Positions 1 to 35,740 of a DNA stretch of 35,740 nucleotides are shown here, in pieces; position 1 is the first letter of the stretch, and each line of letters begins with the position of its first letter. The stretch is taken from positions 749,576-785,315 of the forward strand of contig NZ_KB235941.1 of the NCBI RefSeq assembly GCF_000332315.1. Reading direction: 5' to 3'. The translations under genes were made by a program, and so were the position numbers. A model generated the notes under the pieces. The model had not been told where the DNA came from. It did no database searches and saw only the letters and a list, made by a program, of their open reading frames with translations. This stretch comes from Prochlorothrix hollandica PCC 9006 = CALU 1027. GTDB lineage: Bacteria > Cyanobacteriota > Cyanobacteriia > Prochlorotrichales > Prochlorotrichaceae.

Positions 1-100
1 GGGGAATCTGCCAAGGTGAAATAGACCCTCTCCCATCGCCTCAGGTCTGTTTTCTGAAGCCTGAAACCCTCATTCTCCCGTGACCCCCTGAATAATTACG
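1..100 (+). repeat. Family D/E dispersed repeat, E part (copy 1, truncated)
   Basis: This stretch matches the right half of copies ending near 23661, 27263 and (inverted) 30224. Shared blocks include CCTCAGGTCTGTT, GCCTGAAACCCTCATTCTCC and the end CTGAATAATTAC. The D half found in the other copies is absent or lies outside the window. The element ends abruptly at about 99, where a toxin-antitoxin remnant begins. Boundaries come from comparing the copies by eye. Confidence 0.7.
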
Positions 101-252
101 ATGAAGCTTTGGTGCAAGAGGCGTTGGCACTGGATAACCACAGCATCGGTCTCGATCGGGGGGTTGAGGTTGCGCTGCGGGAGTATGTTCAACGGCGCAA
201 AAGGCTCAAGATCCTAGAACTTTTCTGGGCCGCTAGACTACGATCGCGGTAA
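100..252 (+). pseudogene. VapB-type antitoxin remnant (5' truncated)
   Basis: The frame reads DEALVQEALALDNHS, then VEVALREYVQRRKRLKIL, then a TAA at 250-252. This matches the usual core of the ribbon-helix-helix VapB antitoxins (DUF2191 type): L-D-E-A-L-V-x-E-A-L, then a V-x-x-A-L-R-E-Y helix and a basic R-R-K-x-L-K segment. The first strand residues and any start codon are missing and are replaced by the end of the family E repeat. No VapC PIN-domain toxin follows; the next gene is unrelated. It is therefore probably a dead remnant. The fragment is short (about 50 codons), so confidence is moderate. Confidence 0.55.
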
Positions 253-277
253 AACTGTATGGGGTTGTATTAAGACG

Positions 278-718
278 ATGGCACCTAGGAAAAAAAGTCA
301 GAAGAAGAGTCAGAAGAAGGTATGGGTTTTTACTCCCCCGAAGCCAGTAAAACCCCAGGTGCCGGATTCTCTAAAGCGTCTTGTTCAAGAACAGGCGGAT
401 GATCTGATTGAAAATATTCTGAAACCCAAGCATGTAAAACCCGCTGAACCCGGTAAACTTTTCAATCACCCTGTTGATATTTATTCAAAGTGGTATCGCA
501 GTTATTTCTATTTCTGTGCCAAACATGATTATGCCTATCCAGATCCCATTAATCCATCTTTTGAAACCCGGTTTGCCAGGATGGAGTATGTGGAGGCTGA
601 TCTGTTTACTATTTCCTATATGCGGCACACGGGAAAATGGTATGAACTCTATGAAAAACTGCCTCTGTCTGAATGTTTAAGGTTAATCGCAGAAGGTCAC
701 CACTTTTTTATATCGTGA
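278..718 (+). CDS. Conserved cyanobacterial hypothetical protein, 146 aa
   Basis: The protein starts with a lysine-rich tail (residues 2-14, K-K-S-Q repeats), followed by a proline-rich stretch (VFTPPKPVKPQVPDSL). An alpha-helical segment (residues 30-50) leads to an aromatic-rich core with the motif DIYSKWYRSYFYFCAK (68-83) and a C-terminal part with YMRHTGKWYELYEKL. I recall proteins of this size and pattern as cyanobacterial hypotheticals, but no function is known to me. There is no signal peptide or membrane segment. The ATG at 278 has no clear Shine-Dalgarno. It lies 25 bp after the VapB remnant, but nothing indicates that it is a toxin. Confidence 0.75.
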   Translation: MAPRKKSQKKSQKKVWVFTPPKPVKPQVPDSLKRLVQEQADDLIENILKPKHVKPAEPGKLFNHPVDIYSKWYRSYFYFCAKHDYAYPDPINPSFETRFARMEYVEADLFTISYMRHTGKWYELYEKLPLSECLRLIAEGHHFFIS

Positions 719-1263
719 AGGGTCTGCAAATCGGCTCCCAGATAGCGACTGAAGTCGCGACTACAAACCTGAGCCTTGAACGGTTTCCCTCGTTCGTAAT
801 AACGACTTCAGTCGTTCCCCTCCACGAAGCTATGGATCTGAGCGACTGAAGTCGCTACTACAAACCTGAGCCTTGAACGGTTTCCCTCGTTCGTAATAAC
901 GACTTCAGTCGTTCCCCTCCCGACAATCCCCCTGGGAGAGCCGACTTGTAGTCGGCTTAGGGTCGAGTACAACTCGACAATCCCATGGAGGACTGAACAA
1001 CGTTCAACAGGATCCAGCCAATGTGATTAGGCATCACGACTCAGGCCAACAGATGCTAGCGATCGCCATCCCCCCACAGCATTATTTGAGTGAAACTCTC
1101 CAAAATCGGGATATACCACTTGATCAGATCATAGGTTTTTTGAATAATTGCCAGGTCTTTCATTTACTATCCTGTACCAATAAGTATAATTACTTAGTTG
1201 TCCTATCGGAAAAATTTTTGGCGCTTCGCGCAAGAAGGGTAAAAGGGTAAAAGAGCTAAAGGG
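719..1263. repeat. Gene-free stretch with a duplicated 80-bp palindrome-bearing repeat
   Basis: Two direct copies lie at 744-823 and 841-920 (period 97). They are almost identical; the only difference seen is GTCGCGACTA versus GTCGCTACTA. Each starts with the palindrome GCGACTGAAGTCGC and ends with a related one (AACGACTTCAGTCGTT), so each can fold into arms. At 940-985 a third related motif follows (GCCGACTTGTAGTCGGC and GTCGAGTACAACTCGAC). The remaining sequence to 1263 shows no gene I can support. Confidence 0.75.
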
Positions 1264-1953
1264 TTAGGAAGTCCTGGAGGCAAGAACAAGCCGAAAACCC
1301 CAGCAGTTGAAGAAGTTGACGCGCGAGAACCTGATGCGAAACGCCGACCGACAGTCCCACGGAAAGTAGATCCAAGATCCGCCACGCAGCACGCGGTAAT
1401 CATTAATATTACTATATGGTAATATAATTGATCCGTTAGACTTCATAGCATTTGATTTTGAATTGTAGTTGTCGGAATATTGATCCAAACACCATTCCCA
1501 CACATTACCGTGCATATCCGATAAACCCCAGCCATTGGCAGGGAACTGCCCCACCGGGGTTGGGTGAGCGAGATAGGCGGCTGTTGGCCCATTGTCCCGG
1601 TAAGAGGAAACACTCCAGTCATAATTGGCCAACTGGGGCGTAATCGTTTCCCCAAAGGCAAAGGGGGTTTCAGTGCCGGCCCGACAGCCATACTCCCACT
1701 CCGCCTCCGTCGGCAAACGCCACATCAACCCCGCCACCCCATAGTTTTGGTTCAAGAGGTCACAAAACGCCTGGGCATCGTCCCAAGTCACCTCAATCAT
1801 GGGCAAGCCATCACCCCTAAAGGCACTGCTGTTGTCCGCTAACCGCTGCCGATACTCCCGCACCTTGCTGGCGCTCCAGTACTGCTCTGCCAGGGCAAAC
1901 CACTGGGCCTGGGTTATCGTATAGCGGCCCATAAACAAGTCCGGCACCGTCAC
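1264..1953 (-). pseudogene. FGE-sulfatase (SUMF1/EgtB-type) domain, 3' part of a stop-split kinase fusion
   Basis: This frame continues the upstream kinase frame exactly. The kinase part ends D-S-D-E-G-P-stop and this part resumes H-S-V-T-V-P-D-L-F-M-G-R-Y. Together they give the continuous start of a formylglycine-generating-enzyme-like domain (T-M-G-S-P, then Y-x-I-T-Q-A-Q-W). Later landmarks are RLPTEAEWEYGCRAG, GLSDMHGNVWEWCLDQY, RVLRGGSW, CRSAFR and GFRLV. In cyanobacteria such domains are commonly fused to Ser/Thr kinases and are thought to be sensory or binding modules rather than sulfatase activators. The GTG at 1951-1953 could restart translation, but no Shine-Dalgarno precedes it. 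More likely this is the separated C-terminus of one gene (1264-3408). Confidence 0.8.
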
Positions 1954-1959
1954 GGAATG

Positions 1960-3408
1960 TTAGGGACCCTCATCAGAGTCTCGTCGCGGCTCACCATTGG
2001 GGGATCCCATGGTAAAGGTGCCCCCCCGCAGATACACCAGCCGCAACGGCACATTACCCGGTAAATTGACCCGATATTCCGAAGCTGGACCCGCCTCAAA
2101 CTGCTGTACCGTGCCATTTATATCCACCGTCGCCGTCGTAAACCTAAAGTCATCCACCGGCAACCCTAAGGGCTGGGACGGGGAGGGTTCTGGGGGAGTC
2201 TGTGGGGTCTGCGAGGGAGATTCCGGCGTAGCCGTCCCCTGGGATCCCGTTCCCCCATCGCCAGACGAACCCCCATCGCCAGCCGTCCCCCCAGACGTGC
2301 CCCCCTCCCCGACCTGGGTCCCGCCCGATCCCCCTAGTCCACCGCTGCCCCCGCCCGTTGGCGACCCCCCACCGGGCACCAGCCTGGGCAACACCAGGGC
2401 CGCCACACCAAACCCCGCCGCCCCCAACAGCCAGCGGCGACTGACCCGAGGGCGATCGCTGACCACCGTCGTCCCCGCCCGCAACTCCCGGAGCGCCTGG
2501 GCCGCCCCCCCTTGGGATCGTTCCCCCCGGCCATAGTTCCCCTGCACCCGCAGCATCTTATCCAACACCGCCCCCAGGGTCTTGTCCTGGATCCCACCGG
2601 GCACCCGCTGCCGCCAGCCCGCCACCCAGCTATAGCCATACTTGACGTGCAACTCATAGGAATTGCGCCCTGTCAGCAACTCCACACAGGTAATGGCCAA
2701 GCTATACAAATCACAGCTATAGTCCGCCTGACCCTGCTGAATTTGCTCTAGGGGTGCATAGCCCAGGGAGCCGATGGCCGTTCCCGGCAGAGCCATAATA
2801 CTGCCCTGTAAATCCTTAGACACCCCAAAATCAATCAGCACCAGTTGACCATTAAAGGGCTTCAGGTTCGGGACTTGACTCTGGCGCACCATGATATTGT
2901 CCGGCTTAATATCCCGATGGACTACCCCTAACTGATGGACATACTGCAACACCCCCAACAGAGACTCCAGGGTTTCCCGCGTCCGTCGCTCCGAAAACCG
3001 CTTCGCCTTCTCCAGATCCTGCTTCAGGCTCGGCCCTTCAACATACTGCTGCACCAGGTAGAGGTAACCTCGATCCTCAAATTCATCAATTAGCCCCGGA
3101 ATTTGGGGATTCTCCCCTAGGGTTCGCAGACGATCTGCTTCTTCCTTGAATAAACTTTGGGCTTTCTGGATGGCCCAGGTTCCCTGGCTTTGGGGCACAA
3201 ACTGCTTGATCACACAGGCTAGTTTGTTACTCGTATCCAACCCCTTGTAGGTGCGGCCAAAGCCCCCTTGTCCCAAGAATTTTTCGAGGTCAAACCGTCC
3301 ATTGAGCAGGGGCGGCACCAGCAGACAGGGGGGCTGGGGTTGGCGGCGATCGCTACACTGATTGGGATTAGCGGGATCCTGGCACTGGGGATTTAAGCAA
3401 AAAGCCAT
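1960..3408 (-). CDS. Membrane-anchored Ser/Thr protein kinase, cut short before its FGE domain
   Basis: This is a Hanks-type kinase. Numbered from the ATG at 3408, it has a short cysteine motif (CLNPQC, residues 4-9) typical of cyanobacterial kinases, a glycine loop GQGGFG (46-51), K68 in VIKQF, catalytic HRDIKPDN (164-171), DFG (193-195) and an APLEQ activation-segment end. One membrane helix lies at about 325-345, followed by a Gly/Ser/Pro/Thr-rich linker (346-415) and the first strand of an FGE domain (R-G-G-T-F-T-M-G-S). The frame then meets TAA at 1960-1962. The longer start at 3453 adds 15 residues that are not part of the usual N-terminus, so the start M-A-F-C-L-N-P was chosen. The kinase domain looks intact and the product could still be active. 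Confidence 0.85.
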   Translation of the reverse strand: MAFCLNPQCQDPANPNQCSDRRQPQPPCLLVPPLLNGRFDLEKFLGQGGFGRTYKGLDTSNKLACVIKQFVPQSQGTWAIQKAQSLFKEEADRLRTLGENPQIPGLIDEFEDRGYLYLVQQYVEGPSLKQDLEKAKRFSERRTRETLESLLGVLQYVHQLGVVHRDIKPDNIMVRQSQVPNLKPFNGQLVLIDFGVSKDLQGSIMALPGTAIGSLGYAPLEQIQQGQADYSCDLYSLAITCVELLTGRNSYELHVKYGYSWVAGWRQRVPGGIQDKTLGAVLDKMLRVQGNYGRGERSQGGAAQALRELRAGTTVVSDRPRVSRRWLLGAAGFGVAALVLPRLVPGGGSPTGGGSGGLGGSGGTQVGEGGTSGGTAGDGGSSGDGGTGSQGTATPESPSQTPQTPPEPSPSQPLGLPVDDFRFTTATVDINGTVQQFEAGPASEYRVNLPGNVPLRLVYLRGGTFTMGSPNGEPRRDSDEGP

Positions 3409-3466
3409 AGCAACAGCCTGGGGGGAAAACAACGGAAAAAGATACGGGTGCATCCCGCGTTGGCTG

Positions 3467-3567
3467 CCCTCACCCTAAATCCCTCTCCCAGGACGGGAGA
3501 GGGACTTTGAAGAATTCTGGCTCCCCGTCTCCCGCCCTGGGAGAAGGGGCTGGGGGATGAGGGGCAA
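3467..3567 (+). repeat. Family G repeat (CCCTCACCCTAAATCCCTC type), copy 1
   Basis: The block CCCTCACCCTAAATCCCTC, then CCAGGACGGGAGAGGGACTT, recurs inverted at 15601-15646. It contains a hairpin (CCCTCTCCC versus GGGAGAGGG). A related second segment (CTCCCGCCCTGGGAG, then AAGGGGCTGGGGGATGAGGG) follows to about 3567. Repeats of this type are widespread in bacterial intergenic regions. It lies between cruP (3' end) and the kinase gene (5' end). Confidence 0.7.
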
Positions 3568-3695
3568 GTTGCCAAACTGGGATGCTCCCAAAAATACTCT
3601 TAGGTTACCCCACTTTTTCCAGACTGTCACGATTGCCTTACCCTAAAATCCCCCACAATTTCCCTGGCTAGGGGTTAGGCCAGCACCGACATTGC

Positions 3696-5363
3696 TTAAC
3701 CGTGGTAATCCTGGCCCGACCCAAACCGCAGCGCCTCAATCCATTGGTGATAGCGGTAGCGCTGACCATCAGACAACCCCGATCGCAGCCACGGCTCCAG
3801 CCCCACCGCCACCGGCAACAGCACCGTATACAGCGCCAACGCCAGATAATGGAACAGCCACTCCACCAACGTCGGCACCCCGATTTGGGGCAACAGCCGA
3901 GGCACCAACAGGGGATTTTGTAGCCCCACCTTAACCATGGTTTGGGCCAGAGCCGGGAACTGCACCACATCCTGCATAAACGGCTTCAGCACCGCCAGAC
4001 CCGATCGATCCATCACCCGAAACACCGCTCCCAGCACCTGATTAATTTGCTGGGGAGCCACCCGCTGCCCCACTGCCACACTCATCGATCGCTGAAACAG
4101 CCACGTCACCGACAAACTGGGTTGATAGGGTTGCAACAGCCCCAGATCGCCCCGGCCTACGCAATCGTGGCGCAGTGCCTCATCCAAACCGCGATCGAGG
4201 CGCTGCAAATGGCGCAATAGGGCACCGAAACCGCCAAAACTGAGGGGGGACTGATTGCCGCTGCTGTCCCCCAGGGCCAAGAGGCGATCCCAGGGCAAGG
4301 GCAGGGGGCTGCGGCGATAGCTGGGCAAAATCCCAAACAAAGCCCGCTGCACCGTCAACTGCTCCAGATCCACCCCTTGATAGCTGGGCAACAGGCGAAA
4401 ATACTCCTCAAATAACTGGCCCAAACTGGGGCGATCGGGGTGGGCATCCACATAGGTAAACAAATAGGTAGTGCGGCCATCCTGGGCCGGGAACGCCTCC
4501 CAAAAATACTGGCACTGCTGGGCCATGGGCGTAAACGAGGCAAACAGATCCCCCGTGCTGTTGTCCGGGAACCCCTGGGCACAGGTGCCCACCACCAAGC
4601 ACACCGCATCGGGTTTCTGGCCTTGGCGAGCCTGGGCCGCAATGGGGGAAAAATGGCCCATGGCATCCAGCAGTAGCCGCCCCCGCAGGACGGTTTGGCT
4701 GGTCTCCGTGTCTGGCGTGCCGCTGCGTTGGTTTACATTCAGAGTCACTGCTACACCATCGGGGTGGACGATCGCCCCCTCAAAGGCCGTATATTCCCAC
4801 AACTGCCCCCCCGCCGCCAGGAACTTAGCCTTGACCCGCTCCAGCAAATAAACCGGATCTACCCCAATATTGAGGACATCCCGAATCCAAATATCATCCC
4901 CAGAGCCAAAGCTAATGCGTCCGGGGTTATACTCCGTGACCATGGCTTGATCCAGCTCTGCCGCCGTCAGTAGCCCCAGGTCCACCAGGGTTTGCAGTTC
5001 TTGGCGGGAAATATTCCACTCCTGCACCCGCCCCCGCAGTTGTCCCCGCTCCACCAAGGCCACCCGCCAGCCCCGCTGGGCCAACGCCGCCCCCACAAAC
5101 ACCCCCAAGGTGGCCCCGCTGATGATCACATCCCAGTCCAGGGATCCCAGATTCTGGGGGCTGGTGCCGATGACCTGGGGGGGAGATGCCGGGGCCGATC
5201 GCAGGGCTTGCCAGCGGCGATCGGCCTGACACAGGTTCTCCCAACTGCCATCCCCTAGGGTTGTCAGGATCTGTTGAGTCAGGGAGTGCGTCAGGGAGTC
5301 AGTCAGGGAGGGGCGATCGTCCACGGGTTCAGCAGCAACGGAGGGGAAAACCATGGGGTTCAA
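3696..5363 (-). CDS. cruP: CruA/CruP-family lycopene cyclase-like FAD protein, 555 aa (probably CruP)
   Basis: The N-terminal 75 residues are low in conservation. A Rossmann-type nucleotide-binding segment follows (LDWDVIISGATLGVFVG, 75-91, ending V-A-L-V-E-R-G). The motifs EWNISRQEL, EYNPGRISF and RDVLNIGVDPVYLLE are, from memory, signatures of the CruA/CruP branch of flavoprotein lycopene cyclases. In this family CruA makes monocyclic or bicyclic carotenes from lycopene in the thylakoid or plasma membrane, while CruP is a paralogue with weaker or protective activity. The length (555 aa, compared with about 650 for CruA) favours CruP. It lies 47 bp downstream of psbN on the same strand, so co-transcription is possible. 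Confidence 0.8.
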   Translation of the reverse strand: MNPMVFPSVAAEPVDDRPSLTDSLTHSLTQQILTTLGDGSWENLCQADRRWQALRSAPASPPQVIGTSPQNLGSLDWDVIISGATLGVFVGAALAQRGWRVALVERGQLRGRVQEWNISRQELQTLVDLGLLTAAELDQAMVTEYNPGRISFGSGDDIWIRDVLNIGVDPVYLLERVKAKFLAAGGQLWEYTAFEGAIVHPDGVAVTLNVNQRSGTPDTETSQTVLRGRLLLDAMGHFSPIAAQARQGQKPDAVCLVVGTCAQGFPDNSTGDLFASFTPMAQQCQYFWEAFPAQDGRTTYLFTYVDAHPDRPSLGQLFEEYFRLLPSYQGVDLEQLTVQRALFGILPSYRRSPLPLPWDRLLALGDSSGNQSPLSFGGFGALLRHLQRLDRGLDEALRHDCVGRGDLGLLQPYQPSLSVTWLFQRSMSVAVGQRVAPQQINQVLGAVFRVMDRSGLAVLKPFMQDVVQFPALAQTMVKVGLQNPLLVPRLLPQIGVPTLVEWLFHYLALALYTVLLPVAVGLEPWLRSGLSDGQRYRYHQWIEALRFGSGQDYHG

Positions 5364-5410
5364 TGGCTCCAGTGTATGAGTGGGGTGATGGGAAGACAGA
5401 CTAGAACTGT

Positions 5411-5551
5411 TTAGTCTTCGTGATCTTCAAAGGGGTCGGCTAGATCCTTGGCGGGGGGACCGAAGGCGATGTAAACGGAAAAGCCCGTGAGACCAATGAC
5501 GATCGCGGCGAGAGTGAGGCCAAGGGAGAGGGCGGGGGAGGATGATTCCAT
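5411..5551 (-). CDS. psbN: Photosystem II protein PsbN, 46 aa
   Basis: Reading from the ATG at 5551, the protein starts M-E-S-S-S-P-A-L-S and has one membrane helix (about residues 8-28). It then has the PsbN signature GFSVYIAFGPP, residues 39-46 D-P-F-E-D-H-E-D and the stop. PsbN is a thylakoid membrane protein needed for photosystem II assembly and repair rather than a stable subunit. It is encoded opposite to psbH, as in other cyanobacteria and plastids. It is followed after 47 bp by cruP on the same strand. The gene is too short to show up in a coarse ORF scan, but its identity is clear from the C-terminus. Confidence 0.92.
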   Translation of the reverse strand: MESSSPALSLGLTLAAIVIGLTGFSVYIAFGPPAKDLADPFEDHED

Positions 5552-5778
5552 GGTTTTAATAGGAGGGTGTTTAATACGGGGTCAGCATGGCTGAAGGGGC
5601 GATCGTTGCCCCTGGACCGAGGACCTTGATTTGTTACAGTTTATTACAAAACTATCGATTCAGGATAGGGGAATTTTGCAAGGGGGGGGAAGAACGGGGG
5701 AAAGACAGGGGATCCGATCGCCGCCAATCTCGCCATCCCAAGAAAATGGCGCGTGTCCCCCCAAGCTATGATATTAGC

Positions 5779-5827
5779 TTCATTCGCGAAAGCCCCGCAC
5801 TCTGCCGAAGGCGAGTGTCGGGATGAA
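5779..5827 (+). other. Structured hairpin 1 (IS200/IS605-end-like)
   Basis: Arms TTCAT/ATGAA enclose CCCG-CACTC, a bulged T, GCC, the loop GAA, GGC, GAGTG, a bulged T and CGGG. The design matches hairpin 2 at 6150-6186 in stem layout and bulge positions, but the distal stem bases differ. Similar GAAGCCC-GCAC...GTGTCGGG ends are, from memory, typical of the right ends of cyanobacterial IS200/IS605-group elements. Confidence 0.55.
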
Positions 5828-6149
5828 AGCGAGGTGGTTGCGAGTCCCCCTCAAAGTTATGCCTAGCCTTTGCGTGGCGACGGAGAGGGGAGACGAGCAG
5901 CCGCCAATCTGGTAAAATTGAACCAGCATGACAGGGTTAATTTTCCCCTGATCGGTACGCTTTCGACCGACAACTGGAGTTGACCGACCCGTAGGCCCAG
6001 GCTGCAAGTCCCCCGTTTCCAACGTTGCAATAGAGAGCATTTTCGAGACAAGCCTCCTCTTGGAGAAAATATCAATAGTGGGGCTGGCCGTCTTCCTCAC
6101 TATAAAAAGCTCGAATCGGCTAACCAGAGGTAAAACTCGCGCCGTGGGA

Positions 6150-6192
6150 GAAGCCCGCACCGTATGCTTGCATCGGTGTCGGGAGTACGTCA
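6150..6192 (+). other. Structured hairpin 2 (IS200/IS605-end-like)
   Basis: GAAGCCCG starts at 6150. The stem is CCCG-CACCG, bulged T, ATGC, loop TT, GCAT, CGGTG, bulged T, CGGG, followed by AGTACGTCAC. It has the same architecture as hairpin 1, but the paired bases are changed in both arms. It ends about 50 bp upstream of psbH. Confidence 0.55.
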
Positions 6193-6195
6193 CTA

Positions 6196-6225
6196 TTGCA
6201 ATAGCTTAAAACCCCTTCATACTAT
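6196..6225 (+). promoter_or_regulatory. Possible psbH promoter
   Basis: TTGCAA (6196-6201) and TACTAT (6220-6225) are separated by 18 bp and resemble sigma-70-type -35 and -10 boxes. The predicted start would lie only about 10 nt before the psbH ATG at 6242, leaving little leader, so this may not be the main promoter. Confidence 0.3.
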
Positions 6226-6241
6226 CTATCGCAGGTTAATC

Positions 6242-6436
6242 ATGGGACAAAAAACTGCTCTAAGTAATTTTCTCAAACCCTTTAACTCCAACGCAGGTAA
6301 AGTGGTACCGGGCTGGGGAACCACTCCCCTGATGGGCCTGTTCATGGGTCTTCTCTTTGTTTTTCTGCTGATCATTCTTCAGATCTACAACTCCACCATC
6401 GTCTTAGACGCTTTCTCTGTCAACGTCGGCGGATAA
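6242..6436 (+). CDS. psbH: Photosystem II reaction centre protein PsbH, 64 aa
   Basis: The protein starts M-G-Q-K-T-A-L-S, continues with [20 protein letters not shown] and has one membrane helix at about 28-48 ([14 protein letters not shown]). It ends [16 protein letters not shown]. This is the standard cyanobacterial PsbH length and sequence. PsbH binds near CP47 in photosystem II and stabilises the acceptor side and dimer. An in-frame extension to 6164 exists but runs into hairpin 2 and is not part of the family, so the ATG at 6242 is used. The gene diverges from psbN and precedes tatA, an order I believe is common in cyanobacteria. A terminator follows at 6463. Confidence 0.96.
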
Positions 6437-6462
6437 GCGCTAAGTTTCATTTCAGCGCTAGG

Positions 6463-6500
6463 GGGCGTACAGGGGCAAGGTTCCACTGTGCGCCCTTCTT
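6463..6500 (+). terminator. Rho-independent-type terminator after psbH
   Basis: The 10-bp stem GGGCGTACAG (6463-6472) pairs with CTGTGCGCCC (6486-6495), with one T-G pair, and is followed by TTCTT. It lies 26 bp after the psbH stop. A second small arm pair (AGCGCT at 6436-6441 and 6454-6459) sits just upstream. Confidence 0.7.
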
Positions 6501-6887
6501 TGTGTGTCCGGCGTATCTGGCGTGTCTAGACGTGGTTGCCGCGTGTGTCTAGACGTGGTTGCCGTGCCCAAAACAGTGTCTTTTGTCAGCCAAGCAGGTT
6601 TTAGAGGCCATCTCCTTTATCCCTGGCCCTGGCTAGATCCCCACTCTCCCCCAGGGCATCGCTGTTTTCCGGACTGACTGGGGATGGGGAGGGCAAAGGG
6701 CTTAAACTGGTTTCAGCTTAAACTGGTTGCCAGGGTGCCTAAGGGGTCCGGTAGCCCCTAGCCCGATGGGGGGAGCGGCTGGGTTCGGTGGGGCGATCCT
6801 AACCTCAGGGTTTCCAGGTTGAGTGTTTCCAGGCTGACTATTTCCAGGCGTAAAGCCCCCAAAATTTGTTAACAGGGAGAAAATACG
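6501..6887. other. Gene-free spacer before tatA with a short direct repeat
   Basis: GTGTCTAGACGTGGTTGCCG is repeated at 6522-6541 and 6545-6564 (period 23). A second loose repeat of TTTCCAGG units precedes tatA (about 6808-6848). AACAGGGAGAAAA just before 6888 is a plausible ribosome-binding site for tatA. No gene is seen. Confidence 0.6.
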
Positions 6888-7670
6888 GTGAATGTTTTTG
6901 GCATTGGTTTACCCGAACTGGCGGTGATTTTAGTGTTGGCGCTGTTGGTGTTTGGGCCTAAGAAGCTGCCGGAAATTGGGCGCAATTTAGCCAAAGCCTT
7001 GGGCAGTTTTCAGAAAGCCTCCCAGGAATTTGAGGCGGAAATGAAGCGAGGGGCCGCAGAGTTGGAAAAATCGACGACGATCGCCCCCAATCCTGCCCCA
7101 ACTCCTCCGGTGGAACCCCAGTCCGGCCCGCTCCTGACGGCGGCGGAAACTCCTGCGATCGAGATTGCCGCGATCGAGACTCCCATTGTTGAAACCCCTG
7201 TCGCCGCCCCCCCACAGGTAGCCACCCCCGCTCCTGCTGCTGAGGTTCCGGTTGCTGAAGCCGTCACCGCCCCCCCAGAGGTAGCCGCCCCTGTTGCTGT
7301 GGCTGAGGCTCCGGTTGCTGAGTCTGCCCCCGTTGCTGAATCTCCGGTTGCTGAGACTCCGGTTGTCGAGACTCCGGTTGCTGAGTCTGCCCCCGTTGCT
7401 GAATCTCCGGTTGTCGAGGCTCCGGTTGCTGAGTCTCCGGTTGTCGAGACTCCGGTTGCTGAGTCTGCCCCCGTTGCTGAGTCTCCGGTTGCTGAGACTC
7501 CGGTTGTCGAGGCTCCGGTTGCTGAGTCTGCCCCCGTTGCTGAGACTCCGGTTGCTGAGTCTGCCCCTGGAGCCGAGTCCCCCACGATCGCAGCCGCCCC
7601 CGCCGAGGACTCCCCCGCCGACACCATCGCCCAGGCCACCCCTGACCCCACCTCTGACCCCACGACCTGA
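6888..7670 (+). CDS. tatA: Twin-arginine translocase subunit TatA/TatB-like with long repetitive tail, 260 aa
   Basis: The N-terminus (residues 1-60) is a normal TatA/Hcf106 unit: a membrane helix at 6-22 (LPELAVILVLALLVFGPKKL), the F-G-P-K-K hinge, then an amphipathic helix (PEIGRNLAKALGSFQKASQEF). TatA oligomers form the pore for folded twin-arginine precursors at the thylakoid and plasma membranes. Residues 62-260 are an Ala/Pro/Val/Glu-rich tail dominated by P-V-A-E-S/T and P-V-V-E units repeated some 25 times. Typical cyanobacterial TatA is far shorter. The GTG at 6888 is used because no in-frame ATG precedes the helix and a purine-rich site lies upstream. Confidence 0.9.
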   Translation: MNVFGIGLPELAVILVLALLVFGPKKLPEIGRNLAKALGSFQKASQEFEAEMKRGAAELEKSTTIAPNPAPTPPVEPQSGPLLTAAETPAIEIAAIETPIVETPVAAPPQVATPAPAAEVPVAEAVTAPPEVAAPVAVAEAPVAESAPVAESPVAETPVVETPVAESAPVAESPVVEAPVAESPVVETPVAESAPVAESPVAETPVVEAPVAESAPVAETPVAESAPGAESPTIAAAPAEDSPADTIAQATPDPTSDPTT

Positions 7671-7838
7671 CCCCACGACCTGAGGGACTGACAAACCTGA
7701 CCAGAACCCCACACCGACCAAAACCCGTTAGGGGCGTGGTTTCCGCGCCCAAGTCAGAGTCTTCCTGAACGATTACGACCCTCTAGACACCCCTGAAGCC
7801 CATTAGTCCAACCCCTATAGGTTTTATTTTTGCTATCC

Positions 7839-8507
7839 ATGGTCCCTGATGTATCCCCTGTCAAACCCACCCTGCTGGTGGGCTTAGGTAACCCCGGAGC
7901 GCAATACGATCGCACCCGCCACAACATCGGCTTTGAGGTGGTGGATACCTTAAGCCAGCGCTGGGGGGTGGCCTGTGCGCCCCAGAAGAAATTCCAGGGA
8001 GCCTATGGAGAGGGCTTCGCCACCGGCTGCGGCAAAGTGCGGCTGCTGAAACCCTCCACCTTTATGAACCAGTCGGGGCAGTCGATTCGATCGGTGCTGG
8101 ACTGGTACAAGCTGGCACCGGAACAGGTGCTGATTATCTATGACGACATGGACTTGCCCCTGGGTCGGCTGCGGTTGCGCTTGTCCGGGTCAGCAGGGGG
8201 GCACAATGGCATGAAGTCGGCGATCGCCCACCTGGGAACCCAGCAGTTTCCCCGGTTACGGGTGGGCATTGGCACCCCCCGTCGGGGCGATCGTAAAGCG
8301 GAAACCGTGTCCCATGTCTTGGGGAAGTTTGCCCCCGATGAAGCCGGGTTAGTGCGGGATATTTTGGCGTTATGTGTGGAAACCGTGGAGTGTGGTCTGC
8401 GGGACGGGGTGGCCAAGGCCATGAGTTTGTATAACAACCGGGACCTAGCAGCCCCAGACATGGAGGTTCAAATGGAGGTTCAAACCGGCGAAGGGCGGGC
8501 TGTTTAG
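7839..8507 (+). CDS. pth: Peptidyl-tRNA hydrolase
   Basis: The enzyme releases peptides from prematurely dissociated peptidyl-tRNA in the cytosol, recycling tRNA. Diagnostic motifs are LLVGLGNPGAQYDRTRHNIG (binding Asn and catalytic His in G-N-P and R-H-N-I-G-F), KPSTFMNQSG, DDMDLPLG, GSAGGHNGMKS and FPRLRVGIG. The length (222 aa from the ATG at 7839) is close to the family size. An upstream TTG at 7830 is in frame but adds only three residues and is less likely. The stop overlaps the convergent kinase-like gene by 4 bp (8504-8507). It follows tatA after a 168-bp spacer. Confidence 0.95.
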   Translation: MVPDVSPVKPTLLVGLGNPGAQYDRTRHNIGFEVVDTLSQRWGVACAPQKKFQGAYGEGFATGCGKVRLLKPSTFMNQSGQSIRSVLDWYKLAPEQVLIIYDDMDLPLGRLRLRLSGSAGGHNGMKSAIAHLGTQQFPRLRVGIGTPRRGDRKAETVSHVLGKFAPDEAGLVRDILALCVETVECGLRDGVAKAMSLYNNRDLAAPDMEVQMEVQTGEGRAV

Positions 8508-9172
8508 GACTTTTTGCGAAACGGATGGAGCAAGGGGCGAAGCTGGCGATAGGAGGCCCGAACCCAATCCATCATGCCCAGGGGGATCCGTAACCCTGTC
8601 CAGGAGAAGAAGGGAATATAAATCCAACGGTAAGCCCGCTTGAGGTCGTCCCAGGCTCGGCAAGGTTCCTCATGGAGAAAGTCGGAAATATCCACCACCA
8701 GCCCCCGTCCGTCCTTCATCATCACATTACGACCATGGACATCATGGGGGGTGAGTCCTCGATCGCGGGCATAATCCAAGGCTTGATCAATGTCTTGGAT
8801 CACCTGGGGGGGGATGCGTAAACCCCGGCTGATGCAGTCATAGAGGGTAACCCCATGGAGCCGCTTCAGCACCAGGAAATTAGGCTGCGCATGGAAACAT
8901 TGGGAATAGGCCGGATGTTCCCCAATGCGGCGGTAGACTTCCACCTCTTCCTCCCAACCGTCCCGACCGGGGGCGTAGACTTTAACCACATAGTGGGGAT
9001 AGTTGGGGTTCACAAAAACGGCGGTATAGTTACCAGAAGCCAAGTGTTCCCAGGGGACGGGCACCCGATGGACCACGATCGGATCATTGGGATCCACACT
9101 TTCAATACTGATGTTGGGCAGCAATTCCTGATTAATGCGATCGAGCAGTTGATCGAGGTTCAGCGTTGTCAT
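8504..9172 (-). CDS. Kinase-fold protein (RIO/lipopolysaccharide-kinase-like), 222 aa
   Basis: The protein kinase fold is reduced. It has a strand with K64 in YVVKVYAPG, a conserved acidic helix W-E-E-E-V-E-V-Y (73-80), the hinge NFLVLKRLHG, a catalytic-loop-like HDVHGRNV (143-150) and a metal-site-like V-V-D-I-S-D-F (159-165). HDVHGRN replaces H-R-D-x-x-x-x-N, a pattern closer to RIO and lipopolysaccharide core kinases than to Hanks kinases. There is no glycine-rich loop of the usual form and no regulatory domain, so activity is uncertain. It is convergent with pth, with a 4-bp overlap. The substrate cannot be inferred. Confidence 0.7.
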   Translation of the reverse strand: MTTLNLDQLLDRINQELLPNISIESVDPNDPIVVHRVPVPWEHLASGNYTAVFVNPNYPHYVVKVYAPGRDGWEEEVEVYRRIGEHPAYSQCFHAQPNFLVLKRLHGVTLYDCISRGLRIPPQVIQDIDQALDYARDRGLTPHDVHGRNVMMKDGRGLVVDISDFLHEEPCRAWDDLKRAYRWIYIPFFSWTGLRIPLGMMDWVRASYRQLRPLLHPFRKKS

Positions 9173-9711
9173 GGGTAATGAGAATCCTTGGGGTCACACT
9201 GCTAAAGCACTATTGACGACTAGTCTAAATGTCAGTATATCGGTCAGTTTAGTGCAACTGCGATCTACGACCCTCGGTTGACGGAATTTGTTGCTCCATC
9301 CCTAAGCGCTATAGGCACGCTGCCCTTAGCCCAGGTCGTTGGTGTGTATCCAGTAGGATCAATGGGGGGAAGCGGGACAGCGGCCCCCTACAACCCTGAT
9401 GCCTGACTGACTGACACAAGTTCCTGAGGCGACGCAAACTCGTAACAAAATTCCAACGGTTGCGGTAGATCTGTCAGTCAAGCAGCCATGATACTCAGGT
9501 TAGCACCGGGACAACACTGGGAAGTATTCGAGTAGGCTACGATCGAGTACGCTACGATCGATCCGCTTGCTTGCTGACCTTGATCTACTGACGGCGACCT
9601 CTGCGCTGGTTGGGCCTTGATCTTGGGCCTTGGTTTTAGGTCTTGGTTTTAGGTCTTGGTTTTAGGTTTTGAGGTTGTACTTGTGCTAAATGTTGTTTGC
9701 CCGAATCCCCC
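9173..9711. other. Gene-free 540-bp spacer with a mini-element and short tandem repeats
   Basis: The spacer contains the 73-bp family F element (9408-9480), a duplicated CTACGATCGA motif (about 9538-9561) and three 13-bp units GGTTTTAGGTCTT at 9632-9670, just upstream of the next gene. No gene or RNA was recognised. Confidence 0.6.
9408..9480 (+). mobile_element. Family F 73-bp element with 9-bp terminal inverted repeats (copy 1)
   Basis: It begins TGACTGACA and ends TGTCAGTCA, exact inverted repeats. The copy at 34805-34877 has the same length and ends, and most of the interior agrees (ACAAGT-CCTGA, GCAAACT-GTAAC, GATCTGTCAG). The size and ends suggest a miniature non-coding mobile element. 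No target duplication was identified with confidence. Confidence 0.6.
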
Positions 9712-10002
9712 ATGATTAAACCCGCTACTGTCCAAGGTTTACAAAGTCCCCTGCAATCCCAACTCCAGGATCTGACAACCCTGGATCTGGCCCAAGCCCT
9801 TGCCGAACGATTGACCCTGACGGAGGGGGATTGGCACCGCCTCAAGGGCAACCGATTGGTGCGATCGCGGGAACAGGCCGCCGCAGCTCTGGTTTTTCTG
9901 CTGCTGGATCAGCCCGAAGAAGCCCTAACCCGGTTACAGCAGGCCAGTGGCTGGCTCGATCGCAGCCTGTCGGCTCCCCCTTGCCCCGATCATGGGCGCT
10001 AA
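9712..10002 (+). CDS. Small cyanobacterial protein, 96 aa (probably DUF6439 family)
   Basis: Numbered from the ATG at 9712, the mostly helical protein carries LDLAQALAERLTL, then DWHRLKGNR, EQAAAALVFLLLDQPEEAL and a conserved-looking end LQQASGWLDRSLSAPPCP. I recall this pattern from small cyanobacterial proteins now grouped as DUF6439; the function is unknown. There is no signal peptide or membrane helix. A TTG at 9697 would extend it by five residues. It precedes the glycosyltransferase gene by 93 bp. Confidence 0.7.
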   Translation: MIKPATVQGLQSPLQSQLQDLTTLDLAQALAERLTLTEGDWHRLKGNRLVRSREQAAAALVFLLLDQPEEALTRLQQASGWLDRSLSAPPCPDHGR

Positions 10003-10095
10003 GCCGGAAACTGCTGCCCCTGCTCCGGTTAACCCCTGCCAGAACGCCCCCTTAGCCATCTTTCCATTAGCTGTCTTTCCCTAAGCTGTCTTCCC

Positions 10096-11193
10096 ATGAG
10101 CCGCCGCCCCATTCTCTATGCCGCCATCACCAACCATGGGTTTGGCCATGCCACCCGGATGGCCGCTGTTTTAGCCACGGTTCAGCACCTCTGTCCCGAT
10201 ATTTTGCTGCTGGTGGTGACCACTGCCCCCCGTTGGCTCCTGGAGTCCTATTTAACGGGGGATTTCATTGTGCGGACCCGGGCCTTAGATGGGGGAGTGG
10301 TGCAAACCGATGGGGTGACCATGGATGCCGCCGCTACCCTGGCCCAGGTGCAGGACATTTACCAGCGCCGTCACCGCCTCATGGCCGGGGAAGTGCAGTT
10401 TATCCAGCAAAACCGAGTGGGGTTAGTCCTGGGGGATATTCCGCCCCTGGTGGCTCCCATTGCCAGGGCAGCGGGGGTACCGGGCTGGATGATGGGGAAT
10501 TTTGGTTGGGACTTTATTTACCGCCCTTGGGGGGGGGAGTTCCTGGCCCTGGCGGACTGGATGGGGGAGTGTTTCAGCCAGAGCGATCGCCTGTTTCGTC
10601 TGCCCTTCCATGAACCCATGGCGGCGTTTCCCCACATCACCGATGTGGGCCTAACAGGGGGGGATCCCCGCTTTGCCCTGGGGGAACTGCGGGACTATTT
10701 GGGCTTAACGGCTCCCCCGGAGCGCACGGTCTTGCTCACCTTCGGGGGATTGGGGTTGGAGGCTGTGCCCTATGGTAATTTGGCCCAGTTTCCCGATTGG
10801 CAGTTTTTGACCCTAGATGCCACGGCTCCCAAGCTGCCCAATTTGATTCAACTGCGGGGTCTCTGTTACCAGGGCCACCCCCTGCGGCCTGTGGATGTGA
10901 TGGGGCTGTGCCGCTGTATTTTGTCCAAGCCCGGTTATGGCACCTTTGCGGAGGCGTGTCGTTTGGGGGTTCCCATCATTACCATTAACCGTGAAGGGTT
11001 TGCGGAAACCCCAGTGCTGTTGGCGGGACTGCGCCAGGTGCTGCCCCACCGCATTCTCCAGGATAGGGAGTTCTTTAGTCCCCAGTGGGATTTCTTGAGG
11101 GAACCCCTGACGGAACCCTCCCAGCCGGGAACTCTGCCCCAGGATGGCAATGGGGCGATCGCTCAAGCCATTGTTGATTTCTTTGGGGCGTAA
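10096..11193 (+). CDS. Glycosyltransferase of the GT-B (MurG/UGT-like) fold, 365 aa
   Basis: A first Rossmann half starts ILYAAITNHGFGHATRMAAV, where G-F-G-H-x-x-R is the acceptor-loop pattern seen in GT1/GT28-like enzymes. The middle has RTVLLTFGGLGLEAVPYGNL, the start of the donor half. The C-terminal donor-binding segment is SKPGYGTFAEACRLGVPIIT followed by I-N-R-E-G-F-A-E. Such enzymes move a sugar from a nucleotide donor; donor and acceptor cannot be read from the sequence. No membrane helix is evident. It lies between a small protein and a membrane protein on the same strand. Confidence 0.8.
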   Translation: MSRRPILYAAITNHGFGHATRMAAVLATVQHLCPDILLLVVTTAPRWLLESYLTGDFIVRTRALDGGVVQTDGVTMDAAATLAQVQDIYQRRHRLMAGEVQFIQQNRVGLVLGDIPPLVAPIARAAGVPGWMMGNFGWDFIYRPWGGEFLALADWMGECFSQSDRLFRLPFHEPMAAFPHITDVGLTGGDPRFALGELRDYLGLTAPPERTVLLTFGGLGLEAVPYGNLAQFPDWQFLTLDATAPKLPNLIQLRGLCYQGHPLRPVDVMGLCRCILSKPGYGTFAEACRLGVPIITINREGFAETPVLLAGLRQVLPHRILQDREFFSPQWDFLREPLTEPSQPGTLPQDGNGAIAQAIVDFFGA

Positions 11194-11240
11194 AGCCCGC
11201 TAAACCCTGAGTTTGCTTTCTTTTTTGCTCGATCGGCCCC

Positions 11241-12134
11241 ATGACCTTTTCCTCCCCTTTCCCCCCCGCCGCTGCTCTGGATCCGGGGTCCGGCAGTATG
11301 CCGGACCGTTTGGACCTGGAAGCCCCCGGCCCTGCCCCTGATGCCCGTCTCCCCACGGCCCAACCCGATCAGGAGATGGATCTTGGCAGCGTGTCCCTGG
11401 ATCCCATTCCCCTAGACCTGATTCCCAGGGATGCCCTCCCCCTGGCCGATTCCAGTGTCTCCGGCCCCAGGGAACCCATTGCCCCATCCCCCCCGCCAGA
11501 GGCACCGCCCTCTATTCCGCCATCTATTCCCCCATCTATTCCCCCATCTATTCCCCCATCTATGGAGAGCGAGGGCGATCGTGTCCCGGCTCCCCCTGCC
11601 CCGCAACCCCAGCCGGAACCCCAGCCCGATCCCCAAAATGATGGCAATATCGCCATTGATCCCAAAACCTTGGATATGGCAGCGGACGACGTGCGGCGGG
11701 TGATGCAGGCCCAGGAAGACCAGGGGCAAACCTTAACCACTAAGCTCAATATCCTCTTTGTGACCAACGGTGCCCTGCTCACTAACATCAGCATTTCTGG
11801 GTTAATGGCTTTTTCGGGTCATTTCAGCGTTATTTTTAATATCGTAGAAGTCCTGGGTTTTCTAATGAGCTTTACCCTGCTGATTTCGGCGTTTTTCCCC
11901 CGCCAGGTGGTGGTGAGTCCCAATTTGCAGGATAGCAAGTTTTTGGAGCGCTATCTGCTGTTGCGGGCCGATGAATATCAGTTGCAAATGTTGGTTAATC
12001 TCGTGGAGACCTATAATGCCAATCGCCAACGCCTCGATGATGTGTCCCAATCCCTGCGCTATGCCTCCTATGCCACCTGGATGATTGCGGCGGTGATTCT
12101 TTGTCACATGGTGGTGATTTATTCGTTGCCCTAA
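11241..12134 (+). CDS. Three-helix membrane protein with disordered Pro-rich N-terminus, 297 aa
   Basis: Residues 1-139 are disordered and rich in Pro, Asp and Ser, including four P-P-S-I units encoded by a 12-bp tandem repeat (about 11510-11560). The ordered part (140-297) has a charged helix ending T-T-K-L, a membrane helix (NILFVTNGALLTNISISGL), a second one (200-219, ending S-A-F-F-P-R), a long soluble helical hairpin (FLERYLLLRADEYQLQMLV and onwards) and a last membrane helix (277-294). The K-L-N-I-L-F-x-x-N-G-A-L-L start and this order resemble the SLATT/PycTM (DUF5706) membrane modules, but this is an inference from layout only. No partner effector gene is next to it. Confidence 0.7.
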   Translation: MTFSSPFPPAAALDPGSGSMPDRLDLEAPGPAPDARLPTAQPDQEMDLGSVSLDPIPLDLIPRDALPLADSSVSGPREPIAPSPPPEAPPSIPPSIPPSIPPSIPPSMESEGDRVPAPPAPQPQPEPQPDPQNDGNIAIDPKTLDMAADDVRRVMQAQEDQGQTLTTKLNILFVTNGALLTNISISGLMAFSGHFSVIFNIVEVLGFLMSFTLLISAFFPRQVVVSPNLQDSKFLERYLLLRADEYQLQMLVNLVETYNANRQRLDDVSQSLRYASYATWMIAAVILCHMVVIYSLP

Positions 12135-12270
12135 CCCTGGTCTTAACCCTGGTCTTAACCCTGATCCTCGCCCTAGTTCTGACCCTTGTCAAAGCCCCCA
12201 GCCATCCTTCACACTAGATTTTTATACCCGTGATCCATTTACCCTGTTGTTCCACCCACTGCACAAGATT

Positions 12271-13365
12271 ATGACTGCTGAGCCGTCTAATACTGGCGCA
12301 AATTCTGGCGCAAATTCTGGCGCAAATCCCCAGGGGGAGCCTGGTGTAAACATGGGTACAGCCGTCGCTGCCAGTGTCTCCCCTACTCCTGCAACCAGTT
12401 CTCCTGTGGCTAGTTCCCCTGTGGCTAGTTCTAGTTCTCCTGTGGCTAGTTCCCCTGTAGCTAGTTCCCCTGCAACCAGTTCCCCTGCAACCAGTTCCCC
12501 TGCAACCAGTTCTCCTGTAGCTAGTTCCCCTGTAGCTAGTTCCACTACAGCCAGTTCCCCTGCAAGCAGTTCTTCAACGCCCGATTCCCCTCCAGCAGAA
12601 AAGGGGCTGCGATTACCGAAGCCTGATTTGGACAATATTACGGTTTTGCTCCACAGCTTGCCCAGTGCCCCCGTTTTGCCCTGGAACCATTACGATTCCC
12701 CCTGGGAAGGGGAGGACGCTGCGGAAGGGTCCGATCGCCCTCAGCAATCCGAAGACCAGGGCGAGGATCGGCAGTTCTCGGATCGTTCCCAGGACAGCGA
12801 TCGCGATGATCCAGCGGCGATCGTCGATCTCTCCTCAGCCCAGATCACAACGTCCGAAACCGTGGCGACAGAAGTGTTACCTCCGTCTGAAGCGATGATT
12901 TCGGAAACGGTCCAGACGGAAACCGTCACCTCCGAAACTGTTATTTCCGAAACCGTAGCCTCAGAAACTGTCACCTCCGAAACTGTCACCTCCGAAACCG
13001 TCGCCTCAGAACTAGCCCCGACTGCGGTGCCAGGGCCAACCCCCACCATCCCCCCTGTAGCTCCGTCCACCGTGGTCGTTCCGTCGGGAACCCCTGGCGA
13101 TCGGCTGGCGGAAATGGTAGCGGCGGATGTGGTGACGGCGATCGTGCCCACACCGCCACCGGCAACCCCAGAGGTCTCGCCCCCTGAAGCCACTGATGCT
13201 CCTGGGACTGGTGCTCCTGGGACTGATGCTCCTGGGACTGATACTCCTGGGATGGAGACCCCATCGGCAGAGGTTTCCCCGAACCCCACCCCCCCGAACC
13301 CCACCCCCCCGCCTCGAATCCCTGATCTCGATGACGAAGAGAAACTACTGGCCCAGTTGGGTTAG
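12271..13365 (+). CDS. Low-complexity, probably disordered Ser/Thr/Pro/Val-rich protein, 364 aa
   Basis: I do not recognise this gene. From the ATG at 12271, the first 105 residues are S-S-P-V-A and S-S-P-A-T repeats encoded by a 12- to 15-bp tandem repeat (12374-12560). A short ordered-looking island follows (KGLRLPKPDLDNITVLLHSL, then P-W-N-H-Y-D-S-P-W). Next come acidic sequence, a run of S-E-T-V-x units (about 12850-13010) and a Pro-rich part with A-P-G-T-D repeats. The end I-P-D-L-D-D-E-E-K-L-L-A-Q-L is helical. There is no signal peptide or membrane helix. Biased but consistent codon use and a gap of only 12 bp to yjbQ suggest that it is expressed. Confidence 0.6.
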   Translation: MTAEPSNTGANSGANSGANPQGEPGVNMGTAVAASVSPTPATSSPVASSPVASSSSPVASSPVASSPATSSPATSSPATSSPVASSPVASSTTASSPASSSSTPDSPPAEKGLRLPKPDLDNITVLLHSLPSAPVLPWNHYDSPWEGEDAAEGSDRPQQSEDQGEDRQFSDRSQDSDRDDPAAIVDLSSAQITTSETVATEVLPPSEAMISETVQTETVTSETVISETVASETVTSETVTSETVASELAPTAVPGPTPTIPPVAPSTVVVPSGTPGDRLAEMVAADVVTAIVPTPPPATPEVSPPEATDAPGTGAPGTDAPGTDTPGMETPSAEVSPNPTPPNPTPPPRIPDLDDEEKLLAQLG

Positions 13366-13377
13366 GAACAGCTAGTC

Positions 13378-13797
13378 ATGCAGCAACATCAACGTATTTT
13401 GCGGGTGCAGACTCCCGGCAAGAGTTTGTCGAACATTACGGCCCAGGTGGATACGATCGTGCGGGAGTCCCAGGTCACCACGGGGCTGTGTACGGTGTTT
13501 GTGCGCCACACCTCCGCTAGTTTGGTGATTCAGGAAAACGCAGATCCCGATGTGCTCAAGGATTTAGAGCGTTTTCTCAGCAAGCTGGTGCCCGAAGGTC
13601 CCCACTATATCCACGATGCGGAGGGTCCCGATGATATGCCTGCCCATATCCGCACGGCCCTCACCCACACCAGCGAAACTATTCCCATTGCCAACGGTCG
13701 CTTAGTGCTGGGCACCTGGCAGGGGATTTATCTGTGGGAACATCGCCACCAGAGCCACAGCCGGGAAGTGGTGATCCATGTGTTGGGGGATGGCTAG
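13378..13797 (+). CDS. yjbQ: YjbQ family protein (UPF0047), 139 aa
   Basis: The family hallmarks are present: LCTVFVRHTSASLVIQENAD near residues 37-56, a metal-binding-like Y-I-H-D-A-E-G-P-D-D-M-P-A-H (77-90), THTSETIPI and L-G-T-W-Q-G-I-Y-L-W-E-H-R. The length is typical. YjbQ proteins form small oligomers with a histidine-rich site and show weak thiamine-phosphate synthase activity; their true role is unclear. The start lies 12 bp after the stop of the disordered protein, so the two are probably co-transcribed. Confidence 0.9.
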   Translation: MQQHQRILRVQTPGKSLSNITAQVDTIVRESQVTTGLCTVFVRHTSASLVIQENADPDVLKDLERFLSKLVPEGPHYIHDAEGPDDMPAHIRTALTHTSETIPIANGRLVLGTWQGIYLWEHRHQSHSREVVIHVLGDG

Positions 13798-14018
13798 GAA
13801 CAGGGTTCCCCCGTCTCAGTAGGTTGGGGAAAATACACAGGGTTGACTGTGGCTGAAATCCTTGGCTGAAATCCTTGGCTGAAACCCTTGGCTGAAATCC
13901 TTACTCTGTCGTTATCTCTACCTTGGATTAATGACCCTGGCCGGCTTAAGGCAGATCTGAATCCATCGGTTGAATCTGGAACCCTTAATCTTAAATCCTT
14001 AATCTTAAATCCTTAACT
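13798..14018. other. Spacer with a 13-bp tandem repeat
   Basis: Four units of TGGCTGAAATCCT (13850-13901, one with a T-to-C change) are followed by a short TTAATCTTAAATCC duplication (about 13985-14012) just before the next gene. No gene is seen. Confidence 0.6.
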
Positions 14019-15575
14019 TTGAACCCTAAATTACGCACCGTTTACCAACGCCATGGGTTTGCCCTAGGTCTGGGGCTGATTTTCGTGATTTCCTGTGGCC
14101 TGCGGTTTTGGGGGTTGAGTCGTTTTCCGGCCTTGGTCTTTGATGAGGTTTACTTTGCCCAGTTTGCCCAGGATTACCTGACCCAAACGCCGTTTTTTGA
14201 TAATCATCCCCCCCTGGGGAAGTATTTCATTGCCTTGGGGATGTGGCTCAGCCAAGGGTTGCCGATCGCCGGGGCTGCTGTGACGGAGGTGGATGGTTTT
14301 CGCTGGGTGACCTGGGGCTATCGCTGGATGAATGCCCTGGTGGGATCCCTGTTGCCCCTGTTGGGGGCGGCGATCGCCTATGAACTCAGCCAGCGTCGCA
14401 GTTATGCCCTGGTGGCCGCCGCCTTGATGGCCTGTGATGGTTTGCTGCTGGTGGAGTCCCGCTATGCCCTGATTAATGTCTATATCCTGGCCTTGGGGCT
14501 GGCGGGACAATGGGCGTTTTTGCGGGCTGTGGGGGGAGGAAGACGATCGGCCAGGGGGCGAGGTTCCGGTCCGTGGTTGCTGGTGTCGGGGCTGTTGTGT
14601 GGCGCATCGGTGGCGGTGAAGTGGAATGGCTTGGGGTTTTTGTTGGGGCTGTATGGGTGGTGGGCCGTGGTGCGCTGGGGCGGTGGGCTGTATCGCTACC
14701 TGGGTCAACGGTTGCTGCCTCCCTCGCCCTTGTTTGCGCCCCATTTACGGCGATCGCCCCCGTCCTTGCCCCCCTCTCCTCTGCCGGATCCCTGGCGATC
14801 GCTGCAAGCCGTGACCCTGGGGGATCTGCTGGTGAGTTTAGCTGTGGTTCCTTTTTTGATCTATCGCTGGGTGTGGGTTCCCCACCTTGGGCTAAATCCA
14901 GAGTATGACTTTTGGCAAAGCCAGACCCAGGGGCTGTCTTCCCATGCCCATGTGGGCAGTGGTCGGGATGTTCACCCCTACTGTTCCCCCTGGTGGAGTT
15001 GGACCCTGCTGGTGCGCCCGGTGGCCTACTGGTATCAAACGGAAGTGCGAGACGGCAAAACCTGGGTTTATGATGTCCATGCCCTGGGTAATCCCCTGCT
15101 GTGGTGGCTGTCAGCTTGGGCGATCCTCTTTGTGGTGCTGAGTCTGGCGTGGGGGATTGGGGGGTGGCTGGTGTCCGTTGGGGGTCCCTGGGGGGTGGGC
15201 GTTGGCTTGCCGCGATCGTCTGCCTTAATGTCCTCCAGCCCTAGTCCCTGGGATCGCCTGGAGATGAATGGGTCTGATCTCTGGATTTTGGGGTATTTGC
15301 TGCTGAATTATGGGGCTAACTGGATCCCCTGGGCCGGGGTCAGCCGCTGTTTATTTCTCTATCACCACATGGCGGCTTCGATCTATGGCTTTTTGATTTT
15401 AGGGTGGTTGTTGGATCGTTGGTTCCGCAGTGGCCGATCGCTGTTATGGTGGGCGGCGGCCCTGGCTTTGGGGAGTATTGTCTTAGCCTTGATCTACTGG
15501 TTGCCCATTTATCTGGGGTTGCCGTTGGAGGAAAGTGTTTTTCGATCGCGGATCTGGTTTAAAAGTTGGTATTAA
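14019..15575 (+). CDS. PMT-family (GT39) dolichyl-phosphate-mannose-type protein mannosyltransferase, 518 aa
   Basis: This multi-pass membrane enzyme uses a polyprenyl-phosphate sugar donor to glycosylate exported proteins. The first luminal loop holds the catalytic acidic pair in ALVFDEVYFAQFAQ (D42, E43) and the conserved FFDNHPPLGKY (59-69). About ten hydrophobic segments follow, and the C-terminus has a W-x-x-R-x-L-F-x-Y-H-H-M-A-like site (SRCLFLYHHMAASIYGF). Two low-complexity loops (about 231-262, Pro-rich, and about 385-410) look like insertions. The TTG at 14019 is the only usable start before the first helix, because an in-frame stop lies at about 13992. Confidence 0.85.
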   Translation: MNPKLRTVYQRHGFALGLGLIFVISCGLRFWGLSRFPALVFDEVYFAQFAQDYLTQTPFFDNHPPLGKYFIALGMWLSQGLPIAGAAVTEVDGFRWVTWGYRWMNALVGSLLPLLGAAIAYELSQRRSYALVAAALMACDGLLLVESRYALINVYILALGLAGQWAFLRAVGGGRRSARGRGSGPWLLVSGLLCGASVAVKWNGLGFLLGLYGWWAVVRWGGGLYRYLGQRLLPPSPLFAPHLRRSPPSLPPSPLPDPWRSLQAVTLGDLLVSLAVVPFLIYRWVWVPHLGLNPEYDFWQSQTQGLSSHAHVGSGRDVHPYCSPWWSWTLLVRPVAYWYQTEVRDGKTWVYDVHALGNPLLWWLSAWAILFVVLSLAWGIGGWLVSVGGPWGVGVGLPRSSALMSSSPSPWDRLEMNGSDLWILGYLLLNYGANWIPWAGVSRCLFLYHHMAASIYGFLILGWLLDRWFRSGRSLLWWAAALALGSIVLALIYWLPIYLGLPLEESVFRSRIWFKSWY

Positions 15576-15600
15576 CGCGATCGCCAAGGGAGCAAGACTG

Positions 15601-15646
15601 CTTCAAAGTCCCTCGCCCGTTCTGGGAGAGGGATTTAGGGTGAGGG
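15601..15646 (-). repeat. Family G repeat, inverted copy 2
   Basis: This is the reverse complement of the copy at 3467-3513: AGTCCCTCGCCCGTTCTGGG and GATTTAGGGTGAGGG. It lies in the short gap between the convergent PMT and phytol-kinase-like genes, where its hairpin could help stop transcription. Confidence 0.7.
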
Positions 15647-15686
15647 TCTTCTGGTATTAACGCGATCGGTAACTCATGGGAACCCC

Positions 15687-16391
15687 TCATCCCCCAGCCC
15701 ATGGGAGCCAAGACCACAGCCAAAACCCTAGGGCGGCGCTGCCCAGGGGCACCGTCAAGTTATCGATGCCCAGTTTAGAGCAGGCTTCCAGGGCCGTGGC
15801 GGCGATCGCCACCCCCAAGGCCACCCCCCAGGTAACAGCCCAGCCCAGCCCCAAGGTCCCCAACACCAGTCCCCCCACCAGCCAACTGACCAGGGCCATG
15901 GTCAGGGATCCTTCCCAGCTTTTTTTCTCCCCCCACAGTTGATAGGGATGCCGTCCCCAGCGTCGCCCCACCAAGGCTGCTAGGCCATCGCCCCAGGTCA
16001 TGACGAGGATGCCCAGCACGGCAAACTGGGGCAGATCCAAGGGCCAAAACCAGGCCACCAAAAGACCAATGCTGGCGGCATAGAAAAAGGTGCCAAAACT
16101 GCTGCGCCCGACGCTGTTGATGCCGGGGAGCAGGGGTAAGTAGTAGGAGAGGAGGCTGATGGCGCTGAAGAGGAGGCTGGCGGCGATCGCGAAGCCAGCG
16201 GGAATCTGCAACCACCAAGCCAGGAGGATGACGTTGCCGGTGCCAATGTGGACAGTTTTGCGCACGAACTCGGGTTCGCTGTTGGGTTGCCGGTGCAGCC
16301 ACCAGGCACTAAACCCCACTAGGGCCAGCCACAGGGCCACCCATCCTACGTTAATCCCCAAGGTTAGGGGGTCTGCCAGTTGCCAGGGCAT
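15687..16391 (-). CDS. Phytol/polyprenol kinase family membrane protein, 234 aa
   Basis: Six to seven hydrophobic helices carry the CTP-dependent lipid kinase signatures: EFVRKTVHIGTGNVI near the N-terminus, V-M-T-W-G-D-G-L-A-A-L-V-G-R-R-W-G, a polar loop L-W-G-E-K-K-S-W-E-G-S, and the C-terminal KLGIDNLTVPL. This family includes the VTE5 and VTE6 enzymes, which salvage phytol released from chlorophyll for tocopherol and phylloquinone synthesis, and dolichol kinases. In a cyanobacterium the phytol route is likely, but which step (phytol or phytyl-phosphate) cannot be decided from sequence alone. Confidence 0.85.
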   Translation of the reverse strand: MPWQLADPLTLGINVGWVALWLALVGFSAWWLHRQPNSEPEFVRKTVHIGTGNVILLAWWLQIPAGFAIAASLLFSAISLLSYYLPLLPGINSVGRSSFGTFFYAASIGLLVAWFWPLDLPQFAVLGILVMTWGDGLAALVGRRWGRHPYQLWGEKKSWEGSLTMALVSWLVGGLVLGTLGLGWAVTWGVALGVAIAATALEACSKLGIDNLTVPLGSAALGFWLWSWLPWAGG

Positions 16392-16668
16392 TGGTGATTG
16401 TCTGCCTATTTGCCTATTCGCCTATTGTCCACCGTATCGTGTCCTCTGGATCCAGGGTCAGGCTGGCGATCGCCTTGGGTGAGCGTTGCCAAGGGGATAG
16501 TGGCCTGATCTTGGATCCCTGATAGCCAACCCTAACCCCCAGCCTCTAACCCCATCTTCCCCAACCATCCAGGGGGAGTTAGAGGGTCTCAACACCTTTC
16601 TCTGCCTTGGGAGCAGCATGGAGGGTGAGACGTTTAGGGCCAGGGGGTTAGGGTGAGAGCAAGGGGGA
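16392..16668. other. Spacer, no gene recognised
   Basis: The spacer contains TTGCCTATTCGCCTATTG-like short repeats at 16404-16428 and pyrimidine-rich sequence with CCCTAACCCCCAG and its approximate inverse near 16640. No gene, RNA or clear terminator was identified. Confidence 0.4.
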
Positions 16669-17013
16669 TTAAGCAGCCGGGGTGATGTCTTGGTAGAGGT
16701 CTATTAAATACAGCGTGGCAGTATCCGCCTCCTCCGTAGCCCCTTGGTTGAGCCAGCGGGTGCCATGGAGGGCACAGATCCCCCAGCACTCATCCGCCAC
16801 CTTGGCCTGTAAATCCATCGCCCCACAGTGGGGACAGCCTTGGCCATCTGCTGCCGTCGTCCGCTGCTTTTTGCGTTGTTCTAGGATAGCGGCCTTATGG
16901 AGTTTGGCGGCTCGGACAAACGCCCCCCCCCGTAACGTCAGCACCTGGGCCGCAGCTATTCCCTGCCCTAGGGTTGCCTTAGCGCTGGCTACTGTTAAAC
17001 CTTGTATTACCAT
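16669..17013 (-). CDS. Zinc-ribbon-like small hypothetical protein, 114 aa
   Basis: The function is not recognised. Residues 1-50 form a helical, Ala-rich segment ending in basic E-Q-R-K-K-Q-R. C60, C63, C76 and C80 (CPHCGAMDL, then E-C-W-G-I-C) could hold one zinc ion, with H62 and H83 nearby. The acidic C-terminus is T-E-E-A-D-T-A-T-L-Y-L-I-D-L-Y-Q-D. A good Shine-Dalgarno (AGGAG) lies 7 nt before the ATG at 17013, which supports a real gene. It stands alone, with repeat elements A and B upstream. Confidence 0.6.
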   Translation of the reverse strand: MVIQGLTVASAKATLGQGIAAAQVLTLRGGAFVRAAKLHKAAILEQRKKQRTTAADGQGCPHCGAMDLQAKVADECWGICALHGTRWLNQGATEEADTATLYLIDLYQDITPAA

Positions 17014-17133
17014 GAGTGATCTCCTGAAAACCTATGCATTTAATCGGTTTTTAGCCTGATCCCCGTAGAGTTCTGGCACGGGTAAATCTTATTTTCCTAT
17101 ATCCCATCCCCGTTTTTGAGATTTCTTAGGGCA

Positions 17134-17236
17134 TACAGCAACCCTAAATCAGTGGTAAGGATCTCGATGGCTGAAACCCTTTGTATGGTGTGCGCCCTCC
17201 GGGCGCACACCACACGACCCATTTCGGACTGCTGTA
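17134..17236 (+). mobile_element. Family A element, about 103 bp, with terminal inverted repeats (copy 1)
   Basis: The ends are TACAGCAACCCTAAAT and ATTTCGGACTGCTGTA, imperfect inverted repeats. The centre has a perfect 11-bp hairpin GGTGTGCGCCC-TCC-GGGCGCACACC. An inverted copy lies at 21033-21137 and shares AAGGATCTCGA-GGCTGAAACCC. It has no coding capacity. It directly abuts a family B element. Confidence 0.7.
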
Positions 17237-17240
17237 GGCA

Positions 17241-17316
17241 GGGTTCCCGCTGAAAGCGGGACAAGACTAACGGGAGAGTGGGGCGCGGATCGCTGTCCCG
17301 GCTTAAGTTGATACCC
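17241..17316 (+). repeat. Family B two-hairpin repeat (copy B1)
   Basis: It starts GGGTTCCCGCTGAAAGCGGG, continues ACAAGACTAACGGG and ends GGCTTAAGTTGATACCC. The first hairpin (CCCGCT-GAA-AGCGGG) is intact; the second has decayed through a deletion. The right end overlaps the last codons and stop of the DUF488 gene. Confidence 0.75.
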
Positions 17317-17935
17317 TATAGGCAATCCGATCGCCCTGACAGGCATAGGCCCGTTCCAAACATTCCTCCCTAGATCCGGATGGCTGGGGGGGATCAAATA
17401 GGCTTAACTGGGCCGCTGCTGGGGGGGCATGGAGGTGGAGCAAGCGGGTTTCCAAGGCCGATTGGGATTCCAGGGAACCATCTTTGAGAATGTGGTGGAT
17501 GGCGATCGGCCAGTGGCGCAAACTGCGGCAAATCAAAATGGCCCGATGGCACGTGATGGGATCCTGCTCCGCACACATCAGCACTATGGTGTGGCGCTGT
17601 AACCCCTGCTGGAGCCGTGCCAAGCCTTGGGCAAAGGGGTCCGTGGCGGCAATGCGGGAGTACTGGGCTTTGCCCCCGTCATAGCAGGCGGGATCCGGCG
17701 ATCGCGCCCCCAACTGTTGCCCCAAAAACCCATAGGCAAGGCCCGCCAAGGGCAAGGTTTCCTGAAGAGACCCTTGGCAAAACTGGGGGAAACGGCGGCT
17801 GTAGGGGTGCGATCGCACATCAGCCAAGGCCGTCACCCCATGGTCTCGCAGACAGTCCACGAAGTCAGCGAAATCCCAATGGTCATAGCCGATGGTGAAA
17901 AGCTGGGGCAACTTTAGGGGTGGGACAGGTTCCAT
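17303..17935 (-). CDS. DUF488 family protein, 210 aa
   Basis: The start M-E-P-V-P-P at 17935 precedes the family's first strand LFTIGYDHWDFADFVDCL. The next motifs are TALADVRSHPYSRRFPQF (family arginine and proline pattern), LGQQLGARS and VLMCAEQDPITCHRAILICR, where C-A-E-x-D-x-x-x-C-H-R is the DUF488 signature cysteine/histidine site. The biochemical role is not established. The longer frame up to 18049 overlaps the upstream gene and is rejected. The ATG lies 4 bp after the GFA gene stop, so the two form an operon. The last residues V-S-T-stop lie inside repeat B1. Confidence 0.85.
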   Translation of the reverse strand: MEPVPPLKLPQLFTIGYDHWDFADFVDCLRDHGVTALADVRSHPYSRRFPQFCQGSLQETLPLAGLAYGFLGQQLGARSPDPACYDGGKAQYSRIAATDPFAQGLARLQQGLQRHTIVLMCAEQDPITCHRAILICRSLRHWPIAIHHILKDGSLESQSALETRLLHLHAPPAAAQLSLFDPPQPSGSREECLERAYACQGDRIAYRVST

Positions 17936-17939
17936 CCCA

Positions 17940-18476
17940 CTAGGCCGGGTTCGAGGGATCGGGGGCATCGGCGGGGAGGACAGGCCAGGGATCGCTGAGG
18001 TCCCAGCGATCGTGCCAGTGGGCCAAGGATTCATCGGCATAGTAGCCAAAGCTGTGATCCTGGGGCGACTGGGGCACCTGCACCCAGGCGGCTTTGAACT
18101 GGAGCATCATGTGCTTGCGTTCCGGGGGAGTGGGCAGGGGCGTGTCGATCGCCCCCGCAAAGGGATAGACCAAATCAGGCCAGCGGGGATCCCACCCCCA
18201 GAGGTTGCTGCCGCAGTGGCGACAAAAGCGCCGTTCTCCGGGGCTGGTGCTGGGGGAACCCAGGCTGGGCTGCTGGATCTGGGGGCGGTAGACGTGGATA
18301 TGGTCTTCCCCCTCTACCGTCAGGGTGGCCCGTAACCCGCAGATATTGATGGCATAGCCCCCACTGCCGGCGGTTTTGCGGCAAATGGAGCAATAGCACA
18401 GGTTATAGGGATAGGGATAGGGGGATTCAACCCGGAAAGTCACCGCTTGGCAGTGGCAGGAGCCTTGGAGATGCAT
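17940..18476 (-). CDS. GFA-family (glutathione-dependent formaldehyde-activating-like) zinc protein, 178 aa
   Basis: The characteristic cysteine pattern is complete: C7 and C9 in GSCHCQAVTF, C27, C29 and C32 in LCYCSICRKTAGSGG, and C85 and C88 in RRFCRHCGSNLW. Two zinc ions are bound in this fold. Named members act on formaldehyde-glutathione adducts, but most genomic members have unknown substrates. The protein has a somewhat longer tail (D-P-W-P-V-L-P-A-D-A-P) than is usual. Downstream, after 4 bp, lies the DUF488 gene. Confidence 0.85.
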   Translation of the reverse strand: MHLQGSCHCQAVTFRVESPYPYPYNLCYCSICRKTAGSGGYAINICGLRATLTVEGEDHIHVYRPQIQQPSLGSPSTSPGERRFCRHCGSNLWGWDPRWPDLVYPFAGAIDTPLPTPPERKHMMLQFKAAWVQVPQSPQDHSFGYYADESLAHWHDRWDLSDPWPVLPADAPDPSNPA

Positions 18477-18487
18477 AGGGATGGGGC

Positions 18488-19981
18488 TTAAAACACATCA
18501 GCTTGGGGAAACTGGAGCAGGGTACTGGCTTGGCCTGCTTCCCCACAGGTGCGGGGGGTGGGGAAAATCTTGGTGGGATTGGCCAACCCCTGGGGATCAA
18601 ACACTTGGCGAACCCAGGCCATGGTGGCCATGTCCACGGGGCTGAACATCTCCGGCATATAACAGCGCTTATCGGAGCCAATGCCATGTTCCCCCGAAAT
18701 ACTGCCCCCCGCTTTGACACAAAGCTTGAGGATTTCCCCCCCCAGTTCTTCCACCTGCTCCAGGGCACCGGGCACCCCATTGTCATAGAGAATCAGGGGG
18801 TGGAGGTTGCCATCTCCCGCATGGAAGACATTGGCCACCTTATAGCCGTGTTTTTCCCCCAGGGCGGCGATTTCCTGCAAAACCCAGGGCAATTGGGTGC
18901 GGGGGATGACTCCATCTTGAACATAATAGTCGGGGCTGAGTTTGCCCATGGCGGCAAAGGCAGCTTTGCGGCCTTTCCAGAGGGTGAGGCGATCGCCCAA
19001 GTCCTGGGCACGGGTGATCTGGCGGGCACCGTTGGCTTTGCAGATGGCTTCCACTCGATCGCTATTCATGCGGGTTTCACTGGTTGAGCCATCAATTTCC
19101 ACCAGCAGAATTGCAGCCGCATCCCTGGGATAACACTGGGTTTTGACCACATCTTCCACAGCATTAATGCTGAAGTTATCCATCATCTCGATGCCAGCGG
19201 GAATAATTCCACCGCTGATGATGCCAGACACCGCCGCCCCCGCCGCTTCCACACTGGTAAAGTCCGCCAACAGCACCGTCACCGCTTCGGGCACCTTCAA
19301 AATTCGCAGGGTAATTTCCGTGGCAATGCCCAAGGTCCCCTCAGACCCCACAAACAGACCCGTCAGATCGTAACCGGGCATTTCCGGCACCATGCCCCCA
19401 AAGTCGGCGATCGAGCCATCGGGCAACACCACCTTGACCCCCAGCACATGGTTCGTGGTTACCCCATATTTCAGGCAATGGACTCCCCCGGAGTTTTCCG
19501 CCACATTGCCCCCCACGGAACAAATAATTTGGCTAGAGGGGTCGGGGGCATAGTAAAATCCCGCTCCCCCGACGGCCTGGGTCACCCAACTATTGATCAC
19601 GCCCGGTTGCACCACCACCCGTTGATTATCCAGATCCACGTGGAGAATCGCCCCCATGCGGGCCGTCACAATCAGCACGCTGTCCTCGATGGGCAAGGCT
19701 CCCCCCGACAGGCCCGTACCCGATCCCCGCGCCACAAAGGGCACCTGGAAGCGGTTGCAAAGCTGAACGGCGGTGGCCACTTCGGCGGTGCTGCGGGGCA
19801 ACACCACCAGGGCAGGGCGTTGGCGATAGCTGGTGAGTCCATCACATTCATAGACCAATAGCTCTTCTCGCCGCTGTACCACCCGATCGCGCCCCAGGGC
19901 ACCCACAAAAGCCTGGGCAATGGTGTCCCAGGGGGGAGGGGAGGAGGAGGAAGGGAGGGGGCGATCGAGGGTCGAGTTCAT
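18488..19981 (-). CDS. glcD: Glycolate oxidase/dehydrogenase subunit GlcD-like FAD-linked oxidase, 497 aa
   Basis: The FAD_binding_4 domain has the family motifs ALVVLPRSTAEVATAVQLCN, PFVARGSGTGLSGGALP (FAD phosphate loop), YYAPDPSSQIICSVGGNVAE, NSGGVHCLKYGVTTNHVLG and GSEGTLGIATEITLR. The C-terminal FAD-oxidase cap has VFHAGDGNLHPLILY, GEHGIGSDKR and the end FDPQGLANPTKIFPTPRTCG. It oxidises glycolate (or D-lactate) to the 2-oxo acid in the photorespiratory pathway, passing electrons to a quinone or partner. No glcE or glcF is next to it, as is usual for cyanobacteria, where GlcD acts without an operon. Confidence 0.92.
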   Translation of the reverse strand: MNSTLDRPLPSSSSPPPWDTIAQAFVGALGRDRVVQRREELLVYECDGLTSYRQRPALVVLPRSTAEVATAVQLCNRFQVPFVARGSGTGLSGGALPIEDSVLIVTARMGAILHVDLDNQRVVVQPGVINSWVTQAVGGAGFYYAPDPSSQIICSVGGNVAENSGGVHCLKYGVTTNHVLGVKVVLPDGSIADFGGMVPEMPGYDLTGLFVGSEGTLGIATEITLRILKVPEAVTVLLADFTSVEAAGAAVSGIISGGIIPAGIEMMDNFSINAVEDVVKTQCYPRDAAAILLVEIDGSTSETRMNSDRVEAICKANGARQITRAQDLGDRLTLWKGRKAAFAAMGKLSPDYYVQDGVIPRTQLPWVLQEIAALGEKHGYKVANVFHAGDGNLHPLILYDNGVPGALEQVEELGGEILKLCVKAGGSISGEHGIGSDKRCYMPEMFSPVDMATMAWVRQVFDPQGLANPTKIFPTPRTCGEAGQASTLLQFPQADVF

Positions 19982-20007
19982 GGGGGGATGTCAGGATTTA
20001 GGGGTAA

Positions 20008-20487
20008 TCAGGGGACTATGATCAGGGGACTGTCAGTGCTGGGATTAACGCTGGGATTAACGCTGGAATCAACGCTGGGATTAACAGTCCTGGGACCGAC
20101 TCCTAGCCCAGGATTCATCTCAGGATCTGGGACGGAGAGGGTCAGGCCAGTCTCCGTCAACACCGGCGGAGCCTCTGAACCGGTCTGGAGCATCTGTTGC
20201 TGGCGCTGCAAGAAGCTAGCCGCAGCATTGTTGAGGTTTTCACTTTGGTTGTCATAAAAACCATCCACATCCCGCATCATCCGAAAGCGGTGCATGAGGT
20301 CATAGGGATTAAAAGACCCTTCATTTTCGGCACCGAGCAGACCTCGGCTCTCCCCTTTCCAGGTGCCGGTGGTGTCAGTTTGCCCTAGGGCCGGATTCAT
20401 TCCCAGCAGGCTACTCGCTAGGATCAGGGGGAACAGTAATAGGTGAGAGACAGGGAATGATTTGGAGTGAGACGTTGGGATCATCAT
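20008..20487 (-). CDS. Secreted hypothetical protein, 159 aa
   Basis: A ribosome-binding site (GAGGTG) lies 6 nt before the ATG at 20487, which was preferred over the ATG at 20505. A signal peptide is clear: polar M-M-I-P-T-S-H-S-K, hydrophobic LLLFPLILASSLLG, then A-L-G-Q cleavage near residue 36. The mature part has a conserved-looking middle (FNPYDLMHRFRMMRDVDGFY) followed by NLNNAAASFLQRQQQML. The tail is N-P-S-V/N-P-S-T repeats, encoded by 12-bp units CTGGGATTAACG (20038-20090). The function is unknown. Confidence 0.7.
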   Translation of the reverse strand: MMIPTSHSKSFPVSHLLLFPLILASSLLGMNPALGQTDTTGTWKGESRGLLGAENEGSFNPYDLMHRFRMMRDVDGFYDNQSENLNNAAASFLQRQQQMLQTGSEAPPVLTETGLTLSVPDPEMNPGLGVGPRTVNPSVDSSVNPSVNPSTDSPLIIVP

Positions 20488-20725
20488 TGGATCACCTCGC
20501 AGCATAGCAATATCAGCCGGTAGGGAATCCTACCGTACTCCTCGAATTATGCCATAGGGATTTACGGCTGGCTGTAATCTCCCAGTCTACTGGGGGTAGG
20601 GCGGGGTTGGGGTGGGCGATCGTACAACCCCTGGGGGAAGCCCTGGGGGGTAGAATTGACATCGGTTCCCACCTTGATCAAGCCAGCACCTTTACCCTGA
20701 CCCTTTCCCTGTCCTATCATCCCTT

Positions 20726-20843
20726 AGGGCACCTCGAAAAATCTAAATTTTCGCCCAGTGACCCACGTAAGAAAGTGACCCACGTAAGAATCAGAGTTGT
20801 GGCAGTCGGCTTCGCCGCCCGCCACAATTAATCGAGGTGCCCC
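20726..20843. mobile_element. Family C element, about 118 bp, with inverted ends
   Basis: The left end AGGGCACCTCGA matches the inverted right end TCGAGGTGCCCCT. The interior has a doubled GTGACCCACGTAAGA (about 20758-20787) and a hairpin TTGTGGC...GCCACAA (about 20796-20827). A further end-like sequence TCGAGGTGTCCT appears at 21158-21168, so a larger ancestor (20726-21168) is also possible. It may be derived from an insertion sequence. Confidence 0.5.
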
Positions 20844-21032
20844 TTAGAGCCATCCCCACCCCAGATTTTCCCTCGGCCCCCTGCTGAAGTCTAGGGTGGA
20901 GTGGTTGTAACTGGGGTTAATTTGGCCTTGGTTTGGCGCTACTCTGCCTTAGGGTCTGGCTTTTCCAGTGGATCATGTCTAGTTAGTCATAGCTGCACTG
21001 ATACTCACACCTCTAGGCGTTTGGCGGTTTAA

Positions 21033-21137
21033 CTACAGCAGTCCTAAATAGGTCGTGTGGTGTACGTCCTCCGGGCGCACACCCCCCCAAGGGTTTCAGC
21101 CGTCGAGATCCTTACAACTGATTTAGGAGTGCTGTAG
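21033..21137 (-). mobile_element. Family A element, inverted copy 2
   Basis: The ends are CTACAGCAGTCCTAAAT and ATTTAGGAGTGCTGTAG, inverted repeats that are near-perfect. The interior matches copy 1 at 17134-17236 in reverse. The central hairpin (GGTGTACGTCC/GGGCGCACACC) is kept with one G-T pair and one mismatch. Confidence 0.7.
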
Positions 21138-21250
21138 TTCATCAGGATTTGAATTTTCGAGGTGTCCTCTATGGGGTATTAGTCTGTTAATGGGGTTCAT
21201 ACCAACCTGTGTTCTGCAAACTTAGTTAGTGCAAAAGAGAGGATAAGTTT

Positions 21251-22489
21251 TTGGCTCGTCGTTATCTGTTTACCTCAGAATCCGTGACTGAAGGTCATCC
21301 TGACAAAATCTGTGATCAGATTTCAGATACGATTCTGGACACCCTCCTGGCAGCCGATCCCGCTAGCCGGGTGGCAGCAGAAGTGGTGGTTAACACCGGA
21401 TTGGTGCTGATCACCGGGGAAATCACCTCCAAGGCCCAGGTTAATTACATTGATTTAGCCCGCCAGAAAATTGCTGAAATCGGTTATCTCGGTGAAGATA
21501 GCGGTTTTTCGGCCCATAGCTGTTCCGTCTTGGTGGCCCTGGATGCCCAGTCCCCCGACATTGCCCAAGGGGTGGACTCGGCCCAAGAACAGCGGGAAGC
21601 CCTTAGCGATGAAGAACTGGACAAAATTGGGGCTGGGGATCAGGGTTTGATGTTTGGCTTTGCCTGCAACGAAACCCCAGAACTGATGCCCATGCCCATC
21701 AGCTTGGCTCACCGTCTCTCCCTGCGCATGGCTACGGTGCGGAAAGATGGCACCCTGCCCTACCTGCGCCCCGATGGTAAAAGCCAGGTGACGGTGGCCT
21801 ATGAAGACGGCAAACCCGTCAGCATTGACACTATTTTGCTGTCCACTCAACATGCCCCCACCATTGGCGATATCACCGGTGATGGGCCAGTGCGGGACAA
21901 GATTCAAGCCGATCTCTGGGAGCAGGTGGTGCTGCTGGTGTTTGCGGACATTGCGGTGAAGCCCTCTGATGCCACTAAGTTTTTGGTGAATCCCACCGGT
22001 AAGTTTGTGGTGGGTGGTCCCCAGGGGGATGCGGGCCTGACGGGTCGCAAAATTATTGTGGACACCTATGGCGGTTACTCCCGTCACGGGGGCGGTGCTT
22101 TTTCCGGGAAGGATCCCACTAAGGTCGATCGCAGCGCGGCCTATGCCTGTCGCCATGTTGCTAAAAATATTGTGGCAGCGGGTTTGGCGGACAAGTGTGA
22201 GGTGCAGTTGAGCTATGCCATTGGGGTGGCTCGCCCGGTGAGCTTCATGGTGGAAACCTTTGGGACGGGCAAGGTGGATGAAGACCAACTGACCGATGCC
22301 GTGAGCAAACTGTTTGACCTGCGTCCAGCGGGCATTATCCAAGCCTTCAATTTGCGAGGTCTTCCCGGTGAGCGGGGCGGTCGCTTCTACCAAGATGTCG
22401 CTGCTTATGGTCACTTTGGCCGCAATGATTTGGATCTGCCCTGGGAAAAACTGGACAAGGTGGATGCTTTAAAAGCGGCGCTGGCTTAA
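21251..22489 (+). CDS. metK: S-adenosylmethionine synthetase, 412 aa
   Basis: This cytosolic enzyme makes S-adenosylmethionine from methionine and ATP. All landmarks are present: [20 protein letters not shown] near the N-terminus, [23 protein letters not shown], a phosphate-binding [18 protein letters not shown] and the end D-L-P-W-E-K-L. The length is normal. The TTG at 21251 is used as the start: it gives the family N-terminus (A-R-R-Y-L-F) and has GAGAGGA 8 nt upstream. Elements A and C lie just upstream and could separate its promoter. No SAM riboswitch was recognised. The lipoate-ligase-like gene follows 45 bp downstream. Confidence 0.97.
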
Positions 22490-22534
22490 GGCGGTAGTGA
22501 TCCAACGGCACATCTCACCTCCTGGGGCTGCTTT

Positions 22535-23278
22535 GTGAACCCTGTACCCTGGCGACTGATTCCCCCCTTGGCCCTGTCTGGAGCCATGCAGATGGCCCTG
22601 GATCACTGGCTGCTGAGCCAACATCGCCAGGGCCATCAACCCCCCAGCCTCCGGTTCTACACCTGGGATCCGCCTGCCCTGTCCCTGGGCTATCACCAGC
22701 AGCGCTGGCCCTCGACCTGGCGCAGCCTCACTGCACCGGGGCAATCCTTAGATCTGGTGCGACGACCCAGCGGGGGACGGGCCGTTTTGCACCAGGGGGA
22801 TTTGACCTATGGCTTGGTGACTTCTGGGTTGGGGGTGGGGCGATCGGCGGCCTATGGCCACCTTTGCCAGTTCCTGATCCAGGGTTGGGCTAACCTGGGC
22901 ATCCCCCTCCACTATGGCCAGCCTCACCGGGACTATGGCCGCAACCCCCATTGTTTTGCCACGGCTACCGAGGCTGATTTACTGCTGGAGGATGGCACCA
23001 AGTTCATCGGCAGCGCCCAACTGTGGCAGGGAGATGCAGTGCTTCAGCATGGCTCCCTCGCCCTGGGGCTGGGGGGTGCGCCGTCCCTCTTTAGGCCGGT
23101 GTTTGGTCAACCTTGGCCGGTGAGTTCTTGCCGCGATCGTGCCCAAGCCTGGGGTCAGGATGTCATTATTGCCAGCCTCACCACTGCCGCCAGCCAGGTT
23201 TTTGGCATCACTCTTTTGCCTCAGCCCCTGACCGCCACGGAATGGGGGGCGATCGATCCCGGTCCCTGGCAACTGTAA
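22535..23278 (+). CDS. Lipoate-protein ligase A-like (BPL/LplA/LipB) protein, 247 aa
   Basis: The protein aligns by eye with the BPL/LplA fold: an N-terminal LRFYTWDPPALSLGYHQ, the central signature RRPSGGRAVLHQGDLTYG (76-93), and the catalytic-type lysine in D-G-T-K-F-I-G-S-A-Q (K156). The family attaches lipoate or octanoate to the E2 and H proteins of 2-oxoacid dehydrogenases and the glycine cleavage system. It lacks the extra C-terminal domain of E. coli LplA. The GTG at 22535 is 45 bp after metK, suggesting co-transcription. Whether it acts as a ligase or a transferase cannot be told from sequence. Confidence 0.85.
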   Translation: MNPVPWRLIPPLALSGAMQMALDHWLLSQHRQGHQPPSLRFYTWDPPALSLGYHQQRWPSTWRSLTAPGQSLDLVRRPSGGRAVLHQGDLTYGLVTSGLGVGRSAAYGHLCQFLIQGWANLGIPLHYGQPHRDYGRNPHCFATATEADLLLEDGTKFIGSAQLWQGDAVLQHGSLALGLGGAPSLFRPVFGQPWPVSSCRDRAQAWGQDVIIASLTTAASQVFGITLLPQPLTATEWGAIDPGPWQL

Positions 23279-23344
23279 GAACCTGGCAACGGTAAGAACC
23301 TGGTGGAGAAGTCGGCATTACGGGCTAAAACCCGGATTCTTCCG

Positions 23345-23661
23345 TAGGGGGATTGCCCCTACCCAAATCGGTGAAACCCACCCCGGTAGGGGTCGTGCCC
23401 CCGTGCCGACCCTCTTGGCGACCCCCAACCGGGGCAACCACGGGGGGATTGCCCCTACCCAAATCGGTGAAACCCACCCCGGTAGGGTTCTTGCCCCCGT
23501 GCCGACCCTCTTAGGGACCCCCAACCGGGGCAACCACGGGGGGATTGCCCCTACCCAAATCGGTGAACCCACCCCAGTGAAATGGACCTGCTCCCATCGC
23601 CTAAGGTCTGTTGTCTAGAGCCTGAAACCCTCATTCTCCTGTGGACCCCTGAATCATTACG
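23345..23661 (+). repeat. Family D/E composite repeat with three D units (96-bp period)
   Basis: Three D units are aligned at 96-bp spacing (GGGGATTGCCCC landmarks at 23348, 23444 and 23540). Each carries GATTGCCCCTACCCAAATCG; the first two continue through CCCCGTGCCGACCCTCTT to CCGGGGCAACCAC. The third unit switches after CACCCCAGTGAAATGGACC into the E block, ending CTGAATCATTACG at 23661. It fills most of the gap between the ligase gene and the TrkA-type gene. Confidence 0.85.
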
Positions 23662-23788
23662 ACCAGAGCGGCGATCGCCCAAAGCTTAAGGGGAACGGGA
23701 AAAGTTCTATGGTAAAACTTGGATGTGATCAAATTGGATGTGATCAAACTTGCCCGTGGCCATACTCCCCTGATTCCCAACTGACACC

Positions 23789-24484
23789 GTGAACCTATCG
23801 TCCCTCAACTTTTTCCGGAACCTACGTCTTGATAATCGCCAGTTTGCTGTCATTGGCCTAGGGCGGTTTGGCCGTGCTGTATGCGCCACCCTCCATGGCC
23901 TAGGCTATGAAGTTTTGGGTATTGATACCAATGAGAAATTGGTGGCTCAAGTCCTGTCCGATCAAATTGTGTCCCATTCCATTCAGTTAGACTCCACCGA
24001 ACCCTACGCCCTGAAGGAGGCGGGAATCTATGAATTTGACACGGTGATTGTGGCCATTGGTAACTATATCCAAGAGAGTATCATCACCACCCTTAATGTT
24101 AAAGAAGGGGGAGTTCCCCATGTGGTAGCCAAGGCATCGTCCCAAATCCATGGGAAATTGCTGAACCGTGTTGGGGCCGATCATGTTGTTTTTCCGGAAT
24201 ATGAAATGGGTTGCACCTTAGCGCGATCCCTAACTCGCCCCGGCATTCTCGATCAGTTTGTCCTCGATCCTGAACATAGTATTGTTGAGGTGATTATCCC
24301 CGATGATTTTGATGGTAAAACCATTGCTGAATTGAACCTCCGGGCTAAGTTTGGGGTGAATGTGCTGGCGGTGAGTTCCGATCTGAAGTTTGAGATTAAC
24401 CCCGGACCCAACCTCCGGCTCCAGAAGGGAATGCCCATGGTGGTCATTGGGTCTAATAAGGTGATCGATCGCTTTTTCCAATAA
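23789..24484 (+). CDS. KtrA/TrkA-type potassium channel regulatory (RCK) protein, 231 aa
   Basis: An RCK_N domain begins FAVIGLGRFGRAVCATLHGL (dinucleotide loop G23, G25, G28), with the acidic ribose contact in V-L-G-I-D-T-N-E (D46). Next come D-T-V-I-V-A-I-G and V-V-A-K-A-S-S-Q-I-H-G-K-L-L. An RCK_C domain follows (about 155-231, S-I-V-E-V-I-I-P-D-D-F-D-G-K to I-G-S-N-K-V-I). Such proteins ring-gate KtrB/TrkH potassium channels on the cytosolic face. No ktrB channel gene is adjacent. The GTG at 23789 fits the family start. Confidence 0.88.
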   Translation: MNLSSLNFFRNLRLDNRQFAVIGLGRFGRAVCATLHGLGYEVLGIDTNEKLVAQVLSDQIVSHSIQLDSTEPYALKEAGIYEFDTVIVAIGNYIQESIITTLNVKEGGVPHVVAKASSQIHGKLLNRVGADHVVFPEYEMGCTLARSLTRPGILDQFVLDPEHSIVEVIIPDDFDGKTIAELNLRAKFGVNVLAVSSDLKFEINPGPNLRLQKGMPMVVIGSNKVIDRFFQ

Positions 24485-24943
24485 CCGCAAGCAACAAGCT
24501 CCAAGCCGCAAGCCGCAAACAGCAAGCCGCAAGCAACAAGCCGCAACCCAGCCCCCATCAACGGGCGCATGTCAGGGTTGGGGGGGTGCATCGTAGGGGC
24601 GAAGCATGGGCGGCAAAACTTGGGGCGATCACCCAGAGAATACCTGCGCCCATGCTTCGCCCGTACTTCGCCCGTACCCAAAATGGGGGCATTGACCTCC
24701 CCTGATTTCAATCCGATCCTGCCCCCCCAATGACGAGATGCGCCCCCCATCAACCGTTGGCTAACCGCTTCCAGCGGGACAAGATTAATGGGACAAATGG
24801 GACAGTGGAGCGCGGATCGATCCACTGTCCCGGCCTAGGTTGATAGCCGATCAGCCGATGGGATCGGGTTTAACAGTGAACCTGCCCTGGCCTTCAGGGA
24901 CCAACCTCACCCGCCCCTTTGTAAACCCTACGGGATTCATCCT
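24485..24943. other. 459-bp spacer with short tandem repeats, an inverted repeat and a family B copy
   Basis: CAAGCCGCAAG-type units repeat at 24486-24546. GTAGGGGCGAAGCATGGGCG (24592-24611) is matched by the inverse CGCCCATGCTTCGCCCGTAC (24648-24667), a possible long hairpin or element end pair; CTTCGCCCGTAC is then doubled. Family B copy B2 follows at 24765-24847. No gene is seen. Confidence 0.6.
24765..24847 (+). repeat. Family B two-hairpin repeat (copy B2)
   Basis: The first hairpin is CCGCTTCCAGCGG. The second is a 33-nt unit at 24799-24831 with 11-bp arms GGGACAGTGGA/TCCACTGTCCC. Compared with B4, a G-C pair has become A-T. Eleven extra bases duplicate the GGGACA edge (ATGGGACAAATGGGACA). 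It ends GGCCTAGGTTGATAGC. Confidence 0.8.
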
Positions 24944-26299
24944 ATGCCCCACATTATTGGCTTAATGAGCGGCACCTCCGTTGATGGGGTAGATGCTGCG
25001 TGGGTTGAGGTGAAGGTAGCCCCCCCGGAGATCACAGCCTCCATGATCACAGCCTCCATCACAGCTTCTACGATGACGGGATCTGAAGCCCCGCGATCTG
25101 AAGCCCTGCTATCTATCCCGCGATCTGAAGCCCCGCTATCTACAGCCCCGCTATCTACAGCCACTGCCGCACCCCGCCTTCCCGCACCGGGTTCCCTGAC
25201 GGTCAGGCTGGTGCAGGGTCTCACCTATCCCTATGATCCCTCCCTGCGGCAGCGCATCTTAGATCTCTGTGATGGCGCGTCCCTATCCCCGGAGCAGTGG
25301 GCAGCCTTGGATGATGCCATTGGCGAAACCTTTGGGGCAGCGGCGATCGCCGTCCAAGATGCTGCTAGGGCCGAACCGGGGCATGGCCTGGAGGCGATCG
25401 CCCCCAGCCTCATTGGATCCCATGGCCAAACCGTCTTCCACCGTCCCCCTTCCCCCCCCCACCTGGGCTATTCCCTGCAACTGGGCCGGGGAGCCATCAT
25501 TGCCCACCGCACTGGCCTAGCCACGGTTACTAACTTTCGGGCAGCAGATCTGGCCCAGGGCGGCCAAGGGGCACCCCTGGTGCCCCCCGTAGATGCTTGC
25601 CTGTTGGGGCACCCCACGGAATGGCGCTGTGTCCAAAATCTAGGGGGCATTGGCAATGTGACGGTTTTGCCCCCCCAGAGCCTAGAGGCTCAGGGTCCCT
25701 TGGGGCTGTCCACCATACGGGGCTGGGATACCGGACCAGCCAATAGCCTCTTAGATTGGGCCGCGCACCACCTCAGCGGTGGGGAAAAAACCTACGATGC
25801 GGGGGGAGCCTGGGCCGCCCAAGGGCACATTGACGCTGAATTAGTGCAACAGTGGCTCAGCCATGACTTTTTCCAGCAACCTCCCCCCAAGTCCACAGGC
25901 CGAGAACTGTTTGGGGACACCTATAGCCAAGCTTGCTGGCAGCAGGCCCAGGGGCGGGGGTTGGGGGCGGCGGACTTCCTGGCCACCTTAACGGAGTTCA
26001 CGGCCCTCTCCATTGTCCACAGCTACCGCACTTGGTTACCTCAGCTTCCCGATCGGGTGCTGCTGTGTGGGGGTGGCAGTCACAACCACTTTCTGCGGCA
26101 ACGGTTGCAACACCATCTGCCCCAGATTCCCCTAGAGACCACCACTGCTTGGGGTCTGGATGCCGACTTTAAAGAAGCCATGCTGTTTGCTGTTCTCGCC
26201 CATTGGCACCACCAGGGCATGGCTGGGAATCTACCTTCGGTGACAGGAGCCAGACAGCCGGTGATTTTGGGCGACTGGCACTCGGCTCCGTCCTATTGA
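24944..26299 (+). CDS. anmK: Anhydro-N-acetylmuramic acid kinase with an N-terminal low-complexity insertion, 451 aa
   Basis: The enzyme phosphorylates and opens 1,6-anhydro-MurNAc in peptidoglycan recycling. Motifs: [19 protein letters not shown] at the N-terminus, [61 protein letters not shown] and [17 protein letters not shown]. Residues 29-85 are an added Ser/Ala/Thr/Pro-rich stretch made of S-E-A-P and T-A-P-L-S-type units, encoded by tandem GATCTGAAGCCCCGC- and TATCTACAGCCCCGC-like repeats. Normal family members pass directly from the first strand to the [10 protein letters not shown] segment. The total of 451 aa compares with about 370-390 in most bacteria. Confidence 0.93.
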
Positions 26300-26351
26300 C
26301 AGGTCTTCGGCCTCAGCCCATTGTCTACTGGAGTTACCGTGCTAGCATAAT

Positions 26352-26375
26352 CGGCAAGGTACCTGCCGGTTTTTT
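26352..26375 (+). terminator. Rho-independent terminator after anmK
   Basis: The stem CGGCA/TGCCG (with one further inner G-C pair) around a GTA loop is followed by GGTTTTTTGG. It lies about 52 bp after the anmK stop on the same strand and upstream of the next gene. Confidence 0.65.
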
Positions 26376-26479
26376 GGCTATTACCCTTGCCCCATCCAAT
26401 TCTGCTCCGTACTCTCCACCTGTTGACACCCTCACACCTACGGTAGTCCCAAGGATCATTCACTCATAAGGATACTTTT

Positions 26480-26923
26480 GTGGCGCATTCGTTTCTCTTA
26501 GATGCAGGATATTGGACCTTACAGGGCCATTGGCTCGATCGAGATCAATCTCCTGTGTCTGTGAAAGGTAGAACCCTCATTTCCTGGCGGGAAGACTGGT
26601 TCACCATGGTGACCAAGCTCGTTTTTCCTAACCAAGAGCGAGAAGAAATTGCCTTGCAATACCGAGGTCACATAGACCAGGAGGCACGGCTATATACCTT
26701 TGTCCTCATGCACAGTGTTCTGGGACGGGTGGAAGGGGAAGGCTGGATCGCCCCCGATTCCATTGTCCAACGCTACTGGGTTTTAGGCGATCGCCAGCGG
26801 CGCAGTGGTGTTGAAACCCTCTACCGCCTGAGCGACAGCAGTTACCATATTTCTAATGCCACCATGACGGGTCACTACCTCACCAGCACCATGGAAGCCA
26901 CCCTCTCCCGACAAGCGACTTAA
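26480..26923 (+). CDS. Hypothetical protein, 147 aa, probably conserved in cyanobacteria
   Basis: I do not recognise a named family. The protein looks like a compact beta-rich fold: alternating strands (LDAGYWTLQGHWLDRDQSP, KGRTLISWREDWFTMVTKLV, EIALQYRGHIDQ, YTFVLMHSVLGRVEGEGWI) and later I-V-Q-R-Y-W-V-L-G-D-R-Q-R-R, then E-T-L-Y-R-L-S-D and S-S-Y-H-I-S-N-A-T-M-T-G-H-Y. The pattern is that of a lipocalin-like or ligand-binding barrel, but this is only an impression. The GTG at 26480 is preceded by AAGGA 9-13 nt upstream. It stands alone behind the anmK terminator. Confidence 0.65.
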   Translation: MAHSFLLDAGYWTLQGHWLDRDQSPVSVKGRTLISWREDWFTMVTKLVFPNQEREEIALQYRGHIDQEARLYTFVLMHSVLGRVEGEGWIAPDSIVQRYWVLGDRQRRSGVETLYRLSDSSYHISNATMTGHYLTSTMEATLSRQAT

Positions 26924-27369
26924 GGGCCGACAAGAAGTGAGATCAGCAGCACCCTAGAAACCGTTAGGGGATGGTAACGCTACCGGTCACGGTTGGACCG
27001 TCGATCGGGGTCATACGGTGCAGGGATCGATCGCGGTAACGATCGCGGTAACGATCGCGGTAACGATCGCGGTATTGACCTCGGGTAGGGTTCTCGCCCC
27101 CGTGCCGACCCTCTTGGGGACCCACAACCGGGGCAACCACGGGGGGATTGCCCCTACCAAAATCGGTGAATTCACCCCAGTGACATGGATCCTCTCCAAT
27201 CGCCTCAGGTCTGTTGTCTAGAGTCTGAAACCCTCATTCTCCTGTGGACCCCTGAATAATTACAGTTAAAACCGTTAAAACCGTCCATTGTCCTGGCTGG
27301 CGTTAATAGCCTGCTAACGAATTGCTGGATAAGCTTCTGGCCTTGTAATTCCATAGAGTTCACCTGACT
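26924..27369. other. 446-bp spacer with a 12-bp tandem repeat and a family D/E copy
   Basis: Four 12-bp units CGATCGCGGTAA (27028-27075, the last ending TAT) directly precede a D/E composite (27083-27263). The remaining sequence to the kinase start at 27385 shows no gene. Confidence 0.65.
27083..27263 (+). repeat. Family D/E composite repeat (single D unit plus E)
   Basis: GGGTAGGGTTCTCGCCCCCG starts the D unit, GGGGCAACCACGGGGGGATT follows, and E runs through CCTCAGGTCTGTTGTCTAGA to CTGAATAATTAC. This is the cleanest copy and defines a unit of about 180 bp. Confidence 0.85.
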
Positions 27370-27384
27370 GTGCCCCCAAGTTCC

Positions 27385-29013
27385 ATGGCAGATTCCGATC
27401 CCTATATTGACCGACTTCTCGATAACCGCTATGAAATCAAAGAACTGATTGGCAAAGGCGCAATGGGTCGTGTTTATATGGCTAAACACACCCTCCTGGA
27501 AGGGCAAGTTGCCATTAAGTTTTTATCCAACACCCTGTTGACCCAAAAAATGAAGGATCGCTTCTTTCAGGAAGCACGAACCTGTGCGCAACTGGGCCAA
27601 AAAACCATCCATATTGTGCGGGTTACAGACTTCGGAATCGATGTTAATCAGGATGTGCCCTTCTATGTCATGGAATACTTGCAGGGGGATAGTTTGGCGG
27701 AAGTGTTGCAATTGCAACCCCTAGCCTTACCCCGATTTCTGGGCATTGCACGGCAAATTTGTTTGGGTCTCAAATATGCCCATGAAGGCATTGAAGTCGA
27801 TGGCAAGATCTGTCCTATTATTCACCGTGATGTTAAGCCCAGCAATATTTTGGTGATGCCCGATGAAACCATGGGGGATTTGGTTAAGGTTTTAGATTTT
27901 GGCATTTCCCAATTGCAATCGGAAGATCATGAGGGCACCAAGACCTTTATGGGCACCCTGGCCTATGCTTCGCCGGAGCAAATGGAAGGCAAGGAAATTG
28001 ATCCCCGATCGGATCTCTATAGCTTTGGCATCATGATGTTTCAAATGCTGACGGGTAAACTCCCCCTCAGCCCTGAGAGTCACTCCTTTGGGGGCTGGTA
28101 TAAAGCCCACCATTTTCAAACTGCCACCAGAGTGGATCTGGTCGCCCCCCAAATCAAAGCTCCCAAGATTTTAGACAGTCTCTTAATGGCCTGCCTGGAG
28201 AAGGAACCCAGCAAACGACCCAGCAATGCCGCTGAGGTTCTGGAGGAGCTGGAAAAATTGGATGAACGGTTTCGGCAGGGACGGCAATTGGGCCATCGCA
28301 TTAAAGATGTGCTGGCGAAAAAGCCTGTTGGTCGAGCCGTCCGAGGGACAGAACCCGGAGAAACCAGCGACCAACCGGTCAACTATGAAAAGCTTTGCTA
28401 TTTGCAATCTTGGCCCAAGGATAAACCCGTAGCCCGCATCACGTTTCCCCAGGTTATTCCCACCAGTCAGGCCCAGTTGGCTTCCCTCTGGGCCATGCTG
28501 TCCAAGGCAGAGATTGACGAAATTCGTACCCATCGTCTTTATAATCGGGTTTATCGCAATTTTCTCTGTACCATGAGTCCCCATCCCATAGTGCTGTGGT
28601 TGACGGCTATCTATAACCAGCGTTGTCATCAAGACAGTGGTCCCCGTTGGCTCTATGCCTTTTTGGATCTGAAAACGACCCAATCCATTGAATTACTGCA
28701 AATTTTAGGAACTCAGGCCGAATATCGGTTATTAATGTTTGCCCTGGAAGAACCCCAACGCTGTGCCTATGTGCTGTCTCCCAAAGTTAATGATCTGCTC
28801 AGCAAGCAACTGCGCCAATGGGTGATGACAGCCCGCAATCAGCCTAGTGTTGGCTCTGCGAGTATGAGTAAGGATTTGCTGCGATCGGAGTTCCACAAAC
28901 TCAAACCCAAAATCCAGCAACGCATGGCAGTGCACCAAGATCCCGGTGCTACGGATTTAACCTTTGGTAGCATAAGGATGCCCACCTCTAACCATCCCAC
29001 AGAACAGGGGTAA
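27385..29013 (+). CDS. Ser/Thr protein kinase with cyanobacterial C-terminal domain, 542 aa (SpkC-like)
   Basis: The Hanks kinase is complete. Numbered from the ATG at 27385, it has glycine loop GKGAMGRVY, K45 in VAIK, HRDVKPSN (147-154), DFG (171-173), SPEQ ending the activation segment and SDLYSFGIMMFQMLTGKLP. After about residue 270 comes a linker, then a roughly 170-residue domain (KLCYLQSWPKDKPVARITFP, later SLWAMLSKAEIDEIRTHRLY and P-R-W-L-Y-A-F-L-D-L). I associate this domain with the SpkC-type kinases of cyanobacteria, though from memory only. There is no membrane helix, so it is probably cytosolic. A GTG at 27370 would add five residues. Confidence 0.88.
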   Translation: MADSDPYIDRLLDNRYEIKELIGKGAMGRVYMAKHTLLEGQVAIKFLSNTLLTQKMKDRFFQEARTCAQLGQKTIHIVRVTDFGIDVNQDVPFYVMEYLQGDSLAEVLQLQPLALPRFLGIARQICLGLKYAHEGIEVDGKICPIIHRDVKPSNILVMPDETMGDLVKVLDFGISQLQSEDHEGTKTFMGTLAYASPEQMEGKEIDPRSDLYSFGIMMFQMLTGKLPLSPESHSFGGWYKAHHFQTATRVDLVAPQIKAPKILDSLLMACLEKEPSKRPSNAAEVLEELEKLDERFRQGRQLGHRIKDVLAKKPVGRAVRGTEPGETSDQPVNYEKLCYLQSWPKDKPVARITFPQVIPTSQAQLASLWAMLSKAEIDEIRTHRLYNRVYRNFLCTMSPHPIVLWLTAIYNQRCHQDSGPRWLYAFLDLKTTQSIELLQILGTQAEYRLLMFALEEPQRCAYVLSPKVNDLLSKQLRQWVMTARNQPSVGSASMSKDLLRSEFHKLKPKIQQRMAVHQDPGATDLTFGSIRMPTSNHPTEQG

Positions 29014-29319
29014 TGGGGGGTATCCATTTTTTAAAGTAATCCGAGTACCTCGGCTGGACTGACCGCTGCCAGCGGGACAAGATTAACGACAGTGGGGTGC
29101 TCCGCGCCCTATTGTCTCGGCTTAAGTTGATACCCCTAGGCTGTAGACTCCTAAAGGCTGCGATCCCCAGACTGGCCGATCGGTGGCGACTGGGTATGTC
29201 CTAGACCGAGGCCGATCGTCACGGGGACCCCCCGCGTTACGGCAGTTTCCCCTGGAGTTGCGGACCGGTCTAAAGCCATGCTAAATACTTGCTGAGCTAG
29301 ACTTGAGCTAGATCAACTT
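29014..29319. other. 306-bp spacer holding family B copy B3
   Basis: Apart from B3 (29063-29136), the sequence shows no gene. It lies between the SpkC-like kinase and the ylqF GTPase on the same strand. Confidence 0.6.
29063..29136 (+). repeat. Family B two-hairpin repeat (copy B3)
   Basis: The first hairpin is CCGCTGCCAGCGG. The second pairs GACAGTGGGGTGC (29088-29100) with GCGCCCTATTGTC (29104-29116) over a TCC loop: all 13 positions pair, three of them G-T. It ends CGGCTTAAGTTGATACCCC. It begins about 50 bp after the kinase stop. Confidence 0.8.
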
Positions 29320-30177
29320 ATGACCTCCCCCCCCATTCAGTGGTATCCCGGCCACATTGCCAAGGCTGAACGACAACTTTTTAATAACTTAAAGCGGGTG
29401 GATGTGGCCCTGGAGGTGCGAGATGCCCGTATTCCCCTGGCCACCCATCACCCTCACCTCGATCGCTGGCTGGGGGATAAGGCCAAGGTGCTGGTGATCA
29501 ACCGGGTGGATATGATTCCCCCCGAACTGCGAGTCCAGTGGGAAGCGTGGTTCCGGGAGCGGGGCGAAACCCCCTACTTTACGGATGCCCAGCGGGGCAT
29601 TGGGGTCAAAACCCTGGCCCAAGCAGCCCAGGCAGCGGGGCGGGCCATGAACCAGCGGCGGGTCAGTCGGGGCATGAAACCCCGTGCGGTGCGGGCTGTG
29701 GTTCTGGGGTTCCCCAATGTGGGCAAGTCGGCGTTGATCAACCGCTTGGTCAATCGGCGGGTGGTGGCCAGTGCCCGACGGGCGGGGGTGACCCGGCAGT
29801 TGCGGTGGGTGCGTTTGGGTCAGGACTTAGATCTGTTGGATGCCCCAGGGGTGTTGCCCGCCAAGCTGAATAACCAGGCGGCTGCCCTCAATTTGGCCTT
29901 TTGTGATGACATTGGGGAAGCGGCCTATGATAACCAACGGGTGGCAGCGGCATTGTTGGATCAGGTGCAACGGCTCCAACGGGAAACCCCCTTTATTCCC
30001 CCCGATGTTTTGCAACGACGCTATGGTATTGCGGATCAAACCCATACGGGGGAGGATTACCTAGCCCAGTGGGCAGAGGCTTCTTACCAGGACGATCGCG
30101 AACGGGCTGCTTGTCAGTTGCTCAATGATTTCCGCAAGGGACTCTTGGGGGCGATTCCTTTGGAGTTACCAGACTAA
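29320..30177 (+). CDS. ylqF: Ribosome biogenesis GTPase YlqF/RbgA, 285 aa
   Basis: This is a circularly permuted GTPase: the G4 motif N-R-V-D (61-64) comes first, then G1 GFPNVGKSALIN (130-141), a Thr/Arg switch (GVTRQLRW) and G3 D-A-P-G (174-177). N-terminal IQWYPGHIAKAERQL and LEVRDARIPLATHHP are family signatures, and the C-terminal helical domain (Y-G-I-A-D-Q and L-N-D-F-R-K-G-L-L-G) contacts the 50S subunit. It helps late 50S assembly in the cytosol. The length is normal. The ATG at 29320 follows sequence without an evident Shine-Dalgarno. Confidence 0.93.
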   Translation: MTSPPIQWYPGHIAKAERQLFNNLKRVDVALEVRDARIPLATHHPHLDRWLGDKAKVLVINRVDMIPPELRVQWEAWFRERGETPYFTDAQRGIGVKTLAQAAQAAGRAMNQRRVSRGMKPRAVRAVVLGFPNVGKSALINRLVNRRVVASARRAGVTRQLRWVRLGQDLDLLDAPGVLPAKLNNQAAALNLAFCDDIGEAAYDNQRVAAALLDQVQRLQRETPFIPPDVLQRRYGIADQTHTGEDYLAQWAEASYQDDRERAACQLLNDFRKGLLGAIPLELPD

Positions 30178-30555
30178 GGGATCTGCCAAAGGGATCTCCG
30201 ACACTTAAGATGTACCCAAATCACGTAATTATTCAGGGGTTCACAGGAAAATCAGGGTTTCAGGCTCTAGACAACAGACCTGAGGCGATGTGAGAGGGTC
30301 CATTGCACTGGGGTGGGTTCACCGATTTGGGTAGGGGCAATCCCCCCGTGGTTGCCCCGGCTGTGGGTCGCCAAGAGGGTCAGCGCGGGGGCGAGAACCC
30401 TACCCGAAGTCGAGGGTTCCCAGGTGAAATGCACCCCGTCGATCCGGCTCTGACCGGCGATCGTGGGGCTGAAACCCTACTCACTTTCCCCCTGAATAGT
30501 TACCCAAATAACCGAGGGTCAATCACCAAGGGCAAATCACCGAGGGCAAATAACC
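30178..30555. other. 378-bp spacer with an inverted family D/E copy
   Basis: The D/E element occupies 30224-30405. On either side are short degenerate echoes of its flanks, such as GGTGAAATGCACCCC at about 30423. No gene is seen. GGGCAAATCACCGAGGGCAAATAACC at 30530-30555 is a doubled 15-bp motif next to the DUF1517 start. Confidence 0.55.
30224..30405 (-). repeat. Family D/E composite repeat, inverted copy
   Basis: It reads CGTAATTATTCAGGGG at its left (the E end reversed), then CCTGAAACC in reverse and AACAGACCTGAGGCGATG, and finishes with the reversed D unit (CAATCCCCCCGTGGTTGCCC, ending GAGAACCCTACCC). Confidence 0.8.
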
Positions 30556-31440
30556 ATGGACATTAACCGAAACAATCGATGGTGTTGGCGTTGGCTCGTA
30601 ATCCTGGTGCTGGGCAGTGGCGTTGGCTCGATCGCCCCTGGACTCGCCCACCGATCTGCCCCGAACCCAACGAACCCGTTGCCCCCCTTAACCTTGGCCC
30701 AAGGGACTCCTCCCCTCGATCGAGATCAGCCTGAGGCCCAAGACGACAGCCGTTACTCTGGCAATGGGTCCTATGTGGGGGTGATTACGATCGCGGCGAT
30801 CGCCGCCATCTTTGGCACCGCGATCGTGGCGGTGCTCCTTGCCAACCGTCCCCTTCCCCCCGATGCCACCTTTAACTTTAACCCCGACACCCCCCCCAGC
30901 CCCAAACCGCCGTCCCCGGCTCTGGAACCGACGGCGATCGCCGTCACCCTCATCCAAGTGGCCCTGGTGAACCCAGCCCCCCAGCTCTGGACCCAACTTC
31001 AGGATCTGATGCCCGCCGCCGCCCAGGGAAATCCCGTCGCCCTTCAGGATCTGAGTCTCTGGTTACTGCGCCTGTCAGACTCCTGGAGCCATGGCCACCT
31101 CCGAAGCCAACCCCTGGAGCCAGGGGATTCCCCGACGCAAACCCAGCAGCAGTGGTCTCTCCAAGAACGGGGCAAGTTCAAAGGGGAGCCAGACCTGCCT
31201 AATTCCCCGGATACTTCAGATCCCCAGTACTTGGTGGTAACCCTGGTGATCACCACAACCCAGGGACTCCCCTCCCTGGGGAATTTCTACGATGGGGAAG
31301 TTCTCGCCAAAACCTTGGAATATCTGGGCAGTCTGCAACCTTCCCAAGTGGTGCGCTTAGACTGTATCTGGTCTCCCCCCACCCCTCGCCTCACGGCTGA
31401 CGATCTCCTGGCGCGGTATCCAGATTTGCTGCCGCTGTAG
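30556..31440 (+). CDS. DUF1517 family membrane protein, 294 aa
   Basis: The N-terminus has a hydrophobic signal or anchor (WLVILVLGSGVGSIAPGLA, about 14-32). A second membrane helix lies at about 73-95 (YVGVITIAAIAAIFGTAIVAV), followed by a Pro-rich linker. The soluble part follows DUF1517: A-I-A-V-T-L-I-Q-V-A-L near 126, WLLRLSDSWSHG, Q-E-R-G-K-F, YLVVTLVITTTQGLPSL and the ending LTADDLLARYPDLLPL. Family members are found in thylakoids of cyanobacteria and plants, but no clear function is established. The stop codon lies within a 15-bp tandem repeat (31431-31490). Confidence 0.85.
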   Translation: MDINRNNRWCWRWLVILVLGSGVGSIAPGLAHRSAPNPTNPLPPLTLAQGTPPLDRDQPEAQDDSRYSGNGSYVGVITIAAIAAIFGTAIVAVLLANRPLPPDATFNFNPDTPPSPKPPSPALEPTAIAVTLIQVALVNPAPQLWTQLQDLMPAAAQGNPVALQDLSLWLLRLSDSWSHGHLRSQPLEPGDSPTQTQQQWSLQERGKFKGEPDLPNSPDTSDPQYLVVTLVITTTQGLPSLGNFYDGEVLAKTLEYLGSLQPSQVVRLDCIWSPPTPRLTADDLLARYPDLLPL

Positions 31441-31490
31441 CTTAGGCCGCTGTAGCTTAGGCCACTGGAGCTTAGGCCGCTGGAGCTTGG
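31431..31490 (+). repeat. 15-bp tandem repeat overlapping the DUF1517 stop codon
   Basis: Four units of GCCGCTGTAGCTTAG (31431, 31446, 31461, 31476) with a few substitutions. The first unit contains the last CDS codons and the TAG. Confidence 0.75.
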
Positions 31491-31528
31491 CAACCGTGAC
31501 CGCTGCCTCCCCAGGGGGCACTGTTTTC

Positions 31529-32503
31529 CTACTGCAACATCTGCCGCAACTGGTTGGCCACCAGGGTTGTCTGTTCCAACATGGCTAGATGGCCGCAGTG
31601 GGGTAGCTCCAGAAAATTACAGCCACAATGTTTAAAGAGGGGATGGAAACTGGCCAGATGACAGACATATTGAGGCTCCATAATGGTGTCCTCCCGTCCC
31701 CCCAGGAAATAGGCCGGTTGGGATAATTGGGCCACTAATTGGGGCAGGCGATGCACTTCCGCCTCCGCTGTCAAACCCAACAGGGTGCCTAGGGCCGCTG
31801 CTTCATCCGCCGCCAAAAAATCCCCTAAGCGCCGCTGACCCCACACCGTCTCCAGGGGTTGGTAAACATTGGCGCGGGCAAAAAAGCGATCGATCCCCGG
31901 CACATACTCCAACCAAGGACTGCGCCACTGCAATAATTGTCGCCCCAGGTGCCGAAACCGTTCAAATTCTTCCCGGAGATAAATGCCCCCCCCCACCCCC
32001 AGACAGGTTACTCCCTGGATGCGATCGGGCTGGGTTGCCGCACTCCACAGGGCCACCTCTCCCCCCAGGGAATGGCCCACCAGCCAAGCGCGGCCAATGT
32101 TCAGATGATCCAACAGGGCTAGGAGATCCTGGCTGTAGGCTTGGGGGCTGTAGTCGGGGGGGGGATCCTCGGTGGCGGCGATCGTCCTGGCGATCGTCCT
32201 GAAACCCAGAGGGGCGATCGTCCTGGGCTGTATGCCACTGGCTGGGGATCGGGACTTAACCCAGGGCTGAACGCCGGTTTTTCCCCCCTGGCTCCTGGGA
32301 GGCTGGGTTGCAGCCCCAGACGCACCAAACCCCCGCAAATCATAGGATAAACAACAAAACTCTGGGATCAGTTGATCAATGAGGGGTTGCCAATAACAAC
32401 GACTCAATAACCAGCCATGGATAAACACCAAAACCGGCAGTGACCGGCCCTGGGGGGTGAGATCATAACTGTGGGCTGTTCCGTGGATGACGATCGTTGG
32501 CAT
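31529..32503 (-). CDS. Alpha/beta hydrolase with low-complexity insertion, 324 aa
   Basis: The fold landmarks are LPVLVFIHGWLLSRCYW (oxyanion H-G), CCLSYDLRGFGASG, nucleophile elbow V-G-H-S-L-G-G (about 143-149), acid D in LGGREDTIM and the final histidine in CGHLAML. Residues 64-117 are an extra Pro/Ser/Arg-rich stretch containing A-T-Q-P-P-R-S-Q-G-G and I-A-R-T-I-A-A-T. It is encoded partly by three GGCGATCGTCCTG-like units (about 32175-32230), where relatives go straight from G-A-S-G to Y-S-P-x-A-Y-x-Q-D-L. The substrate is unknown. The start lies 70 bp downstream of element B4. Confidence 0.85.
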   Translation of the reverse strand: MPTIVIHGTAHSYDLTPQGRSLPVLVFIHGWLLSRCYWQPLIDQLIPEFCCLSYDLRGFGASGAATQPPRSQGGKTGVQPWVKSRSPASGIQPRTIAPLGFRTIARTIAATEDPPPDYSPQAYSQDLLALLDHLNIGRAWLVGHSLGGEVALWSAATQPDRIQGVTCLGVGGGIYLREEFERFRHLGRQLLQWRSPWLEYVPGIDRFFARANVYQPLETVWGQRRLGDFLAADEAAALGTLLGLTAEAEVHRLPQLVAQLSQPAYFLGGREDTIMEPQYVCHLASFHPLFKHCGCNFLELPHCGHLAMLEQTTLVANQLRQMLQ

Positions 32504-32573
32504 TCTTACATTTTAGCCTAGGGTTTGTCCTCTCCAGAACGACCCTGTTCCCAGATCCGTAAACCCCTAAACC

Positions 32574-32654
32574 GGGTATCAACTTAAGCCGGGACAGTGG
32601 GGCGCGGAGCGCCCCACTGTCCCGTTAATCTTGTCCCGCTTTAAGCGGGAACCC
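32574..32654 (-). repeat. Family B two-hairpin repeat (copy B4, best preserved, inverted)
   Basis: It begins GGGTATCAACTTAAGCC, then a perfect 15-bp hairpin GGGACAGTGGGGCGC-GGA-GCGCCCCACTGTCCC (32591-32623), then GTTAATCTTGT and the second hairpin CCCGCTTTAAGCGGG (32635-32649). It lies 10 bp beyond the stop of the double-ACT gene. Confidence 0.85.
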
Positions 32655-32663
32655 CCTAAACCC

Positions 32664-33389
32664 TCAGCCCCGCTTCCCCATCAGCCGTTGCTTCACCCCA
32701 TCCGCAATTTTATGGCCTAAATACTCAGGAATTAGGCTCTCGTTGGGTCCCAACAAATAGAGAATTAACCGGGTGCGCCCCCGCCACACCAGCAAGTTAG
32801 CATTGACCACCAGCAAATCTTCTTGCCAAATGGCATACATCACCTTATAAAACAGACCGGGTTGGTTATCCGCCTCGATCAGCAGCGCCGGGAGATGGAA
32901 CACAGGATCCACATAAAACTCCGTTTCCACCTGTTCTAGGCCCGCATCCAGGTTAAACTCCACCGCCAGCATCTCTTCCACCTCAAAGCGCCCCGCCAAG
33001 GCTTCCCGCAAGGCCCGCCGCACATTCTCCGCCGTTTTTTCCAGTAAAACCCGCCCCCCCCGCGACACGATCAGCTTGATGAACACCAGCATGGGGGGAT
33101 GGATTTGGCCGTATAAGCTGAGGTTATGGATGGTTAAACCATAAGCAGCCAAAACTCCAAAGATATCGCTCAGCAGGAAGGACTGGTTACGGTAAGCAAA
33201 CTGTAGCGCCGTCTTATTAGCCTCTGGCTTGAGATCAATAACAGCCTGCTCGGTTTTATAAAGATGGTAGGCCAGTTTTAGATTTTGTAGTTGGATCTCA
33301 CTACTCACAAACTGCTCGTAGAACTGGGGGAACGAGCGGTTAAACTGCTTCAACAGTTGTAGCGTTGGGGGTTTCAAACCAGCAGCCAT
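32664..33389 (-). CDS. ACT-domain repeat protein (GlnD C-terminal-like), 241 aa
   Basis: Two ligand-binding-type ACT folds are suggested: the first around residues 66-125 (YRNQSFLLSDIFGVLAAYGL, then THNLSLYGQIHPPMLVFIKL), the second around 165-225 (LPALLIEADNQPGLFYKVMY, later VVNANLLVWRGRTRLILYLL). The D-N-Q-P-G-L-F pattern is the typical ACT opening loop. ACT domains bind amino acids and regulate enzymes such as GlnD. Here no catalytic domain is attached. I recall stand-alone proteins of this kind in cyanobacteria. The role is unknown; an amino-acid or nitrogen sensor is an inference. Confidence 0.8.
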   Translation of the reverse strand: MAAGLKPPTLQLLKQFNRSFPQFYEQFVSSEIQLQNLKLAYHLYKTEQAVIDLKPEANKTALQFAYRNQSFLLSDIFGVLAAYGLTIHNLSLYGQIHPPMLVFIKLIVSRGGRVLLEKTAENVRRALREALAGRFEVEEMLAVEFNLDAGLEQVETEFYVDPVFHLPALLIEADNQPGLFYKVMYAIWQEDLLVVNANLLVWRGRTRLILYLLGPNESLIPEYLGHKIADGVKQRLMGKRG

Positions 33390-33953
33390 AACATCCTGGG
33401 AAAGGGCAAGGGGAATTATACTAAGCTAAGACTGGCTCAGAAACCTGTCCAGAGATTGAGGAGGGAGAGGACACCTACAACCTATTATGGAGTCCCGCTG
33501 AACCCTTAGAGGATATTTGGAAATTTGGGTGAAGAAATTTTAGATCCCCTGGATCCCCCCAGTTCCCCGTGAGACGGAGGAAGAATACTATCTTTATATC
33601 TCCTCACACCAGGGACGGGTCGGAATAATCCTGACTTTTCCAACTATTCTCGTGACTTTATCTCAGTCCAGAGCATCTAAGACGATGTATGGTTTGGCAC
33701 CCAAGACGCATTCCCACGGTTTAACGAACCAGAGGGGTCGTCCCTAAGGATTTTGGCTGGCCACGGGCCAGGGGTTCCCTAGGGCTGACCTCCCTGGGGA
33801 GACGGTTGTCGTTCCCAGGGCTGGATCCGGGGGCGCACCCTGGTTCCAGGAACCCAGGACATTGCACCCGGGGACGGGGGCAGATGCATGGCGGGACGTT
33901 TCTGAGAGGTTATGCTGGAAAACATTGTGAAGACACGTGGTGAAGACACCTGC
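33390..33953. other. 564-bp region without a recognised gene
   Basis: The divergent promoters of the ACT protein and GNAT genes should lie here. Features seen are a small perfect palindrome TGGTTCC-AGGAACCA-type at about 33840 and a doubled GTGAAGACAC (33927-33950). No coding frame or RNA gene is supported. Confidence 0.45.
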
Positions 33954-34502
33954 ATGGGTTTCTGGAAAAGTTTACTTCTTGGTTTCAATAGTCCCACTGC
34001 ATCGGCGGTGGCAGTGGCAGGGCGATCGCTGGAGGTACCGGATCAAGGCCATGGGGAGGTGTACACCTCCGATGCGGCCACGGATTCCCGCATTTTCTTC
34101 AGCACCGATCGCACCCTCGATCTCTATGAATTGGAAGAACTCTGTAGTTCTGTGGGTTGGTCCCGTCGGCCTCTGCGTAAGGTCAGGAAAGCCCTTCAGA
34201 ACAGTTTTCTGGTGGTGTCCATGTGGGAACAACGGGGAAAGCGCCGCCGTTTAATTGGATTTGCGCGGGCTACCTCAGATCATGCCTTTAATGCAACCAT
34301 TTGGGATGTTGTAGTGCGCCCCTCGTCCCAGGGTCAAGGTCTGGGCAAAGCCTTGATGCAACATACCATCAAGAAGCTCCGCAACGAGGATATTAGTAAT
34401 ATCACCTTGTTTGCGGATCCCCATGTGGTCCAGTTTTATGAGGGTCTGGGGTTTAACCCTGACCCGGAAGGCATTAAAGGGATGTTTTGGTATCCCGACT
34501 AG
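33954..34502 (+). CDS. GNAT acetyltransferase, plastid NSI/SNAT (Ycf52)-type, 182 aa
   Basis: The start M-G-F-W-K-S-L-L-L at 33954 matches the family better than the ATG at 33912. After a variable 50-residue N-terminus comes the strongly conserved core [46 protein letters not shown] and [20 protein letters not shown]. The acetyl-CoA loop follows ([14 protein letters not shown]), then [15 protein letters not shown] and the end [10 protein letters not shown]. These proteins are homologues of the chloroplast acetyltransferases that modify lysines and, in some reports, serotonin; the red-algal form is Ycf52. The cyanobacterial substrate is not settled. A tandem array and palindrome follow. Confidence 0.9.
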
Positions 34503-34540
34503 GAACGGGCTGATAAAGTCAGCGCCAACGCTACGGTTAG

Positions 34541-34785
34541 CTAGACCAGGGGCGTACTCCAGACAGGGGGCGTACTCTAGACAAGGGGCGTACTCCAGAC
34601 CAGGGGCATACTCTAGACAAGGGGCGTATTCCAGACCAGGGGCGTACTCTAGACAAGGGGCGTACTCTAGACAGGGGGCGTACTCTAGACAGGGGGCGTA
34701 CTCCAGACAAGGGGCGTACTCCAGACAGGGGGCGTACTCCAAACAGGGGGCGTACTACCAGACAGGGGGCGTACTCTAGACAAGG
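34541..34785. repeat. 18-bp tandem array, about 13 units
   Basis: The unit GGGGCGTACTCTAGACAA (with TCCAGACA, GACCA and GGGGG variants) repeats in strict 18-bp steps, apart from one unit with an extra base (about 34756). Because 18 is divisible by three, long but spurious frames run through it on both strands. It begins 40 bp after the GNAT stop. Confidence 0.9.
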
Positions 34786-34801
34786 GGCTTAAGCCCCTTG
34801 T
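34780..34801. terminator. Perfect 22-bp palindrome at the end of the tandem array
   Basis: It is centred on CTTAAG with arms ACAAGGGG and CCCCTTGT. It is formed by the last array unit (CAAGGGG) and its inverse. The RNA hairpin is followed by TCC rather than a T-run, so its role as a terminator for the GNAT gene is uncertain. Confidence 0.45.
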
Positions 34802-34804
34802 TCC

Positions 34805-34877
34805 TGACTGACACAAGTCCCTGAAGCAACGCAAACTGGTAACGAAATTGCAAGGGTTTCAGGAGATCTGTCAGTCA
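34805..34877 (+). mobile_element. Family F 73-bp element (copy 2)
   Basis: It has the same TGACTGACA...TGTCAGTCA ends and exactly the same length as the copy at 9408-9480. In this copy an inner arm pair CCTGAA/TTCAGG is also present. It starts 4 bp after the palindrome. Confidence 0.6.
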
Positions 34878-35069
34878 ACCCGGTGGGGCAGGCCGCGTCT
34901 CGCTCTGTGTTTTGCTCTGTGTCTAACTCTGCCGTGAATCTTGTCCTGCTTTAAACCCACATTCAGCAGGTTTCTAAGATAAACAGAAAATTAAGGGAAC
35001 CCAGAGCCAGAGGGGGATAGAGCAAGATCAAGGGGATAGAGCTGTTCCTCCCTTGAGAGAGCAGGATGC
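34878..35069. other. Spacer with a degenerate family B fragment
   Basis: GAATCTTGTCCTGCTTTAAA at 34936-34955 resembles the TTAATCTTGTCCCGCTTTAA part of family B; the rest of that element is missing. A doubled GGGGATAGAGC motif (35014 and 35032) lies just before the transposase gene end. No gene is seen. Confidence 0.4.
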
Positions 35070-35740
35070 TCAACTCAAGCAATAGTATTTTTGACAGTGG
35101 CTTCCCAAAAATCTCAAGACTAGACGTTGAAATTCAGTCAATTTAATCAAAGACTTGACCCCATCTATCAAGACTACATGAATCGATTGAAAACCCTGAA
35201 AAATCCATCGTAAAGTCGGTCGAGCAGTCGGCTTCCCTTTTTGATTGGGCACAGAAGCTTCAGCTTGTTGTAGTGCCATGCGAAGCTTTCGTTGTCCCAA
35301 CGAATATACCAGTAAAGACAGAGCCATAATAAAAGCCAGAGCCATTATTCGACTCGTACTTTTGAGAAAAACACTAGAAGCAAAAAACAAAGGGTCTTTG
35401 ATAAACCGAAACCCTCTTTCTGTTCCTTGTTGCTCTTTATAAAAGGATAAAGCTTGAAACGGAGACAACATTTCCGGGTCAAGATGATTCGTCGCTAAAA
35501 TAAACCGCCCTGTTTGATTCTTGTAAGGTAAAATCAATGCCTCTGATTGCTCTAATGTGATTTGAGGATAATAGTAATATCCTTGAGGTTCTTCACCTGC
35601 TTTCGGTCTACCTGGATGACTATAAAAGGGTTTTTCTATGGGTTCTAATGCCTTGACTTCATGAAATTTCAGTCTCTTTTTGAACTGATTCACTGCTGCT
35701 GATGCATCCTCTTCACAAGCAACTAAGAAGGGATTTGCTT
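35070..35740 (-). CDS. IS1634-family (IS4-superfamily) transposase, C-terminal part, truncated by the window edge
   Basis: The frame stays open to the window end, with codons for ANPFLVACEEDASAAVNQF before the first listed GTG. The segment TERGFRFIKDPLFFASSVFL is the hallmark of the C-terminal catalytic region (the E of the DDE triad in E-R-G-F-R). Next come STSRIMALAFIMALSLLVYS and a basic end region typical of the family (RPTLRWIFQGFQSIHVV). The gene therefore enters from outside the window on the right. Composition is AT-richer than the neighbours, consistent with a mobile origin. The left inverted repeat should lie near 35030-35065 but was not identified. Confidence 0.85.
   Translation of the reverse strand, partial: ANPFLVACEEDASAAVNQFKKRLKFHEVKALEPIEKPFYSHPGRPKAGEEPQGYYYYPQITLEQSEALILPYKNQTGRFILATNHLDPEMLSPFQALSFYKEQQGTERGFRFIKDPLFFASSVFLKSTSRIMALAFIMALSLLVYSLGQRKLRMALQQAEASVPNQKGKPTARPTLRWIFQGFQSIHVVLIDGVKSLIKLTEFQRLVLRFLGSHCQKYYCLS

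Follow-up and report, generated by a model that had tools for sequence, protein, structure and literature searches.

Palindrome-associated transposable elements (PATEs) are known from Haloquadratum walsbyi (PMC3119063) and Halanaerobium (PMC7290912), taken here from portions of the two reports. In IS608, according to excerpts of its description (PMC5934647), the cleavage sites TTAC (CL) and TCAA (CR) are read by guides at the hairpin foot, AAAG (GL) and GAAT (GR). For ISDra2, the relevant sections of the report (PMC8612924) describe a TnpB with an reRNA of about 150 nt that comes from the right end of the element, and the transposon target TTGAT serves as TAM.

We analyzed a 35,740-base stretch of Prochlorothrix hollandica DNA (the window), in which a 416-nt element lies between psbN (minus strand) and psbH (plus strand), in the same orientation as psbH (Table 1). 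Sixteen nucleotides separate the first hairpin from the left end and 10 the second from the right end; imperfect palindromes thus stand near both ends, and terminal inverted repeats are absent. The element is too short for a transposase and, by the list of open reading frames, holds no transposase gene, which bears out the original prediction of a minimal derivative without one. In the window, in the copy in genome G031, and in all eight copies extracted from genome G041, insertion took place 3' of TTAG without target duplication, and the right flanks vary. The limits first proposed, 5779 to 6192, fell one base short at each side, the true ends being 5778 and 6193. We conclude, with a probability of roughly 0.94, that this stretch is a gene-less, presumably trans-mobilized member of the IS200/IS605 family of the PATE kind, a reading that accounts only partly for the interior (5830 to 6070). 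Because the left flank contains AAGCTAT and the right flank ATAGCTT (within 5764 to 5777 and 6194 to 6208), insertion into the loop of a small hairpin is possible.

Table 1. Positions of the element, its parts and the flanking genes in the window
Feature	Position	Strand	Remarks
psbN, flanking gene	5411..5551	-	Open reading frame; adjoins psbH in 34/35 loci examined
TTAG target and left cleavage site, kept in the left flank	5774..5777	+	Same position in G031 and in 8/8 G041 copies
Gene-less IS200/IS605-type element (PATE-like)	5778..6193	+	416 nt; edges set from the G031 and G041 copies elsewhere
Left guide AAGC, fits TTAG	5790..5793	+	Guide rule of IS608, from excerpts of PMC5934647
Left-end (LE) imperfect hairpin, two bulged T	5794..5822	+	Like the left-end hairpin of tnpB elements L018 and L040
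Long stem directly 3' of the left end	5833..5905	+	Strong predicted fold
Remnant of tnpB 3' end plus right end; putative omega-RNA region of the parent	6078..6193	+	Frame VGLAVFLTIK...GEAR versus KVGLGVRLTIK...GEAR of L203
Internal TCAC directly before the 93-nt unit	6097..6100	+	
93-nt unit, also present alone, always after TTAG	6101..6193	+	Covarying RNA or single-stranded DNA structure
Right guide GAAG, fits TCAC	6150..6153	+	
Right-end (RE) imperfect hairpin, two bulged T	6154..6183	+	
TCAC right cleavage site, final 4 bases of the element	6190..6193	+	
psbH, flanking gene	6242..6436	+	Start codon 48 nt past the final base of the element

The two hairpins read CCCG-CACTC-T-GCC-GAA-GGC-GAGTG-T-CGGG (hairpin 1) and CCCG-CACCG-T-ATGC-TT-GCAT-CGGTG-T-CGGG (hairpin 2), both on the plus strand and with the bulged T at matching places. 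We searched for this architecture by exact pairing (4 bp, bulge, 5 bp, T, and a distal stem of 3 to 4 bp) and found it twice in the window, both times at the known hairpins, with no match on the opposite strand and none in 150 first-order Markov windows. The shared architecture and the matching bulges, the starting point of the original prediction, were thus confirmed. So was the statement that the distal arms differ and stay paired, both sides having changed at 5 of the 13 pairs of the right-end hairpin among 15 aligned right ends. A Y1 transposase requires similar hairpins in one orientation, and the selection for structure that had been suggested therefore concerns first of all the single-stranded DNA ends. 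Two intact-looking tnpB genes (L018 and L040; 412 and 399 amino acids; PF01385 plus PF07282) are flanked by an LE-like hairpin on the left and an RE-like hairpin on the right, 1.34 to 1.37 kb apart, and this order identifies hairpin 1 as LE and hairpin 2 as RE. The earlier analogy with the right end of IS200/IS605 elements therefore holds for the family link, but the hairpins are not two right ends.

The pairing between guides and cleavage sites fits the IS608 scheme. The fourth bases pair as C:G for AAGC/TTAG and as G:C for GAAG/TCAC; because the search pattern fixed the other bases, only this fourth guide base is informative. It was Watson-Crick paired in 42 of 43 distinct right ends (G:C, 32; T:A, 9; C:G, 1), the exception being that of G361, which ends in TCAT, and in 19 of 20 left ends. 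The left guide of the G031 copy is without one C.

Next, we looked for the element in 388 genomes of the same class and obtained matches in 69 of them. Near-full-length homologues were present at unrelated loci in G031 (89% identity), G041 (85%; scored at two places), and G379 (77%), and more partial or divergent copies were present in G160, G317, G361, G249, G216, G253, and G312. The eight extracted G041 copies were identical over 424 nt, each with TTAG before it and TCAC at its end and all with different flanks; one of them (L109) differed from the other seven in the base preceding the 424-nt identity. In G041, a motif scan recovered 22 hairpins of the window type for the right end and 17 for the left end, many at contig ends. 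Further high-copy LE and RE hairpins (GCGATGTACC... and GCGCTCTACCCGAT...) stand at many G041 contig ends, where parent elements may hide in collapsed repeats. Plasmid records yielded one ISSoc10 right end and one partial copy from Leptolyngbya, and phage records yielded no match to the element. The covariance-model search proposed with the original prediction matched the right-end model in 91 of 291 genomes, which excludes both that there are no further copies and that there is no conserved pairing.

The right-hand part of the element can be traced to a tnpB gene. A frame over 6078 to 6193 (VGLAVFLTIK...VGEAR) corresponds, by visual alignment, to the C-terminal end of the 426-amino-acid TnpB of L203 (KVGLGVRLTIKRESRKAGEARALSVG), and a covariance model of 6101 to 6193 built from 15 sequences (right-end model R1) matches the 3' ends of tnpB genes. 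A regular expression for the Zn-ribbon motif, applied directly upstream, showed tnpB there in 5 of 30 loci and in 14 of 40 loci; in the remaining loci, the motif was absent or the script failed to locate the right end. In the 15-sequence alignment, 92.8% of the cells pair, and both sides have changed in 11 of 23 pairs (5.6 in shuffles). There are 34 cells with both sides changed (12.4 in shuffles, with 0 of 500 shuffles as high), with fewer independent compensatory events than changed cells, because the changes, such as CGGC/GCCG to CCGG/CCGG and GAG/CTC to GTG/CAC, mostly mark two haplotypes. In sequence terms, the right-hand ~120 nt is the remnant of a tnpB 3' end with its right end, or omega-RNA region, and with the matches to tnpB 3' ends and the conserved fold, the link to the omega-RNA region drawn in the original prediction held up. 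The fold could act at the level of RNA (an omega-RNA scaffold) or of single-stranded DNA. A search for a tnpB parent sharing the 40-amino-acid tail matched 26 of 388 genomes at an E value of ≤0.1 and gave, among the frames listed, none of normal TnpB length (the longest, at a contig end, has 217 amino acids), indicating that the nearest tnpB parents share the architecture but not close sequence. In three right-end relatives (L045, L187, and L191), the upper stem is an unrelated hairpin in an unchanged position.

The long stem after the left end was considered as a conserved RNA and rejected: it folds well, but its covariation in six sequences was no better than that of shuffles (2 pairs versus 1.1; 149 of 500 shuffles). 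A 74-nt piece of the interior (5897 to 5970) has a second copy, 99% identical but with neither end, elsewhere in the genome of the window, G000 (G000:C9:1087660-1087733), upstream of another IS. A promoter and terminator scan of 5500 to 6300 found none. Farther along the window, an open reading frame at 6888 to 7670 begins with what we presume to be a TatA/B-like sequence and ends in a long repetitive VAESPVAETPVVE-type tail.

The 93-nt unit at the right end of the element also occurs alone. Solo copies identical or nearly identical to that of the window were present twice in G000 and four times in G031, and others ranged down to ~79% identity. TTAG stood at the left edge of all 18 solo sites read, in 11 genomes (L073, L076, L136, L075, L084, L137, L138, L029, L312, L031, L007, L032, L314, L008, L189, L190, L313, and L315), a count that excludes a degenerate copy after TTTAG (L316) and a copy in which a deletion has fused the left end to the unit (L317). 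A second solo type of 80 nt (TATAAAACGCGAATCTGGGG...) followed TTAG directly at 6 of 6 sites, namely, L200, L206, L273, L274, and L275 in G044 and G058 and L282 in G132; L206 and L275 are apparently one site in two genomes, and L319 rereads L200. Inside longer elements and tnpB genes, the left edge of the unit reads TCAC/TATAAA or TCAC/TCAAA (slash at the edge) in 21 distinct contexts, as counted by a regular expression that admitted only TTAG or xCAC. Examples of tnpB genes with this internal TCAC edge are L285, L278, L297, and L305, together with L291, which was read by eye. From this we infer that the left edge of the solo units was made by cleavage at an internal TCAC, twice independently. 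The 93-nt unit appears to move alone in many cyanobacteria, and one possibility is that a right-hairpin foot shifted by one base, to AAGC, lets it find TTAG without the left hairpin.

For the whole element, movement would proceed in trans. A TnpA (Y1) from another element would bind both hairpins on single-stranded DNA and cut after TTAG and after TCAC, and the cut ends would be joined into a circle and reinserted after another TTAG. Matches to the TnpA family (PF01797) are present in G000 (five), G031, and G041, none of them tied to the ends of the window element, and mobility alone may thus explain the conservation of the fold. The intact tnpA-plus-tnpB element of G000 has a TCAA-type right end, unlike the TCAC of the window. 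Among the 40 PF07282 matches in G000, 20 loci were read; most were the TTAC/TCAA element, and one was a truncated tnpB of the window type. The TTAC/TCAA-type element encodes a 463-amino-acid TnpB and is present in many near-identical copies (L049 to L067).

We then weighed whether the element is kept as a source of omega RNA. In that case, RNA from the right end would load a TnpB made elsewhere, which would cut the empty site so that the gene-less element is retained. A transcript, if made, could serve as a guide RNA. By analogy with ISDra2, it would take its guide from the psbH leader (6194 onward) and use TTAG for the TAM, which points to the empty site and not to the occupied one. The compensatory changes in 6101 to 6193, more numerous than in shuffles, are consistent with such a role, as are the alignment of this region with tnpB 3' ends and the ~150-nt reRNA that ISDra2 TnpB binds from the equivalent place, as described in part of the report (PMC8612924). 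However, the fold would also be conserved if TnpA reads it as single-stranded DNA, and G031 and G041 carry many copies of the element, yet no TnpB was detectable in them: PF07282 had no match in either genome, and PF01385 was absent from G031 (and from G055) and represented in the fragmented assembly of G041 by one broken 42-amino-acid piece. We consider this role unlikely, if worth keeping in mind.

That the element is a domesticated regulatory RNA or a leader structure of psbH is far less probable still. It does lie directly upstream of the psbH start in the same orientation, and in the same genome a solo 93-nt unit (L003, G000:C9:213579-213671) ends 244 nt upstream of a petB-like gene, which makes it a second unit ahead of a photosynthesis gene. 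Nevertheless, the comparison of psbN-psbH spacing put forward with the original prediction revealed no conservation of the element at the locus: a psbN match was found at 34 of the 35 psbH loci examined, and the gap measures 690 bp here (274 bp without the element) versus 58 to 433 bp in 33 other genomes of the same class. A scan with the right-end model of eight of those loci, chiefly ones with long gaps, gave no match, and other hosts carry the element at unrelated sites; the idea of an RNA domesticated between the two genes thus found no support. Membership in another family of structured RNA (riboswitch, intron, or HEARO/IscB omega RNA) is the least credible explanation, since, despite the strong fold predicted for 5830 to 6075 and the RRXRR (IscB-type) matches in G000, the window had no Rfam match at the gathering level (best E value in the region, 3.4), and HEARO/IscB was rejected as a parent after a motif look at two such loci, which are without these ends.

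As a PATE-like transposon, the 416-nt element is of an ordinary kind; what is unusual is its location between two photosystem genes. Less ordinary is the nested 93-nt unit, whose left edge falls precisely at an internal TCAC, whose solo copies all follow TTAG at the sites read, and whose structure covaries; together with the independent 80-nt version, these features suggest that IS200/IS605 elements can shed tiny mobile units consisting of the omega-RNA region only. If true, this would show the minimal sequence that a single-strand transposon requires. A bolder and rather doubtful proposal is that the 80- to 93-nt units are a free-standing transposon class made entirely of the 3' part of the omega-RNA scaffold. 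Their left end would have originated two or more times at a TCAC within the tnpB 3' end; they would be moved by TnpA and protected by TnpB in trans, the fold serving as both single-stranded DNA end and guide-RNA scaffold. They would then be hitchhikers on TnpA and TnpB and might rank as the smallest mobile genes for guide RNAs. We did not find solo omega-RNA units described in titles or the openings of abstracts of the literature on non-autonomous TnpB/omega-RNA elements, which is weak evidence, as it covers open-access publications only.

Compared with known systems, the element is like the PATEs, as portrayed in the parts of those reports used here, in its near-terminal palindromes, lack of terminal inverted repeats and target duplication, transposase-less length, and IS605-type kinship; it is unlike them in being cyanobacterial, in its TTAG and TCAC ends, and in holding a 93-nt subunit that is also found alone. 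With IS1341-type tnpB elements (ISSoc10 orfB; Chondrocystis sp. NIES-4102 plasmid AP018282.1), it shares an RE hairpin and TCAC that overlap the tnpB 3' end, but ISSoc10-type elements encode TnpB and the window element does not. As in IS608 of Helicobacter pylori, going by the excerpted account (PMC5934647), the four guide bases preceding the foot of each hairpin fit the respective cleavage site, although the pairs are TTAG/AAGC and TCAC/GAAG instead of TTAC/AAAG and TCAA/GAAT and there are no genes. Like the ISDra2 reRNA, to the extent covered by the sections cited above, the 6101 to 6193 region occupies the place of a tnpB element's right end, and its RNA would have a similar length (~150 nt with the guide), but the window element has no TnpB and the RNA is putative. 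Judged by sequence, then, this is a PATE-like, gene-less IS200/IS605 element, which is a known kind, and what seems new is the apparently mobile 93-nt unit nested within it.
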